DNA of 64,000 bases, from assembly GCF_038246755.1 (NCBI RefSeq), contig NZ_CP134706.1, forward strand, positions 2,480,001 to 2,544,000, given 5' to 3'. Positions 1 through 64,000 of this stretch are shown in pieces. The position numbers and the translations under genes were made by a program. The notes beneath the pieces were generated by a model. That model did no database searches. It was not told where the DNA came from and saw only the letters and a program-made list of their open reading frames with translations. Position 1 is the first letter of the stretch. Each line of letters begins with the position of its first letter. This stretch comes from Micromonospora sp. FIMYZ51. Lineage in GTDB: Bacteria > Actinomycetota > Actinomycetes > Mycobacteriales > Micromonosporaceae.

Positions 1-1
1 C

Positions 2-420
<419 letters not shown>

Positions 421-424
<4 letters not shown>

Positions 425-2418
425 CCGGCAAACGGCGAGACGACCGGCGGCCCGCGGACGGGTCGCCGGTCGCTCGTGTCTGCGTCGATGTGCCGCTGGC
501 CCACCTGGATCGCCCGTTCGACTATCTGGTCCCGCAGACGCTGGCGGCCGACGCGCTGCCCGGCGTGCGGGTGAAGGTGCGCTTCGCCGGCCAGCTCGTC
601 GACGGCTGGCTGCTGGAACGCGCCGAGCGTTCCGACCATCCCCGGCTGGCGTACCTGGAGAAGGTGGTCTCGCCGGTGCCGGTGCTCTCGCCCGAGGTGG
701 CCGGGCTGGCCCGGGCCGTCGCCGACCGGTACGCCGGCAGCCTGGCCGACGTCCTGCGCCTCGCCGTCCCGCCCCGGCACGCCCGGGTGGAGAAGGAGCT
801 GATCGCCCAGGCCCCGGCGGCCGAAGCGCCGGAAACCGGCGACGCAGCAGCTGCCGGCAGCGTGCCGGAGCCGGGCGGGTGGCGGGACTATCCGGCCGGG
901 CCGGCGCTACTGCGTGCGCTCGCCGAAGGCCGCGCGCCCCGGGCTGTGTGGTCGGCGTTGCCGGGGGAGGACTGGGCGGCCCGCTACGCCGATGTGGTCG
1001 CCGCCACCGTGGCCGCCGGCCGGGGCGCGCTCGTGGTGGTCGCCGACGGGCGGGACCTGGACCGCCTCGACGCGGCGCTGACCGCGACACTCGGCCCGGA
1101 TCGGCACGTCTGCCTCTCCGCCGCGCTCGGGCCGGCGCGGCGCTACCGTGCCTTCCTCACCGCCCGTCGATCCGCCGCACCGGTGGTGATCGGCACCCGG
1201 GCGGCCATGTTCGCCCCGGTGGCCCGGCTGGGACTGGTGGCCATCTGGGACGACGGTGACGACCTGCACGCCGAGCCCCGGGCCCCGTACCCGCACGCCC
1301 GGGACGTGCTGCTCACCCGGGCCCGGCTCGAAGCGGCCGGGGCGCTGGTCGGCGGCTACACCCGCACCGCCGAGGCGCAGCTGCTGGTGGAGACGGGGTG
1401 GGCCCGCGAGGTGGTCGCGGACCGGGCGGTGCTGCGCTCGCGTACGCCCGCTGTCGCGCCGACCGGCGACGATCCGCAGTTGGCCCGGGACCCGGCGGCG
1501 GCCACCGCCCGACTGCCCAGCCTGGCCTGGACCGCCGCCCGCGAGGCGTTGCGGGCGGAGCTGCCGGTCCTGGTCCAGGTGCCCCGGCGCGGCTACCTGC
1601 CCTCGGTGGCCTGCGCCGAGTGCCGTGCCCCGGCCCGCTGCCCGCACTGCGCCGGTCCACTGGCGTTGCCGTCGGCCGGCGGGGCGCCGGCCTGCCGCTG
1701 GTGTGGCCGGGTCGCCGCCGCGTACGCCTGCCCGCATTGCGGCGGGCGGCGGCTGCGCGCCTCGGTCGTCGGTGCCCGGCGCACCGCCGAGGAGTTGGGC
1801 CGGGCCTTTCCCGATGTGCCGGTACGCACCTCCGGGCGGGACGAGGTGCTGGCCGCGGTGCCCAGCGGTGCCGGCCTGGTGATCGCCACCCCGGGGGCCG
1901 AACCGGTCGCGGCCGGCGGCTACGGTGCCGTGCTGCTGCTGGACACCTGGGCCCTGCTCACCCGCGCCGACCTGCGTGCCGGCGAGGAGGCGCTGCGGCG
2001 CTGGACGGCCGCCGCCGCGTTGGCCCGACCGGCTGCCGCCGGTGGCCGGGTGGTCGTGGTGGCCGACGGCGCACTCGCGCCGGTGCAGGCGCTGCTGCGC
2101 TGGGACGCGCCCTGGTTCGCCGCGCGGGAGCTGGCTGAGCGGCGGGAGTTGGGTTTCCCGCCGGCGGTGCGGATGGCAAGTGTCACCGGCCTGCCCGCGG
2201 CCGTGGCCGACCTGCTGGCCCAGGCGCGGCTGCCCGACGGGGCGGAACTGCTCGGCCCGGTACCGGCCGACGGTGAGCGGGAGCGGATGCTGGTACGGGT
2301 GCCCCGGGCCCGGGCGGCGGCGCTGGCCGAGGCGTTGCACGTGGCGGCGGGGGTGCGCAGCGCCCGCAAGGCGGCGGATCCGGTCCGCCTCCAGATCGAC
2401 CCGCTCGCGCTCTTCTGA
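421..2418 (+). CDS. priA: Primosomal protein N' (PriA), actinobacterial helicase-degenerate form
   Basis: Replication-restart protein of the PriA family, about 665 residues from a CTG at 421 that overlaps the metK stop. The first GTG in frame is at 490, but it would cut off conserved N-terminal residues ([19 protein letters not shown]), so the start is uncertain. The N-terminal DNA-binding domain is intact and the zinc-binding region carries four CxxC-type pairs (CAEC, CPHC, CRWC, CPHC; 1612-1740). The helicase core is not intact: no GxTGSGKT Walker A is found, and the expected DEEH box reads WDDGDDLH (around 1248). Actinobacterial PriA proteins are known to lack helicase motifs, so a structural role in primosome assembly is more likely than unwinding. 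Confidence 0.9.
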
Positions 2419-2480
2419 CCGGCCGTCGCCACGGGTGGCGATCGGGGCGGCCACCGGTGAGGGTGGTAGCATCGCCCGTC

Positions 2481-2540
2481 ATGCCGACGACGGCGGGACC
2501 ACGTCGGTCCGGCGCGATAACGATCTTAATCAGCCGGTGA
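2481..2540 (+). CDS. Possible 19-residue leader ORF upstream of the kinase gene
   Basis: A short ORF (ATG 2481, TGA 2538-2540) encoding MPTTAGPRRSGAITILISR sits 8 bases after a good actinobacterial -10 hexamer (TAGCAT, 2467-2472), so its transcript would be nearly leaderless. Its stop overlaps an in-frame GTG (2537) of the downstream kinase gene and lies 17 bases before the preferred kinase start (2558). It may be a coupling leader peptide or simply chance. Codon use is less GC-biased than in the neighbouring genes, which argues against an ordinary conserved protein. Confidence 0.25.
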   Translation: MPTTAGPRRSGAITILISR

Positions 2541-2557
2541 TCAGGGGTGTACCAGTC

Positions 2558-3541
2558 GTGACCGTTCGTCAGTCCATCGTCTTCAACGGTGACCTCGGCA
2601 GCGGCAAGAGCACCGTCTCGGTGGTGATTGCCGAGCGGCTCGGGCTGCGCCGGGTCAGCGTCGGCGATCTCTACCGGCAGATGGCCCAGGAGCGGCAGAT
2701 GACCGCGCTCCAGCTGAACCTGCACGCCGAGCTGGACCAGGCCGTCGACGGCTACGTGGACCAACTCCAGCGGGACATCGCCGCCTCCGGCGAGAGCCTG
2801 GTCATGGATTCCCGGCTGGCCTGGCACTTCTTCACCGACGCGCTCAAGGTGCACATGATCACCGAGCCGGGTGAGGCGGCCCGGCGGGTGTTGTTGCGCC
2901 CCTCGGGCCCGGCCGAGAGCTACACCTCGCTGGAGGAGGCGAAGGCCCGGCTGCGGGAGCGCAGCGAGAGCGAGCGCGGCCGGTTCCTGGTCCGCTACGG
3001 CGTGGACAAGGCGCGACTGCGCAACTACGACCTGATCTGCGACACCACCCGGGCCTCGGCCGACGAGGTGGTCGAGCGGATCATCGACGCGTACGAGGGC
3101 CGCCTCGCCCCCGACGTGCTGCGCGGCGCGCCGCCGCTGCTGCTGCTCGACCCGGCCCGGGTCTACCCGACCGAGGACGTCGCGGGGCTGCGCGGGCTCT
3201 GGGACTCGTCCGTCTCCGACGAGGTCGCGACGGCCGGCGAGACCGGCCTGGAGCCGCTGGAGATCGGCTACACCGGCGAGTACTTCTTCGTGGTCAACGG
3301 GCACCGTCGGCTCAGCGCCGCCCTGCGTAACGGGTTCCGGCTGGTGCCCGGCCGGCTGGTCGCCGAGGTCGACGAGCCGGTGGTCGGCGACATCAGCGCC
3401 ATCGACTACTTCGCCGCGCAGGCCCGGCCCAGCCTGATCCACGACTGGGAGGCCGCCCACGAGATCCGCCTGCCGCTGCCGGAGCACGCCCTGCTCGCCG
3501 GCGACGCGGTGTTGGCCGGGGAGACGGGCAGCGCCGGCTGA
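2558..3541 (+). CDS. Cytidylate-kinase-like P-loop protein fused to a ParB-like domain
   Basis: A 327-residue protein with two parts. Residues 1-190 look like a (d)CMP-kinase-type P-loop kinase: Walker A NGDLGSGKST at residues 10-19, a Q-rich nucleotide-monophosphate region and an R-rich lid (ARLRERSESERGRF). Residues 200-300 resemble the ParB/sulfiredoxin fold, with the signature NGHRRLSAALRNG starting at residue 247. The substrate of the kinase half and the purpose of the fusion are unknown. GTG 2558 is chosen because an AGGGG lies 11 bases upstream and the P-loop follows immediately; GTG 2537 is an alternative. A promoter-like TAGCAT (2467-2472) lies upstream, and P450 follows 46 bases downstream. 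Confidence 0.75.
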   Translation: MTVRQSIVFNGDLGSGKSTVSVVIAERLGLRRVSVGDLYRQMAQERQMTALQLNLHAELDQAVDGYVDQLQRDIAASGESLVMDSRLAWHFFTDALKVHMITEPGEAARRVLLRPSGPAESYTSLEEAKARLRERSESERGRFLVRYGVDKARLRNYDLICDTTRASADEVVERIIDAYEGRLAPDVLRGAPPLLLLDPARVYPTEDVAGLRGLWDSSVSDEVATAGETGLEPLEIGYTGEYFFVVNGHRRLSAALRNGFRLVPGRLVAEVDEPVVGDISAIDYFAAQARPSLIHDWEAAHEIRLPLPEHALLAGDAVLAGETGSAG

Positions 3542-3587
3542 GCACGCGCGGGCATGATGGAGCCTTCGGCGCAACGGGGAGGCCATC

Positions 3588-4856
3588 ATGGACGCCGTCG
3601 AGGCATTCGCATCGCTCATGTCGCCCGCGGGGCGCATCGACCCGTACCCGGCGTACGAGCGGCTACGGGCCCACGGTCCGGTGGTCCAGGCCGGCCCGGA
3701 CCTCTACGCGGTCACCGGTTACGCGGAGATCGACGAACTCCTCCGGGACGCCCGGATCCGGGTGCTCGACGATCAGCTCCGCGACGACGTCCTGCCGGAG
3801 TGGCGGAACAGTCCCGCCGTGTCGTCGATCGCCCGGTCGATGCTGCGTACCAACCCGCCCGACCACAGCCGGATGCGGCGGTTGGCCGCCGGAGCGTTCA
3901 CCCCGCGCCGGATCGGGGCCATGCGCGAGGTGGTGGCGGCGCAGGCCGGCGAGCTGATCGAGACGATGGCGGCGGCCGGCCGAAACGGGACACCTGTCGA
4001 CTTCATGGCCGAGTTCGCCTACCCGCTACCGGTCGGGGTGATCTGTGCGCTGCTCGGCGTGCCGACCGCCGACCGCCCGCTGTTCCGCCGCTGGGCGGCC
4101 GACCTCACCGGCGTCCTGGAGCCGGAGATCACCCCGGCCGAACTGGCGGTGGCGGACGCGGGTGCCACGCAACTGCGTGACTACTTCACCGAGCTGGTGG
4201 CCGCCCGCCGTCGGCGTCCGGCCGACGACCTGACCACCGCGCTGGTGCAGGCGTACGACGCCGATGACCGGCTCTCCGGCGAGGAACTGCTGGCCAACCT
4301 GGTGATCCTGCTTGTCGCCGGCTTCGAGACCACCACCAACCTGCTCGGCAACGGCCTGGCGGTGCTGCTGGCGCATCCGGGGGCTGCCGAGGGGCTGCGC
4401 CGGCATCCGGAGCACGCCCCGGCCTACGTCGACGAGCTGTTGCGCTACGACTCGCCGGTGCAGCTGACCACCCGCACCAGCGGCGCGGCGGTCCGGATCG
4501 GCGGCGTCGAGCTGCCCGCCGGCAGTTGGCTCCTGCTGCTGTTCGGCGCGGCCAACCGGGACCCCCGGCGCTATCCGGAGCCCGACCGCTTCGACCCGTG
4601 GCGGGCCCTGCTGAACCCGCTCTCCTTCGGCGCGGGGCCGCACTACTGCCTCGGTGCCGGGCTGGCCCGGCTGGAGGCGCAGGTCGCCTTCCCGCTGCTG
4701 CTGCGCCGGCTGCCCGAGCTGGCCCCGGCCGGTGCGTCCCGACGCCGGATCCGGTTGACCCTGCGGGGCTACGACGTCCTGCCGATCACCGTGGGTGAGC
4801 CGGCGCCGGCCGCCGATCATGGTGCGCCGGCCGGGACGGTCCCGGGCACTCCGTAG
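3588..4856 (+). CDS. Cytochrome P450
   Basis: Soluble bacterial class I P450 of 422 residues, full length. The heme-binding loop FGAGPHYCLGAGLARLE supplies the thiolate cysteine (coded near 4648). The oxygen-activating I-helix is LLVAGFETTTNL, and the K-helix ExxR is ELLR in VDELLRYDSPV. ATG 3588 is preceded by GGGGAGG with 6-base spacing. The sequence has the general look of the CYP107-type macrolide/fatty-acid hydroxylases, but the substrate cannot be read from it and no ferredoxin or reductase gene is adjacent. It ends shortly before a promoter-like TAGACT (4854-4859) for def, so it is probably its own transcript or a tail of the kinase operon. Confidence 0.95.
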   Translation: MDAVEAFASLMSPAGRIDPYPAYERLRAHGPVVQAGPDLYAVTGYAEIDELLRDARIRVLDDQLRDDVLPEWRNSPAVSSIARSMLRTNPPDHSRMRRLAAGAFTPRRIGAMREVVAAQAGELIETMAAAGRNGTPVDFMAEFAYPLPVGVICALLGVPTADRPLFRRWAADLTGVLEPEITPAELAVADAGATQLRDYFTELVAARRRRPADDLTTALVQAYDADDRLSGEELLANLVILLVAGFETTTNLLGNGLAVLLAHPGAAEGLRRHPEHAPAYVDELLRYDSPVQLTTRTSGAAVRIGGVELPAGSWLLLLFGAANRDPRRYPEPDRFDPWRALLNPLSFGAGPHYCLGAGLARLEAQVAFPLLLRRLPELAPAGASRRRIRLTLRGYDVLPITVGEPAPAADHGAPAGTVPGTP

Positions 4857-4899
4857 ACTGGTACGGCACTCGCCGTTCCACCGTAAGGAGCCAATCCGC

Positions 4900-5460
4900 G
4901 TGACCGTCCAGCCCATCCGTCTGTTCGGGGATCCGGTGCTGCGCACGCCGGCCGATCCGGTGGTCGATTTCGACGCCGAGCTGCGCAAGCTCATCACCGA
5001 CCTGACCGACACCATGCGTGAGCAGAACGGGGCCGGCCTCGCCGCGCCGCAGCTCGGCGTGGGCCTGCGGGTGTTCACGTTCCACGTCGACGACGTGCTC
5101 GGTCACCTGGTGAATCCGGTCCTGGAGTTTCCCGACGAGGAGGAGCAGGACGGCCCGGAGGGCTGCCTCTCCATCCCCGGGCTGTACTTCGACACCAAGC
5201 GCCGGCAGAACGTGGTCGCCAAGGGCTTCACCGGCCACGGCGACCCGGTGCAGATCGTCGGCACCGGGCTGATGGCGCGCTGCGTGCAGCACGAGACCGA
5301 TCACCTCGACGGGGTGCTCTTCATCGACCGGCTGGATTCGGCCGGCCGCAAGGAGGCGATGAAGGCGATCCGCCAGGCCGAGTGGTACGACGCCGCCGCA
5401 CCACCCACGGTCAAGCTGAGTCCGCACGTGGCCGGCAGCCCCTTCGGCCTGGGGCGGTGA
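4900..5460 (+). CDS. def: Peptide deformylase
   Basis: Removes the N-formyl group from nascent proteins, using a metal-dependent hydrolase fold. The 186-residue protein has all three family motifs: [10 protein letters not shown] (motif 1), EGCLSIP with the metal-binding Cys (motif 2), and QHETDHLDG (motif 3, two metal-binding His and the catalytic Glu). GTG 4900 is chosen because AAGGAG lies 9-10 bases upstream and the conserved start [10 protein letters not shown] follows. It is followed after 5 bases by fmt, pairing the formylating and deformylating steps in one operon. The promoter is probably the TAGACT at 4854-4859. Confidence 0.97.
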
Positions 5461-5465
5461 CCCGG

Positions 5466-6392
5466 ATGCGTGTGATCTTCGCCGGTACGCCGGCCGTCGC
5501 CGTTCCCGCCCTCGCCGCCGTGGCCGCCTCCCGGCACGAGTTGGTCGCCGTGGTCACCCGGCCGGACGCCCCGGCCGGGCGCGGCCGTGGCCTGGTCCGC
5601 TCGCCGGTCGGTGCCTGGGCCGACGAGCGCGGCATCGAGGTGCTGACTCCGGCCCGCCCGCGTGAGCCCGAGTTCCTGGACCGGCTGCGTGAGCTGGCTG
5701 TGGACTGTGTCCCGGTGGTGGCCTACGGTGCGCTGGTGCCGCCGGTGGCGCTGGCGATTCCTCGGCACGGCTGGGTGAACCTGCACTTCTCGCTGCTGCC
5801 GGCGTGGCGTGGTGCCGCACCGGTGCAGCACGCCGTGCTGCACGGCGACGAGCTGACCGGGGCCAGCGTCTTCCAACTGGAGGAGGGGCTGGACACCGGG
5901 CCGGTCTACGGCACACTCACCGACGAGATCCGGCCCAGCGACACCTCCGGTGACCTGCTGGAACGACTGGCGCACACCGGCGCAGGGCTGCTTGTGGCGG
6001 TGCTTGACGCGCTGGCCGACGGCACCGCCCGGGCCGAGCCGCAGCCCGCCGACGGGGTCTCCCTGGCACCGAAGCTGACGGTCGAGGACGCCCGGGTCCG
6101 CTGGTCCGACCCGGCCTTCGCGGTGGACCGGCGGATCCGTGCCTGCACTCCGGCGCCCGGCCCCTGGACCACCTTCCGTGGCGAGCGGGTCAAGCTGGGT
6201 CCGGTCACCCCGGCCCCCGACGCCCCCGACCTGAAGCCGGGGGAGCTGCTTGTGGAGAAGGCGCGGGTGCTGGCGGGCACGGCCACCGTGCCGGTCCGGC
6301 TCGGCGAGGTGCGGGCGGCGGGCAAGCGGGCCATGCCGGCGACCGACTGGGCGCGCGGTGCCCGGGTCAGCGCCGGGGAGGAGTTCGCGTGA
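5466..6392 (+). CDS. fmt: Methionyl-tRNA formyltransferase
   Basis: Formylates initiator Met-tRNA using 10-formyltetrahydrofolate. The 308-residue protein begins [16 protein letters not shown], the classic Fmt start. It shows [19 protein letters not shown], the formyl-transfer motif with catalytic Asn/His, followed by the [22 protein letters not shown] segment and a C-terminal tRNA-binding domain of about 100 residues. It lies between def and rsmB. Its TGA overlaps the GTG of rsmB, indicating translational coupling in a def-fmt-rsmB translation operon, a widespread bacterial arrangement. Confidence 0.97.
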
Positions 6393-7804
6393 GGGACACC
6401 GCTCCCCGCCGGGGGACGGATCGGCGGGGACCGCGTGCCGCGCGGCCGACGATGGACCGGCCACGGCATGCCGCGTACGAGGCGGTCGCGGCGGTCAACC
6501 GCGATGACGCGTACGCCAACCTGGTGTTGCCGGCGATCCTGCGCGAGCAGGGGCTGGTCGGTCGGGATGCCGCCTTCGCCACCGAGCTGACCTACGGCAC
6601 CCTGCGTCGCGTCGGCACCCTCGACGCGATCCTCACCGCCGCCGCCGGTCGGGACGTGCAACGGATCGACCCGCCGGTACGCGACGCGCTGCGGATCGGC
6701 GCGTACCAGCTGCTGCACACCCGGGTGCCGGCGCATGCGGCGGTCTCCTCGACCGTCGACCTGGTCCGGACGGTCGGTCCGGGAGCCACCGGTTTCGCCA
6801 ACGCGGTGCTGCGCGAGGTCGCCGAGCGGGACGCCGACGACTGGGTGGCGCGGCTGGCCCCGCCGTGGGAGACCGATCCGATCGGTCACCTCGCCCTGGC
6901 CTACAGCCATCCACAGTGGATTATCCGGGCGTTTTCCGAGGCGCTCGGCGGAGACCTCGGCGAGACCACCCGGCTGCTGATCGAGGACAACGAACGCCCG
7001 CCGGTGCACCTGTGCGCCCGTCCGGGCCTCGCCGACCCGGTCGAGTTGGCCGAGCAGGCCGGTGGTGCGCCGGGTGCCTTCTCGCCGTACGCCGTCTATC
7101 TCGACGGCGGTGCCCCGGGCGACCTGCCGGCGGTGGCCGACGGGCGGGCGCACGTCCAGGACGAAGGCTCCCAACTGGTCGCGACCGCCCTGGCCGTGGC
7201 GCCGGTGGACGGCCCGGACGGCCGCTGGCTCGACCTGTGCGCCGGGCCGGGCGGCAAGTCGGGGCTGCTCGGCGCGATCGCCGCGCAGCGCGGTGCCCGG
7301 TTGACCGCGGTGGAGGTGGCCGAACACCGGGCCCGGCTGGTCGCCAGCGCGACCCAGGGCCTGCCGGTGACCGTGCTGAACACCGACGGGCGGCTGGTCG
7401 GCACCGAGCCGAAGCTGCCGGAGGAGCACTTCGACCGGGTGCTTGTCGACGCGCCGTGCACCGGTCTGGGCTCGCTGCGCCGCCGGCCCGAGTCACGCTG
7501 GCGGCGGCAGCCCTCGGACCTGCCGGCCCTGACCCGGTTGCAGCGCGAGCTGCTCGCGGCAGGTCTGCGGGCGGTCCGGCCCGGCGGGGTGGTGGCCTAT
7601 GTGACCTGTTCGCCGCACACCGTGGAGACCCATGTGTCGGTGACCGAGGCGGCCCGCCGCAGCGGCACGTCGGTGGACTTCGTGGACGCCCGGCCGTTGC
7701 TGCCGGCCGGCATGCCGGGCCTCGGTGACGGCCCGACGGTGCAACTGTGGCCGCACCGGCACGGCACCGACGCCATGTTCCTCGCCCTGCTGCGCCGCAG
7801 CTGA
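6389..7804 (+). CDS. rsmB: 16S rRNA (cytosine-967-C5)-methyltransferase RsmB
   Basis: SAM-dependent RNA m5C methyltransferase of 471 residues. An N-terminal NusB-like RNA-binding domain (about residues 25-150) is followed by a Rossmann methyltransferase domain. The SAM site is [15 protein letters not shown]. The two cysteines that define the family are both present, in [16 protein letters not shown] (motif IV) and [11 protein letters not shown] (motif VI, the nucleophile). The GTG start overlaps the fmt stop by 4 bases. The protein extends about 25 basic residues ahead of the NusB-like part. A strong hairpin follows at 7810-7846. Confidence 0.95.
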
Positions 7805-7809
7805 CCGCC

Positions 7810-7846
7810 GCCGGCCCGCGACCAGCATCGGCGTCGCGGGCCCGGC
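7810..7846. terminator. Hairpin between convergent rsmB and lipoprotein gene
   Basis: A GC-rich inverted repeat (7810-7822 with 7833-7846, one bulged base, 10-base loop) lies immediately behind rsmB and ahead of the 3' end of the convergent lipoprotein gene. No U-tract follows. This is common for actinobacterial terminators, so bidirectional termination is a plausible inference. Confidence 0.5.
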
Positions 7847-7935
7847 GCGGGCACCCCCCGGCGGCACGGACGCTGGCAACCCGGCGGCGGCGCGAGTCGT
7901 CGCGCGAGCGCCGGAGGATCCAGGCGGAGCGCCGG

Positions 7936-8823
7936 TCAGGTCACGGGTAGGCCCTGCGGACCGACGCCGCGCATCGAACCGGTGAGCTTGCGGTCGTCGC
8001 TCCACAGGATGCAGCGCACCCCCCGGTCGCCCTCCTCCCATTCCCGCTGCGACGGCGGATAGAAGATGGAGCCGGCGCGGTAGGGCAGGTCGGCGTTGTT
8101 GGGTACGTCGGCGTAGGCGGCGATCAGTTCCATGCAGCGCTTGTGTGCCTGGCCTGCGGAGTTGGTGAACTCCTCCCAGGCCATGTCCTCTTCGACGTAC
8201 ACGCCGACGAACTCGGCGCCGTGCGGCTCGGTGCACAGCACCGGGGCCATGTAGTTCAGGCTGTTGCCGATGAGCTTCGGGTCGAAGCAGCGGTGCACCA
8301 GCGGCGAGTTGCCGATCAGCGCGCCACGCAGGCTGCCGGTGCGGTTCACCGGTCGGGTGTTGTCGATGCTGTCGGTCTCGCTCAGGTCGCAGCGGAACCA
8401 CCGGGCACCGCCGTTCCACGCCGCCACCGAGGGCAGGGCGATGTTGAGCGTCAGCCGGGCGATGTGCCAGTCCCCGCCGAGCACCAACCGGGCCCGCTGG
8501 TCGCACTCGGCGCGGGCGGTGCGCAGTGCCGCCGAACCCGGCTCGGGTCGCGGACCCTGGGCCGCCGATCCGGTGAACGTGCCGACGTGCACCGTCTCGG
8601 CCAGATGGTTGCGGGCGCAGTCCACGGTCTCGTAGGTGCTCGCCTGCACGATCGCGGTGACCCGGGGCAGGCAGGCGTCGGTGGCCGGGACGAACATCGT
8701 CGGCGCACGCAACGCGGGCCAGTCGTTGGTGAGGTCACCGTCCGTGCCGCTCGGCCGTACGCAGCCGCCCAGCAGGAGCACCGTCACGCCGGCCAGCGCC
8801 AGCGCCGCGAGCCACCGTCGCAT
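7936..8823 (-). CDS. Septum-formation-family lipoprotein (predicted)
   Basis: Secreted lipoprotein of 295 residues. The N-terminus [21 protein letters not shown] is a basic start, a hydrophobic stretch and an LGGC lipobox, so the mature protein should be lipidated at Cys and anchored on the outer face of the membrane. The rest has many cysteines (DACLP, DCARNH, ECDQRA, RCDLSE, RCFDPK, LCTEPH, RCMEL, RCILW), in the pattern of the actinobacterial 'septum formation' domain, where conserved Cys probably form disulfides. ATG 8823 is chosen because AAAGGGCGA lies just upstream. The gene is monocistronic and convergent with rsmB. The family assignment is from pattern and not checked by search. Confidence 0.7.
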
Positions 8824-9058
8824 CGTTCGCCCTTTCCGAGAGCCGCCGCCCGGATGTCGGCTCCCGCGCCCACCGGCCTGCACCATACCGCCACCGTCCC
8901 CGATGGAGTGTTGTCGCCATTGGGCCGGTCGGCCAGTCGGGATCCCAGGTCGTGCCGTTCCGTCGGCCCGATGGGGCCCATTCTGTACCACCGGTCACCT
9001 TCGGGTCACGGGGTGTCTCGATTGGTGCCGTGCCGCCGACGGCTGGTGGCCGCGTTCG

Positions 9059-9064
9059 TACACT
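9059..9064 (+). promoter_or_regulatory. -10 element of a leaderless rpe transcript
   Basis: TACACT lies exactly 6 bases ahead of the rpe GTG (9071), and no Shine-Dalgarno sequence is present. This is the geometry of an actinobacterial leaderless promoter, in which transcription starts at the start codon. Confidence 0.55.
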
Positions 9065-9070
9065 GGCCCT

Positions 9071-9751
9071 GTGACCGTACCGCCGCCGATCGTCGCGCCA
9101 AGCATCCTGGCCGCCGATTTCGCCCGCCTCGCCGAAGAGGTCCGTGCCGTCGAGACCGCCGCGGACTGGTTGCACGTCGATGTGATGGACAACCACTTCG
9201 TGCCGAACCTGACCATCGGGCTGCCGGTGGTGCAGAGCCTGCGGGCCGCCACCGAGCTGCCGTTCGACGTGCACCTGATGATCAACGATCCGCGCCGGTG
9301 GGCACCCGGCTACGCGGACGCCGGTGCCTACAACGTGACCTTCCACGCCGAGGCCTGCGACGACCCCGTGTCGCTGGCCAAGGATCTGCGCGCGGCGGGT
9401 GCCAAGGCGGGGCTGGCGATCGACCGGGACACCCCGATCGAGCCGTACCTCGACCTGTTGCCGAGCTTCGACACGCTGCTGATCATGACGATCAAGGCCG
9501 GGTTCGGCGGGCAACGGTTCATCCCGGAGCTGCTGGAGAAGGTCCGCACCGCGCGTCGGCACGTCGACGCCGGCCACCTCGAACTGCGCATCGAGGTCGA
9601 CGGCGGGATCGCCGCCGACACCATCGAGCAGGCGGCGGCGGCCGGTGCCGACGCGTTCGTCGCCGGCACCGCCGTCTACGGCGCGGACGACCCGGCCGAG
9701 GCGGTACGCCGGCTGCGCGGGCTGGCGGAGCGTGCGGCTGCCGGGGCCTGA
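9071..9751 (+). CDS. rpe: Ribulose-phosphate 3-epimerase
   Basis: Interconverts ribulose-5-phosphate and xylulose-5-phosphate in the pentose phosphate pathway. The 226-residue TIM-barrel protein shows the family hallmarks: [14 protein letters not shown] at the start, [16 protein letters not shown] with the metal-binding His and Asp, [27 protein letters not shown], and the phosphate-binding end EVDGGI followed by VAGTAVYG. The GTG start at 9071 has no ribosome-binding site but a -10 box 6 bases upstream, so it is probably leaderless. Ribulose-5-phosphate is also the precursor used by RibBA in the nearby riboflavin operon. The stop is 1 base before the GGDEF gene start, suggesting cotranscription. 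Confidence 0.96.
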
Positions 9752-9752
9752 C

Positions 9753-10733
9753 GTGGAGCCCACCGGCGACCGCAAGGACGTGATCCTCGTCGTCGACGAC
9801 GACGAGGACATCGCCCGCTTCGTCGAGTTCAACCTACGGCTGCACGGCTTCGATGTGGTCACGGCCGGCGACGGCCAGGAGGCGCTCGACGTGATCGAGC
9901 GCCAGCGGCCCGACCTGGCCGTGGTCGACCTGATGATGCCGCGGATCGACGGCCTGGAGCTGACCAGGCGGCTGCGGGCCGACCCGATGACCGCCGCGCT
10001 GCCGGTGATCATGCTGACCGCGAAGGGGATGACCCAGGACAAGGTAAACGGGCTCAGCGCGGGCGCCGACGACTACCTGGTCAAGCCCTTCGACACCCTG
10101 GAGTTGCTGGCCCGGGTGACCTCGACCCTGCGGCGCAACAAGGAGTTCCGCGAGGTCTCCCCGCTGACCGGCCTGCCGGGCAACAGTCGCATTCGGCGGG
10201 AGATCGCCGACCGGGTCCGCAGCGGAACCGACTACGCGGTCGGCTACATCGACATCGACCGCTTCAAGAGCGTCAACGACCGGTACGGCTTCGTCCGGGG
10301 CGACGACTTCATCTCCGCGCTGGCGCGCAGCCTGCACCGGGCGGTGGTCTCGGTGGCCCTGCCGCCGGCCTTCCTCGGTCACGTGGGCGGCGACGACTTC
10401 GTCTTCGTCTGCACCCCGGAACAGGTCCTGCCGCTCACCTCGCGGGTGTCGGCCGACTTCGAGAAGGCCGCGGACGCGCTCTACGACCCGACCGACCGGG
10501 AGCGCGGCTACGTCGAGCTGAAGGACCGGCGCGGCAACATCCGCCGGGCCGCCCTGGTCACCCTCTCCATCGGGGTTTCCGTTTCCGACGCCGACAAACG
10601 CATCGCCAGCCCGCTGGAGGCGATGACGATCGCCTCCGAGATGAAGACGGTGGCCAAGAGCCAACCCGGCTCGTACGTGGCGGTGGACCGCCGCCGCGGG
10701 GTCGGTGACCCGAACCACCGTCATGTGAAGTAG
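9753..10733 (+). CDS. Response regulator with GGDEF (diguanylate cyclase-type) domain
   Basis: A 326-residue two-domain signalling protein. Residues 8-125 form a CheY-like receiver with the acidic pocket DDDED, phospho-acceptor Asp59 (VVDLMMP), Thr of MLTAKG and the conserved Lys of LVKPFD. Residues 140-310 form a GGDEF domain with LTGLPG, the metal/base segment IDIDRFKSVNDRYG and an active-site loop GGDDF at 212-216. The fourth position is Asp in place of the usual Glu, so activity is likely but not certain. No histidine kinase is adjacent. GTG 9753 lies directly behind rpe; an upstream in-frame start would run into rpe. Confidence 0.9.
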   Translation: MEPTGDRKDVILVVDDDEDIARFVEFNLRLHGFDVVTAGDGQEALDVIERQRPDLAVVDLMMPRIDGLELTRRLRADPMTAALPVIMLTAKGMTQDKVNGLSAGADDYLVKPFDTLELLARVTSTLRRNKEFREVSPLTGLPGNSRIRREIADRVRSGTDYAVGYIDIDRFKSVNDRYGFVRGDDFISALARSLHRAVVSVALPPAFLGHVGGDDFVFVCTPEQVLPLTSRVSADFEKAADALYDPTDRERGYVELKDRRGNIRRAALVTLSIGVSVSDADKRIASPLEAMTIASEMKTVAKSQPGSYVAVDRRRGVGDPNHRHVK

Positions 10734-10790
10734 CTCCCCCGGGTGGCCCAACCCCCCGGTCGACGTGTAAAACTTCCCTCAGTACCCACC

Positions 10791-10964
10791 ACGCGCTGGC
10801 GGGACTCGGTGTAATTCCGAACCGGCGGTGATCCACGGCCCGACCGTGGTAAGCCCGCGACCCGGGAGCGGTTCGTCCGCCCGGTGGACCTGGTGAGAAT
10901 CCGGGGCCGACGGTTGGGTGCGGCTCAGACCGCGCCCAGACAGTCCGGATGGGAGACAGCGCGC
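10791..10964 (+). promoter_or_regulatory. FMN riboswitch (RFN element)
   Basis: The untranslated stretch ahead of ribD carries the conserved RFN core in order: GTAATTCCGAACCGGCGGT (10811-10829), AAGCCCGCGA (10851-10860), GGTGAGAATCCGGGGCCGAC (10892-10911) and GTCCGGATGGGAGA (10943-10956), with variable stems between. The aptamer binds FMN, and in actinomycetes usually masks the ribosome-binding site or causes termination. Here about 140 bases separate it from the ribD ATG, leaving room for an expression platform. It should repress the whole rib operon, including the transporter-like gene, when FMN is plentiful. Confidence 0.95.
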
Positions 10965-11105
10965 GGGACGGAAGGGCCGTGCGGCTCGCCGGGTTTCGGC
11001 GTGTGCGCACCGCTCACCGGGTCGGCTCTGCCGTACCCGGACTCCGCCTGCCCGTCCGCCTCCCGCCCCGCCCGCGCGAGCCGAGCGAGAGGGCAGGGCC
11101 AGGCG

Positions 11106-12167
11106 ATGGCGAGCGTCTCCGTCGACGAGGCGATGCGGCGCGCGATCGAACTCGCGGCGCGCGGGCTCGGCACGACCAGTCCCAACCCCGTTGTCGGCTG
11201 TGTGCTGCTCGACGCCGACGGTGAGGTGGTCGGCGAGGGCTTCCACGCGTACGCCGGGGGCCCGCACGCCGAGATCGTCGCGCTGGCCCAGGCCGGTCAC
11301 CGCGCCAAGGGCGGCACCGCCGTGGTCACCCTGGAACCCTGTGACCACACCGGCCGCACCGGTCCCTGTAGCCTCGCGCTGGTGCAGGCGGGCGTGGCCC
11401 GCGTCGTCATCGCGGTACCCGACCCCAACCCGGTCGCCACCGGTGGCGCCGCGACCCTGCGCGCCGCCGGCGTCCGGGTGGACGTGGGGGTACGCGGCAC
11501 CGAGGCGGAGAACGGCAACGTGGCCTGGCTGACCGCCATGCGCCGGGGCTGGCCGTACGTGATCTGGAAGTACGCGGCGACGCTGGACGGGCGTTCGGCG
11601 GCGGCCGACGGCACCAGCATGTGGATCACCTCCGAGGCGGCGCGGATGGACGTGCACGCGCTGCGCGCCACCGTCGACGCGGTGGTGGTCGGCGTCGGCA
11701 CGGTGCTCGCCGACGATCCCCGGCTCACGGTGCGCAACCTGCGCGACGGCAGCCTGGCCATCCGGCAACCGCTGCGGGTGGTGGTCGACTCGGCCGGGCG
11801 TACCCCGGCCGACGCCCAGGTCCGCGACGGTGCCGCCCGCACCTGGATCGCCACCGCGGCGGAGGTCGGTGCCGGGGCGGACGGCGGCGTCGACCTGCCC
11901 GCGCTGCTGGCGGCCCTGCATGCCCGGGGAGTACGGGCCGTGCTGCTGGAGGGCGGTCCCCGGCTGGCCGGGGCGTTCCTCGCCGCCGGTCTGGTCGACC
12001 GGGTCGTCGGCTATCTCGCGCCCCGGCTGCTCGGCGCCGGCCCCGCCGCGCTTGTCGACGCGGGCGTGACCACCATCGCCGAGGCGATCGACCTGGAGAT
12101 CATCGACGTTACGCAGATCGGTCCGGACCTGCGGATCACCGCGTTTCCCCGCAAAAGGGAGGGCTAG
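11106..12167 (+). CDS. ribD: Bifunctional riboflavin deaminase/reductase RibD
   Basis: Carries out the second and third steps of riboflavin synthesis: deamination of the pyrimidine ring and NADPH-dependent reduction of the ribose side chain. The 353-residue protein has an N-terminal cytidine-deaminase-like zinc domain with HAE (zinc His and catalytic Glu) and EPCDHTGRTGPC (two zinc Cys). It has a C-terminal RibD_C reductase domain beginning at KYAATLDGRSAAADGTS and containing VLADDPRLTVR and LEGGPRLAGAFL. It is the first gene after the FMN riboswitch. ATG 11106 is the only start that gives the conserved MxxAIELA start. The stop lies 2 bases before ribE. Confidence 0.96.
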   Translation: MASVSVDEAMRRAIELAARGLGTTSPNPVVGCVLLDADGEVVGEGFHAYAGGPHAEIVALAQAGHRAKGGTAVVTLEPCDHTGRTGPCSLALVQAGVARVVIAVPDPNPVATGGAATLRAAGVRVDVGVRGTEAENGNVAWLTAMRRGWPYVIWKYAATLDGRSAAADGTSMWITSEAARMDVHALRATVDAVVVGVGTVLADDPRLTVRNLRDGSLAIRQPLRVVVDSAGRTPADAQVRDGAARTWIATAAEVGAGADGGVDLPALLAALHARGVRAVLLEGGPRLAGAFLAAGLVDRVVGYLAPRLLGAGPAALVDAGVTTIAEAIDLEIIDVTQIGPDLRITAFPRKREG

Positions 12168-12169
12168 GC

Positions 12170-12856
12170 ATGTTCACCGGCATCGTCGAGGAACTGGGCG
12201 AGGTCGTCGGGGTGACCCCGACGGCGGAGGACTCGGCCCGGGTGGCCGTCCGGGGCCCGCTGGTCGCCTCCGACGCCCGGCACGGCGACTCGATCGCGGT
12301 CAACGGCGTCTGTCTGACCGTGGTCGACGTCGACGGCGGGGTGTTCACCGCCGACGTGATGGGTGAGACGCTGCGCCGCTCGGCGCTGGGTGCGCTGCGC
12401 GCCGGGGATCCGGTCAACCTGGAACGCGCCGCCGCGCTCGGCAGCCGCCTCGGCGGCCACCTGGTGCAGGGGCACGTCGACGGGGTGGGGGAGGTGCTCT
12501 CGCGCGAGCCCGCGCCGCGCTGGGAGACGGTCCGGTTCCGGCTGCCCGCCGCCCTGGCCCGGTACGTGGTGGAGAAGGGCTCGATCACCGTGGACGGGGT
12601 CTCGTTGACCGTGGCCGAGGTCGGCACCGACTGGTTCACCGTCGGTCTGATCCCGACCACGCTCTCGCTGACCACGCTTGGTACCCGGGCCGTGGGCGAC
12701 CCGGTCAACCTGGAGGCCGACGTGCTGGCCAAGTACGTGGAGCGGCTGCTCGGCGCCCGCGCGGAGGCCGGCACCGCCCCGGCCGCCGGCCTCGGCAGCG
12801 CGGCCGACACCGCGTCCCCGCTGGGCGGCAGCGGACCCGGGCCGGTGCGGTCATGA
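12170..12856 (+). CDS. ribE: Riboflavin synthase alpha chain
   Basis: Dismutates two 6,7-dimethyl-8-ribityllumazine molecules to riboflavin. The 228-residue protein shows the two lumazine-binding repeats: the first opens [12 protein letters not shown] and contains [11 protein letters not shown], the second contains LVQGHVDG and [11 protein letters not shown]. The C-terminus (about residues 203-228, rich in Ala/Gly/Pro) extends beyond the usual 200-residue family length and looks disordered. ATG 12170 is preceded by AAAGGGAGGG. The stop overlaps the next gene by ATGA, so translation is coupled to the transporter-like gene. Confidence 0.96.
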
Positions 12857-13545
12857 CCGGCGCGCTCGGCTGGCTGCTCACCGCCGAGGTGCATTTCGGC
12901 GGCTCACCGGTGCTGGTGCGGGAGATCGTCGGCAACGTCTTCGGGCTCGGCTCGGCGCTGCTCGGCCTGCGCCGGCTGGTCTGGGCCTGGCCGCTGGGCA
13001 TGATCGGCAACGCGCTGCTGTTCACCGTCTTCCTCGGTGGTGCCTTCGCCACCCCGCAGGCCCACGACCTGTACGGGCAGGCCGGTCGGCAGGTCTTCTT
13101 CTTCGGGGTCAGCCTCTACGGCTGGTGGCGCTGGTCGCGTACCCGTCGGCTCGGCACCGCCGCCGACGGGGCGGCGGTCACGCCCCGCTGGGCCACCGGC
13201 ACCGAGCGGCTCGGGCTGCTCGCCGCCGCGGTGGTCGGCACCGCGGTGGCGTACCCGGTGCTGGCCGCGCTGGGTTCCTGGGGCCCGCTGCCCGACGCCT
13301 GGATCCTCACCGGCAGCCTGCTGGCCACGTACGGGATGGCCCGGGGCTGGGTGGACTTCTGGCTGATCTGGATCGCGGTGGACGCCGTCGGCGTGCCGCT
13401 GCTGCTGCGCGGCGGTTTCTACCCGTCGGCGGCGATGTACCTGGGTTACGGCGCGTTCTGCGTCTGGGGCCTGGTCAGCTGGTGGCGGACCTCGCGGGCG
13501 ACCCGCCCGGCGCCCGCCCCGACCTACGCGGAGGCCGTGGCATGA
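12853..13545 (+). CDS. ribM: PnuC-family membrane transporter, probable riboflavin uptake (RibM-like)
   Basis: A 230-residue integral membrane protein with about seven hydrophobic segments and many Trp/Gly/Tyr residues in the PnuC pattern ([46 protein letters not shown]). PnuC proteins carry vitamins such as nicotinamide riboside by facilitated diffusion. A PnuC-like protein under FMN-riboswitch control (RibM/PnuX) is established as a riboflavin transporter in other actinobacteria. Position inside this rib operon, overlapping ribE by ATGA upstream and ribBA by ATGA downstream, supports the same role. Substrate is inferred from context only. Confidence 0.85.
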
Positions 13546-14810
13546 CAGGTTCCTTCGACAGCATCGAGCAGGCGCTGGCGGACATCGCCGCCGGCCGGCC
13601 GGTGATCGTGGTCGACGACGCGGACCGGGAGAACGAAGGCGATCTGATCTTCGCCGCCGAGCTGGCCACGCCGGAGCTGCTGGCCTTCACCGTGCGGCAC
13701 ACCTCGGGCTTCATCTGCGTGCCGCTGCCCGAGGCCGAGTGTGACCGGCTCGACCTGCCGCCCATGCACCACACCAACCAGGACCGCCGGCAGACCGCGT
13801 ACACGGTGACCGTGGACGCGCGGGAGGGGGTGAGCACCGGCATCTCCGCCGCCGACCGGGCGCACACCATCCGGCTGCTCGCCGATCCGGTCACCGGGCC
13901 GGTCGACCTGGCCCGCCCCGGGCACGTGGTGCCGCTGCGCGCCCGTTCGGGCGGGGTGCTGCGGCGGCCCGGGCACACCGAGGCGGCCGTCGACCTGACC
14001 CGGCTGGCCGGGCTGCGGCCGGCCGGCGTGCTCTGCGAGCTGGTGAACGACGACGGCACCATGATGCGGCTGCCGGACCTGGAGAAGTTCCGCGCGGAGC
14101 ATTCGCTGACCCTGATCACCATCGCCGACCTGATCGCCTACCGGCGGCGTACCGAGAAGCAGGTCGAGCAGGTCGCCGACGCCCGCATGCCCACCGAGCA
14201 CGGGGTGTTCCGGGCGTTGGGCTACCGCAGCGAGTTCGACTCGGCCGAGCACGTGGCGCTGGTGATGGGTGAGCTGGGCGACGGCCGCGACGTGCTGGTA
14301 CGGGTGCACTCGGAGTGCCTGACCGGGGACGTCTTCGCCTCGGTGCGGTGCGACTGCGGCCCGCAGCTCAACGCGGCGCTGGAGCGGGTGGCCCGGGAGG
14401 GCCGGGGCGTGGTGCTCTACGTACGCGGGCACGAGGGGCGGGGCATCGGGCTGCTGCACAAGCTGCGCGCGTACCAGTTGCAGGACCAGGGCCGCGACAC
14501 CGTCGACGCCAACCTCGACCTCGGCCTGCCGGCCGACGCGCGCGACTACGGCACCGGCGCGCAGATCCTCTACGACCTGGGGGTGCGCTCGATGCGGCTG
14601 CTGACCAACAATCCGGCCAAGCGGGCCGGGTTGGAGGGCTACGGGCTCACCATCACCGGCCGGGAGGGCCTGCCGGTACGCCCACACCCGGAGAACATGC
14701 GCTATCTGCGTACCAAGCGGGACCGGATGGGGCACCTGTTGGATCAACTGGACGAGACGACCGAGGCCCCGATGGGTCGTCCCGTCCCCGGCGACGAGAT
14801 CGGAGCATAG
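13542..14810 (+). CDS. ribBA: Bifunctional DHBP synthase / GTP cyclohydrolase II
   Basis: Supplies both precursors of riboflavin. The N-terminal half (residues 1-200) is 3,4-dihydroxy-2-butanone-4-phosphate synthase, with [25 protein letters not shown] and GHVVPLRAR. The C-terminal half (about 205-400) is GTP cyclohydrolase II, with [20 protein letters not shown] holding the three zinc cysteines, GHEGRGIGL and [16 protein letters not shown]. At 422 residues it is full length and both active sites look intact. It overlaps the upstream transporter gene by ATGA and is 3 bases from ribH. Confidence 0.97.
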
Positions 14811-14813
14811 GCG

Positions 14814-15314
14814 ATGGCGGGTTTCGGTGAGCCGGGCACGGCCCCGGTCGACGCGGCCGGGATGACCGTGGGTGTGGTCGCGGCGCGCTGGCACGGCGAG
14901 CTGACCGACCACATGCTGGATCGGGCGGTGGCCGCCGCGCAGGCGTGCGGCGCGCGGACCGTGGTGGCCCGGGTGGCCGGTTCGGTCGAGCTGCCCGTGG
15001 TGGCGCAGGCCCTGGCCCGCCGCTGCGACGTGGTGGTCGCGCTCGGCGTGGTGATCCGTGGCGCGACCGCGCACTTCGACTACGTCTGCCGCTCGGTCAC
15101 CGACGGCCTGACCCGCATCGCCCTCGACGAGGGCAAACCGGTGGCCCACGGGGTGCTCACCGTCGACACCATCGAGCAGGCGCGCGACCGTGCCGGCCTG
15201 CCCGACTCCAGCGAGGACAAGGGCTGGGCCGCCACCGTCGCCGCCCTGGACGCCGCCCTGGCCATCCGGCAGGTCGCCACCTCCGCCAACCAGCGTGTGG
15301 GCTTCGGCGCCTGA
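14814..15314 (+). CDS. ribH: 6,7-dimethyl-8-ribityllumazine synthase
   Basis: Condenses the ribitylaminopyrimidine with dihydroxybutanone phosphate, and normally forms hollow icosahedral or pentameric assemblies. The 166-residue protein has the substrate-binding motifs GSVELPVVA, GVVIRGATAHFDYVC (with the catalytic His) and GVLTVDTIEQARDRAG. It is the last gene of the riboflavin operon, with its ATG 3 bases after the ribBA stop. The following genes are on the opposite strand and of different base composition, so the operon ends here, although no clear hairpin terminator is visible. Confidence 0.96.
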   Translation: MAGFGEPGTAPVDAAGMTVGVVAARWHGELTDHMLDRAVAAAQACGARTVVARVAGSVELPVVAQALARRCDVVVALGVVIRGATAHFDYVCRSVTDGLTRIALDEGKPVAHGVLTVDTIEQARDRAGLPDSSEDKGWAATVAALDAALAIRQVATSANQRVGFGA

Positions 15315-15363
15315 CGCGGCCTCGGCTAGGACGTAGGTGGAGGGGTGGTGGTCGAGGCTGTCG

Positions 15364-16014
15364 CTACAGTTCTTTGATCTTGTCGAGGAAGGCGGCCCAA
15401 CTGTCGCTGCGGGCGAACCAGGGCGGCGCGAGCTGCCCCAGTTCCACGATCTTCTCCGCGATGGCGGCGCTGTCTGCCTCCGTGTATGTCTGGAATGACG
15501 GCCGTGCCCCCACAGGGGTGACCGGCTTCTTGAGTTCTTCCTTGGCGTTGCGAATCTTGCCGATGTCGCGTCCGGCGAACTGGTCCGGCCTACGCCAAGT
15601 CGGCCGGACTGCTGCGACGGCATCAGGGAACAGGAACCACCATGTCTCCATCTCCCAGGCCGGCACGACGGCGAGCACTGGCCACCGTAGCGATCGGTAG
15701 CTGTTCTCGATCTTTGTGATCAGGGCCTCGTGCGCCGGTTCCACCTCGTCGGCGTCCTCGTGCATGAGTACCGCGCGGATGCGGGTCGTCACGTCAACGG
15801 CGCGCAGAAGGGCACCAACTTTGGTCGCTTGAGTCGGTAGCCGCTGTGGCGGTATGTTGCGGACCAACGCCATGGGCTTGCGGAGCGGTTTCAACGCTCC
15901 ACGAGGGATGTCTGGACGCAGCGCGGCAACCAGCGTCTGGATAGCTTTCCGGTCATTGTCGTCTTCGCCGAGGATCACCACGATTGGGCGTTGCTCTCCG
16001 CGTCTGCCCGTCAT
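15364..16014 (-). CDS. TOPRIM-like (DUF4276/RloB-type) partner of the AAA ATPase
   Basis: A 216-residue protein not confidently assigned to a named family. It shows the layout of a TOPRIM nuclease-like fold: a hydrophobic strand ending in the acidic residue of VVILGEDDND (Glu17), then VLMHEDADE (Asp87-x-Asp89) after a second strand, then VVPAWEMETWW (Glu121/Glu123), as in DUF4276/RloB-like proteins. ATG 16014 is chosen because it overlaps the ATPase stop (ATGA) and a GGAGG lies 9 bases upstream; TTG 16023 would add three residues. Base composition is clearly lower in GC than in neighbouring genes. In OLD-like, PARIS-like and related phage-defence systems an AAA ATPase controls a TOPRIM effector; that role here is inference. 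Confidence 0.6.
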   Translation of the reverse strand: MTGRRGEQRPIVVILGEDDNDRKAIQTLVAALRPDIPRGALKPLRKPMALVRNIPPQRLPTQATKVGALLRAVDVTTRIRAVLMHEDADEVEPAHEALITKIENSYRSLRWPVLAVVPAWEMETWWFLFPDAVAAVRPTWRRPDQFAGRDIGKIRNAKEELKKPVTPVGARPSFQTYTEADSAAIAEKIVELGQLAPPWFARSDSWAAFLDKIKEL

Positions 16015-17239
16015 TCCGGGCAACCTCCAAGGGCACCGGAGAACCAGAGTTCGCCCAGCCCGAGTTCGCCGTGAAGCTCCCGCTCCATTGCCTTGACGGT
16101 CGCTGGGGCGATAGCGGGTATCCGGGACGCTGCGTCTTCACCTCGTTCGCACACGATGAGTTCGTCAGGCGTGAGTCGGTTCACCAGGGCGGGGGAATGG
16201 GTGGCGATGAGAAATTGGGTGCGGCCAGACGCCTCCCGCAACAGCTCGACGAGCCGGTCGAGAATGTGCGGATGCAGGCCATGGTCGATCTCTTCGATGC
16301 AGGTCAACCGGGGTGGAGACGGATCGTAGAGGAGCGCGAGGAGCGCGAGCGCGCGGATCGAGCCGTACGACGCCTCCTGCAACGTGGTCGCCCCGACCAA
16401 GCCCTGTTCGACAAGCGTCAGTACAGTGCCCTCGCCGGCCCCGCCGATTGCGGTGAACTCCAGACGTTCCAGACCGGGGATGAACCGGCGCGCGTCGCGC
16501 TGTAACGCGTCGAACCGGTCGGCGTGCGAGTGGGCGAGTGGGCGAGGAACGCGAGAAACGCGGCGAGGTTGCTGCCGTCATTGCGCAGGCGTTCGCTTGT
16601 CGGCTCGTGCGAGGGCCGGCGTGCGGCGGGCACGTCTACGTCGAATACCCGGAAGCTGGCGAAAAGGTTCGCCAGCGCTTCGACCTGCTCGCCCCCGTCC
16701 TCGGGGCTCAGCTTCGGCAGGGTCGACAGGCCGAGGGAGCCTTCCCGCAAGCTTGCGGTGTCCTGCCCGCCCTCTGGCTTGTGGAAGGTGATCTGTCCGC
16801 CCTTGACGGTGATCCGACGGCCCGGGCCGGCGGTCCTCTTGAAGGCGAAGCTCTCCGCCCGACTCAGGAAATACCGCTCCTTCTCACTGCGCCCTGAACT
16901 CATCCTGCGTGAGGAGAACTCCAAGGTGTAGGTGTCGGTGGCACTTGGCGAGCTGTTCCTCGTCACGGCGGCCTCGACCTCGATGCTGACCGGCGTCCTG
17001 GCGCCCTTGGTCCCCCGGAACGCCACCCGGTCGAAGCCTGCGCGACGATCGAGCGCCGGGGCGAGGTCATCGCGGGTGGCGTCACCCAGAAACGCGATCA
17101 CGTCGAGAAAGTTGGATTTGCCCGCGCCGTTGGGGCCGACGAGAACGTTCACGGCATTGAGATGCACCTCGACATCGCGCAGACTCCGGTAGTTGAGAAC
17201 CTTCAACCGGAGCAGATACGGGGGACGTCGGACAGCCAC
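16011..17239 (-). pseudogene. AAA_21/OLD-type ATPase interrupted by an 8-bp tandem duplication
   Basis: The 5' part reads LRLKVLNYRSLRDVEV then Walker A GPNGAGKS (residues 35-42), typical of RecF/OLD-like AAA_21 ATPases. The 3' part, in another frame, carries the signature helix (LQEASYGSIRALALL), Walker B LTCIEEIDHGLHP and the switch FLIATHSPALVNRL. The frames separate at 16526-16546, where the octamer GCGAGTGG is repeated 2.6 times. Removing one octamer restores a single 406-residue ORF (1229 - 8 = 1221 bases = 407 codons), with continuous sequence AHSHADRFDALQRDARRF. As given, the product stops early at residue ~273, in a garbled tail beginning near residue 233. GTG 17239 has a -10 box (TACGCT) 6 bases upstream and no ribosome-binding site. 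It could be a mutant, a phase switch, or a sequencing error. Confidence 0.8.
16526..16546. repeat. 8-bp tandem repeat (2.6 copies) causing the ATPase frameshift
   Basis: The octamer GCGAGTGG occurs at 16526-16533 and 16534-16541 and continues as GCGAG at 16542-16546. One extra copy accounts exactly for the loss of frame in the ATPase gene. Such repeats expand or contract by slipped-strand replication. Confidence 0.9.
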
Positions 17240-17245
17240 GGCCGA

Positions 17246-17251
17246 AGCGTA
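17246..17251 (-). promoter_or_regulatory. -10 element of a leaderless ATPase/TOPRIM transcript
   Basis: On the minus strand TACGCT is followed by 6 bases and the GTG of the ATPase gene. No Shine-Dalgarno sequence is visible. The spacing equals that of rpe and two other genes in this window, so a leaderless transcript is likely. Confidence 0.45.
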
Positions 17252-17359
17252 CCTGGTTGATCAGCCTCGGGAAGTGCGGCGCGCGACCCCCGGAAGCATC
17301 CTCAGCCTCGGGTTCCGCATCGGCCTGCCTTGATCTGGTTCTGGCTCGGCAGCCGCCGG

Positions 17360-18106
17360 TCAGAGGCGGCCGGCTTCGAGGAGGCGGGATAGGAATTGGC
17401 GGGTGCGGGGGTGGGTGGGGGTGCTGAAGAGGTGGGCTGGGGGAGCGGATTCGATTACCTGGCCGGCGTCCAGGAAGTAGATCTGGTCGGCGACGTCGCG
17501 GGCGAAGCTCATCTCGTGGGTGGCCAGGAGCATCGTCATGCCGTCGTCCTTGAGGTCGCGGATCATGGTGAGGACCTCGCCGACCAGTTCCGGGTCCAGC
17601 GCCGAGGTGACCTCGTCGAGCAGCAGCAGGCGGGGGGAGTTCGCCAGCGCCCGGACGATCGCCACCCGCTGCTGCTGGCCGCCGGAGAGCCGGTCCGGGT
17701 AGGCGTCCGCCTTCGCGGCCAACCCGACCCGGTCGAGCAGTTCCCGGGCCTGCGCCTCGGCCTCGGCCTTGGCGCGTCGGTGCACCCGGCGCGGGGCGAG
17801 GGTGATGTTGTCCAGCACGCTCAGATGCGGGAAGAGGTTGTACGACTGGAAGACCATCCCGATCCGGCGGCGTACCGTGTCGGGGTCGACGCCGGGCGCG
17901 GAGATCTCCTCGCCGTCCAGCTCGATCGTCCCGTCGTGCAGTTCCTCAAGCAGGTTGACGCAACGCAGCAGGGTCGACTTGCCGGAGCCGGAGGCCCCGA
18001 TCAGCGCCACCACCTGGTGTTCGGCCACGGTCAGGTCGAGTGAGTCGAGGACGACCTGACCGCCGAACTGCTTGCGCAGCCCGCGACAACGCAGCACCGC
18101 GTCCAT
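17360..18106 (-). CDS. Polar amino acid ABC transporter, ATP-binding subunit
   Basis: Cytoplasmic ATPase subunit (248 residues) of a PAAT-type importer. Walker A GASGSGKST, Q-loop VFQSYNLFPHLSVLDN, signature LSGGQQQRVAIVRAL, Walker B LLLLDEVTSALDPE and the switch ATHEMSFARDVAD are all intact, closely following the GlnQ/HisP pattern. The ATG is 2 bases downstream of the permease stop on the same strand, so binding protein, permease and ATPase form one operon transcribed leftward. The ligand is an amino acid or a related polar compound and cannot be narrowed from the ATPase. Confidence 0.95.
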   Translation of the reverse strand: MDAVLRCRGLRKQFGGQVVLDSLDLTVAEHQVVALIGASGSGKSTLLRCVNLLEELHDGTIELDGEEISAPGVDPDTVRRRIGMVFQSYNLFPHLSVLDNITLAPRRVHRRAKAEAEAQARELLDRVGLAAKADAYPDRLSGGQQQRVAIVRALANSPRLLLLDEVTSALDPELVGEVLTMIRDLKDDGMTMLLATHEMSFARDVADQIYFLDAGQVIESAPPAHLFSTPTHPRTRQFLSRLLEAGRL

Positions 18107-18108
18107 GA

Positions 18109-18957
18109 TCAGCCTCCGGACTGGCGTCGGGCCGCCCGCAGCGTCACCCGGTCGGTGACCGCGATCAGCGGGATGGCGAGCAGGACGAAGAGCACCCCGG
18201 CCACGATGTACGGCGTGTAGTTGAACGTCTGTGCGGTGGCGATCTGCGCCGCCCGGACCGCGTCGATCGGCCCGGCCAGGGCCACCAGGCCGACGTCCTT
18301 CTGCAACGCCACGATGTCGTTGAGCAGCGGCGGGGCCACCCGGCGGACGGCCTGCGGCAGCACCACGTGCCGCATGGTCTGCCGGTAGGTCAGCCCCAGC
18401 GACCGGGCCGCCGCGAGCTGGCTGGGGTGTACCGCCTCGATACCGGCGCGGAACACCTCGGCGAGGTAGCCGCTGTAGGTGAGCACCAGCGCCGCCCCGC
18501 CCAGCACCAGCACCGAGGGCATGCCCTGTAACCGCAGGCCGGGGGCGCCGAGGGTGAGCACGTAGAGCACGATGATCAGCGGCAGACCCCGGAAGACGTA
18601 CGTGTAGCTGGTGGCCAGGGCCCGGATCGGGAAGAAGACCGGCCCGCGCAGCGTACGCAGGATCGCGATCAGCAGGCCGAGCAGCAGTGCGGCGATGGCG
18701 CAGCAGACCAGCAACCGGACGTTGAGCCAGAGCCCGGTCAGCACCTGGGGCAGCGCCTCCCGGGCGATCTGCGGGTCGAGGAAGGTCTGGCGTACCCGCT
18801 GCCAGCCCGGCGCCCCGGTCACCGCGATCGCCAGCAGCGTGCCGAGCGCCGCCGTGGAGGCGGCGGCGACCAGCACGCTCAGCACGCTCTGCCGGCGACG
18901 GTACGCGTCCCTCGCCCGCTGGGCGGGCGAGGGATCGTGGTGCAGGGTCGTGCTCAC
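18109..18957 (-). CDS. Polar amino acid ABC transporter, permease subunit
   Basis: Membrane subunit of 282 residues with about six hydrophobic segments. The EAA loop that contacts the ATPase is visible as HPSQLAAARSLGLTYRQTMRHVVLPQAVRRVAPPLLND, which in this family is the coupling helix. The N-terminal ~30 residues are cytoplasmic and polar. It overlaps the binding-protein gene by 4 bases upstream (GTGA-type) and lies 2 bases ahead of the ATPase gene. A single permease implies a homodimeric transmembrane channel. Confidence 0.94.
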   Translation of the reverse strand: MSTTLHHDPSPAQRARDAYRRRQSVLSVLVAAASTAALGTLLAIAVTGAPGWQRVRQTFLDPQIAREALPQVLTGLWLNVRLLVCCAIAALLLGLLIAILRTLRGPVFFPIRALATSYTYVFRGLPLIIVLYVLTLGAPGLRLQGMPSVLVLGGAALVLTYSGYLAEVFRAGIEAVHPSQLAAARSLGLTYRQTMRHVVLPQAVRRVAPPLLNDIVALQKDVGLVALAGPIDAVRAAQIATAQTFNYTPYIVAGVLFVLLAIPLIAVTDRVTLRAARRQSGG

Positions 18958-19811
18958 GTGAGTTCAGGGGCTCCGGCGGTCTGGGTGAGCCACTGCTGCT
19001 CCAGCTGCTTGAACGTCCCGTCCGCGAAGAGCTGCCCCACCGCCCCGCTGACGCAGCCGGTGAGCGGCGAGTCCTTGTCCAGCAGCAGGCCGAACGCCTC
19101 CGGCGCGCCCACCTGGGGCAGCTGCCCGACGATCACCGCGTCGTCGATCTCGGCGGAGGTGATGTAGAAGGCGGTGGGCAGGTCCACCACCAGACCGTCG
19201 AGCTGGCCGTTTTGCAGGGCCTTCTTGGCGTCGTCGTTGCTGTTGTAGACCTGCGCCTTGACCGTCGGCTTGATCAGGTTGGTGATCGCCTGGTAGCTGG
19301 TCGTGCCGACCTGGGCACCGAGTTTGGCGTTCTTCAGGTCGGCAAGCGTGGTCTTGCCGGCGATCTTGGAGGACTTCAGCGCGATGACCGTCTGCCGCAC
19401 CAGGTAGTACGGCGCGGAGAAGTCGACCGCCTGCTTGCGCTCCTCGGTGATGGAGAACTGGTTGATGTCGAAGTCGAACTCCTTCGGTCCGGGCGCGATG
19501 GCGGCGTCGAACCTGACCCGGGTCCAGACGACCTCGTCGCGGGTGTAGCCGAGCTTCTCGGCCACCGCGTAGGCGACCGCGGACTCGAAGCCCTTGCCGT
19601 TGTCGGGTTTGTCGTCGACGAACCACGGCTGGTACGCCGGCTCGTCGGTGGCGATGGTGAGCTTGCCCGGTGTCCGGGTGGGCAGGCTCTCCTTGGCGCA
19701 GACCGACACGGTGGGCATCGGCGCGGGGGTGGCCTGCGGGGCGCAGGCGGCGACGGCGAGCAGGACCGTCCCGGCGGTGGCGAGGGTGCGGATTCGTGAG
19801 GTGCTGACCAT
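18954..19811 (-). CDS. Polar amino acid ABC transporter, substrate-binding lipoprotein
   Basis: Extracytoplasmic solute-binding protein of 285 residues. The signal sequence ends in the lipobox LLAVAAC, with lipidated Cys near residue 22. The mature part is a family 3 binding protein: [56 protein letters not shown] and [13 protein letters not shown], the substrate cleft elements. ATG 19811 is the only start giving a proper signal peptide. It is the first gene of the three-gene importer operon. An imperfect inverted repeat (19855-19874) lies in its upstream region, possibly an operator, but I cannot name the regulator. Confidence 0.93.
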
Positions 19812-19950
19812 GGCGGACAGCGTACGGCCAGCATCGGCGGACGTCGAAGAGGTGTCCCACCATGTCAGTAGGGAATGCCGGTCCCGGCCACCGGTCACCG
19901 CCGGACCCGGTGCGTGCCGCGACCGAGGGCGACTGCGAGAATGCGTCTCC

Positions 19951-20214
19951 GTGAAGACGTTCGAGGAGTTGTTCGCCGAGCTGCAGGCCAAGGCCGCCGC
20001 CGGCACCCCCGGCTCGGGCACGGTCGCCGCGCTGGAGAAGGGGGTGCACTTCATCGGCAAGAAGGTGGTCGAGGAGGCTGCCGAGTCGTGGATGGCCGCC
20101 GAGCACGAGGGGCCCGAGCGCACCGCCGAGGAGATCTCCCAGCTGCTCTACCAGGTCCAGGTGCTGATGCTCGCAAGCGGCCTCGAGCTGAAGGACGTCT
20201 ACCGACATCTCTGA
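19951..20214 (+). CDS. hisE: Phosphoribosyl-ATP pyrophosphatase
   Basis: Second step of histidine synthesis, hydrolysing PR-ATP to PR-AMP. The 87-residue all-helical protein has the family pattern [42 protein letters not shown] and [19 protein letters not shown], with the metal-binding acidic residues. GTG 19951 gives the conserved MKTFEELF-type start; longer ORF extensions upstream are not conserved-looking. hisG follows 46 bases downstream, the usual hisE-hisG arrangement of actinobacteria, in which the remaining his genes are elsewhere. Confidence 0.95.
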
Positions 20215-20260
20215 GTGCCCCGCCGTCGAGCTGAGAAACCGATCGAAGGAGCACTCCGTC

Positions 20261-21106
20261 ATGCTGCGTGTCGCCGTACCCAACAAGGGCGCCCTGGCCT
20301 CCTCGGCCGCCGAGATGCTGCGCGAGGCGGGCTACCGCCAGCGCACCGACCCGAAGGACCTGGTCTGCCGGGACGAGGCCAACGACCTCGAATTCTTCTA
20401 CCTGCGGCCGAAGGACATCGCCACCTACGTCGGCTCCGGTGACCTGGACGTCGGCATCACCGGCCGGGACCTGCTGATCGACTCCGGGGCGCCGGCCGAG
20501 GAGGTGGTAGACCTAAACTTCGGCCGGGCCACCTTCCGCTTCGCCGCCCGCCCGGACGACGTCGACGACGTCCGGCAGCTGGGCGGGCACCGGATCGCCA
20601 CCGCGTACCCGGGGCTGGTCGAGCGGTACCTGGCCGAGCTGGATGTCAAGGCGGAGGTGATCCGCCTCGACGGCGCGGTGGAGAACGCCATCCGGCTCGG
20701 CGTGGCCGACGTGGTCGCCGACGTGGTCGAGACCGGTGCCACCCTGCGCCAGGCCGGTCTGGTGGTCTTCGGCGAGCCGCTGCTGCGCTCGTCGGCGGTG
20801 CTGGTCCGGCGTACCGGCGCGCAGCCCCACCCGCAGGCGGAGCAGCTGCTGCGCCGGCTGCACGGGGTGCTGGTGGCCCGCCGGTACGTGATGCTCGCCT
20901 ACGACGTGCCGGCCGGTCTGCTGGATCGGGCCAGCTCGCTGACCCCCGGCATCGAGTCGCCGACGGTCTCCCCGCTGCACCGCGAGGGTTGGGTGGCGGT
21001 GCAGGCGATGGTGCTCCGCGACGACGTGCACCGGATCATGGACGAGCTCTACGAGCTGGGCGCGCGGGCGATCCTGGTCACGAACATCCACGCCTGCCGG
21101 CTGTGA
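20261..21106 (+). CDS. hisG: ATP phosphoribosyltransferase (long form)
   Basis: First committed and feedback-controlled step of histidine synthesis, joining ATP to PRPP. At 281 residues it is the long HisG form with a C-terminal ACT-like regulatory domain (about 205-281: LTPGIESPTVSPL, WVAVQAMVLRDDVHRIMDELYELGARAILVTNIHACRL), which binds histidine. The catalytic part carries VAVPNKGALASSAAEML and the PRPP loop DVVADVVETGATLRQAGL. ATG 20261 is preceded by GAAGGAG. Its stop overlaps the GTG of the next gene (GTGA). Confidence 0.96.
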   Translation: MLRVAVPNKGALASSAAEMLREAGYRQRTDPKDLVCRDEANDLEFFYLRPKDIATYVGSGDLDVGITGRDLLIDSGAPAEEVVDLNFGRATFRFAARPDDVDDVRQLGGHRIATAYPGLVERYLAELDVKAEVIRLDGAVENAIRLGVADVVADVVETGATLRQAGLVVFGEPLLRSSAVLVRRTGAQPHPQAEQLLRRLHGVLVARRYVMLAYDVPAGLLDRASSLTPGIESPTVSPLHREGWVAVQAMVLRDDVHRIMDELYELGARAILVTNIHACRL

Positions 21107-22083
21107 GGCCGCAGCCGGCGGCGGTCGCGCTCACCCTGGTCGCCCTCGGTGGTGCCGCCTCGGCGGCGCAGGCCGCGGTAAACGCCGAACTCGGGCAGCA
21201 GGTCGGTCACGCCACCCTGGGCGCGGTGGTCAACAACCTCGGCGGGACCCTGCTGGTCCTGCTCGGGCTGTTGGTGCTGCCGTCGATGCGGTCCGGGCTG
21301 GCCGCCCTGCGCCGGGCCCGGCTGCCGTGGTGGTCGTACCTGGGCGGGTTGGGTGGGGCGGCGATCGTGCTGCTCGCCGCGTACGCCGTTCCGGTGGTCG
21401 GGGTCGCGGTCTTCACCATCGCCCAGGTCGCCGGCAACGGCCTGGGCGGGTTGGCGTCGGACCGGGCGGGTCTCGCCCCGGTGGGCCGGCTGCCGCTGAG
21501 CCTGCCCCGGGTGACCGGGGCGCTGCTCGGCATCGCCGCGGTGGGCCTGGCCCAGCTCGGCCAGCCCGTCGGGGACCTGGCGGTCGGCGTGCTCCTGCTG
21601 GTGGTGGCCGGCGGGGTCGGGGTGGCGGTGCAGGCCGCGCTCAACGGCCGGATCTCCGCCGCCAGTTCGGCCGCCGCCGGGGTCGCGGTCAACTTCGCCG
21701 TCGCTACGCCTGTGGTGCTGCTCGTCGCGGCGTTGGCCGGCGCCTTCACCGGCCCGCCGGTGAGCTGGCCGACCGGTTGGCACCTGTACCTCGGCGGGGC
21801 GCTCGGCGTCGGCATCGTCGCCAGCCTGGTGGTGGGGGTACGCGCGGCAGGTGTGCTGCGTACCGGCCTTGCCCTGGTCGGCGGGCAGCTCGCCGGGGCG
21901 CTGCTGCTGGACGTGCTGCTGCCGCAGGGTCCGGGCGTCCGGCTGCCGGTGCTGTTCGGCGCGTTGCTGACGCTGCTCGCGGTGCTGGTCGCCGGCCGCC
22001 GCCCACGATCGGCCCGGTCGGGCGCCGACCCGCGTGTGGCGGCGGCGGATGCGCCGGCCGGGGATGAGAGACTGGTGCCATGA
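21103..22083 (+). CDS. DMT-superfamily transporter (YdcZ/DUF606-like)
   Basis: A 326-residue membrane protein with about ten hydrophobic segments in two similar halves, each starting with a conserved helix containing VxAxLNxxL-type residues (AAVNAELGQQVGHATLGAVVNNL in the first, AALNGRISAASSAAAGVAVNF in the second). This inverted or tandem five-helix layout is typical of DUF606/YdcZ members of the drug/metabolite transporter superfamily. The substrate is unknown. GTG 21103 overlaps the hisG stop and the 3' end overlaps the PH-domain gene by ATGA, so it is translated in a coupled his-linked unit. The C-terminal ~25 residues are polar. Confidence 0.8.
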   Translation: MRPQPAAVALTLVALGGAASAAQAAVNAELGQQVGHATLGAVVNNLGGTLLVLLGLLVLPSMRSGLAALRRARLPWWSYLGGLGGAAIVLLAAYAVPVVGVAVFTIAQVAGNGLGGLASDRAGLAPVGRLPLSLPRVTGALLGIAAVGLAQLGQPVGDLAVGVLLLVVAGGVGVAVQAALNGRISAASSAAAGVAVNFAVATPVVLLVAALAGAFTGPPVSWPTGWHLYLGGALGVGIVASLVVGVRAAGVLRTGLALVGGQLAGALLLDVLLPQGPGVRLPVLFGALLTLLAVLVAGRRPRSARSGADPRVAAADAPAGDERLVP

Positions 22084-22595
22084 GCGAGCGGCAGGAGGCA
22101 GCGCGGCACCCCGACGGCCCGGCGGACGGCACCGACGTGGTGCGGCTGCGGCCCCGGCGCATCCGGCTGGTCTGCTGGAGCTCGGCGGTCGTGGTGGTGG
22201 TGCTGTTCAGCGTGATCGCCACCACGCTCACCGGTCCCACCGGCAACGGCTACGGCACGTTCCAGCGCGGCGACCAGTTCGCCATGATCGGGCTGGGCGT
22301 CCTGTTCGCCCTCGGTGCCCTGCTCTTCACCCGGCCCCGGGTCGAGGCGGACGCCCGGGGCATCCGGGTCCGCAACATCATCGGCTCGTACGAGCTGCCC
22401 TGGGAGGTCGTCCGGGGGGTCCGGTTCGACCGGGGCGCGCCGTGGGCCGCCCTGGAGCTGTACGACGACGACCTGCTGCCGATGGTGGCCCTCCAGGCGG
22501 CCGACAAGCAGCTCGCCGTCGACGGGGTGCGCGCCCTGCGCCGGCTGCACCAGACGCACCTGGCCACGCTCGCCGAGCGCGCCGCGCGCCGCTGA
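22080..22595 (+). CDS. PH-domain membrane protein
   Basis: A 171-residue protein with two hydrophobic helices (about residues 29-52 and 66-84), followed by a small beta-rich domain (DARGIRVRNIIGSYELPWEVVRGVRFDRG..WAALELYDDDLLPMVALQ) that matches the bacterial PH-like domain (bPH_6). This family often follows hisG in actinobacteria. Its role is not established. ATG 22080 overlaps the upstream transporter stop. It is the last gene of this unit; a promoter for infC begins just behind it. Confidence 0.8.
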   Translation: MSERQEAARHPDGPADGTDVVRLRPRRIRLVCWSSAVVVVVLFSVIATTLTGPTGNGYGTFQRGDQFAMIGLGVLFALGALLFTRPRVEADARGIRVRNIIGSYELPWEVVRGVRFDRGAPWAALELYDDDLLPMVALQAADKQLAVDGVRALRRLHQTHLATLAERAARR

Positions 22596-22608
22596 CCCGC
22601 GCCCCGGT

Positions 22609-22638
22609 TTGGGGCGCGACTCACCGAGGGTGTAGTGT
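22609..22638 (+). promoter_or_regulatory. Predicted promoter of infC-rpmI-rplT
   Basis: A -35 like TTGGGG (22609-22614) and a -10 TAGTGT (22633-22638) are separated by 18 bases, directly after the PH-domain gene. Transcription from here would give an infC leader of about 250 bases, which fits a structured, regulated 5' UTR. Confidence 0.45.
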
Positions 22639-22639
22639 T

Positions 22640-22896
22640 GTCGAGTCGACCAGGCTGTCCGCATGCGCGGGCGGCCATGAAAGTGGAGCGCCTGCTCCCA
22701 CCCGAGTCGCCGCCTTCGGTGGCCGGGTCCGGTCCCCGGTTCCGGGCACGTCCCGGTTCCGGATGCGCGATCATGTGATCGTGCCGACCGGTCGAGCAGG
22801 CCCTGGCATGCGCCGGGGCCTTCTGCTTTCCGGGCTGGTTCCCACCGGGGGCCGCGCGGGTCGGCCACGCATGAAGAACCGACTCGAGGAGGCCCC
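22640..22896 (+). promoter_or_regulatory. Structured 5' leader of infC with attenuator-like hairpin
   Basis: About 250 untranslated bases precede infC. They contain a short perfect stem CGATCA-TG-TGATCG around 22769-22782. Further on is a GC-rich hairpin followed by pyrimidines (AGCAGGCCC at 22795-22803 facing GGGGCCTTCTGCT at 22815-22827, with an internal bulge, then TTC). In other bacteria infC-rpmI-rplT leaders are controlled by L20 binding or by attenuation. The hairpin position fits such a role, but the mechanism here is inferred. No protein-coding ORF with normal codon use is seen in this stretch. Confidence 0.45.
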
Positions 22897-23568
22897 ATCA
22901 GCGTCGAACCACGCGTGAACGAGCAGATCCGGGCACGTGAGGTCCGACTGGTCGGCCCCGAGGGTGAGCAGGTGGGCATCGTCCCACTGGAGCGCGCCCT
23001 TCAGCTGGCCGCGGACGTCGATCTGGACCTGGTCGAGGTTGCGCCGATGGCGCGCCCGCCGGTGTGCAAGCTCATGGACTTCGGCAAGTTCAAGTACGAG
23101 AGCGCACTGAAGGCGCGCGAAGCGCGGCGTAACCAGCAGCAGACCGTCATCAAGGAAATGAAGCTCCGGCCGAAGATCGATCCGCACGACTACGAGACCA
23201 AGAAGGGTCACGTGGTGCGGTTCCTGAAGGCCGGCGACAAGGTCAAGGTGACGATCATGTTCCGCGGTCGCGAACAGAGCCGTCCGGAGCTGGGTTACCG
23301 GCTCCTGCGCCGGCTCGAGTCGGAGATCACGGAACTGGGATACGTCGAGTCCGCTCCGAAGCAGGACGGCCGAAACATGATCATGGTTCTCGCTCCGCAT
23401 CGGGCCGTGAAAGCCTCTGCGGTCGCCGCCACGGCGTCCCGAGGTGGACCCCGGGAGCGGACCGCGGAGGAGCAGCCCGCCACCGCGGCGGCCGGCGAGC
23501 CCGCGGCGGCCGGTGAGAGCGCAGCAGCCGGCGAGTCCGGCACGACCGCTGACACCAGCGGCCAGTAA
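22897..23568 (+). CDS. infC: Translation initiation factor IF-3, with rare ATC start
   Basis: IF-3 prevents premature subunit joining and checks start-codon pairing on the 30S subunit. The protein has the N-domain ([23 protein letters not shown]), the basic linker ([16 protein letters not shown]) and the C-domain ([42 protein letters not shown]). A ~45-residue Ala/Glu/Thr-rich tail beyond residue 180 is unusual compared with E. coli. The best start is ATC 22897: AGGAGG ends 4 bases before it, whereas GTG 22915 is 22 bases from that site. Non-AUG/GUG starts of infC are a known autoregulatory device, because IF-3 discriminates against them. Confidence 0.9.
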
Positions 23569-23588
23569 CAGGGGAGAAGACGTTCCAC

Positions 23589-23783
23589 ATGCCGAAGATG
23601 AAGAGCCACACGGGTACGGGCAAGCGGGTCCGGGTCACCGGCAAGGGCAAGCTCATGAAGGAGCAGGCCAACAAGCGCCACCTCCTGGAGAAGAAGTCCT
23701 CCACCCGCACCCGCCGGCTGACGGGCGTGGTCGAGGTCGCCAAGGCCGACGTCAAGCGCATCAAGAAGCTGCTCGGCCGCTGA
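23589..23783 (+). CDS. rpmI: Large ribosomal subunit protein bL35
   Basis: A 64-residue, very basic 50S protein, full length, beginning [21 protein letters not shown] and ending with IKKLLGR. The ATG at 23589 is preceded by a GGGGAGAAG ribosome-binding site about 9 bases upstream. It lies between infC and rplT in the universal order infC-rpmI-rplT, 20 bases after the infC stop, and is certainly cotranscribed. Confidence 0.97.
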
Positions 23784-23815
23784 CGCGCGCCACCTGAGCC
23801 CAAGAAGGAGTTGAG

Positions 23816-24208
23816 ATGGCACGCGTCAAGCGGGCTGTGAACGCCCAGAAGAAGCGCCGTACCCTGCTGGAGACCGCGAGCGGTTACCGCGGCCAGCGCT
23901 CCCGGCTGTACCGCAAGGCCAAGGAGCAGGTGCTGCACTCGATGCAGTACGCCTACCGGGACCGTCGCGACCGCAAGGGCGACTTCCGGCAGTTGTGGAT
24001 CCAGCGGATCAACGCGGGTGCCCGCGCCAACGGGATGACCTACAACCGCCTGATCCAGGGCATGCGCCTGGCCGGCATCGAGGTCGACCGCAAGATCCTG
24101 GCCGACCTGGCCGTCAACGACGCCGCCGCGTTCGCGGCGATCGTCGAGCTGGCCCGGGCCGCGGTCCAGGCCGAGGGCACCGGCGGCGCGGCGGCCCAGG
24201 CCGCCTGA
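23816..24208 (+). CDS. rplT: Large ribosomal subunit protein bL20
   Basis: A 130-residue 50S assembly protein: [19 protein letters not shown] start, [17 protein letters not shown] helix, and [19 protein letters not shown] followed by the C-terminal helical domain. L20 binds 23S rRNA early in assembly, and in several bacteria represses this operon by binding its leader. ATG 23816 has AAGGAG about 7 bases upstream. The C-terminus has a short Ala/Gly-rich extension ([10 protein letters not shown]). A hairpin follows at 24226-24256. Confidence 0.97.
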
Positions 24209-24225
24209 TCCCCGCACAACGCGCC

Positions 24226-24256
24226 GAGGCGTCCCTCCTGAGACGGGGGACGCCTC
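24226..24256 (+). terminator. Hairpin terminator after rplT
   Basis: A perfect 10-bp stem (GAGGCGTCCC at 24226-24235 with its complement at 24247-24256) and an 11-base loop lie 17 bases after the rplT stop. No U-run follows, as usual in this GC range. The next gene starts 21 bases later, so termination may be partial. Confidence 0.6.
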
Positions 24257-24277
24257 GCGCTGTGTGGTGAGGACACC

Positions 24278-25075
24278 ATGCCCTTCACACCGCGTACGCC
24301 CCGGGTGGTCGCCGCCCGCCGCCTGCACCGTCGGCGCGAGCGCGACGCCACCGGCCGGTTCCTGGCCGAGGGACCGCAGGCGGTCCGCGAGGCGCTGACC
24401 CGCCCGGACACCGTGGTCGAACTCTTCGGCACCCCCGAGGCCCTGGACCGGTACGCCGACCTGGCGGCAGCCGCCGCCGGTGCCGACGTACCCGTCTCCG
24501 AGGTGACCGACGAGGCGCTCGCGGCCCTCGCCGAGACCGTCGCCCCGCAGGGTCTGGTCGCCGTCTGCCGGCACCTCGACGTGCCCCTGGCCGCCGCGTT
24601 GGCCCGCGCCCCACGGCTGGTCGCCGTGCTGGCCGGGATTCGGGACCCGGGCAACGCCGGCACCGTGCTGCGCACCGCGGACGCGGCCGGCGCCGCCGTG
24701 GTGGTCTTCGCCGGGGAGGCGGTCGACCCGTACAACGGCAAGTGCGTACGCTCCTCGGCTGGCAGCCTGTTCCACGTCGACGTGGTCCGTGAGCGCGAGC
24801 CGGCGGCCGTGGTGGCCGCCGTGCGTGCCGCGGGCCTGGCCGTGCTCGCCGCCACCGGGTACGGCGAGGACGACCTCGACGACCTGGCCGACGCCGGCCG
24901 GCTCGCCACGCCCACCGCCTGGCTGTTCGGCTCGGAGGCGCACGGCCTTCCCGACAACCTGGTCAAGGCTGCGGACCACCGGGTCCGGGTGCCGTTGCAC
25001 GGGCGGGCCGAGAGCCTGAACCTGGCTGCGGCTGCCGCCGTCTGCCTGTACGCTTCAGCGAGAGCGCAGCGCTGA
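24278..25075 (+). CDS. TrmH/SpoU-family RNA 2'-O-methyltransferase
   Basis: A 265-residue SAM-dependent SPOUT methyltransferase. The N-terminal substrate-binding domain (RLHRRRERDATGRFLAEGPQAVREAL) matches the L30e-like domain of 23S rRNA ribose methyltransferases. The SPOUT motifs are AGIRDPGNAGTVLRTADAAG (motif 1, catalytic Arg), WLFGSEAHGLP (motif 2) and VPLHGRAESLNLAAAAAVCLY (motif 3), which form the knotted SAM site. It probably methylates 23S rRNA. It lies between the L20 gene and pheST, a common order in actinobacteria. ATG 24278 is preceded by GTGAGGA. Confidence 0.92.
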   Translation: MPFTPRTPRVVAARRLHRRRERDATGRFLAEGPQAVREALTRPDTVVELFGTPEALDRYADLAAAAAGADVPVSEVTDEALAALAETVAPQGLVAVCRHLDVPLAAALARAPRLVAVLAGIRDPGNAGTVLRTADAAGAAVVVFAGEAVDPYNGKCVRSSAGSLFHVDVVREREPAAVVAAVRAAGLAVLAATGYGEDDLDDLADAGRLATPTAWLFGSEAHGLPDNLVKAADHRVRVPLHGRAESLNLAAAAAVCLYASARAQR

Positions 25076-25114
25076 CCTGAGGTCAGGCGCAGAGCACTGA
25101 GGAGAACGGCCCCC

Positions 25115-26355
<1,241 letters not shown>

Positions 26356-26394
26356 GGCGACGGGTACGAGTCACGGAGACGGTGGATCAAAGTC

Positions 26395-28974
26395 ATGCGA
26401 GTTTCTCTCAGTTGGCTGCGGGAGTACGTGGACATCCCGGCCAACCTGCCCGTCAACGAGTTGGAGCGGGCCCTGGTCGACCTCGGCATCGAGGTGGAGT
26501 CCATCGTGGACCTGTCCGGTACGGTCACCGGGCAGCTGGTGGTCGGCGAGGTCCTGGAGATCGAGGAGCTGACCGGCTTCAAGAAGCCGATCCGGTTCTG
26601 CCGGGTGAACGTCGGGTCCGCAAACGGCACCGGCGCGCCGCAGGAGATCGTCTGCGGGGCGCGCAACTTCGCCCCCGGTGACCGGGTCGTGGTGATCCTG
26701 CCCGGCGGGGTGCTGCCGGGCGGCTTCGCCATCGGTGCACGCAAGACGTACGGACGCAACTCCCACGGCATGATCTGCTCGGTCAAGGAGTTGGGGCTGG
26801 GCGACGACCACTCCGGCATCCTGGTGCTGCCCGAGCACGTGGTCGCCGAGCCCGGCACCGACGCGCGTCCGGTGGTCGGGCTCGACGACATCATCGTCGA
26901 GGTGGAGATCACCCCGGACCGGGGCTACCAGATGTCGCTGCGCGGGCTGGCCCGCGAACTGGCGCACGCCTTCGGCGTCGACTACGCCGACCGGGGCCGG
27001 CTGCCCGCGACGCCCGGCACCGCCGAGCCGGCGTACCCGGTCGAGGTGCGCGACCCGGTCGGCTGCGACCGGTTCGCCGCCCGGATGGTGCGCGGCGTCG
27101 ACCCGACGGCGCAGACTCCGGACTGGATGCAGCGGCGACTCACCATCGCCGGCATCCGCAGCATCTCGTTGCCCGTCGACATCACCAACTACGTGATGCT
27201 CGAACTCGGGCAGCCGATGCACGCGTTCGACGCCGACCGGATCAACGGTTCGCTTGTGGTGCGTCGGGCGGTGCCGGGGGAGAAGCTGACCACGCTCGAC
27301 GGGGTGACCCGCGCGCTGGCCCCGGAGGACATGGTCATCTGCGACGCCGGCCTGCCCAACCCGCTGGCGGGTGAGGGCGACGGCACGCCGATCTCGCTCG
27401 CCGCCGTGATGGGCGGCGAGACCAGCGAGGTGCTGCCGAGCACCGTCAACGTGCTCTTCGAGGCCGCGCACTGGGACCCGGCGATGGTCGGGCGTACCGC
27501 GCGCCGACACAAGCTGTTCAGCGAGGCGGCGAAGCGCTGGGAGCGGGGCGTCGACCCGGCCCTGCCGCTGGTCGCTCTGGACCGGGCGGTCGGGCTGCTC
27601 ACCGCGTACGCGGGCGGCACCGTCGGCGACGAGGTGCTGGACATCGACCACGTCGTGCCGCGTACCCCGATCGTGCTGCCGGCCGACCTGCCCAGCCGGC
27701 GGGTCGGCGTGGACTACCCGCCGGCCCGGGTGGTCGCCCTGCTGGAGCAGGTCGGCTGCACCGTGGCGCGGGGCACCGACCGGCTGACCGAGGATCCGGG
27801 CGAGGTGGCGGTGGCCGCCGGCGGTGGCGAGACGCTAAGCGTCACGCCGCCGACCTGGCGTCCCGACCTGACCGAGCCGGCCGACCTGGTCGAGGAGGTG
27901 GCCCGCCTCGACGGGTACGACCAGGTGCCGTCGCTGCTGCCGACCGCGCCGCCGGGCCGGGGCCTGACCTGGCGGCAGCGGCGCAACCGGGCGGTGTCCC
28001 GGTCGCTTGCCGAGCGGGGCTACGTCGAGGTCCTGGCCCACCCGTTCGTCTCCGCCAAGCTGGCCGACCAGTTCGGTCTGCCCGCCGACGACCCGCGCCG
28101 GCAGGCGGTGCGGCTGGCCAACCCGCTGTCCGAGGAGGAGCCGCTGCTACGCACCACGCTGCTCGGCCCGCTGCTCGGCATCGTCCGACGCAACCTCGGT
28201 CGAGGGCTGCGCGACCTGGCCCTCTACGAGATCGGCGCGGTCTTCCGGCCGCGTCCCGGCGCCGGCCGCCCGCCGGCCATGGGAGTCGACCGGCGACCCA
28301 CCGACGCCGAGTTCGCCGCCGCCGACGCGGTGGTCCCGCACCAGCCCCGGCACGTCGCCGTCGTGCTGACCGGCGATGCCGAGCCGGCCGGTTGGTGGGG
28401 CGCCGGGCGGCCGGCCGGCTGGGCGGACGCCGTCGAGGCGGGCCGGGACGTCCTCGCCGCCGCCGGGGTGCCGGCCGAGCGGGTTGAGGTGCGCGCCGCA
28501 GAGTACGCCCCCTGGCATCCCGGTCGCTGCGCCGAACTGCTTGTCGACGGTGCGGTGGTCGGCCACGCCGGTGAGCTGCACCCGGCGGTGCTGGCGACGC
28601 TGGAACTGCCCCGCCGGACCAGCGCGATGGAGCTGGACCTGGACGCCCTGCCGGAGCTCACGGTGGTCCCGGCGCCCACGGTCTCCGGCTTCCCGCCGGC
28701 CCTGATCGACGTGGCACTGGTGGTGGACGACACCGTACCCGCCCAGCAGGTGCAGCAGGCCCTCACCGAGGGCGCCGGCGAACTCCTCGAATCGGTACGC
28801 CTGTTCGACGTGTACGCCTCCGAGCAGCTGGGCGCCGGCCGCAAGTCACTGGCGTACAAGTTGGCGTTCCGGGCCCCGGACCGCACCCTCACCGTCGAGG
28901 AGGCCGTCGCCGCCCGCGACGCCGCAGTGGCCCGCGCCGCCGACCGCGTCGGCGCCACCCTCCGCGGCACCTGA
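26395..28974 (+). CDS. pheT: Phenylalanyl-tRNA synthetase beta subunit
   Basis: Non-catalytic but essential PheRS subunit with editing and tRNA-binding functions. The 859-residue protein is full length. It has an N-terminal EMAP/OB-fold (about 40-150: VVGEVLEIEEL, CGARNFAPGDRVVVILPGG), a B3/B4 editing domain (SLPVDITNYVMLELGQPMHAFDADRI), B5 domains (RRVGVDYPPARVVALLEQVGC), a catalytic-like core (LDGYDQVPS, RYVEVLAHPF-type YVEVLAHPFVS) and a C-terminal anticodon-binding FDX-ACB domain (PPALIDVALVVDDTVPAQQVQQAL, LAYKLAFRAPDRTLTVEEA). The ATG is weakly preceded by GGAG and is probably translated after pheS. Two palindromic repeats follow the stop. Confidence 0.97.
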   Translation: MRVSLSWLREYVDIPANLPVNELERALVDLGIEVESIVDLSGTVTGQLVVGEVLEIEELTGFKKPIRFCRVNVGSANGTGAPQEIVCGARNFAPGDRVVVILPGGVLPGGFAIGARKTYGRNSHGMICSVKELGLGDDHSGILVLPEHVVAEPGTDARPVVGLDDIIVEVEITPDRGYQMSLRGLARELAHAFGVDYADRGRLPATPGTAEPAYPVEVRDPVGCDRFAARMVRGVDPTAQTPDWMQRRLTIAGIRSISLPVDITNYVMLELGQPMHAFDADRINGSLVVRRAVPGEKLTTLDGVTRALAPEDMVICDAGLPNPLAGEGDGTPISLAAVMGGETSEVLPSTVNVLFEAAHWDPAMVGRTARRHKLFSEAAKRWERGVDPALPLVALDRAVGLLTAYAGGTVGDEVLDIDHVVPRTPIVLPADLPSRRVGVDYPPARVVALLEQVGCTVARGTDRLTEDPGEVAVAAGGGETLSVTPPTWRPDLTEPADLVEEVARLDGYDQVPSLLPTAPPGRGLTWRQRRNRAVSRSLAERGYVEVLAHPFVSAKLADQFGLPADDPRRQAVRLANPLSEEEPLLRTTLLGPLLGIVRRNLGRGLRDLALYEIGAVFRPRPGAGRPPAMGVDRRPTDAEFAAADAVVPHQPRHVAVVLTGDAEPAGWWGAGRPAGWADAVEAGRDVLAAAGVPAERVEVRAAEYAPWHPGRCAELLVDGAVVGHAGELHPAVLATLELPRRTSAMELDLDALPELTVVPAPTVSGFPPALIDVALVVDDTVPAQQVQQALTEGAGELLESVRLFDVYASEQLGAGRKSLAYKLAFRAPDRTLTVEEAVAARDAAVARAADRVGATLRGT

Positions 28975-28978
28975 GATG

Positions 28979-29031
28979 TAAGGAAGGGGCCCTTCCTAAC
29001 GCCTCGTGCATAGGAAGGGCCCCTTTCTAAC
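28979..29031. repeat. Pair of AAGGGGCCCTT-type palindromes behind pheT
   Basis: Two near-identical palindromic units, TAAGGAAGGGGCCCTTCCTA (28979-28998) and TAGGAAGGGCCCCTTTCTAA (29011-29030), are separated by 12 bases. Each is self-complementary, and the two together form a ~19-bp stem with one mismatch. Motifs of this type recur in Micromonospora intergenic regions as far as I know. Here they may serve as a terminator of pheST or as a dispersed repeat. Confidence 0.75.
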
Positions 29032-29071
29032 ACTCCTGCCACGGGTGCCGTCCGCAGAAGGAGCCGAGCTG

Positions 29072-29596
29072 ATGGCGAAGGTCGTCGATGCCGTCATCGA
29101 CACCGACAACGGTCTGTTCCTGGTCCGGGACGTCAGCGCCGACAGTCGGGAAGCGCTCGCGGCGGCCTTCCGGGCGCGTCGCATTCCCGGCAGCCGTCGC
29201 GGGCGGCTCTGCGTCGCGGTCGGTGGCATTCTCGTCGTCCGTGGTGCTCATCAACTGACCCGGCCCCGGGTACGGATCGAGGTTCTGGCCACCTCCGGGC
29301 CGGAAGAGCCACCGTGGCACTGGGAGGAGGAGGCCACGATGGAACTGGCCACCGGTCGGCTCGTGGTGGCGGCGGATCCGAGTTTCCCGCTCGATCTGCC
29401 GACGGTTGATCTGCCCGCCGGGCCGGGCCGCTACCGGGTGGCGCTCGGTCATCAGGGGCGGACCCGGTTACAGCAGGAGGCGGCTCGGGTCGAGGCGGAG
29501 ACCCAGGCCGCCACCGCCGACGAGACCCACGCCGGATGGCTCAGTCTCGACGGCATCGAGGAATATCTGATCCGATTCTGGCCCGACCATCGTTGA
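29072..29596 (+). CDS. Uncharacterised 174-residue protein
   Basis: I do not recognise the family. The protein is soluble, with no signal or membrane segment. It looks beta-rich (GLFLVRDVSADSREAL, RLCVAVGGILVVRG, PRVRIEVLAT, MELATGRLVVAADPSFP, LPAGPGRYRVALGHQGR). A short acidic/Gln helix (RTRLQQEAARVEAETQAAT) and a C-terminal EEYLIRFWPDHR complete it. The pattern of LPAGPGRYRV followed by EYLIRFWP is seen in several small bacterial proteins of unknown function, including proposed immunity-type proteins. ATG 29072 is preceded by AGAAGGAG. It stands alone between pheT and argC. Confidence 0.6.
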   Translation: MAKVVDAVIDTDNGLFLVRDVSADSREALAAAFRARRIPGSRRGRLCVAVGGILVVRGAHQLTRPRVRIEVLATSGPEEPPWHWEEEATMELATGRLVVAADPSFPLDLPTVDLPAGPGRYRVALGHQGRTRLQQEAARVEAETQAATADETHAGWLSLDGIEEYLIRFWPDHR

Positions 29597-29681
29597 GTGA
29601 CCGACCTCGGTAACGAGGTTTGCAGGGGCTCAACGGACTCCGAATGAGGCTTGTTATTTCCATACGGTCGGCTGTATGACC

Positions 29682-29730
29682 TTGCATCGTGAGCATGGCT
29701 ACTGCTAGCCTTCGTTGCATAGTCATGCGG
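29682..29730 (+). promoter_or_regulatory. Tandem ARG-box-like operators ahead of argC
   Basis: Two imperfect palindromes, TTGCAT-n5-GCATGG (29682-29698) and TTGCAT-AGTC-ATGCGG (29715-29730), are centred 32-33 bases apart, three helical turns. Spaced pairs of ARG boxes are the known binding pattern of hexameric ArgR. The second box reaches into the argC ribosome-binding site. Since argR lies in this operon, arginine-dependent autorepression is a reasonable inference. Confidence 0.5.
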
Positions 29731-29738
29731 AGGTGGGT

Positions 29739-30752
29739 ATGGGAATTCAGGCTGCGGTCGCGGGTGCGAGCGGCTACGCCGGGGGCGAGTTGCTTCGTCT
29801 GCTCGCCCAGCATCCCGAGTTCGACCTGGTCACCGCCACCGCACACAGTCAGGCCGGGCAGCCGGTCGGTGCCGTCCACCCGCAGCTGACCGGGCTGGAC
29901 CTGACCTTCGCCGAGACGGTGCCGGACGTGTTGGCCGACGCCGACCTGGTCTTCCTCGCCCTGCCGCACGGCGAGTCCGCAGCCCTGGCCGCACAGTTGC
30001 CCGCCGGGGTCCGGATCGTCGACCTCGGCGCGGACCACCGGCTCGTCGACGCCGACGCCTGGACCAGCTACTACGGCGGCCCGCACGCCGGCGCGTGGAC
30101 CTACGGGCTACCCGAGCTGCCCGGCCAGCGGGAGCGGATCGCCGCCGCGACCCGGGTGGCCAACACCGGCTGCTACGCCGCGACGATCACGCTGGCGCTG
30201 GCCCCGCTGATCGCCGCCGGGGTGGCCCAGCCCGCCGACGTGGTGGTGGTCGCCGCCTCCGGCACCTCGGGCGCGGGCCGCGCCGCCAAGCCGCACCTGC
30301 TGGGCAGCGAGGTGATGGGCGACCTGTCGCCCTACAAGGTCGGCGCCCACCAGCACGTACCCGAGATCAAGCAGGCGACCGGCGCCACCGGCCTCTCCCT
30401 CACCCCGGTGCTCGCGCCGATGCCGCGCGGCATCCTGGCCACCGTGACCGCGCTGCCGGCCGCCGGGAACGCCGCCGGCTCCGACCCACGGGCGGTGCTG
30501 GCGCAGGCGTACGCGGACGACCCGTTCGTGCACCTGCTGCCCGAGGGACGCTGGCCGCACACCGCCGCCACCCTCGGCGGCAACTCCTGCCACCTGCAAG
30601 CCACCGTCGACGTCGACTCCGGGCGGCTGATCGTGGTCGCCGCCCTGGACAACCTCGGCAAGGGTGCTGCCGGGCAGGCGGTGCAGAACGCCAACCTGAT
30701 GTTCGGCCTGCCCGAGACCACGGGCCTGTCCACCTGGGGAGTCGCCCCGTGA
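29739..30752 (+). CDS. argC: N-acetyl-gamma-glutamyl-phosphate reductase
   Basis: Third step of arginine synthesis, NADPH reduction of N-acetylglutamyl phosphate. The 337-residue protein has an N-terminal Rossmann domain (AAVAGASGYAGGELLRLL), the active-site cysteine segment VANTGCYAATITLALAPL, and the substrate loop SGTSGAGRAAKPHLL, SPYKVGAHQHVPEI. ATG 29739 has GGAGG 5 bases upstream; longer starts would not keep this. It is the first gene of the argCJBDFRH operon. A 59-bp tandem repeat separates it from argJ. Confidence 0.96.
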   Translation: MGIQAAVAGASGYAGGELLRLLAQHPEFDLVTATAHSQAGQPVGAVHPQLTGLDLTFAETVPDVLADADLVFLALPHGESAALAAQLPAGVRIVDLGADHRLVDADAWTSYYGGPHAGAWTYGLPELPGQRERIAAATRVANTGCYAATITLALAPLIAAGVAQPADVVVVAASGTSGAGRAAKPHLLGSEVMGDLSPYKVGAHQHVPEIKQATGATGLSLTPVLAPMPRGILATVTALPAAGNAAGSDPRAVLAQAYADDPFVHLLPEGRWPHTAATLGGNSCHLQATVDVDSGRLIVVAALDNLGKGAAGQAVQNANLMFGLPETTGLSTWGVAP

Positions 30753-30866
30753 GCGTGAGGAACGCAGCGCAGCGGAGTCCCGCAGTCGCGAACGAAAGGC
30801 AGGCCCCGTGAGCGTGAGGAACGCAGCGCAGCGGAGTCCCGCAGTCGCGAACGAAAGGCAGGTCCC
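30749..30866 (+). repeat. 59-bp tandem repeat between argC and argJ
   Basis: A 59-base unit starting GTGAGCGTGAGGAACGCAGC and ending CGAAAGGCAGG(C/T)CCC occurs twice (30749-30807 and 30808-30866), differing at one base near the end. A third copy begins GTGAGCGT at 30867, which is the argJ start codon. Each unit thus carries a purine-rich AAAGGCAGG ribosome-binding-like site ahead of a GTGAGCGT start-like sequence. The unit appears to have arisen by duplicating the argJ translation-start region or by insertion of a dispersed Micromonospora repeat. Confidence 0.9.
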
Positions 30867-32036
30867 GTGAGCGTCACCACACCACGCGGGTTCCGGGCGG
30901 CCGGCGTGGCCGCCGGGCTCAAGAGCAGCGGAGGGCTCGACGTGGCCCTCGTCGTCAACGACGGCCCGGACGCCGGGGTCGCCGGGGTCTTCACCAGCAA
31001 CCGGGTCAAGGCCGCACCCGTGCTCTGGAGCGAGCAGGTGGTCCGGGGTGGCCTGGTCCGGGCGGTGGTGCTCAACTCCGGTGGGGCGAACGCCTGCACC
31101 GGCCCGGCCGGCTTCCAGGACACCCACGCCACCGCCGAGCACACCGCCGCCGTACTCACCTCGACCGGTCCGGATCAGATCGGCGCGGGCGAGGTGGCGA
31201 TCTGCTCCACCGGCCTGATCGGTGAACGGCTGCCGATGGACAAGCTGCTGCCGGGGGTGGACGCCGCCGGCCGGGCGCTGGCAACCGACGGTGGCGACGC
31301 CGCCGCTGAGGCGATCATGACCACGGACACCCGGCCGAAGACCACGGTCGTGTCCGGTGACGGCTGGACCGTCGGCGGCATGGCCAAGGGCGCCGGCATG
31401 CTGGCCCCGGGCATGGCCACCATGCTCTGCGTACTCACCACCGACGCGGTGGCCGGTCGGGAGACGCTCGACGCCGCGCTGCGGGCCGCCACCCGGGTCA
31501 CCTTCGACCGGGTCGACTCCGACGGCTGCATGTCCACGAACGACACGGTGCTGCTGCTGGCCAGCGGTGCCTCCGGCGTCGAGCCGAGCGCGGCGGAGTT
31601 GACCGCCGCGGTCACCGCCGCCTGCCACGACCTGGCTCAGCAGTTGCTGGCCGACGCCGAGGGGGCCACCAAGGAGGTCGCCATCGAGGTGGTCGGCGCG
31701 GCAAGCGAGGACGAGGCGGTCGAGGTGGGTCGGGCGGTGGCCCGCAACAACCTGGTGAAGACCGCGCTGTTCGGCAACGACCCGAACTGGGGGCGGATCC
31801 TCGCCGCCGTCGGCACCACCGCCGCCGCCTTCGACCCGGACGAGGTGGACGTGGCGGTCAACGGGATCTGGGTCTGCCGCTGCGGTGCCGCCGCCGAGGA
31901 CCGCTCGAAGGTGGACCTCACCGGGCGGGCCGTCACCATCCGGATCGACCTGCACGCCGGCCCCGCCACGGCGACGGTGTGGACAAACGATCTGTCCCAC
32001 GCCTACGTGCACGAGAACTCGGCGTACTCGACATGA
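30867..32036 (+). CDS. argJ: Bifunctional ornithine acetyltransferase / N-acetylglutamate synthase
   Basis: Recycles the acetyl group between N-acetylornithine and glutamate in arginine synthesis. The 389-residue precursor cleaves itself between Ala184 and Thr185 in GMATML; Thr185 becomes the nucleophile of the beta chain. The surrounding [14 protein letters not shown] is perfectly conserved. The C-terminal [13 protein letters not shown] and [15 protein letters not shown] are family hallmarks. GTG 30867 is the last of three identical GTGAGCGT sequences created by the 59-bp repeats. Its stop overlaps argB by ATGA. Confidence 0.96.
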
Positions 32037-32916
32037 ATCTCTCCTCCGACCTCACCCACGCCCAGGCCAAGGCCGCCACGCTTATCGAGGCGCTGCCCTG
32101 GCTGGCCCGCTTCGCCGGGGCCACCGTCGTGGTCAAGTACGGCGGCAACGCCATGGTCGATCCCGAACTGCAACGGGCCTTCGCCGCCGACATGGTGTTC
32201 CTGCGCTACGCCGGCCTCAAGCCGGTGGTGGTGCACGGTGGCGGTCCGCAGATTTCCAAGATGCTCGGTCGGCTCGGCATCGACAGCGAGTTCCGGGGCG
32301 GCCTGCGGGTGACCACGCCGGAGGCGATGGACGTGGTCCGGATGGTGCTCGTCGGTCAGGTCGGCCGGGAACTGGTCGGGCTGATCAACGCGCACGGCCC
32401 GTACGCGGTCGGCCTCTCCGGTGAGGACGCCGGACTCTTCACCGCCGTGCGCCGACCCGCGTACGTCGATGGGGAACCGGTCGACGTCGGGCAGGTCGGC
32501 GACGTCGAGTCGGTGGACGTCTCGGCGGTGGCTGACCTGATCACCGCCGGCCGGATTCCGGTGATCTCCACCGTGGCGCCGGACGTGGACGGGGTGCTGC
32601 ACAACCTCAACGCCGACACCGCCGCCGCCGCGCTCGCCGTGGCCCTGCGCGCCCGCAAGCTGGTCGTCCTCACCGACGTGCCCGGCCTCTACGCCAACTG
32701 GCCGGACACGTCCAGCCTGATCAGCGAGATCAGCACCGACGACCTGGCGAAGCTGCTGCCGACGCTGGAATCGGGCATGGTGCCCAAGATGGAGGCCTGC
32801 CTGCGGGCCGTCAGCGGGGGAGTGCCCGCCGCGCACGTGGTCGACGGCCGGGTCGCCCACTCCACCCTGCTGGAAGTGTTCACCTCGGAAGGCTTCGGAA
32901 CCATGGTGATCCCCTC

Positions 32917-32920
<4 letters not shown>
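32033..32920 (+). CDS. argB: Acetylglutamate kinase
   Basis: Phosphorylates N-acetylglutamate, usually the arginine-inhibited step. The 295-residue amino-acid-kinase fold shows [10 protein letters not shown] (ATP-binding Lys), [14 protein letters not shown] (substrate glycine loop), the [28 protein letters not shown] nucleotide region and [14 protein letters not shown] polar N-terminal helix ([22 protein letters not shown]) matches the extra helix that makes hexameric, arginine-sensitive forms. The ATG overlaps the argJ stop, and the 3' end overlaps argD, both by ATGA. Confidence 0.96.
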
Positions 32921-35069
<2,149 letters not shown>

Positions 35070-35103
35070 GCAGGAGCGCCGCCGTCGCGACCGAGGAGGT
35101 TCG

Positions 35104-35619
35104 GTGACCGCACCGTTGACCCGTGCTGCCCGCCACGCCCGCATCGTCGAGCTGATCCGCGACCATGAGATCCGCTCGCAGACCGAGCTGGCCGAGTTGC
35201 TCGGCGACGAGGGTGTGCAGGTCACTCAGGCCACCCTCTCCCGGGACCTGAAGGAACTCGGCGCGGTCACCGCCCGGGGCGGGGACGGTCGGGCCGTCTA
35301 CGTCATCCCGGAGGACGGCCACCGCCCGCTGCGCGACGCCGAGGCGGCACCGGCGCGCCTCGTGCGGCTGCTGCGGGAGCTGCTCAACGAGGTCGACTCC
35401 AGCGGCAACATCGCGGTGCTGCGCACCCCGCCCGGTGCGGCCCAGTACCTGGCCAGCGCGTTGGACCGGGCGGGCCTGACGGAGGTCGTCGGCACCATCG
35501 CCGGCGACGACACCATCCTCGTCGTGGCGCGCGAGCCCGACGGCGGGGCGGCACTCGGCGAACGGCTCGCCCGCTGGGCCCGCCGGGACGACAACACTGA
35601 AGGGGACAACACACCTTGA
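35104..35619 (+). CDS. argR: Arginine repressor
   Basis: Transcription factor of 171 residues. The N-terminal winged helix ([41 protein letters not shown]) contacts ARG boxes. The C-terminal hexamerisation/arginine-binding domain carries [18 protein letters not shown] and [17 protein letters not shown] (the GTIAGDDT arginine-sensing loop). It should repress argC and other arginine genes when arginine is abundant. The GTG start has GAGGAGG about 6 bases upstream. Position between argF and argH is typical, but argG, usually between argR and argH, is absent here. Confidence 0.96.
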
Positions 35620-35689
35620 CGGAGCAGTTGGAGTGCGTACCGGACGCCCGGCTGGATGGGGTGCGGCCTTGACCACCAGAATTGGCGGG

Positions 35690-37144
35690 GTGGATGACAA
35701 GAGCCTGACCGAGAACAGCGCCCCTGCGAACCGGACGAGCCTGTGGGGTGGCCGGTTCGCCGGTGGCCCGTCGGAGGCGCTCGCGCGGCTGTCGGTGAGC
35801 GTCCAGTTCGACTGGCGACTGGCCCCGTACGACATCGCCGGTTCCCGGGCGCACGCCCGGGTGCTGGCCGGCGCCGGGCTGCTCGACCCGGAGGAACTGG
35901 GCCGCATCCTCGCCGCCCTGGACGACCTGGAGGCGGCCTGCGCCTCCGGGGCGTTCCGCCCGACGGTCGACGACGAGGACGTGCACACCGCCCTGGAACG
36001 CGGGCTGCTGGAGCGGCTCGGCAGCCTCGGCGGCAAGCTGCGTGCCGGTCGCTCCCGCAACGACCAGGTCGCCACCGATCTGCGGCTCTATCTGCGCGAC
36101 CACGCCCGGGGCGTGGCCGCGCGGCTGGTGGAGCTGGCCGACGCGCTGGTGGAGCAGGCCGAGCGGCACGTGGAGACCGCCGCGCCGGGCATGACCCACC
36201 TCCAGCACGCCCAGCCGGTCACCTTCGGCCACTGGCTGCTGGCCCACGTGCAGCCGCTGCTGCGCGACCTGGAGCGGCTGCGCGACTGGGACCACCGGGC
36301 GGCGGTCAGCCCGCTCGGTGCCGGGGCGCTGGCCGGGTCGGGCCTGCCGCTGGATCCGGTGGCGGTCTCCAAGGAGTTGGGCTTCCGTACCTCCTTCGCC
36401 AACTCGATGGACGCGGTCGCCGACCGGGACTTCGTCGCCGAGTTCCTCTTCACCACCGCGATGATCGGGGTGCACCTGTCCCGCCTCGGCGAGGAGGTGG
36501 TGCTCTGGACGTCGCAGGAGTTCGGCTGGGTCGAGCTGGACGACGCCTTCGCCACCGGTTCGTCGATCATGCCGCAGAAGAAGAACGCGGACATCGCCGA
36601 GCTGGCCCGGGGCAAGTCCGGCCGGCTCGTCGGTGGGCTGGTCGCCGTGCTGACCATGCTCAAGGGCCTGCCGATGACGTACGACCGGGACATGCAGGAG
36701 GACAAGGAGCCGGCCTTCGACGCGGTCGACACCCTGGAGCTGCTGCTGCCGGCTCTGGCCGGGATGATCTCCACCATGACGGTACGGGTCGACCGGCTGG
36801 TCGCCGCCGCTCCGGTGGGCTTCTCGCTGGCTACCGAGGTGGCTGACTGGCTGGTCCGTAAGGGTGTGCCGTTCCGGGACGCGCACGAGATCACCGGCAA
36901 GCTGGTGGCGCTCTGCGCGGCCCGGGACTGCGCCCTCGACGAGGTTTCCGACGCCGACCTGGCCACCATCAGCGAACACCTCGACCCCTCCGTACGGGAC
37001 GTGTTGTCGGTTCGCTCGGCTCTGGCGGCCCGGATCACTCCGGGCTCGACCGGTCCCGGTCCGGTCGCCGACCAGCTCGCCGCCGCCGCCGACCAGCTGG
37101 TGGGCTGGCGGGAGTGGGCTGCGGAGCAGGTCGTTCCGCGCTGA
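35690..37144 (+). CDS. argH: Argininosuccinate lyase
   Basis: Last step of arginine synthesis, releasing fumarate. The 484-residue protein of the fumarase/aspartase superfamily has SLWGGRFAGGPSEAL, RAGRSRNDQVATDLRLY, the THLQHAQPVTFGHWLL helix with catalytic His, and the signature GSSIMPQKKNADIAELAR. The start is uncertain. GTG 35690 lacks a clear ribosome-binding site but begins good codon usage. GTG 35633 has GGAG 8 bases upstream, but the added 19 residues use rare codons (AGA, ATT) and look non-coding. The gene is 70 bases behind argR. Confidence 0.94.
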   Translation: MDDKSLTENSAPANRTSLWGGRFAGGPSEALARLSVSVQFDWRLAPYDIAGSRAHARVLAGAGLLDPEELGRILAALDDLEAACASGAFRPTVDDEDVHTALERGLLERLGSLGGKLRAGRSRNDQVATDLRLYLRDHARGVAARLVELADALVEQAERHVETAAPGMTHLQHAQPVTFGHWLLAHVQPLLRDLERLRDWDHRAAVSPLGAGALAGSGLPLDPVAVSKELGFRTSFANSMDAVADRDFVAEFLFTTAMIGVHLSRLGEEVVLWTSQEFGWVELDDAFATGSSIMPQKKNADIAELARGKSGRLVGGLVAVLTMLKGLPMTYDRDMQEDKEPAFDAVDTLELLLPALAGMISTMTVRVDRLVAAAPVGFSLATEVADWLVRKGVPFRDAHEITGKLVALCAARDCALDEVSDADLATISEHLDPSVRDVLSVRSALAARITPGSTGPGPVADQLAAAADQLVGWREWAAEQVVPR

Positions 37145-37175
37145 GCACGGTGGACGGGTGGACCGGTCGCTCGGT

Positions 37176-37601
37176 TCACCCGGTGACCCGGCTGGTCTCC
37201 TCGGTCCGGGCGGCCAGCCGGTCGTAGCGTTGCCGGGCGGCCTGGGCGCTGCCCAGGCCGAGACCCTGGCCGATCGCCTGCCAGGTCAGTCCGCGACTGC
37301 GGGCGAGGTTGAGCAGCCCCACCTCCATGGTGTCGATTTCGGCGCGCAGGTGCGGGAAGAGGGCGAGCGCGGCGAGCAGGTCGGCCTCGTCGACCGGTTC
37401 CTCGCCGGGCGTGGGTTCGACGGCACCGGCGGCCAGGGCCAGGAGTACGGCGATCGCCTCGTACGGGTCGGCGGCGTACGGATTGGTGTGTCGGCGGCGC
37501 TGCGTCTCGGTGGCGGCGTGTCGGTCGGTGAGCCGGTGGAGTGCGGCGTAGGTGCGGTGGGCGCGACCCGCCTCGGCGGACGCGACTGATTCGGTGGACA
37601 T
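37176..37601 (-). CDS. Small helix-turn-helix DNA-binding protein
   Basis: A 141-residue protein with a C-terminal HTH resembling sigma-region-4/homeodomain-like helices (LTWQAIGQGLGLGSAQAARQRYDRLAAR, about residues 105-132). The N-terminal half is helical (TYAALHRLTDRHAATETQRRRH, ADLLAALALFPHLRAEIDTMEVGLLNLARSRG). Target genes are unknown. ATG 37601 is chosen over ATG 37622 because the first seven residues of the longer form (MKCWTGV) are not typical. Two adjacent inverted repeats lie at 37620-37647, 19 bases upstream of its start, and could be its own operator. Confidence 0.65.
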   Translation of the reverse strand: MSTESVASAEAGRAHRTYAALHRLTDRHAATETQRRRHTNPYAADPYEAIAVLLALAAGAVEPTPGEEPVDEADLLAALALFPHLRAEIDTMEVGLLNLARSRGLTWQAIGQGLGLGSAQAARQRYDRLAARTEETSRVTG

Positions 37602-37619
37602 GACCCCAGTCCAGCACTT

Positions 37620-37647
37620 CAACGAAACGTTGTCAACGATATGTTGA
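37620..37647 (-). promoter_or_regulatory. Two adjacent palindromes upstream of the HTH gene
   Basis: CAACG-AAA-CGTTG (37620-37632) and TCAAC-GATAT-GTTGA (37633-37647) are consecutive inverted repeats with related CAAC/GTTG arms. On the minus strand they include TTGACA, a perfect -35 hexamer, for the HTH gene. The second repeat overlaps the stop codon of the ligase fusion gene. They are likely operator sites for a dimeric regulator, perhaps autoregulation. Confidence 0.55.
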
Positions 37648-40203
37648 GATGCGGTTGCTGGCCCACCGCCCGACCCGCCCGACGACGGTGGCGTACCCGA
37701 TGCCGACGGCCAGCGAGGCGACCAGCGCCAGCAGCGGCAGGTCGCGCAGGTGCGGGTAGACCTGCCAGTGGGTGAGGTAGATGTAGAGCGAGCTGGCGGC
37801 CAACAGCCCGGCGATCCGGTTGACCCCCCGGAGGCTGGGCACCGTGGGCAGCCAGACCAACAGGGCGAAGCCGGCCACGATCAGCGCCTCCCGGGCCGGC
37901 TGGCCGAAGAAGCCGGGCACGATCAGCGCCGCCGCCGCGCTGACCAGCAGCCGCTGCCCGACACCATCGGCCCGGGCGGCGGCCCAACCGAGGGTGAACA
38001 GCCAGCCGGCGACCAGCGCGGCCGGCAGGTCGTAGCGGGCGTCCAGGCCGAACACGTCGTACCGGCCGAGCAGGCCGAGCGCGGTCAACCCCAACGGCAG
38101 CGCGAACGGATACCGGCGCTCCAGCCGGTCGACCCGGCGCAGGGCGAGCAGCGCCGCCAGCCCCACCAGCAGGTACACCACCGCCTCGACGAACCAGAAG
38201 TGCCACCCGCTGCCCGCCTCGTCCGGCCCGACGATGCTGTGCACCAGCAGCAGGGTGCTGGCCCGGTACTGGTCGCTCACCAGCATCACCGCGCCGATCC
38301 AGGCCATCGTCGGCAGCACGATCCGGGCCAGACCCGCGCCGATCTGCCGCAGCCGGTCGCGTCGCCCGGCGCTGGTGAGCTGGAACCGGGCGAAGTTGAA
38401 TCCGGCCACCGCGAGCAGCAGATGTGCGCCGCCGGTGACGGTGAACAGCGAGATGTGCGAGCCGACGATCAGCACGATGGCCGCCGCGCGCAGCGCCACG
38501 CTGGTCTCCAGCGATCGCCGTCGGGTGCCGGGTCGCTGTGGGGTGTCGGGTCGCTGTGGGGCGCGCAGCGCCGCGATCGGCCGGGTGTGCCAGTTCGGCG
38601 GCAGGTGGCCCAGTTCCTGCTCCAGCCGCACCGACATCTCCACGTACGACAGCGAGTCGCCGCCCAGGTCGACGAAGCTCAACTCGGGGCGTACGTCGTC
38701 GCGGTCGAGCACCTGCGCGTACAGCCGGCACAGCTCGTCGGTCGAGGCGGTACCAGCCGGACCGCTGGCGGCGTGCGCCGACCTGGTCACCCCGTCGGCG
38801 GCGGACCGGGCCGGCTCGGCGGCGGCAAGTGCGCGCAGCCGGGCCAGGTCGGGCTTACCGTTGCCGAGGCGCGGCAGCTCGGCCAGGACCAGCACCCGTA
38901 CGGCGCGCGGCGGCAACCCCACCGCATCGACGACCAGCCGGCGTACGCGGCGGCCGTCCGCGTCACCCGGCACCGCCACGACCAGTTCGTCGTCGGCGCC
39001 GACGCAGGTGGCGGCCACCCCGTGCCGGGACAGCAGCGCCTCGACCTGGTCCGGGTCCACCCGCAGCCCGAGGATCTTGGCGAACCGACTGCGCCGACCG
39101 ACGATCTCGTACAGTCCCGTCGGGGTGCGCCGGGCCAGGTCACCGGTGTGCAGCTCGGTGACGGTGCGCCCGAGCGCCAGGTCGGCCGGGCGCTCGGCGT
39201 AGCCGAGCATGACGTTGCGGCCCGCGTACACCAGCTCACCCACCTGCGGGTCCGGGTGGTCGGGCACCGGCGCGAGCCGGAACGCGCCGCCGGGCACCGG
39301 CACGCCGATCGCCGCCGGGTGCTCGGCCGCGAGGTCCGGCGGCAGGTACGCCATCCGCGCGGTCGCCTCCGTCTGCCCGTACATCACGAAGAGGTCCCAG
39401 CCGCCGCGCCGGCCCAACTCGGCGTAGCGGCGCACCCGCTCGGGAGCGAGTCGCCCGCCGGCCTGGGTGACATACCGCAGATGGGGCAGCTCCAGCTCGG
39501 CGAAGCCGACCCGGTCCAGCAGGTCGAAGGTGTACGGCACACCGGCCAGGCTGGTGCCCCGGGCGGCCCGGAACAGCTCCCAGAAGCATTCGTCGGCGAC
39601 GGATAGGTCGGTCAGCACCAGCGCCGCGCCCCGGGTCAAATGGCTGTGCACCACCGACAGTCCGTAGCAGTAGTGCAGCGGCAGCGAGGTGACCGCCCGG
39701 TCGCTGTCCCGGATGCCCAGGTACCGTGCGATCGACTCGGCGTTGGCGGTGAGATTGTCGTGGGAGAGCCGGACCAGCTTCGGCGAGCCGGTGGAGCCCG
39801 AGGTGCTCAACAGCAGCGCCAGTTCGGGATGCAGCTGGTGCGCGCTGCCAACCCGGCGTTCCTGGACCGTCCAGCCGGCGTCCGGCCCGAGCACCACGTC
39901 CGGGTCGTACGCCCGCACCAGCTCCGGCAGCGCGGGCCCGTCGGGCACCAACAGCACCGGATGCCCACCGTGCAGCGCAGCCAGGTACGCCACCAGCGCC
40001 TCGACGCTGTTCGCGCCGACCACCAGCACCAGCCGGCGTACGCTGCCGAGCCGTTCGGCTCCCTCGACGACCCGGCGGGCGAGATCGACGTAGCTGATCT
40101 CGCCGGCCGTGGTGACGACGGCGGTCCGGTCGCCGTGGCTGGCGAGGTCGCGCACGAACGGCACCGCCCGCCGGGCCGGAACCAGGGAGGGAGCGACAGT
40201 CAC
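37633..40203 (-). CDS. Adenylation domain - acyl carrier - membrane acyltransferase fusion
   Basis: An 856-residue three-part protein. Residues 1-455 form an AMP-forming acyl/aminoacyl ligase: phosphate loop LLLSTSGSTGSPK, VMYGQTEATARM, ELHTGDLARRTPTGLYEIVGRRSRFAKILG and the late catalytic Lys in GNGKPDLARL. Residues ~480-555 form an acyl/peptidyl carrier domain with phosphopantetheine Ser517 in FVDLGGDSLSYVEM. Residues ~565-850 form a membrane acyltransferase-3-like domain with about ten hydrophobic segments (GSHISLFTVTGG, SGWHFWFVEAVVYLLVG, SSLYIYLTHWQVYP). The enzyme should activate an acid, hold it on its own carrier and pass it to an acceptor at the membrane. The GTG start lies 11 bases from an iron-box-like operator. 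No SD is seen. Confidence 0.85.
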   Translation of the reverse strand: MTVAPSLVPARRAVPFVRDLASHGDRTAVVTTAGEISYVDLARRVVEGAERLGSVRRLVLVVGANSVEALVAYLAALHGGHPVLLVPDGPALPELVRAYDPDVVLGPDAGWTVQERRVGSAHQLHPELALLLSTSGSTGSPKLVRLSHDNLTANAESIARYLGIRDSDRAVTSLPLHYCYGLSVVHSHLTRGAALVLTDLSVADECFWELFRAARGTSLAGVPYTFDLLDRVGFAELELPHLRYVTQAGGRLAPERVRRYAELGRRGGWDLFVMYGQTEATARMAYLPPDLAAEHPAAIGVPVPGGAFRLAPVPDHPDPQVGELVYAGRNVMLGYAERPADLALGRTVTELHTGDLARRTPTGLYEIVGRRSRFAKILGLRVDPDQVEALLSRHGVAATCVGADDELVVAVPGDADGRRVRRLVVDAVGLPPRAVRVLVLAELPRLGNGKPDLARLRALAAAEPARSAADGVTRSAHAASGPAGTASTDELCRLYAQVLDRDDVRPELSFVDLGGDSLSYVEMSVRLEQELGHLPPNWHTRPIAALRAPQRPDTPQRPGTRRRSLETSVALRAAAIVLIVGSHISLFTVTGGAHLLLAVAGFNFARFQLTSAGRRDRLRQIGAGLARIVLPTMAWIGAVMLVSDQYRASTLLLVHSIVGPDEAGSGWHFWFVEAVVYLLVGLAALLALRRVDRLERRYPFALPLGLTALGLLGRYDVFGLDARYDLPAALVAGWLFTLGWAAARADGVGQRLLVSAAAALIVPGFFGQPAREALIVAGFALLVWLPTVPSLRGVNRIAGLLAASSLYIYLTHWQVYPHLRDLPLLALVASLAVGIGYATVVGRVGRWASNRISTYR

Positions 40204-40213
40204 GCAGGAACTC

Positions 40214-40232
40214 TAAGGTAAGGCTGCCCTAA
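40214..40232 (-). promoter_or_regulatory. Iron box (IdeR/DmdR-type operator)
   Basis: Minus-strand sequence TTAGGGCAGCCTTACCTTA agrees at 15 of 19 positions with the actinobacterial IdeR/DmdR1 consensus TTAGGTTAGSCTAACCTAA. It lies 10 bases upstream of the GTG of the ligase-carrier-acyltransferase gene, where it would overlap the core promoter. Repression under iron sufficiency is the direct prediction. Confidence 0.7.
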
Positions 40233-40307
40233 TTCCTAGGCCGACGGCTCGGGACCACACCCGCCATCAGCAAACCCAACTCGGATGATCATCAAGTGCG
40301 GATCGGG

Positions 40308-40934
40308 TCAAATGCGGGCGCGGTAGCCGCTGATGGCGTCGGTGCACTTGCCGAGCAGGCAGGGCGAATCGAGAACGAGGTTTCGTGCCGTGGTGAGGCT
40401 GTCGTCCAGGGCGCGCACCACATCCGGTCGTCCTCCGGCCAGCACCGCGTTGAGTTCGTTCTGGCTCGCCCACATCGTCCGATATAGCTCGGTGAGCTGG
40501 CGTGACGCTCGGTTGAGTTGAGCCATCACGTTGTCCAGCCCGCCAATCACCTGCCCGGCAATGCTGGCCGAACTGCCCCGCGCCGGGATGCGGCCGGTGC
40601 TGCCGCTGGACCGTCTCGCCCTGGGAGACGCGCCCGCCAACGCGGCAGATCTTTTCTGGTCGCTCCGTTCGCGGAAGTGGTCGATGCCCGCGACGACGAA
40701 CGCCTTCCCTTGTGACCCGACCATGCCGCCGATGATCGCTCCGCCGACGGAGGTGATGGCAGGCGATAGGGGCAACCCGTACTTGGCGCTGCCGAGGCCG
40801 ACCAACGCGCCGACGCCCGCGCCGCCCAACTCGACCAGCTTCCCGAGCGCTTCCTTGGCGCTTTCATACTTGAACCGCCGCGCGAACGGCCGTTCCTTCT
40901 TCTGCTCCCTACGCCGCTTGCGTCCGTACCTCAT
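40308..40934 (-). CDS. Uncharacterised protein with glycine-rich membrane segment
   Basis: A 208-residue protein of no recognised family. The N-terminus is strongly basic (MRYGRKRRREQKKERPFARR). Residues ~35-85 form a glycine-rich hydrophobic stretch (GGAGVGALVGLGSAKYG, SVGGAIIGGMVGSQGKAFVVAG) resembling glycine-zipper membrane helices. The C-terminal part (about 130-195) is helical (LDNVMAQLNRASRQLTELYRTMW, RPDVVRALDDSLTTARNLVL), similar in spacing to the 86-residue protein encoded two genes upstream. The ATG overlaps the preceding stop (ATGA). Base composition is lower in GC than in the core genes. Confidence 0.55.
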   Translation of the reverse strand: MRYGRKRRREQKKERPFARRFKYESAKEALGKLVELGGAGVGALVGLGSAKYGLPLSPAITSVGGAIIGGMVGSQGKAFVVAGIDHFRERSDQKRSAALAGASPRARRSSGSTGRIPARGSSASIAGQVIGGLDNVMAQLNRASRQLTELYRTMWASQNELNAVLAGGRPDVVRALDDSLTTARNLVLDSPCLLGKCTDAISGYRARI

Positions 40935-41569
40935 GTCGCCACGACAGGGTCCAAGAACGCGCAGCCGGTGGTGATCATTATGGGCAGGTTCAAGGCAGTG
41001 TCCCGGGCGACCTCGCCGGGAGTCAGACCGAGCAGTTCTTCGCCCTCCTCCTGCTCCTCGGACTCATCGGCGTAGAAGACACATGCCTCCCAGATATTCG
41101 AATGCAGGAACGCGAAGGCCCACTGCGAGTAAACCTGGACCGGTACCGCGACCTTGGGTTGGCCGGCGTGGCCGATGCGGTGGAGATGGGGCTCCTCGGG
41201 AGTGGAGCCAAGGCCCTCGCCGAGGGGAAGGAGTTTGTGGCGGCGGAAGATGAGTTCGAGGTCGCCATCGGTGTCGAACTCGACCAGGAGGCCACGGGCG
41301 ATCAGGCTGTCGACCAGCCGGGCGGCTTGGGGCTCCGGGTTCGGGGCGGTTTCCAGCAGCCGGATCAGGGACTCACGGTTGACTCCGAGTTTCGCGTGGC
41401 GCTCGGCGTCCACGAAGGCCGCTGCCCAGACCGCCGCCTCGGTTTCGGTCAGCTCAACCAGGTCGTCGCCGAGGTGAACTTCGTAGCATTCGGGGATCGG
41501 GTCCGGCGGGCGGACATAGCGGTAGCGCGGACCCATGGACAGACCGACCGGGACGATGACGCGTGGCAT
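40931..41569 (-). CDS. Uncharacterised 212-residue protein
   Basis: No family recognised. The start (MPRVIVPVGLSMGPRYRYVRPPDPIPECYEVHLGDD) is followed by a predicted helical region that resembles a winged helix (LTETEAAVWAAAFVDAERH, NRESLIRLLETAPNPEPQAARLVDSLIARGLLVEFDTDGDLELIFRRH: helix-helix-wing pattern), then an acidic stretch (YADESEEQEEGEELLGL) and a C-terminal hydrophobic tail (NLPIMITTGCAFLDP). ATG 41569 has GAGAGG 5 bases upstream. The stop overlaps the next gene by ATGA, so the two products are coupled and may work together. Confidence 0.55.
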   Translation of the reverse strand: MPRVIVPVGLSMGPRYRYVRPPDPIPECYEVHLGDDLVELTETEAAVWAAAFVDAERHAKLGVNRESLIRLLETAPNPEPQAARLVDSLIARGLLVEFDTDGDLELIFRRHKLLPLGEGLGSTPEEPHLHRIGHAGQPKVAVPVQVYSQWAFAFLHSNIWEACVFYADESEEQEEGEELLGLTPGEVARDTALNLPIMITTGCAFLDPVVAT

Positions 41570-41585
41570 GGGAACCTCTCGGGTG

Positions 41586-41846
41586 TCAGAAGCCGGCGGC
41601 GTATCGCCTGGTCGTGTCGACCGCGCCCAGCGCGAGCTGTGATGCTTCGTCCAGCTTGGCCTTGACCTGTTCGATCTGGCTGATCGCCTGGCCGACGGCT
41701 GGATGGTTGGTGCCAGCGGTGACCGCCTGCAACAGCGCGAGGCTCTGCTCCAACGAGTCGTGCACCGCGCGAAGCTGGACGACGCTCTGCTGAGTCTGTT
41801 GGCCGAAGCGGTTGATGCCGGCCTTGATCTCCTCGATCGACGCCAC
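41586..41846 (-). CDS. Small helical protein, first of a three-gene cluster
   Basis: An 86-residue, almost entirely alpha-helical protein (IEEIKAGINRFGQQTQQSVVQLRAV, SLEQSLALLQAVTAG, AVGQAISQIEQVKAKLDEAS), in size and helical hairpin character like WXG100/ESX substrates or other small coiled-coil partners, but without a WxG turn. GTG 41846 is chosen because GGGAGGAG lies 7 bases upstream; the longer ORF (to 41879) lacks this. The following gene starts 16 bases beyond its stop on the same strand. The central pattern L..L.AV.AG....P.V..A is echoed in the 208-residue protein of the same cluster. Confidence 0.6.
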   Translation of the reverse strand: MASIEEIKAGINRFGQQTQQSVVQLRAVHDSLEQSLALLQAVTAGTNHPAVGQAISQIEQVKAKLDEASQLALGAVDTTRRYAAGF

Positions 41847-42115
41847 CGCGACACTCCTCCCGTGTGGGCATCGAAACATGTCTGACCGTACCGGGTTATG
41901 TACGTTCCGTCAGCAATCGGTCGCCCATCGGTCAACGGAAGGCGCTGGCCGCGAGAAGATCTCAGTCGTGAGTGCGGCGCGATGGGCTGTTCCGTCTTGA
42001 GTGCATTCTGAAACTGAAGTTTCTGGGTGAAATTAAGCGCTCTCGACTGGTTGAGGCGCGGGGCCGCTGGCCGACTGGCGACCTGATGCACCCCTTCGCT
42101 TATTGCCGACCGCTG

Positions 42116-42316
42116 TTAGCTGTCGAAGATCCTCTGCTTAATACCCATCACGAAGGTGGCCCAGGACGCCGGGCTGAACGTCAGGAGCGGACCAGCGGGG
42201 TCCTTGCTGTCTCGCAGCCCGACGACACCGGGCAGGTTGTCCGCCACCTCGACGCAGTTGCCGCCGTTGTTGCTGCGGCCGGACTTCCGCCAGACGGCAC
42301 CGGTCAAGTCAGACAC
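42116..42316 (-). CDS. DUF397 protein
   Basis: A 66-residue protein of the actinobacterial DUF397 family, recognised by WRKSGRSNNGGNCVEVADNLPGVVGLRDSKDPAGPLLTF..ASWATFV. Such proteins are normally encoded next to an XRE regulator with a DUF5753 domain and are thought to work with it, as in the WhiJ-type systems of Streptomyces development. GTG 42316 has GAGGAG 7 bases upstream, and the ORF overlaps the 3' end of the XRE gene by 8 bases, giving a coupled pair. Confidence 0.9.
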   Translation of the reverse strand: MSDLTGAVWRKSGRSNNGGNCVEVADNLPGVVGLRDSKDPAGPLLTFSPASWATFVMGIKQRIFDS

Positions 42317-43214
42317 GGGAGTGCTCCTCTGCAACTTGGTGAATAAGACTCTTGGATTTTGCTTCGCTCAGGGCCCGACTCGCCATGTCGGCCCAGATCG
42401 AGTTGTATGCGGCTGTCTCGTGAGGCTTGTCGAGGTAGATGGCTCCTGTCGCGGCTTCGAGATATGCCACGGGCGGCTCGACCTCTTGGCCGTGAGCGTC
42501 CTGCGGGAATTCCAGGAGTGAGAAGGCTCCCGACATCGCGCCCGCGTGTAGCCCGGCGGAAAAACTTAGAACTTGGACGGTCACGTTCGGTAGCTCCGCA
42601 GCCTTCGCGATCTGGTGAAGCTGCTCGACCATGAGCGTCGCGTTGCCCACCGGGCGGCGCAACACAGCCTCGTTGATAATTACGCTGAGTTGCGGAGGAG
42701 AGAAGCGCGTGAGGAGGGTTTGCCGCTCGACGCGGAGTTGGATAGCGCGTTGCTGCTCTTGATCATCGGCAGCATCAACCGCGCCGCCCGGCATCTTGAA
42801 GACCTGTTCGGCGTAGGCGCGGGTCTGGAGTAGGCCGGGTACCAGTTCGGCCTCGTACTGGCGGATGCGGGATGCCGCTGCTTCAAGACCGATGTAGAGC
42901 TGGAACCAGCGTGGCAGGCCAGCGCCGATGTAGTCGTGCCACCAGTTTTTGTTCTCCCGGGTCGTCGCGGTCAGGGCGAGCAGTAGCTCCCGGTCGTCGT
43001 CGGAGGCACCGTACAGGTCGAGCATCTGCTGTACGTCTGCCTGGCGGAAGCGAACGTGTTCGGCACCGTTCTCGATCCGATGCAGCGTGGCGCGTGCTCG
43101 ATCCAGCCGCTCCGCAGCCTGTTCCATGGTGAGGCCCGCTGCCTTACGTAGGGACTCGAACTTGCGCCCGATCTGCCGCCGCAGCATCGTCGATCCCGTT
43201 ACTGATTGTGACAC
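42309..43214 (-). CDS. XRE-family regulator with DUF5753 domain
   Basis: A 301-residue transcription regulator. Residues ~8-65 form an XRE helix-turn-helix (FESLRKAAGLTMEQAAERLDRARATLHRIENG). Residues ~100-285 form the DUF5753 ligand/partner domain (YEAELVPGLLQTRAYAEQV, ERQTLLTRFSPPQLSVIINEAVLRRPVG, VQVLSFSAGLHAGAMSGAFSLLEF). GTG 43214 has GGAGG 8 bases upstream. It is coupled to the downstream DUF397 gene, the standard actinobacterial pair. A perfect 24-bp palindrome (43339-43362) lies in the divergent region upstream and is a good candidate for its operator. Confidence 0.92.
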   Translation of the reverse strand: MSQSVTGSTMLRRQIGRKFESLRKAAGLTMEQAAERLDRARATLHRIENGAEHVRFRQADVQQMLDLYGASDDDRELLLALTATTRENKNWWHDYIGAGLPRWFQLYIGLEAAASRIRQYEAELVPGLLQTRAYAEQVFKMPGGAVDAADDQEQQRAIQLRVERQTLLTRFSPPQLSVIINEAVLRRPVGNATLMVEQLHQIAKAAELPNVTVQVLSFSAGLHAGAMSGAFSLLEFPQDAHGQEVEPPVAYLEAATGAIYLDKPHETAAYNSIWADMASRALSEAKSKSLIHQVAEEHSRV

Positions 43215-43545
43215 TACCCGTCCTCCGCTGCTGGGATGGTTCGACGTCCGTCCGTTCAATTGAAACTGTCGAGTGTCTCAGAATCAATAGACACGTCACG
43301 CCTGGTAAATCCGGATAGCAAGGTCAAAATCTGTGGATCGCTATTGCAACATTGCAATAGCGCTCGTTCGGTGCTTCACTCTCCACACGGCCACTGTGGA
43401 AGTGCTGGTCAGGGGCCGTGTCTGCCCTGGTGCCGTACTGCGATGAAGGGCTGCGGTGGCAGGTGCGTGGTGGGTCCGTCGGTGCGCGGCGGGCCGATGG
43501 ACCCGCCGTTTCACATCGCCCACGCTGACGAGAGCGAGGTCTGTC
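43215..43545. other. Divergent intergenic region, 331 bases
   Basis: Between the divergent XRE gene and the DivIVA-like gene. It is markedly AT-richer than its surroundings in the first half (43255-43350) and contains the perfect palindrome listed separately. The DivIVA-side half holds a GAGG ribosome-binding site 6 bases before ATG 43546. No convincing small gene or RNA was seen. Confidence 0.6.
43339..43362. promoter_or_regulatory. Perfect 24-bp palindrome (operator-like)
   Basis: CGCTATTGCAA-CA-TTGCAATAGCG has 11-bp perfectly complementary arms around a 2-base centre. It stands in AT-rich sequence 125 bases upstream of the XRE gene and 184 bases upstream of the DivIVA-like gene. A dimeric repressor or activator site for one or both divergent promoters is likely. 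It is not a terminator, because no gene ends nearby and no U-tract follows. Confidence 0.75.
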
Positions 43546-44007
43546 ATGCGCATCCCTTTCCGGCGGCGAGCCGGGCGGTACGACGCCCGGCACACCAGGC
43601 AGACCGCAGAGCACACCAGGCAGACCGCCGAGCACACCGGGCACGCAGCAGGGCACAGACACGCTGCGGAGTGCACCGAGCAACGCGGCGAGAGCTACGG
43701 ACTCGGCACCTGTTACCGGGCGGCGAGTTATCGGCCGTGGCAGGTGCGGGATCGGCGGTTCCGGTTGGGTCGGCGCGGCTACGACCCGGCGGAGGTGACC
43801 GAGTTTCTTGGTCGGGTGGCCGACGACCTGGAGGCGGCGTACCGGCAGGTGGCCGAGTCGCAGCGGGAGGCGGCGCGGGTCCGGGACGCGTTGCGGCGGT
43901 GGCAGTCCGAGTGGGGGCAGGCGCGGCCGGGCGGCGCGAACCAGCGCCCGACGTATTGCCGCCAACCGGTGGAGCAGCGGCCGGCGAATCAGGGGGCCTG
44001 GCGGTGA
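43546..44007 (+). CDS. DivIVA-domain protein with His/Thr-rich tandem repeats
   Basis: A 153-residue protein. The N-terminal third is basic and His/Gln/Thr-rich, with two tandem HTRQTAE repeats (encoded by 21-bp repeats at 43591-43632) and a degenerate third. Residues ~80-130 match the DivIVA domain: FRLGRRGYDPAEVTEFLGRVADDLEAAYRQVAESQREAARVRDALRRW, i.e. the membrane-targeting GYDPAEV loop and coiled coil. DivIVA proteins mark curved membrane or poles in actinobacteria, but this one is much shorter than polar Wag31. ATG 43546 has GAGG 6 bases upstream. It overlaps the next gene by GTGA. Confidence 0.7.
   Translation: MRIPFRRRAGRYDARHTRQTAEHTRQTAEHTGHAAGHRHAAECTEQRGESYGLGTCYRAASYRPWQVRDRRFRLGRRGYDPAEVTEFLGRVADDLEAAYRQVAESQREAARVRDALRRWQSEWGQARPGGANQRPTYCRQPVEQRPANQGAWR
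43591..43632 (+). repeat. 21-bp tandem repeat in the DivIVA-like gene
   Basis: CACACCAGGCAGACCGC(A/C)GAG occurs twice head to tail, in frame, coding HTRQTAE each time, and is followed by a diverged third unit (CACACCGGGCACGCAGCAGGG). The repeat lies in the non-conserved N-terminal part, so its copy number is likely to vary between strains. Confidence 0.85.
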
Positions 44008-44261
44008 GCGAACGCTACGTGGTGCACCTGCCGGTGGAGGCGGCCGATCTGGTGGCGGCGCAGCGGCTGGCTCGGGTGTTGGCTCGCTGGGCGCGGGCGT
44101 TGCCGCAGCTCGACCCGGGGGAGATCACCGTGTCGGCCGAGGACGAGCAGGGCGTACGGCATCGGGTTTTCTGCGATCTTCTGTTGCCCGGTGGCGGGCG
44201 GTGCCTGTTGCGGGCCGACCACGACGGTGATTGTGCCCGGCGGTTGGGCGGGCGGTCATGA
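44004..44261 (+). CDS. Uncharacterised 85-residue protein
   Basis: A small protein of unknown family with a predicted beta-alpha-beta layout: RYVVHLPVEAADLVAAQRLARVLARWARAL then ITVSAEDEQGVRHRVFCDLLLPGGGRCLLRADHDGDC. Two Cys and two His/Asp near the C-terminus (VFCDL, GRCLLRADHDGDC) could bind a metal. It overlaps the upstream DivIVA-like gene by GTGA and the downstream zinc-ribbon gene by ATGA, so the three products are made in a fixed, coupled series. Confidence 0.65.
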   Translation: MSERYVVHLPVEAADLVAAQRLARVLARWARALPQLDPGEITVSAEDEQGVRHRVFCDLLLPGGGRCLLRADHDGDCARRLGGRS

Positions 44262-46282
44262 ACACCGTGGCCTGCGCCGACTGCGGTGGGCTGGGCTTTC
44301 GGGTGCGGCGGTGCGAGTGCACCCGGGGTGGCGACCGGCTGATCGTGGCGGGCGGCGAGTACCGCGACGAGGCGTACGCGGATTGTCGGCTCTGTGCCGG
44401 CGACGGCAGCGTGGCCGAGGCGTGTCACCGGTGCGGGAGCGGTGGGCGGCGACGGGCACAGCTGGTGGTGACGGTGGTCAACCTGGACACCGGGGCGGCG
44501 GTGTCGCGCCGACTGATGCCCGGCCGGCTCGACCCGCCACCGGGCCGGGAGCGGGTCGGCCGGGCGGAAGAGCTGGTCGGCGGGCTCTGCGCGGCCGTCG
44601 GGGTACGCGGATTGCGGCCACGGTGGGGGTGGCGCTCGTTGGACGACACGCTGTACTGGCTGCCGCCGCAGTGGCGGCCGGAGCTGCCCGAGTCGCAGCG
44701 CTTGTTGCTGGAAGCCGAGGCGCTCGCCCGGCACGACTACGACCCGTGGTGGGTCTTCGTCGGGCGGAGCAGCGCGACACCGCCGCCGCCCGATCCGGCG
44801 GCCGAGCTGTCCCGGCTCTGCGCGCTGGCCGACCTGCTCCAGCTTGACCTGGTGGTGGAGGCACGCCGCCGCAACTACCACGAGGTGGTCTGGGACATCC
44901 GGTACGAGTTGCCCGGCAGCCCGGTGCCGCTGGACCCGCAGGTGCACGCGCAGGCCCGCGACCTGCCCTCGGCGGTCGCCGACACGAGCTTGCGGTCCGC
45001 GATGTGTGGGTTGGACGAGCGGGGGCGGCACGCGCCCCTCCACACCGTGCGGGCAATGCCGACTGTCGACGTACCAAAGGTCATGGATCTTGATCGGCTC
45101 GGCCGGGCGGTGCTCGCGGAGCTGGCCGGGGACGCGCCCGGCGCGCAGGCGATCTGGCGGGACGGCCGCTGGTGGCACACCGCGTTGCACCCGACCGGCA
45201 GCGTCGAGACGCTGCACGAGCGGGAGACCGGACAGATCGTCCGGTACGTTGCGGAGTCGCTGCGGCGAGCCACCGAACCACCCGACCCGGGCTGGTGGGG
45301 GGAGCCGATTCCGCACCGGCCCTGCCCGGACTGCCGGCCCGGCAGCCGGCTGCGCCGCTGCGACTGCCGGCTCGGCCGTCCCGGACCGGATCCACAGTGC
45401 CCGGACTGCTCCGGTGCCGGCCTGGCCCCCTCGGTGGGCTGCTGCCGGACCTGCCGGGACAGCGGCCGGATCCCGGCCGCGGTGGCGGTGACCGTGACCG
45501 ACAGGCGTCGGGTGAGCCACGAAACCTGGCGGCCCGTCGCGGACGAGCCCGCCCCGGTGGTCGCCCAGCAGCCCAACGGCGCGCCGGTGCATCAGCTCGG
45601 ACCGCACCGGCGGCTGGCCCGCCACGCCGCCGCTTTCGGGGTACGCCCGGCCGACCTGACCCGCCTCGATACGGACTGGCCGGTCGAGCAGGACCTGCTC
45701 GACGGGATCGTGACGGTTTATGAGCCCGGCGTCGACCCGGTGCGTCAGCACGTCGAGCAACTCGCCGCCCGGCTGCCCGGGGCACGGTTGTTGGTGCTCG
45801 CCGCCGCGCCGGACGCGCCACCCCTGACCGACCTGCTGCGGCTCGCCCACGCCCTCGACCTGACCGCCGTACTGACCTACTGCGATCACCGGCTCGACGC
45901 GGGCGACCCGCTGAAGATCCAGGGGGAGCGGTGGGGCATCCGGCTCGCGGCGCGGGACGCCGAGATCGGGGCGGAGCTGCCGCTGCACGCCAGCGTCGAA
46001 CTGGCCGTCGCACGGTGTGTCGAGTTCCTGGACAATCACCTGCTCGCCACCGTGCCCCGGGAACCGGACCGCCCGGTGCCCGCCCCGCAGGCCGTCTCGT
46101 CCCCGCCGGTGCCGGACCCGATCGGGTTGATCCGCCGGGTCGGCCAGCACCACGCCGGAGCGCCGGTGGCGGCGTCGTTCGACCGGATCGGCTGCCGCCT
46201 CTGGCTGGCGCAGGAGGGCGGCCTCCGGCCGCTCGCGCAAGCGGCCACGCTCGGCGATGCCGTCGCCGCCCTGCGGCTGTGA
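44258..46282 (+). CDS. Large uncharacterised protein with duplicated zinc-ribbon modules
   Basis: A 674-residue soluble protein of no recognised family. It is built of two similar halves. Each begins with DnaJ-like cysteine clusters: CADCGGLGFRVRRCEC and CRLCAGDG..CHRCGSGG near residues 5-65, then CPDCRPGSRLRRCDC and CPDCSGAG..CRTCRDSG from residue 356. Each cluster is followed by a beta-strand (RRRAQLVVTVVNLDTG; RIPAAVAVTVTDRRR) and a mixed alpha/beta region. Four CxxC pairs per half suggest two zinc sites each, as in DnaJ. No catalytic motif was found. ATG 44258 overlaps the 85-residue gene stop. Protein-protein or nucleic-acid binding is the cautious guess. Confidence 0.65.
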   Translation: MNTVACADCGGLGFRVRRCECTRGGDRLIVAGGEYRDEAYADCRLCAGDGSVAEACHRCGSGGRRRAQLVVTVVNLDTGAAVSRRLMPGRLDPPPGRERVGRAEELVGGLCAAVGVRGLRPRWGWRSLDDTLYWLPPQWRPELPESQRLLLEAEALARHDYDPWWVFVGRSSATPPPPDPAAELSRLCALADLLQLDLVVEARRRNYHEVVWDIRYELPGSPVPLDPQVHAQARDLPSAVADTSLRSAMCGLDERGRHAPLHTVRAMPTVDVPKVMDLDRLGRAVLAELAGDAPGAQAIWRDGRWWHTALHPTGSVETLHERETGQIVRYVAESLRRATEPPDPGWWGEPIPHRPCPDCRPGSRLRRCDCRLGRPGPDPQCPDCSGAGLAPSVGCCRTCRDSGRIPAAVAVTVTDRRRVSHETWRPVADEPAPVVAQQPNGAPVHQLGPHRRLARHAAAFGVRPADLTRLDTDWPVEQDLLDGIVTVYEPGVDPVRQHVEQLAARLPGARLLVLAAAPDAPPLTDLLRLAHALDLTAVLTYCDHRLDAGDPLKIQGERWGIRLAARDAEIGAELPLHASVELAVARCVEFLDNHLLATVPREPDRPVPAPQAVSSPPVPDPIGLIRRVGQHHAGAPVAASFDRIGCRLWLAQEGGLRPLAQAATLGDAVAALRL

Positions 46283-46318
46283 CCCGCCCGTCGAGCAAGA
46301 GTCAGGTCTTCCGACCGG

Positions 46319-46357
46319 CTGGTGCCGGATACGCCCCGTGGCCGTACCCGGCACCAG
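46319..46357. terminator. Hairpin between convergent zinc-ribbon and haloperoxidase genes
   Basis: CTGGTGCCGG (46319-46328) is perfectly complementary to CCGGCACCAG (46348-46357), with a 19-base loop, in the 98-base gap between two convergent genes. It is a plausible bidirectional terminator although the loop is long and no U-run follows. Confidence 0.4.
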
Positions 46358-46380
46358 CACCAGCAGGAGAACCGGTCCGG

Positions 46381-48621
46381 CTACGGGCGAAGCCGGTTGG
46401 CGAAGACGTACGCCGCCAGGGCCTCGCCCGAGGCGACACCGGCATCGGCGTCGAATCGGAAGTGCACCCCGAGGTAGATCCGGCTCACCGCGTTCTCCGT
46501 GGCGGCCTGGCTGAAGCTGGTGAAGCTCCGGGTGACCCCCGAGGCGTACGGGTCATCGGTGGTGAGGGTGAAGGCCAGGTTGTCGGTGCCGAAGTAGCGT
46601 CGCATGATGCCCGCCCACGCTCCGGCGAAGGTGGCGTGCCCGGAGGCGTACGCCGGGAACGGCGGCGAGAAGCTGACCCCGGCGTGGTCCTTGGACAGCG
46701 GTCGCCAGTTGGGGTCGGCGACGGTTTCCGAACGTCCGTCCTCGTGGGCGCGCTGGATCGCGGTCTCCGGTCGCCACAGGTCGATGCTGGTCAGGAACTT
46801 TCCGTCCCGGGCCACGATGCCGGCGTCGGCGAGGGCGAGCCCCACCAGTGCGTAGAGCCGGACGTTCTCCATGATGGTCAGGCCACGCTGCACCGACAGG
46901 ATCGTGGTGTGGTCCAGCAACTGCCCCGGCGGCTTGTACGTGCCGTCCAGGTCGTTGGCCCAGAAATGGGCGATCTGGGTCTGCGTGGCGGTCCGGGTGG
47001 TCGAGTTCGCCGCGCCCAGCTGCCGCACCTCGTTGAGCTGGTTGCCGTACTCCGGCTTGCTGAGCAGATCCGCGTACGAGGTGGCGGCCAGCGGCGGCGG
47101 CGGGCGGAACTGACTGCCCGAGGTCATCGTGAACGGCGTGACCAGACCCCAGTTCGGGGCCAGCGCCGGCCGGGAGTCCGTCGGCCGCCACGCGCCGGGA
47201 ACGTTTTCCGACTGGTACGGCGCGTTGTTTGCGGAACCGTCGTTGCTCCGGGCGGAGATCATGGCGTCGGCCGCCTGCGCGCCGATCGAGGCACCCCGGT
47301 CGAGTTGCAGCTGGCTGGTGCCGGTCGGTAGCTGGGCGGTGGCGTGGGTCAGGTTCGCGGTGAAGCTACGGCCCGGGAACGCCGCCACCAGCGCGCTGTA
47401 CGCCGCCTTGTTGATCGCCGCTTCCAGCGACGGGGCGACGCTGTCCGCCGTGACCGGCACCCGGACCAGGTACGGCTGGCTGGTCGGCACCACCGAGGTG
47501 GCCGCGTCGTAGATCGCGCCGTGCATCATCGCGCCGGCTCGGCCGAGCACGGTCGGACCGGCCGCGGTGCCGGTCGCGGCGCGATAGGCGTCGAGCAGGA
47601 CGCCGTTCCAGTAGCGCACCGGATCGAACGGGGCCTCGGTCAGCTCGACAAGCGAGACGTTGTCGAGCCAGGCGGTGAAGGCGGGACCGCCGCCGAAGTG
47701 GAACATCACCTGCCCGTCGCTGGCGGCAAGCGGCGAGGTGAAGGTGAAGGAGAAGTGCTGCGGGCTGGTGGTGAGGTTGATGCTGCGACTGAACGGCGCG
47801 GTGTGCGGGGCGGCCTCCCGCTGCACGACCGCCTGGACGGCCCGTGCGGTACTGGCCGAGGCGTCGAACGCGATCCGGTAGGAGCGACCGGCCCGCAGCG
47901 TCAGGCCGCTCTGGCCGACGAGGTCCTCCCACGGCTGGGCGGTGCCGCCGCCCACCCCGACCCGGAGCCGTTGGCCGTCCACGCTCAGCTGGGTCGCGGT
48001 GTTGCTCCGCCACCACGATGCGGTGCTGCTGCTGAAGGTGCCGTTGTCGACCAACTCCGTCTCGATCAGGGAGACGTTGTCCAGGCAGACGGTCACCGCC
48101 TGCGGCCGACCGCCGAGCTGAAAGACCACCTGCCCGCTGGCGGTACCGATCGACGAGGTGAACGGGATCGAGATCCGACGCAGGCCGGCGTTGGCCTGGA
48201 CGCCCTGGTCCACGGCGGCCGTCTGGGGGGCGGCTTCGAGCTGCACCCGGGCCCGGATGTTCACCGATGCGTTCGCCGAGACGTCGAAGGAGAGCGCGTA
48301 CGCCTTCCCCTGGGTCAGGGTGATGCCGCTCTGGCCGACCAGGGCGTCGTACACGTTTGTCGTTCCGCCGGCCACGTTGACGCAGAGTTGCCCGGCGACG
48401 ACCTGAAGACTGGTGTGCTGGCTGTTCCACCAGGACGCCGAGCCGCTGCCGAAGCTGCCGTTGCTGATCAGCTCCGCCAGCGGCGCGGCAGCTGCCGGTT
48501 GGGCGGGTGCCGCCAGGGTGCTGCCCAGCACCGTGGCGAGCACGGTGCCGGTCAGCAGGCGGGCGTACCGTCTGAGCCGGGGGCCGGCGGGTGGCGATGT
48601 GGACGAGGACGAACGGACCAC
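46381..48621 (-). CDS. Secreted vanadium-haloperoxidase/PAP2-like enzyme with two CBM-like modules
   Basis: A 746-residue exported protein. The N-terminus has basic residues, a hydrophobic core and an Ala-rich cleavage site (LAAPAQPAAAAPLA). Two tandem beta-sandwich modules of the CBM4/9/CenC type follow (about 45-190 and 190-335; both show NG(S/T)F.S..ASWW, LVGQSG(I/L)TL..G..Y and LDNVSLIE/LVE). The rest is a PAP2/vanadium-haloperoxidase domain with the two site histidines visible: His662 in PAYASGHATF and His720 in SRIYLGVHF. Substrate and halide use are unknown. GTG 48621 has GGAG 6 bases upstream; TTG 48633 is less likely. The adjacent regulator gene carries a homologous module. Confidence 0.85.
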   Translation of the reverse strand: MVRSSSSTSPPAGPRLRRYARLLTGTVLATVLGSTLAAPAQPAAAAPLAELISNGSFGSGSASWWNSQHTSLQVVAGQLCVNVAGGTTNVYDALVGQSGITLTQGKAYALSFDVSANASVNIRARVQLEAAPQTAAVDQGVQANAGLRRISIPFTSSIGTASGQVVFQLGGRPQAVTVCLDNVSLIETELVDNGTFSSSTASWWRSNTATQLSVDGQRLRVGVGGGTAQPWEDLVGQSGLTLRAGRSYRIAFDASASTARAVQAVVQREAAPHTAPFSRSINLTTSPQHFSFTFTSPLAASDGQVMFHFGGGPAFTAWLDNVSLVELTEAPFDPVRYWNGVLLDAYRAATGTAAGPTVLGRAGAMMHGAIYDAATSVVPTSQPYLVRVPVTADSVAPSLEAAINKAAYSALVAAFPGRSFTANLTHATAQLPTGTSQLQLDRGASIGAQAADAMISARSNDGSANNAPYQSENVPGAWRPTDSRPALAPNWGLVTPFTMTSGSQFRPPPPLAATSYADLLSKPEYGNQLNEVRQLGAANSTTRTATQTQIAHFWANDLDGTYKPPGQLLDHTTILSVQRGLTIMENVRLYALVGLALADAGIVARDGKFLTSIDLWRPETAIQRAHEDGRSETVADPNWRPLSKDHAGVSFSPPFPAYASGHATFAGAWAGIMRRYFGTDNLAFTLTTDDPYASGVTRSFTSFSQAATENAVSRIYLGVHFRFDADAGVASGEALAAYVFANRLRP

Positions 48622-48714
48622 TGAGGACTCCAAGCGGGAAGGAATCGGCGATTGCCGACCTCAGCCTGGTCCGCGTCAATATCATCTCGATAGCGTTGCC
48701 ATGACAGAGAGTGA

Positions 48715-49950
48715 CTACCGGCTCGGGCTCGGGGCCGCAGCGTCCTCGACGAGCGAGAGGTCGGCCAGCATGACCTGGTAGGTGTCGGGGTGACCGCCCA
48801 GCTGGAAGGTGATCTCTGCGTGCTCGGTGCTCCGGTCGGCGACGAACGAGAACCGCTGGTGGCAGCGCACCAGATCGGTGTCGAGGTCACGCATCAGCAG
48901 CGCCGGATAGTCGGGTGGCAGATTCTCCTGCACGGTGACCCGGAGTTGGGTCGGTGCGCTGGTGAGCAGGTCGAACGAGAGCGTGTAGCTTCGTCCCTCG
49001 ACCAGGTGGACACCCCGGTACATCAGGATCGCGTCCCACGGATTGGCCGTGCCGCCAAGCACCCGGGCCCAGAGCCGGTCGTTCTCGGCGGAGACGTCGA
49101 CGGTCGCCGCGCTCAGGTCCCAGGGGCCGGCGGTGCCGGTGCCGAAGCTGCGGTCCTGGACAAGCTCGGTGCCGGCGGGACGAGGTGGGGCCGCCGCGCA
49201 CTGCGTCGGGGACGTGGTGGCGGTAGCGCTTGGCGGCGTACCGAAGCCGAGACGGTCGGTCCGGTCCCCGGACGGCGACGGCTGGCCGTCGTACAGCATC
49301 CTGGTGCCGGCCATCCCGACGGCCCCGCCGATCAGGAAGAAGACAAGCGCCGTGGTGACGAGCAGCCGCCAGCGGCCGGTCGACGCCGGCGCCGCCGTTC
49401 CCGTCGATCGGCCCGGCTCGGCCGGTTCGGCCGAGCGGCCCCGCGCCGCCGGTTCGGCCGAGCGGCCCGGCACGGCGGGTCCGGCCGAGCGGTCGGGGTC
49501 CGGTGCCGACTCGTGCACGTCGGCGGTCGGGGCGGGGGCAGCACCGTCGTCGGCGCGCTCCGCACTGGGCGTCGGGGGATCGGCAAGCGTGCGCCACGCC
49601 TGCCGCCAACGCTCGACCTCGGTCTCGATCTCGTGTTCCCGGCGACGGCGGGCCCGCAGGCAGGCCCGCACGAACGACTCGACGAACTCCAGTCGAGGCA
49701 GCCGGGGCAGTCGCTTCCCGGCGAGCACCTCGTGGGTGGTGCTGCTCGGCAGGGCCTCCAACTGCCGACCGCCCGGCCCCAACCGGGTCCCGGCCAACTC
49801 CCGCAGCACGCGCAGCGAAGGCTGCCCCGCCCAGGCGCGCAGCCGGTTGAGTTGCGTCACCAACTGCGCCGCGTCGCCGGCAACCGCCGGGTCCGGCGGT
49901 CCGTCGCCCGGCTGGCGCGATCCGGTATCCATTCCCCCCGCCGAACCCAC
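48715..49950 (-). CDS. Membrane-anchored HTH regulator with extracellular CBM-like domain
   Basis: A 411-residue single-pass membrane protein. Residues ~28-105 are helical and look like an HTH-type cytoplasmic domain (LVTQLNRLRAWAGQPSLRVLRELAG, SSTTHEVLAGKRLPRLPRLEFVESFVRACL). A Pro/Ala-rich linker with GRSAEPA repeats (~160-190) leads to one transmembrane helix (194-216). Residues ~262-405 form an extracytoplasmic beta-sandwich that resembles the two modules of the neighbouring secreted enzyme (VQDRSFGTGTAGPWD, GTANPWDAILMYRGVHLVEGRSYTLSFD, LADLSLVE). GTG 49950 has GGAGG 6 bases upstream. Sensing the same ligand as the enzyme and controlling its gene is inference from position and domain match. 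Confidence 0.7.
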   Translation of the reverse strand: MGSAGGMDTGSRQPGDGPPDPAVAGDAAQLVTQLNRLRAWAGQPSLRVLRELAGTRLGPGGRQLEALPSSTTHEVLAGKRLPRLPRLEFVESFVRACLRARRRREHEIETEVERWRQAWRTLADPPTPSAERADDGAAPAPTADVHESAPDPDRSAGPAVPGRSAEPAARGRSAEPAEPGRSTGTAAPASTGRWRLLVTTALVFFLIGGAVGMAGTRMLYDGQPSPSGDRTDRLGFGTPPSATATTSPTQCAAAPPRPAGTELVQDRSFGTGTAGPWDLSAATVDVSAENDRLWARVLGGTANPWDAILMYRGVHLVEGRSYTLSFDLLTSAPTQLRVTVQENLPPDYPALLMRDLDTDLVRCHQRFSFVADRSTEHAEITFQLGGHPDTYQVMLADLSLVEDAAAPSPSR

Positions 49951-50045
49951 CCGCTGCCTCCAGTCACCTGCCGACGCCGTCCCAGTCGCCACCGTCAGTA
50001 CCGGCGCACTCACTTTCTCCTGTGGACCATGATCTCAGTACCGGG

Positions 50046-50098
50046 ATGTCCGGCATCGTCCGGCAACGCCGTACGCCGATGTCTGGAATCGTCCGGCT
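50046..50098 (+). repeat. 33-bp-spaced direct repeat ahead of the SARP gene
   Basis: GATGTCCGGCATCGTCCGGC (50046-50065) recurs as GATGTCTGGAATCGTCCGGC (50079-50098), 18 of 20 identical, 33 bases apart (three helical turns). It lies in the divergent region between the HTH-CBM regulator and the SARP gene. SARP proteins bind direct repeats, so this may be a binding site. If the longer SARP ORF is real, the repeats are coding. Confidence 0.5.
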
Positions 50099-50147
50099 GC
50101 CGCCGGGAGCTTGCCGGACGAACAGGCCGGCTGCTTGCCTCACCAAA

Positions 50148-50933
50148 GTGGATTTCCGACTTCTCGGGCCGCTGGAGATCGGGTACGGCACCCGGTTGCT
50201 CACCCTGGGCGCGGCCAGGCAACGTGCCGTGCTCGCCGTCCTGCTGCTGTCCGCCAATCGAACCGTCAGCGTGGAGTCGCTGGCCGACCGAATCTGGGGG
50301 CATGAGCGGCCCGCCAGTGCCCGCCGGACGATCCGGACCTACATCTCACGGATCAGGCAGATACTGCCCGAACCCGTGTTGCAGACCAATTCCACCGGCT
50401 ACCTGCTGCGGATCCCACCTGCCGCGCTCGACCTGCACCGCTTCGAGCAGGGCACCGCCTACGCCCGGGCCCGGTTGGCCACCGATCCGGCCGCGGCGGC
50501 GACCGCCCTGCGCGCGGCGCTCGCCCTGTGGCGCGGCCCGGCCCTGGCCGATCTCGGTCCCGCCATGATCCGCGACACCGAAGGACCCCGGCTGCGGGAG
50601 CTCAGACTAGCCGCGATCGAGGACCGGATCGACGCCGAACTACGCCTCGGTCACCACGCCCGGCTCATCGGTGAGCTGCTCAGCCTGGCCGCGCACCATC
50701 CGCTGCGGGAGCGCCTGGTCGGCCAGTTGATGGTCGCGCTGGACCGGTCCGGTCAGCGGGCGGACGCGCTTGCCGTCTACCGGCGTACCCGCGATCGGCT
50801 GGTGGAGGAGTTGGGGGTGGAGCCGGGCCCCGCACTCCGGCAGGTGCACCGCCAGGTGCTGACGGACCAGGCGCACCTACGGACGGTCCTGCGCACACGT
50901 ACCAGCGCTCCGGTGGTGGTGCGGGCCGGTTAG
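50148..50933 (+). CDS. SARP/BTAD-family transcription activator
   Basis: A 261-residue regulator. Residues ~1-95 form an OmpR-like winged helix ([65 protein letters not shown]). Residues ~100-245 form the bacterial transcriptional activation domain ([92 protein letters not shown]). It is a small stand-alone SARP as in antibiotic clusters. GTG 50148 gives the classic [11 protein letters not shown] start but has no ribosome-binding site; longer starts to 50022 exist. It is divergent from the HTH-CBM regulator. Confidence 0.88.
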
Positions 50934-51003
50934 GCGCCCCGGATCACATCGCCGCGTCGGGCCGGTTAGGCGACCCGGATCACATCGCCGCGTCGGGCCG
51001 GTC
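50922..51003. repeat. 36-bp tandem repeat across the SARP stop codon
   Basis: A 36-base unit beginning CGGGCCGGTTAGGCG(C/A)CCCG occurs at 50922 and 50958, with a third partial copy at 50994. The first copy contains the SARP stop codon TAG, and the second repeats it. The copies are nearly identical, pointing to recent slippage. No gene lies in the remaining gap before 51043. Confidence 0.8.
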
Positions 51004-51042
51004 GGCGTTGCGGGTCGAGGTGGCACGCGGTTACCTGGACGG

Positions 51043-51648
51043 ATGGACCACCCCTGGCTGCACGCGCCCGCCGCCGACGTCGCCGAGACCGCACGTGGCC
51101 TGCTCGGCTGGGAACTCTCGGCCGGTGGCGTGCGGATCCGGCTCACCGAGGTCGAGGCGTACGCCGGGACCGGTGCGGACCCGGCCTCGCACGCCCACCG
51201 TGGTCCGACGCCCCGCACCCGGGTGATGTTCGGGCCGGCGGGGTACGCCTACACGTACTTCGTGTTCGGGATGCACTGGTGTCTGAACGTCGTCTGCGGC
51301 CGGGACGGGGAGGCGGCGGCGGTCCTGCTGCGCGCCGGTGAGGTGGTCGATGGGGTGGATCTGGCCCGTAAGCGGCGCGGCGAGGTGGCCGACCGGGAGC
51401 TGGCCCGGGGGCCGGCCCGGCTGGTGGTGGCGCTGGGCATCGACGCGACGGCGAACGGCACCTCGATGCTCGACGGGACCGGACCGTTGCTGCTGACGCC
51501 GCCGTCGCGCCCGGTGGCACCGTCGGCCGTCTCCGCCGGCCCGCGCGTCGGGGTGGCCGCCGCGCACGACGTGCCCTGGCGTTTCTGGATCACCGGCGAC
51601 CCGACCGTCAGCCCGTACCGCCGGCACGTGCCACGACGACGCAGCTGA
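51043..51648 (+). CDS. 3-methyladenine DNA glycosylase (AAG/MPG family)
   Basis: Base-excision repair enzyme that removes alkylated purines. The 201-residue protein matches the AAG fold: [24 protein letters not shown] (catalytic Glu in this segment), [40 protein letters not shown] (the DNA-intercalating Tyr/His region), [26 protein letters not shown] and [16 protein letters not shown]. It is full length for the bacterial family. ATG 51043 is the natural start. It stands alone behind the repeat region, and its relation to the SARP gene is not evident. Confidence 0.93.
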
Positions 51649-51710
51649 CCCGTCCGGCAATGTCTGCGTCAGGCGTGACGGGGGACACTGGGGCGAGACG
51701 GGCTCGCGGA

Positions 51711-51730
51711 ATAGTTGACTCGTCAAATAT
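51711..51730. promoter_or_regulatory. 20-bp palindrome upstream of the flavin oxidoreductase operon
   Basis: ATAGTTGACTCGTCAAATAT reads as ATA-n-TTGAC-TC-GTCAA-n-TAT, matching on both arms except for one pair. It lies 57-76 bases upstream of the oxidoreductase start in otherwise GC-rich DNA. The TTGAC...GTCAA form is typical of MarR/OhrR-type operators, though no such regulator gene is adjacent. It also supplies a TTGACT -35-like hexamer. Confidence 0.6.
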
Positions 51731-51786
51731 GTTGTCGGGGACGCCGGGTGGCACCCCGCCCCGGTCGGACGACACGAGGAGCTGTC

Positions 51787-52914
51787 ATGCAGTTCGGAGT
51801 CTTCACCGTCGGCGACGTCACGGTCGACCCGACAAACGGTCGTGAGCCGACCGAGGCGGAGCGGATCAAGGCGATGGTGACCATCGCGCTCAAGGCCGAG
51901 GAGGTCGGTCTCGACGTCTTCGCCACCGGCGAGCACCACAATCCGCCGTTCGTGCCGTCGTCGCCCACCACGATGCTGGGCTGGATCGCCGCCCGTACCG
52001 AGCGGCTGCTGCTCTCCACCGCGACCACGCTGATCACCACAAACGACCCGGTGAAGATCGCCGAGGACTACGCGATGTTGCAGCACCTCGCCGACGGCCG
52101 GGTGGACCTGATGATGGGGCGCGGCAACACCGGCCCGGTCTATCCCTGGTTCGGCCAGGACATCCGCAACGGCATCCCGCTCGCGATCGAGAACTACGAC
52201 CTGTTGCGCCGGCTCTGGCGGGAGGACGTGGTCGACTGGTCCGGCCGGTTCCGTACCCCGTTGCAGTCGTTCACCTCGACGCCGCGCCCGCTCGACGGCG
52301 TACCGCCGTTCGTCTGGCACGGCTCGATCCGCAGCCCGGAGATCGCCGAGCAGGCCGCCTACTACGGCGACGGCTTCTTCGCCAACCACATCTTCTGGCC
52401 GGCGGAGCACACCCGGCGGATGGTGGGGCTCTACCGGCAGCGCTTCGAGCACTACGGCCACGGCTCCGCCGACCAGGCCATCGTCGGCCTCGGCGGCCAG
52501 GTGTTCATGCGCAGGAACTCCCAGGACGCGGTACGCGAGTTCCGGCCGTACTTCGACAACGCGCCGGTCTACGGGCACGGCCCGTCGCTTGAGGAGTTCA
52601 CCGCGCAGACCCCGCTGACGGTGGGCAGCCCGCAGCAGGTCATCGACCGGACCCTCGGCTTCCGCGACTACGTCGGCGACTACCAGCGGCAGCTGTTCCT
52701 CATCGACCACGCCGGGCTGCCGCTGAAGACGGTGCTGGAGCAGCTGGACCTTCTCGGCGAGGAGGTCGTGCCGGTGCTGCGCAAGGAGTTCGACTCGCTG
52801 CGGCCGGCGCACGTACCGCTGGCGCCGACCCACGCCTCGCTGCGGGCCGCCGCCGAGCGCGCGGCAGCCGGCGACGAGACCCTCGCCGCTACCGGCGCGG
52901 AGGCCGACAAGTGA
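51787..52914 (+). CDS. LLM-class flavin-dependent monooxygenase
   Basis: A 375-residue luciferase-like TIM-barrel monooxygenase that uses reduced FMN. The family pattern is clear: MQFGVFTVGDV start, DVFATGEHHNPPFVPSSPTTMLGWIAART, LLSTATTLITTNDPVKIAEDYAMLQHLADGRVDLMMGRGNT, WHGSIRSPEIAEQAAYYGDGFF. The closest type I know is the CE1758 family of actinobacteria. Natural substrate is not known. ATG 51787 has GAGGAG about 6 bases upstream. The stop overlaps the GTG of the FMN reductase gene, which should supply FMNH2, making a two-component monooxygenase. Confidence 0.93.
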   Translation: MQFGVFTVGDVTVDPTNGREPTEAERIKAMVTIALKAEEVGLDVFATGEHHNPPFVPSSPTTMLGWIAARTERLLLSTATTLITTNDPVKIAEDYAMLQHLADGRVDLMMGRGNTGPVYPWFGQDIRNGIPLAIENYDLLRRLWREDVVDWSGRFRTPLQSFTSTPRPLDGVPPFVWHGSIRSPEIAEQAAYYGDGFFANHIFWPAEHTRRMVGLYRQRFEHYGHGSADQAIVGLGGQVFMRRNSQDAVREFRPYFDNAPVYGHGPSLEEFTAQTPLTVGSPQQVIDRTLGFRDYVGDYQRQLFLIDHAGLPLKTVLEQLDLLGEEVVPVLRKEFDSLRPAHVPLAPTHASLRAAAERAAAGDETLAATGAEADK

Positions 52915-53534
52915 CCGCACGCACCCTCGCCGTGGTGTCGGCGGGCCTCAGCCAGCCCTCGTCGACCCGGCTGCTCGCCGACCAGCTCGCCGCGGCCACC
53001 CGCGACGAGCTGGTCGGGCGCGGCGACCCGGTCGAGCTGCGCCCGGTCGACCTGCGTGAGTACGCCCACGACATCGTCAACCATCTGCTCACCGGCTTTC
53101 CGGCGGAGCCGCTGCGGCAGGCGCTGGAACAGGTCACCGGCGCCGACGGGCTGATCGCCGTAACCCCGATCTTCAACGCCTCGTACAACGGGCTGTTCAA
53201 GTCGTTCTTCGACCTGGTCGACGCCGAGGCGTTGGCCGGCCGGCCGGTGCTGATCGGGGCCACCGGCGGCACCGCCCGGCACTCCCTCGCCCTGGAACAC
53301 GCGGTCCGTCCGATGTTCAGCTACCTGCGGGCGGTGGTCACCCCGACGGCGGTCTTCGCCGCGCCCGAGGACTGGTCCGGCCCTACGGCGGAGGGCGCGT
53401 TGCGGGCCCGGATCGGTCGGGCCGGTCGGGAACTGGCCGAGGAGATCCACCGGCGGCCCGCAGCGAGCGGGCCGGTCGATCCGTTCACCCTCACCACCGA
53501 CTTCGAGCAGCTGCTGCGCGGCGGCGACGGCTGA
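52911..53534 (+). CDS. NAD(P)H:FMN oxidoreductase (CE1759/SsuE-like)
   Basis: A 207-residue flavodoxin-fold reductase. The phosphate-binding loop for FMN follows the first strand (LAVVSAGLSQPSSTRLLADQL), followed by GLIAVTPIFNASYNGLFKSFFDLVDAEALAGRPVLIGATGGTARHSL, the second flavin-binding loop. It should reduce FMN with NAD(P)H and deliver it to the coupled monooxygenase. GTG 52911 overlaps the upstream stop by 4 bases. A strong bidirectional terminator follows at 53605-53633. Confidence 0.93.
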   Translation: MTARTLAVVSAGLSQPSSTRLLADQLAAATRDELVGRGDPVELRPVDLREYAHDIVNHLLTGFPAEPLRQALEQVTGADGLIAVTPIFNASYNGLFKSFFDLVDAEALAGRPVLIGATGGTARHSLALEHAVRPMFSYLRAVVTPTAVFAAPEDWSGPTAEGALRARIGRAGRELAEEIHRRPAASGPVDPFTLTTDFEQLLRGGDG

Positions 53535-53604
53535 TTCGTTGCTGCGGGACCGGGGGATGCCCGCTACCCCGCCGGTGACCCCGGACGCTCGCCGCCCACA
53601 TCCC

Positions 53605-53633
53605 GCCCGCCGCCCCACATCGGGGCGGCGGGC
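53605..53633. terminator. Strong bidirectional terminator
   Basis: A perfect 12-bp GC stem (53605-53616 with 53622-53633), 5-base loop, followed by GATTTCT. It lies between the convergent FMN reductase and universal-stress-protein genes and should end both transcripts. Confidence 0.85.
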
Positions 53634-53639
53634 GATTTC

Positions 53640-54485
53640 TCAGGCCGCGTGCCCGTACGGGTGAGCGACGAGCACCGGGCAGCGGGCGTGGTGCACAAGG
53701 GCCTGACTTACCGACCCGAGCAGCAGCCCGGTGAACCCGCCCCGCCCTCGGGACCCGGCCACCACAAGCGCGGCCGACCCGGACGCCTCGATCAGCGCCT
53801 GGTCAGGTTTGGGGGCGGTGATCAGGCGTTCGGTCACGGTCAGCTCCGGGTGACTGCCCCGCGCGGCGGCTGCCGCCGTGGCCAGCAGGTCGGTGGCCGG
53901 CGCGTCCGCACCGGCGTCCCGCTCGTCGGCGATGTGCACCAGCACCAGCTCGGCACCGCGCCGGCTGGCCTCGTCCGCGCCGTACCCGACGGCGAGTTCG
54001 GCCGACTCCGAGCCGTCCACCCCGACCAGCACCGGCCCCTCGGTCGGGATCGGCCGGTCCGGCGGCCGGACCACAAGCACCGGGCAGTGGCCGTGCGCGG
54101 CGACCTGGGTGCCGACCGAGCCGAGCAGGAGTCCGGCGAAGCCGCCGAGGCCCCGGCTGCCCACCACGACCAGCTCCGCCCGCCGGGACTCCTCGACCAG
54201 GGTGGCGCCCGGGCCGCCGGCCACCTGCCGCACCTCGACGCTCAACCCCGGCCACCTGTCGACCAGCTCGGCGGCGGCCTGTTCGAGCATCTTGCGGCCG
54301 TCCTCCGAGGGTGCCGGCAACCCCACGTCGTACGGGTTGATCGGCACCCCGTAGCCGAGCGGATGCAGGTAGCCGTGCACCAGGTGCAGCGGACGGGACC
54401 GCCACACCGCCGCCTGCGCGGCGTGCTCGGCGGCGACCAGGCTCGGCGGCGACCCGTCCACGCCCACCACGACAGCTCGGTTCAT
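53640..54485 (-). CDS. Universal stress protein, tandem UspA domains
   Basis: A 281-residue cytosolic protein with two UspA domains (residues 1-145 and 146-281). Both carry the ATP-binding pattern: VVVGVDGS at the start and GSRGLGGFAGLLLGS in domain 1, GVDGSESAEL and GSRGRGGFTGLLLGS in domain 2 (G-x2-G-x9-G-S). Such tandem USPs are induced by hypoxia and stationary phase in actinobacteria. ATG 54485 has GGAGAAGG about 5 bases upstream. It lies 43 bases downstream of a second tandem USP gene on the same strand. Partner or ligand beyond ATP is unknown. Confidence 0.93.
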   Translation of the reverse strand: MNRAVVVGVDGSPPSLVAAEHAAQAAVWRSRPLHLVHGYLHPLGYGVPINPYDVGLPAPSEDGRKMLEQAAAELVDRWPGLSVEVRQVAGGPGATLVEESRRAELVVVGSRGLGGFAGLLLGSVGTQVAAHGHCPVLVVRPPDRPIPTEGPVLVGVDGSESAELAVGYGADEASRRGAELVLVHIADERDAGADAPATDLLATAAAAARGSHPELTVTERLITAPKPDQALIEASGSAALVVAGSRGRGGFTGLLLGSVSQALVHHARCPVLVAHPYGHAA

Positions 54486-54528
54486 CAGCCTTCTCCAGAG
54501 GTCGGTCAGGTCGTTGTCGACCGGTTGG

Positions 54529-55425
54529 TCATGATCCCTTGACCGTACGCGGCTTCCGCACGATCGCCACCGGCGACTCGGCGTGGTGCAGCACCGCGTG
54601 GCTGACCGAGCCGAGCAGCAGCCCGCCCAGCGCGCCCCGCCCGCGTGCGCCGACCACCACCAGTTGCGCGGTGCGGGACTGTTCCACAAGCGCCCCGCCG
54701 GGGGAGCCGCGGACCAGCCGCTGCCGCACGGTCACCTCCGGATAGCGCTCGGACCAGCCGGCCACCGATTCGGCGAGGACGCGCTCCTCCTGCTCCCGGA
54801 AGGCGTCCAGGTCGTAGACCAGCGGCAGGATGTCGCCGGGGCCGACCGGCGTCGGATACAGCCAGGCGTGCACCGCGATCAGCTCGGTGTCCCGCCGGGA
54901 CGCCTCCGCGAACGCGAACGCCACCGCCTGTTCGGAGAGTTCCGAGCCGTCGACACCGACCACCACCGGACCGCTCGCCGGCACCTCGCCCCGGATCACC
55001 AGCACCGGGCAGTCGGCGTGCGCGCTCACCTGCACGGCGGTCGAGCCGAGCAGCAGTCCGGCGAAACCGCCGAGGCCCCGGCTGCCGAGCACCACCAACT
55101 CGGCGGCGCTGGACTCCGCGAGCAGGACCGCGCTCGCCGCGCCGGGGACCACCGCACCGTCCACGGTCACCTCCGGCGCCACCTTGTGGGCCTCGGCCAC
55201 CGCCTCGTTGACGTGCTGCCACGCCTGGTTGCGCAGGCCGGCGTCGGCGGGCGCGCCGGGGGCCGGGCCGAGCGGCACCCGCATCAGCGGCCAGATGAAC
55301 GCGTGCACGATCCGCAGCGGGCAGCCCCGCTCCGCGGCCTCGCGCGCGGCGGCTCGGACCGCCTGCAAGGCCACCTCGGAACCGTCCGTACCCACCACGA
55401 CTGGGGCTGCCATGTTGCTGGTCAT
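54529..55425 (-). CDS. Universal stress protein, tandem UspA domains (second copy)
   Basis: A 298-residue tandem UspA protein, related to but distinct from its neighbour. Domain 1 (7-150) has VVVGTDGSEVALQ and GSRGLGGFAGLLLGS; domain 2 (153-298) has VVVGVDGSELSEQ and GARGRGALGGLLLGS, both ATP-binding. The ATG has GAGGAGGAG about 4 bases upstream. It lies 20 bases behind the P-type ATPase gene and leads into the first USP, so the three are probably one transcript. The pair may have arisen by duplication. Confidence 0.93.
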   Translation of the reverse strand: MTSNMAAPVVVGTDGSEVALQAVRAAAREAAERGCPLRIVHAFIWPLMRVPLGPAPGAPADAGLRNQAWQHVNEAVAEAHKVAPEVTVDGAVVPGAASAVLLAESSAAELVVLGSRGLGGFAGLLLGSTAVQVSAHADCPVLVIRGEVPASGPVVVGVDGSELSEQAVAFAFAEASRRDTELIAVHAWLYPTPVGPGDILPLVYDLDAFREQEERVLAESVAGWSERYPEVTVRQRLVRGSPGGALVEQSRTAQLVVVGARGRGALGGLLLGSVSHAVLHHAESPVAIVRKPRTVKGS

Positions 55426-55445
55426 CGTCTCCTCCTCGTCCGTTG

Positions 55446-58067
55446 TCAGCCTGACTCACCGGGCGGTGTCACGGACCCGCACCGCCGTTTCCGGGCGCCG
55501 ATCTGCCGGCTCAGCCACAGCACCAGACCCGGCAGGGTGCTCACCACGGCGCAGGCGAGCAGCTCCACCGCGCTGAGCGCCTCGGTGCCGAGCAACTCCC
55601 GCAGCGGCGGCACCAGCACCCCGGCTACCTGTAGCAGGGCGGAGGCGGCCACGGCCAGCGGCAACGCCGGATTGCTCCGCCGTGCGCCCGCCGGCCGGGG
55701 GGCCCGGACCGCCAGCGCCACCCCGAGTTGGGCGAGGCCCAGCACCACGAACACCACCGACTGCCAGGGCCGGTCCCACCGTGCGGCGAGTACGCCCGCG
55801 CCGAGCGTCACCGCCGAGATCAGCGCGCCGGTGACCAGGATCTGCCGGCCGAGCCCGGCGCCCAGCACCGACTCCCGGGGCGAGCGCGGTGCCCGGCGCA
55901 GTGTCCCGGGCTCGGCCGGCTCGGCACCCAGGGCGACTCCCGGCACGCCATGGGTGAGCAGGTTGATCCAGAGGATCTGTGCCGGCAGCAGCGGCACGGG
56001 CAGCCCGAACAGCGGCCCGAGCAGCATCACCGCGATCTCGGCCAGCCCGCCGGAGAGGGCGTAGCGCAGGAACCGGCGGATGTTGTCGTAGATCCGGCGT
56101 CCCTCGCCGATCGCGGTGGTCACGGTCGACAGTTCGTCGTCGACCAGGACCAGGTCGGCCGCCTGGCGGGCCACCTCGGTGCCGCCACCCATGGCCACGC
56201 CGATGTCGGCCCGCCGCAGCGCTGGCGCGTCGTTGACCCCGTCGCCGGTCATCGCCACCACGTGCCCCCGCGACTGCAACCCGGCGATGATGTCGAGCTT
56301 CTGCTCCGGCTGGGTACGCGCGAACACCCGCGCGGCCGGGGGCGCGTCGGCGGGATCGCCGGTGTCGCCGCGTACCACCGGATCGCCCTCGCGCCAGAGG
56401 CCGAGTCGACCGGCGATCGTCGCCGCGGTGGCCGGGTGGTCGCCGGTGACAAGCATCAGCTGAACCCCGGCGTCGGCGAGGCCGTCGGCGGTGTCCGGCG
56501 CACCGGCGCGCAGTGGGTCACCGACCGCGACCAGTCCCACCGGGCGCAGTCCCTGCGGTCGGGCGGGATCGGTGGGCGGGGTGTCGACCAGGGCCACCGC
56601 CAGTGCGAGCACCCGCAGCCCGTCGGCGGCCAGCCGGTGCGCGGCGGCGCTCAGCGTGGCCAACTCGTCGGCGGTGGCGTCGAGCAGGGGTGCGGTGAGC
56701 ACGCTCTCCGGGGCACCCTTGCACACCACCAGGTAGCGGCCGTCACAGGAGCGGTGCACCGTGGTCATCCGGCGCAGCTGCTGATCGAAGGGGTGTTCGG
56801 CGATCCGGGGCCAGGCCCGGCGGGTCGCCTCGGGGTCCAGGGCGCATCGGGCGGCGAAGGCCACCAGCGCCGCCTCCAACGGATCACCGACGGCGCCCCA
56901 TGCCGGCCGTTCGTCGTTCGGCGGGGCCAGGGTCGCGTCGTTGCACAGCAGCCCGGCTCGGGCCAGCTGGCGCAGCTCGTCCGGCGCGGTCACCTGGACG
57001 CCGTCCCGGTGCACCGCACCGTGCGGGGCGTACCCGCTGCCGGTGATCGTGAACTGGGCGTCGTCGGCGGTGACCGCCTGCTGTACGGCCATCCGACCCT
57101 CGGTGAGCGTGCCGGTCTTGTCCGAGGCGATCACGGTGACCGAGCCGAGCGTCTCCACCGCGTGCAACCGGCGGGGGATCGCCCGGGCGGCGGCCATCCG
57201 ACGCGCGCCGAGCGCCAGGGCCAGCGTGACGACCGCGGGCAGCGACTCCGGCACGGCGGCCACCACCAGGCTCACCGCGGTGACCGCCATGTCCACCACC
57301 GGCCGCCCGCCGAGCACGCCGACGGCGAAAACCAGCCCGGAGAGGAGGACGGCGACCAGGCCGAGGATCCGGCCGAGGGAGTTGAGGCGGCGTTGCAGCG
57401 GCGTGGCGGCCGGTCGGGTGGTGGCCGCCAGGGTGGCGATCCGGCCCAGCGCGCTCGCCGGCCCGGTACGCAGCACCGTGCCGGCGCCCCGACCGGTGGT
57501 CACCACCGTGCCGGCGCTGGCGTCGTCGCCGACCGCGCGGTCCACCGAGACCGACTCGCCGGTCAGCGCCGACTCGTCCAGGGTCAGCCGGTTCGCGGCG
57601 TCGAGCAGCAGGTCGGCCGGCACCACGTCACCGGCCTCCAGCCGGACGTGGTCGCCCCGGACCAGTTCGGCGGCGGGCAGCACCTCGTCCTGACCGTCAC
57701 GGACCACCCGGGCGGTCGGCGCGGCGAGCTGGTCGAGCGCGGCGATGGCCCGGTCGGCGCGTACCTCCTGAACCACCCCGATCGCGGTGTTGACCGCGAC
57801 GACGAGCAGGATCACCGCCGTGTCCGGGTAGTCCCGCAGCGCGGTGGTGACCACCGCGGCGGCCAGCAGCAGGGCGACCAGGGGATCGGTGAGCTGCCGC
57901 AGGATCCGGCCGGCCAGGTGCCGGCGGGGCGGTGCGGCGGCGACGTTCGGCCCGTCGACGCGCAACCGCCGCGCCGCCTCGGCCGAACTGAGCCCGACGC
58001 CCTGTCCCGCCGTCTCGACGGCCTCCGTGCGTACGTTTCCGCCCGCGAACTGGACCTGTCCGGTCAC
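55446..58067 (-). CDS. P-type cation-transporting ATPase (P2, Ca2+/Mg2+-like)
   Basis: An 873-residue membrane pump. The N-terminal cation-ATPase domain has GLSSAEAARRLRVDGPNV, the actuator LTLDESALTGES (TGE loop), the phosphorylated Asp316 in SDKTGTLTEG, the nucleotide domain KGAPES, the hinge TGDGVNDAPALRRADIGVAMG and about ten membrane helices. Membrane helix 4 has VPESLPAVVTLALALG (PEGLP-type ion site, here PESLP), which fits P2-type calcium or related cations rather than heavy metals. GTG 58067 is preferred because GGAG lies 6 bases upstream; GTG 58079 is an alternative. It heads the ATPase-USP-USP unit. Confidence 0.93.
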   Translation of the reverse strand: MTGQVQFAGGNVRTEAVETAGQGVGLSSAEAARRLRVDGPNVAAAPPRRHLAGRILRQLTDPLVALLLAAAVVTTALRDYPDTAVILLVVAVNTAIGVVQEVRADRAIAALDQLAAPTARVVRDGQDEVLPAAELVRGDHVRLEAGDVVPADLLLDAANRLTLDESALTGESVSVDRAVGDDASAGTVVTTGRGAGTVLRTGPASALGRIATLAATTRPAATPLQRRLNSLGRILGLVAVLLSGLVFAVGVLGGRPVVDMAVTAVSLVVAAVPESLPAVVTLALALGARRMAAARAIPRRLHAVETLGSVTVIASDKTGTLTEGRMAVQQAVTADDAQFTITGSGYAPHGAVHRDGVQVTAPDELRQLARAGLLCNDATLAPPNDERPAWGAVGDPLEAALVAFAARCALDPEATRRAWPRIAEHPFDQQLRRMTTVHRSCDGRYLVVCKGAPESVLTAPLLDATADELATLSAAAHRLAADGLRVLALAVALVDTPPTDPARPQGLRPVGLVAVGDPLRAGAPDTADGLADAGVQLMLVTGDHPATAATIAGRLGLWREGDPVVRGDTGDPADAPPAARVFARTQPEQKLDIIAGLQSRGHVVAMTGDGVNDAPALRRADIGVAMGGGTEVARQAADLVLVDDELSTVTTAIGEGRRIYDNIRRFLRYALSGGLAEIAVMLLGPLFGLPVPLLPAQILWINLLTHGVPGVALGAEPAEPGTLRRAPRSPRESVLGAGLGRQILVTGALISAVTLGAGVLAARWDRPWQSVVFVVLGLAQLGVALAVRAPRPAGARRSNPALPLAVAASALLQVAGVLVPPLRELLGTEALSAVELLACAVVSTLPGLVLWLSRQIGARKRRCGSVTPPGESG

Positions 58068-58209
58068 CGGCCGCTCCACCCCGTCCGCCGGGCCGCCCCT
58101 ACGGCACGCCCGCTGTCATCCCAAGCCTCGCCCGGGTCGACCGCGACCGGCAGGGGCGATCCGCCCACGTGACCCGGGACCAACGGCCCTGCCGTGATCT
58201 TCACGCCCT

Positions 58210-58330
58210 GCGGCCCCGGCAACCGGCGGCGGCCCCGCGGCCCCGGCAACCGGCAGTGGTCCCGCAGGCCCCGGCCCCGGCAACCGGCGGCGGCCCCGCC
58301 GGTCCCGGGGGACCGGCGGGGCACTCGGTG
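58210..58330. repeat. GC-rich imperfect repeats between the ATPase and the small membrane-protein genes
   Basis: The segment CCCCGGCAACCGGC occurs at 58214, 58241 and 58275, each within a longer unit of ~27-34 bases rich in GGCGGCCCC. The end contains CCGGTCC-CGGG-GGACCGG, a palindrome. Beyond this I see nothing gene-like in the ~270-base gap (58068-58336). Confidence 0.6.
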
Positions 58331-58336
58331 CACCCG

Positions 58337-58804
58337 TCACCCGTTGACCACCAGCCGTCGGGCCCGCAGCAGTCGGGCCCACCAGGGTCGGGGTGCTTGC
58401 GGAGCCGGTGCGCGCACGCCACGGAGGCTGACCCAGCCGCCCGGTCCCATGGTCAACGTGCCGATCGCGGGTGGCCGGCGTCGGCCCAGCACCGCGACGC
58501 CGACGGTGACCAACCCGGCGGCCAGCACCGCGGCCGTCGCGACGAGCAGCCGGTCCGGGTCGGGCAGCGGCCGGTACCGGACCTCCCCGTCGCTGGCCAC
58601 GAAGACGCCGATCGGGCGTCCGTCGCGGGTCACCGGCACCAGCGCGGCGGGCGGCGTGCCGGGCAGCGGCAGCACCGGGCCGACCGGAGCCGGCGGTGCC
58701 TCGGCGACCGGCTGCGCCGGCTCGGGAGCCGGCCGCGCGGCCTCGGCGGACGGCCGGGGCGGGACCAGCGGCATCGGCCCGGTGGCGTTGAAGATCGCAG
58801 TCAT
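58337..58804 (-). CDS. Small single-pass membrane protein of unknown function
   Basis: A 155-residue protein. The N-terminal ~60 residues are Pro/Ala-rich and disordered (PLVPPRPSAEAARPAPEPAQP), followed by a short beta segment (ALVPVTRDGRPIGVFVASDGEVRYRPLPDPD), one membrane helix (LLVATAAVLAAGLVTVGVAVLG) and a basic C-terminus (PRPWWARLLRARRLVVNG). Its ribosome-binding site GGAGG overlaps the stop codon region of ppdK, 11 bases upstream, so it is translated with that enzyme. No family recognised. Confidence 0.6.
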   Translation of the reverse strand: MTAIFNATGPMPLVPPRPSAEAARPAPEPAQPVAEAPPAPVGPVLPLPGTPPAALVPVTRDGRPIGVFVASDGEVRYRPLPDPDRLLVATAAVLAAGLVTVGVAVLGRRRPPAIGTLTMGPGGWVSLRGVRAPAPQAPRPWWARLLRARRLVVNG

Positions 58805-58815
58805 CTCGGAACCTC

Positions 58816-61476
58816 CTATCGAGCGTCGGAGCCGGCGCAGGTGGGAACCACAGCGGCCCGGCCGGCGGCCAACCGGGCGATCGGCACCCGGTACGGCGAG
58901 CAGGAGACGTAGTCCAGTCCCGCCTCGGCGAAGAACTCCACCGACTCCGGGTCGCCGCCGTGTTCGCCGCAGACACCCACGGTCAGTTCCGGACGCGCGG
59001 CCCGGCCCTCGGTCACGGCCAGCCGGATCAACCGGCCCACCCCGGCGGTGTCGACGGTTTCGAACGGTGACGCCTCGACGATGCCCCGCTTCAGGTAGTC
59101 GCCGAGGAACGAGCCCTCCCCGTCGTCCCGGGAGAACGCCCAGGTGGTCTGGGTCAGGTCGTTGGTGCCGAGGGAGAAGAACTCGGCCTGGCGGGCGATC
59201 GGGCCGGCGGTCAGCGCCGCCCGGGGCGTCTCGACCATCGTGCCGATCGGGATCGGCGGGGCACCGGCGACGGTGGCCAGCACGTCAGCCACCTCGGCCC
59301 GTACCGCGGCCAGTTCCCGCACGTCGACGACGAGCGGCACCATGATCTCCGGGCGCGGGTCGCCGCCCTCGGCCACCCGCTGCGCCGCCGCCTCCGCGAC
59401 GGCCCGGACCTGCATCGCGAACAGCCCCGGCACGACCAGACCCAACCGGACCCCGCGCAGGCCCAGCATCGGGTTGCTCTCCTGCATGCGGCGGACCGCG
59501 GCCAGCAGCACCGCGTCGCGGCCCGGGTCCTGCCCCAGCGCCTGGGCCCGAGCGACCCGCTCGGCCAGTTCGGGAAGCGCGGGCAGGAACTCGTGCAGCG
59601 GCGGATCGAGCAACCGGATGGTGACCGGCAGGCCGTCCATCGCGGCGAGAATCGCGACGAAGTCCGCCCGCTGCAACGGCAGCAGTTCGGCAAGCGCGGC
59701 GGCGGTCTCGTCCGGGCCGTCGGCCAGGATCAGCCGCTCGACCAGGGACCGCCGGGCACCGAGGAACATGTGCTCGGTACGGCACAGCCCGACGCCGGCG
59801 GCACCCAGCGCCCGGGCCCGCGTCGCGTCGGCGGGGGTGTCGGCGTTGGCGCGTACGCCCAGCCGCCGCACCGCGTCGGCGTGCCGCAGCAGCCGGTCCA
59901 CGGCCGAGACCAGCCGGTCGGACTCCGGTGCCAGGTCACCGGCGAGGTAGCGGGTCACCGGGGAGGGCCGTACCGGAACCTCGCCGAGGTACACCTGGCC
60001 CGTGGTGCCGTCGATGGAGATCAGGTCGCCGGCCCGGACCGTTCGTTCGCCGACCCGGAACTCGCCGCGCTCCGGGTCGACCTCCAGCGCCTCCGCCCCG
60101 CACACGCAGGTGCGCCCCATGCCCCGGGCGACCACTGCGGCGTGTGAGGTCTTGCCGCCCCGGGCGGTGAGGATCCCGGCAGCGGCGATCATGCCCGGCA
60201 GGTCGTCCGGGTTGGTCTCGCGGCGCACCAGGATCACCGGCCCGTCCGCCGCCGTGGCGGCGGCGCTGTCGAAGACGACCCGACCGGCGGCTGCCCCGGG
60301 CGAGGCGCCGACCCCGGTGGCCAGCGGCTCCGGCGTGGCGTCCGGGTCGAAGGTGGGGAACATCAATTGGGCCAGTTGCGCCCCGGTGACCCGGGTCAAC
60401 GCCTCGTCCCAGCTGATCAGACCCTCGTCGGCCAGCTGCGCGGCGATCACGAACGCCGCCGCCGGGGTGCGCTTGCCGACCCGGGTCTGCAACATCCACA
60501 ACCGTCCCCGCTCGATGGTGAACTCCACGTCGCACAGGTCCCGGTAGTGCCGCTCAAGCGTCGTCATGATCCCGGTGAGCCGGCGGTAGCTGGCCGGATC
60601 GATGTGGGCCAGCTCGTCCAGCCCGACCGTGTTGCGGATCCCGGCCACCACATCCTCACCCTGGGCGTCCGGCAGGTAGTCGCCGTACACACCGGGAGCG
60701 CCGGTGGCCGGGTCGCGGGTGAACGCCACGCCGGTGCCCGAATCGGGGCCCAGGTTGCCGAAGACCATCGCCATCACGTTGACCGCGGTGCCCAGGTCGT
60801 CCGGGATGTGTTCGCGGTGCCGGTAGAGCACCGCGCGCTCGGCGTTCCACGACTCGAAGACCGCCCGGATCGCCAGGTACAGCTGCTCGTGCGGCGCCTG
60901 CGGGAAGTCATGACCGACCCGGTCGGCGAAGATCTTCTTGTACGTCTCGACAAGCCCGCTCAGCTGTTCCGCCGTCGGCCCGTCCGCACCGGCGGTGGCC
61001 CGCAACGCGGTCAGCTCCCGGTCGAACTCCTCGGCCGGTACGCCGTGCACCGTGCGGCCGAACATCTGGATCAACCGCCGGTACGAGTCCCAGGCGAACC
61101 GGTCGTCGCCACTGATCCGGGCCAGACCCGTCACGGTGGCGTCGTTGAGGCCGATGTCCAGGATCGTCTCCATCATCCCCGGCATCGAGTAGCGTCCGCC
61201 CGAGCGGACGGCCAGCAGCAGCGGCTCGACCGGGTCGCCAAGCCGCCGGCCCAGCCGCACCTCGATCTCCCTCAGGTGGGCGTTTACCTCGTCGAAGAGG
61301 CCCTCTGGCACACCCTCGCCGGCCAGGTAGGCCCGGCAGGCTTCCGTGCTGACGGTGAAGCCGGGCGGCACCGGCAAGCCGAGCCTGGTCATCTCGGCCA
61401 GATTGGCGCCCTTGCCGCCGAGCAGGTCGGCCAGGTCTCGGCCGCCCTCGATGAAGTCGTACACGTACCTGGTCAT
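58816..61476 (-). CDS. ppdK: Pyruvate, phosphate dikinase
   Basis: Interconverts pyruvate, ATP and phosphate with PEP, AMP and pyrophosphate; used for gluconeogenesis or pyrophosphate-linked energy saving. The 886-residue protein has the N-terminal ATP-grasp part (YVYDFIEGGRDLADLLGGKGANLAEMTRLGLPVPPGFTVST), the phosphohistidine His445 in GGKTSHAAVVARGMG, and the C-terminal PEP-binding barrel with LFAMQVRAVAEAA, FFSLGTNDLTQTTWAFSRDD and the catalytic Cys in VGVCGEHGGDPESVEFF. It is full length. ATG 61476 has GGAGG 7 bases upstream. It is the first gene of a leftward unit continuing to the P-type ATPase and USPs. Confidence 0.97.
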   Translation of the reverse strand: MTRYVYDFIEGGRDLADLLGGKGANLAEMTRLGLPVPPGFTVSTEACRAYLAGEGVPEGLFDEVNAHLREIEVRLGRRLGDPVEPLLLAVRSGGRYSMPGMMETILDIGLNDATVTGLARISGDDRFAWDSYRRLIQMFGRTVHGVPAEEFDRELTALRATAGADGPTAEQLSGLVETYKKIFADRVGHDFPQAPHEQLYLAIRAVFESWNAERAVLYRHREHIPDDLGTAVNVMAMVFGNLGPDSGTGVAFTRDPATGAPGVYGDYLPDAQGEDVVAGIRNTVGLDELAHIDPASYRRLTGIMTTLERHYRDLCDVEFTIERGRLWMLQTRVGKRTPAAAFVIAAQLADEGLISWDEALTRVTGAQLAQLMFPTFDPDATPEPLATGVGASPGAAAGRVVFDSAAATAADGPVILVRRETNPDDLPGMIAAAGILTARGGKTSHAAVVARGMGRTCVCGAEALEVDPERGEFRVGERTVRAGDLISIDGTTGQVYLGEVPVRPSPVTRYLAGDLAPESDRLVSAVDRLLRHADAVRRLGVRANADTPADATRARALGAAGVGLCRTEHMFLGARRSLVERLILADGPDETAAALAELLPLQRADFVAILAAMDGLPVTIRLLDPPLHEFLPALPELAERVARAQALGQDPGRDAVLLAAVRRMQESNPMLGLRGVRLGLVVPGLFAMQVRAVAEAAAQRVAEGGDPRPEIMVPLVVDVRELAAVRAEVADVLATVAGAPPIPIGTMVETPRAALTAGPIARQAEFFSLGTNDLTQTTWAFSRDDGEGSFLGDYLKRGIVEASPFETVDTAGVGRLIRLAVTEGRAARPELTVGVCGEHGGDPESVEFFAEAGLDYVSCSPYRVPIARLAAGRAAVVPTCAGSDAR

Positions 61477-61649
61477 GGCCCGGCCTCCAATTCGCCGTAA
61501 CTGCCTCTGACCTGTTGATAACAGCGCCGGGGACCACCGGGGCAGGGCCGAAGGCCGATCCGGCAGGGGCCACAGGTCCCCCGCCGGACGCGGCTGGTGG
61601 CGAGCACCGCTTCCGGTGGGTGGGGCCGGCGCTTGCGCACCTGGCCGCG

Positions 61650-61655
61650 TATGGT
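61650..61655 (+). promoter_or_regulatory. -10 element of a leaderless acetyltransferase transcript
   Basis: TATGGT lies exactly 6 bases before GTG 61662, without a ribosome-binding site. This supports the shorter start of the acetyltransferase gene. Confidence 0.5.
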
Positions 61656-61661
61656 CGGCCG

Positions 61662-62141
61662 GTGCCCGACGACCTGCGCCTGCGTCCGGTCGGCGAAGAC
61701 GACCTGGTGGAGTTCTTCGCCCAGCAACTCGATCCGGAGGCCAACCGGATGGCGGCCTTCGGCGCACCGGATCCGACCGACCGGCGGGCGTTCGCCGCAC
61801 ACTGGGTGCGCATCCTGACCGATCCGCGGATCGTGGCCCGGACCGTGACCGTGGACGACGAGGTGGTCGGGCACGTGCTGGCCTTTCCGGTGGGCGACCG
61901 GACCGAGGTCGGCTACTGGATCGACCGGTCCCGGTGGTCTCGCGGGTACGCCACCCGCGCGCTCGCCGCGCTGCTGCGCGAGGTCACCCACCGGCCGCTG
62001 TACGCCCGAACGGCTACCGACAACGCCGCCTCGCTGGCGGTGCTGCGCAAGTGCGGGTTCGTGGTGCGCGACACCGATCGGGCGTACGCCCCGGCTCGTG
62101 GCCACGACGTCGACGAGTACGTCCTGGAACTGCCCGACTGA
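61662..62141 (+). CDS. GNAT-family N-acetyltransferase
   Basis: A 159-residue acetyl-CoA-dependent N-acetyltransferase. It has the typical start LRLRPVGEDDLVEFFAQ, the beta-4 TVTVDDEVVGHVLAFPV, and the acetyl-CoA loop RTEVGYWIDRSRWSRGYATRALAALL (R-G-Y-A-T of the R/Q-x-x-G-x-G/A motif), then TATDNAASLAVLRKCGFVVRDTD. Substrate is unknown. The shorter GTG 61662 start is chosen because it begins the conserved core and has a leaderless -10 box; ATG 61515 would add a Pro/Gly-rich extension. It is divergent from ppdK. Confidence 0.88.
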   Translation: MPDDLRLRPVGEDDLVEFFAQQLDPEANRMAAFGAPDPTDRRAFAAHWVRILTDPRIVARTVTVDDEVVGHVLAFPVGDRTEVGYWIDRSRWSRGYATRALAALLREVTHRPLYARTATDNAASLAVLRKCGFVVRDTDRAYAPARGHDVDEYVLELPD

Positions 62142-62197
62142 CCGGTCCGCCGGCCCGGTCGGTGGCCACCCGCCTCGCCGTTGACCAGGGCGGCGAC

Positions 62198-62203
62198 TAC
62201 CCT
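62198..62203 (+). promoter_or_regulatory. -10 element of a leaderless YgjV-fusion transcript
   Basis: TACCCT is followed by 6 bases and GTG 62210, matching the leaderless geometry seen elsewhere in this window. Confidence 0.45.
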
Positions 62204-62209
62204 CGCGGG

Positions 62210-62851
62210 GTGAACTGGCTGGAACTTGTCGGCTGGGCCGGCTCGGCGCTGCTGGTCTGGTCCCTGCTACAGACGCGCATCCTGCGGCTGCGTGCCCTGA
62301 ACCTGGTCGGCTGTCTCGTGCTGATCGGCTACAACGCGGCGGTGCAGGTGTGGCCCATGGTGGGGCTCAACGTGGTGCTCGCCGTGATCAACCTCTGGTA
62401 TCTGCGGCGGTTGTTCACCACCCGGCACGACGAGCAGACCTACCAGGTGGTCGAGGTGGGCCCCGACGACGCGTTCCTGGCGCACACGCTGCGGGTGCAC
62501 GCCGCCGACATCGCCCGGTTCAACCCGGGCTTCCGGCCCGGCCCGGTGCCGGGTCGGTCGGCCTACCTCGTGGTCCGCGCCGACGAGGTGGTCGGCGTGG
62601 TGCTGGCCCGGGACGCGGGTGCCGGCGTCGCGCAGATCGATCTCGACTACGTCACCCCGTCGTTCCGGGACTTCACCCCGGGTGAGTTCGTCTACCGGCG
62701 CAGCAGTCTGTTCACCGACCGTGGTTTCCGCCGGGTGGTCAGCCCGCCGGGCATGATCGCCCCGTACTACCACCGTCTCGGCTTCCGCCGCGAGGGCCAC
62801 TCCTACGTCCTGGATCTGCCGAGCACCCCCCTCTCGCACACCAAACCCTGA
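62210..62851 (+). CDS. YgjV-like membrane segment fused to an acetyltransferase-like domain
   Basis: A 213-residue protein. Residues 1-70 form two or three membrane helices of YgjV type (LELVGWAGSALLVWSLLQTRILRLRALNLVGCLVLIGYNAAVQVWPMVGLNVVLAVINLWYLRRL). Residues ~80-205 look like a degraded GNAT fold (AYLVVRADEVVGVVLARDAG, FTDRGFRRVVSPPGMIAPYYHRLGFRREGHSYVLDLP, the last resembling the GNAT C-terminal YxKLGF motif). No clear acetyl-CoA loop is visible, so enzymatic activity is uncertain. GTG 62210 is chosen on the -10 position and the conserved membrane start. Confidence 0.7.
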   Translation: MNWLELVGWAGSALLVWSLLQTRILRLRALNLVGCLVLIGYNAAVQVWPMVGLNVVLAVINLWYLRRLFTTRHDEQTYQVVEVGPDDAFLAHTLRVHAADIARFNPGFRPGPVPGRSAYLVVRADEVVGVVLARDAGAGVAQIDLDYVTPSFRDFTPGEFVYRRSSLFTDRGFRRVVSPPGMIAPYYHRLGFRREGHSYVLDLPSTPLSHTKP

Positions 62852-62986
62852 CCCCTCCGGGCCGGTGGCGTAGGTGCCCGTCGGGAGATGGTTCACGGAC
62901 GGGGCGAATGGGCATAGGCACCGGCACGCCGGCGGGAGCCGCTGGCGGCGCCACCGGGCGCGGTCCAGCGAGAGGGAGAACCGGGC

Positions 62987-64000
62987 GTGCAGAGCTACTG
63001 GAGTCAGCTGGCCCTGGTCGGAGTCCTGATCGTGGTGAACGCGATTTTCGCGGGCAGCGAACTGGCGCTGGTGTCGCTGCGCGACAGCCAGGTGCAGCGA
63101 CTGGAACGTACCGGCCGGGCCGGTCGGGTGCTGGCCCGGTTGGCCCGGGACCCGAACCGCTTCCTGGCCACCATCCAGATCGGCATCACCCTGGCCGGGT
63201 TCCTGGCCTCGGCGGCTGCTGCGGTGTCCCTGGCCCGGCCGCTGGTGCCGCTGCTTGAGGGCGTGTTCGGCCGGGCCGCCGAACCGGCGGCCATCGTGCT
63301 GGTCACGCTGGCGTTGACCTTCTTCACCCTGGTCTTCGGTGAGCTGGCGCCGAAACGGATCGCGATGCAGATCCCGGAACGTTGGGCGCTGCTGGTCGCG
63401 CGCCCACTGGACCTGCTCGCCGCGTTCACCCGCCCGGCGGTCTGGGCGTTGAGCGCCACAAGTGACCTGGTGGTGCGGATGGTGGGCCTGAACCCGAAGC
63501 CCGAGCGGGACGAGATCAGCCCCGACGAGCTGCGCGACATCGTCGCCGGCCACCACGGCTTCACCAAGGAGCAGCAGACCATCATCGCCGGTGCGGTGGA
63601 GATCGCCGAACGGAAGCTGCGCGCGGTGCTGGTGCCCCGGCTCCAGGTCTTCTGCCTGGACAGCGGCACCACCGCCGAGGCCGCCCGGCTGGTGCTGGCC
63701 GCCTCCGGGCACTCCCGCGCGCCGGTGGTCCGGCACGGGGGCCTGGACGAGGCGGTCGGCGTCATCCACCTGCGGGACCTGGTCGGCGTACGCGACGACC
63801 AGCCGGTCGACGAGTACGCCCGGCCGCCGATGCTGCTGCCGGACTCGGTGCCGGTGGTGGACGCGCTGCGCCAGTTCAAGGCGGAGCGTCAGCACATGGC
63901 CCTGGTGGTGGACGAGCGCGGCGCGGTCGACGGGATCGTCACCCTGGAGGACATCCTGGAGGAGATCGTCGGCGAGATCTACGACGAGACCGACCGGGAC
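62987..64000 (+). CDS. CNNM/CorC-type transporter with DUF21 and CBS domains (3' truncated)
   Basis: The first 338 residues of a membrane protein of the HlyC/CorC (CNNM) family, cut off by the window end. The DUF21 membrane domain (about 5-200) has four hydrophobic segments and the signatures [45 protein letters not shown] and LVFGELAPKRIAMQIP. A paired CBS region begins at ~215 (VLVPRLQVFCLDSGTTAEAARLVLAASGHSRAPVV, then QHMALVVDERGAVDGIVTLEDILEEIVGEI). Such proteins are implicated in Mg2+/Co2+ handling. GTG 62987 has GGGAG about 8 bases upstream. The upstream 135 bases hold no other gene. Confidence 0.94.
   Translation, partial: MQSYWSQLALVGVLIVVNAIFAGSELALVSLRDSQVQRLERTGRAGRVLARLARDPNRFLATIQIGITLAGFLASAAAAVSLARPLVPLLEGVFGRAAEPAAIVLVTLALTFFTLVFGELAPKRIAMQIPERWALLVARPLDLLAAFTRPAVWALSATSDLVVRMVGLNPKPERDEISPDELRDIVAGHHGFTKEQQTIIAGAVEIAERKLRAVLVPRLQVFCLDSGTTAEAARLVLAASGHSRAPVVRHGGLDEAVGVIHLRDLVGVRDDQPVDEYARPPMLLPDSVPVVDALRQFKAERQHMALVVDERGAVDGIVTLEDILEEIVGEIYDETDRD

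Follow-up and report, generated by a model that had tools for sequence, protein, structure and literature searches.

A probable HEC-01 module in Micromonospora sp. FIMYZ51 with its ATPase gene split by an 8-nt tandem duplication

Overview

Analysis of the open reading frames and profile matches of a 64,000-nt stretch of the genome (the window) of Micromonospora sp. FIMYZ51, an actinomycete from soil, revealed two overlapping minus-strand genes between ribH and an ABC operon. We consider it fairly likely that they constitute a horizontally acquired HEC-01 module, the ATPase gene of which has been broken by an 8-nt duplication, and that the intact form would be an ATPase-gated Toprim-like nuclease. 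The module is probably anti-phage; since the ATPase is read in two frames, the window copy is probably silent. This module type is already known, and the find is therefore a modest one. Nevertheless, it assigns two genes that were unannotated, and broken as a pair, to a candidate defence family, provides the HEC-01 partner protein with a testable active site, identifies intact relatives and provides a further example of a defence module acquired and then lost. The features of the locus are the following (G147 and G153 are two close relatives; piece 1 precedes the frame break and piece 2 follows it):

14814-15314: ribH (lumazine synthase), flanking the module
15315..17359, no strand assigned: insert separating ribH from the ABC ATPase gene; the congeners compared lack it at this site
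15364..16014, minus strand: HEC-01B-type Toprim-like putative nuclease, 216 aa, intact (PADLOC HEC-01B, AF2 model, conserved residues)
16011..16014, minus strand: ATGA in which the ATPase stop and the partner start overlap, as they also do in G147 and G153
16011..17239, minus strand: HEC-01A-type ABC ATPase gene, GTG start, two frames (PADLOC HEC-01A; intact 406-aa homologues in G147 and G153)
16023..16028, minus strand: Shine-Dalgarno-like GGAGGT, 8 nt 5' of the partner ATG, inside the ATPase coding end
16191..16202, minus strand: THSP, taken as H-loop, piece 2 (sequence and conservation)
16284..16307, minus strand: LTCIEEID, taken as Walker B, piece 2 (sequence and conservation)
16353..16373, minus strand: ASYGSIR, taken as an ABC signature-like element, piece 2 (sequence and conservation)
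16418..17239, minus strand: the ORF truly open from the GTG, 273 aa; homologous as far as residue ~234, followed by a tail in the wrong frame that ends at a stop
16526..16546, minus strand: frame-shifting 8-nt tandem duplication, 2.6 copies; absent in two close relatives
17114..17137, minus strand: GPNGAGKS, taken as Walker A, piece 1 (sequence and conservation)
17246..17251, minus strand: candidate leaderless-type -10 element TACGCT, 6 nt before the GTG (pattern match; same layout in close actinobacterial relatives)
17360-18106: ATPase gene of the ABC operon, the other flank of the module

Both genes match HEC-01 models

HEC systems reportedly originate from a preprint by Payne and colleagues (2024); HEC-01 is Hma-embedded candidate 1 (HEC-01A and HEC-01B in PADLOC-DB). 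The HEC-01A profile (PDLC04183) matched the pre-break piece at 3.2e-65 and the post-break piece at 1.3e-71 (219 and 240 bits), over profile positions 5-233 and 233-400, respectively, and the intact ATPase homologue of G147 at 4.4e-143. The partner matched HEC-01B (PDLC04207) at 8.5e-35 (118 bits). As both genes match HEC-01 models and the ATPase pieces abut at profile position 233, we assign the pair to HEC-01. The two genes are directly adjacent on the same strand, as expected of the type; the window copy differs in that its ATPase is frameshifted and in that it stands alone between housekeeping genes, and the best partner model fits the protein of another genome, G068, better (254 bits) than that of the window.

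In Pfam, piece 1 matched AAA_15 (38.6 bits, cut-off 32.1) and piece 2 matched AAA_21 (87.4 bits, cut-off 27). The motifs that we take to be those of an ABC ATPase are split over the two frames, as the sequence-only reading had described for Walker A, Walker B and the signature. Walker A lies in piece 1, and the signature, Walker B and H-loop lie in piece 2. Apart from two weak ATPase matches, no second HEC-01A copy was found in the same genome, and a 52-nt nucleotide match elsewhere in it was not reproduced by protein search. An alignment of 29 ATPases (A2: two from congeners and 27 of the 120 listed among 1355 matched proteins) aligned by hhalign with the GajA of G153 in the P-loop region alone.

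A putative Toprim-like partner

The AF2 model of the partner reached a pLDDT of 94.1. Among 1000 chains re-aligned to this predicted structure, OLD rows took ranks 1, 2 and 5, and a PARIS chain took rank 3. Seven residues, E17, D21, D87, D89, E121, E123 and K158, were conserved over 121 rows (the window's partner and the 120 listed of 124 matches, one of them the window's own record); these include the Glu17 and Asp87-x-Asp89 singled out earlier from the sequence. Their arrangement, E17-D21/D87-D89/E121-E123/K158, parallels the list given for the OLD Toprim domain in the available part of PMC6755086 (E400-E404/D455-D457/T506-E508/K562), the residues being paired through their order and spacing pattern rather than through superposition.

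Profile searches, to which the sequence-only reading had looked for Toprim similarity, did not provide it. The partner matched no significant family, and no Toprim, in Pfam or NCBIfam. Among the 58 members of an alignment (A1: the window's partner, 56 of the 120 listed from 124 found, and one from G068), eight matched DUF4276 weakly (best E 0.0021), three DUF4192 (best E 0.001) and one RloB (E 0.088), whereas DUF4435 was not among the 20 families matched at E <= 1. A1 had no match among PDB sequences up to E 10 and none by hhalign to the single GajA compared, that of G153; DUF4276 was not named in the literature searched. The proposed Toprim-like character of the partner thus rests on its predicted fold and conserved residues, and the case for defence on the HEC-01 assignment, not on Toprim profiles.

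Overlap and expression signals

The ATGA overlap, also noted from the sequence alone, was confirmed and is conserved in G147 and G153. The equivalent Shine-Dalgarno-like sites there are GGAGGC and GGGGGC. In the window copy, the premature stop lies ~400 nt upstream of the partner start and the GGAGGT is retained.

Promoters of the leaderless type are common in actinobacteria. In 24 of 46 rows, a TANNNT hexamer stands 5-8 nt ahead of a start, and in 22 it is missing; these are raw counts that include duplicates. The survey was confined to ATPase matches starting no later than residue 12, which excluded partial matches such as those of L052 and L065. Among the rows kept, every one with an ATPase ~61% or more identical to that of G147 has the hexamer. 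TACGCT, as an instance of TANNNT, would fit a module-borne leaderless promoter. A sigma-70 promoter scan gave none, and terminator-like matches numbered two against 1.5 expected.

The module lies at a site that is empty in several relatives

The locus was compared in related strains, as had been proposed: in 7 of 24 congener loci, ribH and the ABC gene are only 8-150 nt apart, without the module. No match inside the module was found in any of the 24 congener ribH loci, which extend at most about 1.5 kb past ribH. These empty sites are better evidence of acquisition than composition. It had been claimed that both genes are clearly lower in GC than their surroundings; this holds against the window as a whole (65.3% versus 72.4%, the third percentile of 1876-bp windows), but the neighbouring substrate-binding gene (68.0%) is nearly as GC-poor, which makes composition weak evidence. 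The modules of G147 and G153 have 65.0% and 65.4% GC, indicating that low GC travels with the module. No convincing repeats were found at the insert ends.

Two congeners carry other inserts at the same junction, namely an acyl-CoA oxidase-like gene with a 217-aa ORF lacking a Pfam match (L105, G159:C7:89800-94200) and an HD-domain gene with other ORFs (L106, G012:C1:2134400-2139300); the junction seems to be a permissive insertion site. In the insert flank, the 29 nt at 17301-17329 match genome positions 7011879-7011907 at 90%. Upstream of the rib genes, we noted an FMN riboswitch (RF00050, 71.6 bits, window 10791-10964).

The octamer duplication is probably young

The 2.6-copy octamer is present and sits at the frame break, as reported from the sequence alone, and as sequenced it inactivates the ATPase by splitting its frame. 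From GTG to TGA the gene measures 1229 nt, versus 1221 nt in G147 and G153; this indicates a single 8-nt gain with no further change in length, and a three-way alignment places the extra 8 nt at the break, the coding length being otherwise unchanged. No repeat exists at the equivalent site in either relative. The window contains three exact tandem repeats with a period of 4-15 and a length of 20 nt or more, one of them of period 8, whereas 15 first-order Markov controls contained a mean of 0.33 each and no 21-nt octamer repeat. The ATPase gene holds one more tandem repeat (window 16329-16349, 9 nt, 2.3 copies), the period of which preserves the frame.

Against G147 and G153, respectively, dN/dS was 0.09 and 0.075 for piece 1, 0.03 and 0.03 for piece 2, and 0.09 and 0.10 for the partner, values that are rough because dS was 0.67-1.34. 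Moreover, compared with these relatives, the window's module has no second stop or indel beyond the octamer. Low dN/dS on both sides of the break and the lack of further stops or indels point to a probably young lesion, although the window copy has accumulated more private amino-acid changes in piece 1 than the other two (19 versus 4 and 6; silent changes 36, 20 and 39).

If the duplication were a sequencing or assembly error, the module would be intact and working, and the rest of both genes does appear intact and constrained. However, the assembly is a single contig with a listed completeness of 99.99%, homopolymer errors do not typically take the form of an exact 8-nt tandem duplication, and further damaged copies in the family (G324 and G352, see below) make a real lesion unsurprising; we regard an error as rather unlikely. 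The sequence-only reading had also allowed for a reversible switch, in which the octamer would expand and contract and turn the ATPase on and off across the population. This would agree with a tandem repeat of a period not divisible by three, placed exactly at the break, and examples of phase-variable restriction systems exist. Nevertheless, the repeat is short, is lacking in both close relatives and bears no sign of selection as a switch, so that an evolved phase-variable switch appears very improbable. The lesion was probably a spontaneous slippage event.

Relatives and genomic neighbours

At E <= 0.001, the partner was matched in six of 160 genomes of the genus. Besides the window's own genome, two hold a close match (87% and 83%), one a distant match (31%) and two a short and doubtful one. 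In the host's family, 17 of 354 genomes have the ATPase at E <= 1e-40, and 3 of their 18 loci are clearly damaged, namely the window (G000), G324 and G352. G324 has neither the end of the ATPase gene nor the partner, both of which are retained in G325 and G321; these three loci (L094, L095 and L099, respectively) have matching surroundings on the partner's side. In G352, a deletion runs from residue 390 of the ATPase to residue 101 of the partner, and there is a frame change near residue 92. G355, with a shorter ATPase and no partner within the stretch seen, may be another family. By contrast with these copies, G147 and G153 have an intact 406-aa ATPase and the same overlapping partner.

An ATPase match lies directly upstream of the partner, on the same strand, in all 30 genome-contig loci, MAGs included (L043, from Micromonospora thermarum, being G147, and L054 and L055 two copies in one genome). 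Two of these loci are damaged, with the ATPase in two frames (L057, on a contig of 991282 nt, as long as that of G352) or partial (L065); the first 163 residues of the L052 ATPase are unmatched, and the L072 partner is partial or divergent. Each of three viral-contig loci holds both genes, and plasmid and phage records gave no match. Viral contig L102 and Sphingomonas sp. Leaf242 contig L066 share an identical ATPase match (43.67%, residues 9-398), and the pair there may therefore sit in a provirus.

The surroundings differ among the three close copies (window, G147 and G153). GajA/GajB adjoin the G153 copy and a DrmMI/type IIG gene the G068 copy. With two neighbours selected at each of ten loci, 6 of 20 further flanking genes, at five loci, matched PADLOC models at E <= 1e-10, the other 14 being unmatched: HEC-06/Orf5 at G320, DruE-like and PDC-S14 at L044, PDC-M11B at G147, PDC-S14 at G352, and a model of the transporter type at L046, possibly an incidental match.

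Possible mechanism and comparison with known systems

Going by the families involved, the intact module would operate in the manner of PARIS and of other OLD systems, split or fused. In PARIS, AriA keeps AriB in an inactive state, and a phage protein sets off the release and dimerization of AriB. Similarly, the HEC-01 ATPase would hold the Toprim-like nuclease inactive and activate it on sensing infection; two-metal cleavage of nucleic acid by the nuclease would then halt phage growth. In the window copy, ribosomes would leave the ATPase message at the premature stop, the fragments would part Walker A from the signature and Walker B and give no working sensor, and any partner translated from its own ribosome-binding site would stay idle. 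That the lone partner is probably idle is suggested by analogy, since deleting either PARIS gene is non-toxic and abolishes defence according to the available part of PMC9122126.

The pair could instead be an accessory ATPase-nuclease module for DNA or RNA repair. Its patchy distribution (17 of the 354 family genomes), the differing surroundings of close copies and the tolerance of damaged ones argue against this, as do the HEC-01 assignment and the defence neighbours, and we find a repair function distinctly unlikely. It is conceivable, although we would put the chance at somewhat below even, that HEC-01 represents a further split version of the OLD plan. An SMC/Rad50-like ABC ATPase would control a separate, minimal Toprim two-metal nuclease, and the actinobacterial copies would spread as solitary inserts of two genes, expressed from a leaderless promoter of their own, and be repeatedly silenced once resident. 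On this view, the nuclease, with Asp in place of E404, would have an active site resembling those of RNase M5 and AriB more closely than that of Class 2 OLD, and the target may thus be structured RNA.

The OLD, PARIS or Gabija-like pair of the sequence-only reading stands as an acquired, defence-type ATPase and Toprim-like pair, but the module is HEC-01 and not one of those systems proper. In the accessible parts of the HEC literature (PMC12988326, PMC12111858), some HEC systems are antiviral and HEC-04 is an ATPase-Toprim fusion, and no test of HEC-01 itself was found there. The ATPase pieces carry the AAA_15 and AAA_21 domains used to recognize PARIS, whereas the DUF4435 (AriB) partner that PMC9122126, in its available part, asks for was missing from the 58 members at E <= 1, and the window's partner has 216 aa versus 306 in the PARIS chain. 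A split Class 4 is discussed for PARIS in the available part of PMC10568477. In Class 2 OLD proteins (BpOLD, XccOLD, GajA), ATPase and Toprim share one polypeptide, whereas here they are encoded by separate genes; the partner matches the Toprim E, DxD and second-metal residues, with ExE in place of TxE, and has Asp where OLD has E404, as does RNase M5 (D31; PMC6755086, available part). Unlike in Gabija, no UvrD helicase (GajB) is adjacent, the neighbours being ribH and an ABC transporter. Finally, Foldseek with the model of a relative's ATPase gave Septu and retron PtuA ATPases as best matches (E down to 5e-14); PtuA acts together with an HNH nuclease, whereas the partner here is Toprim-like.
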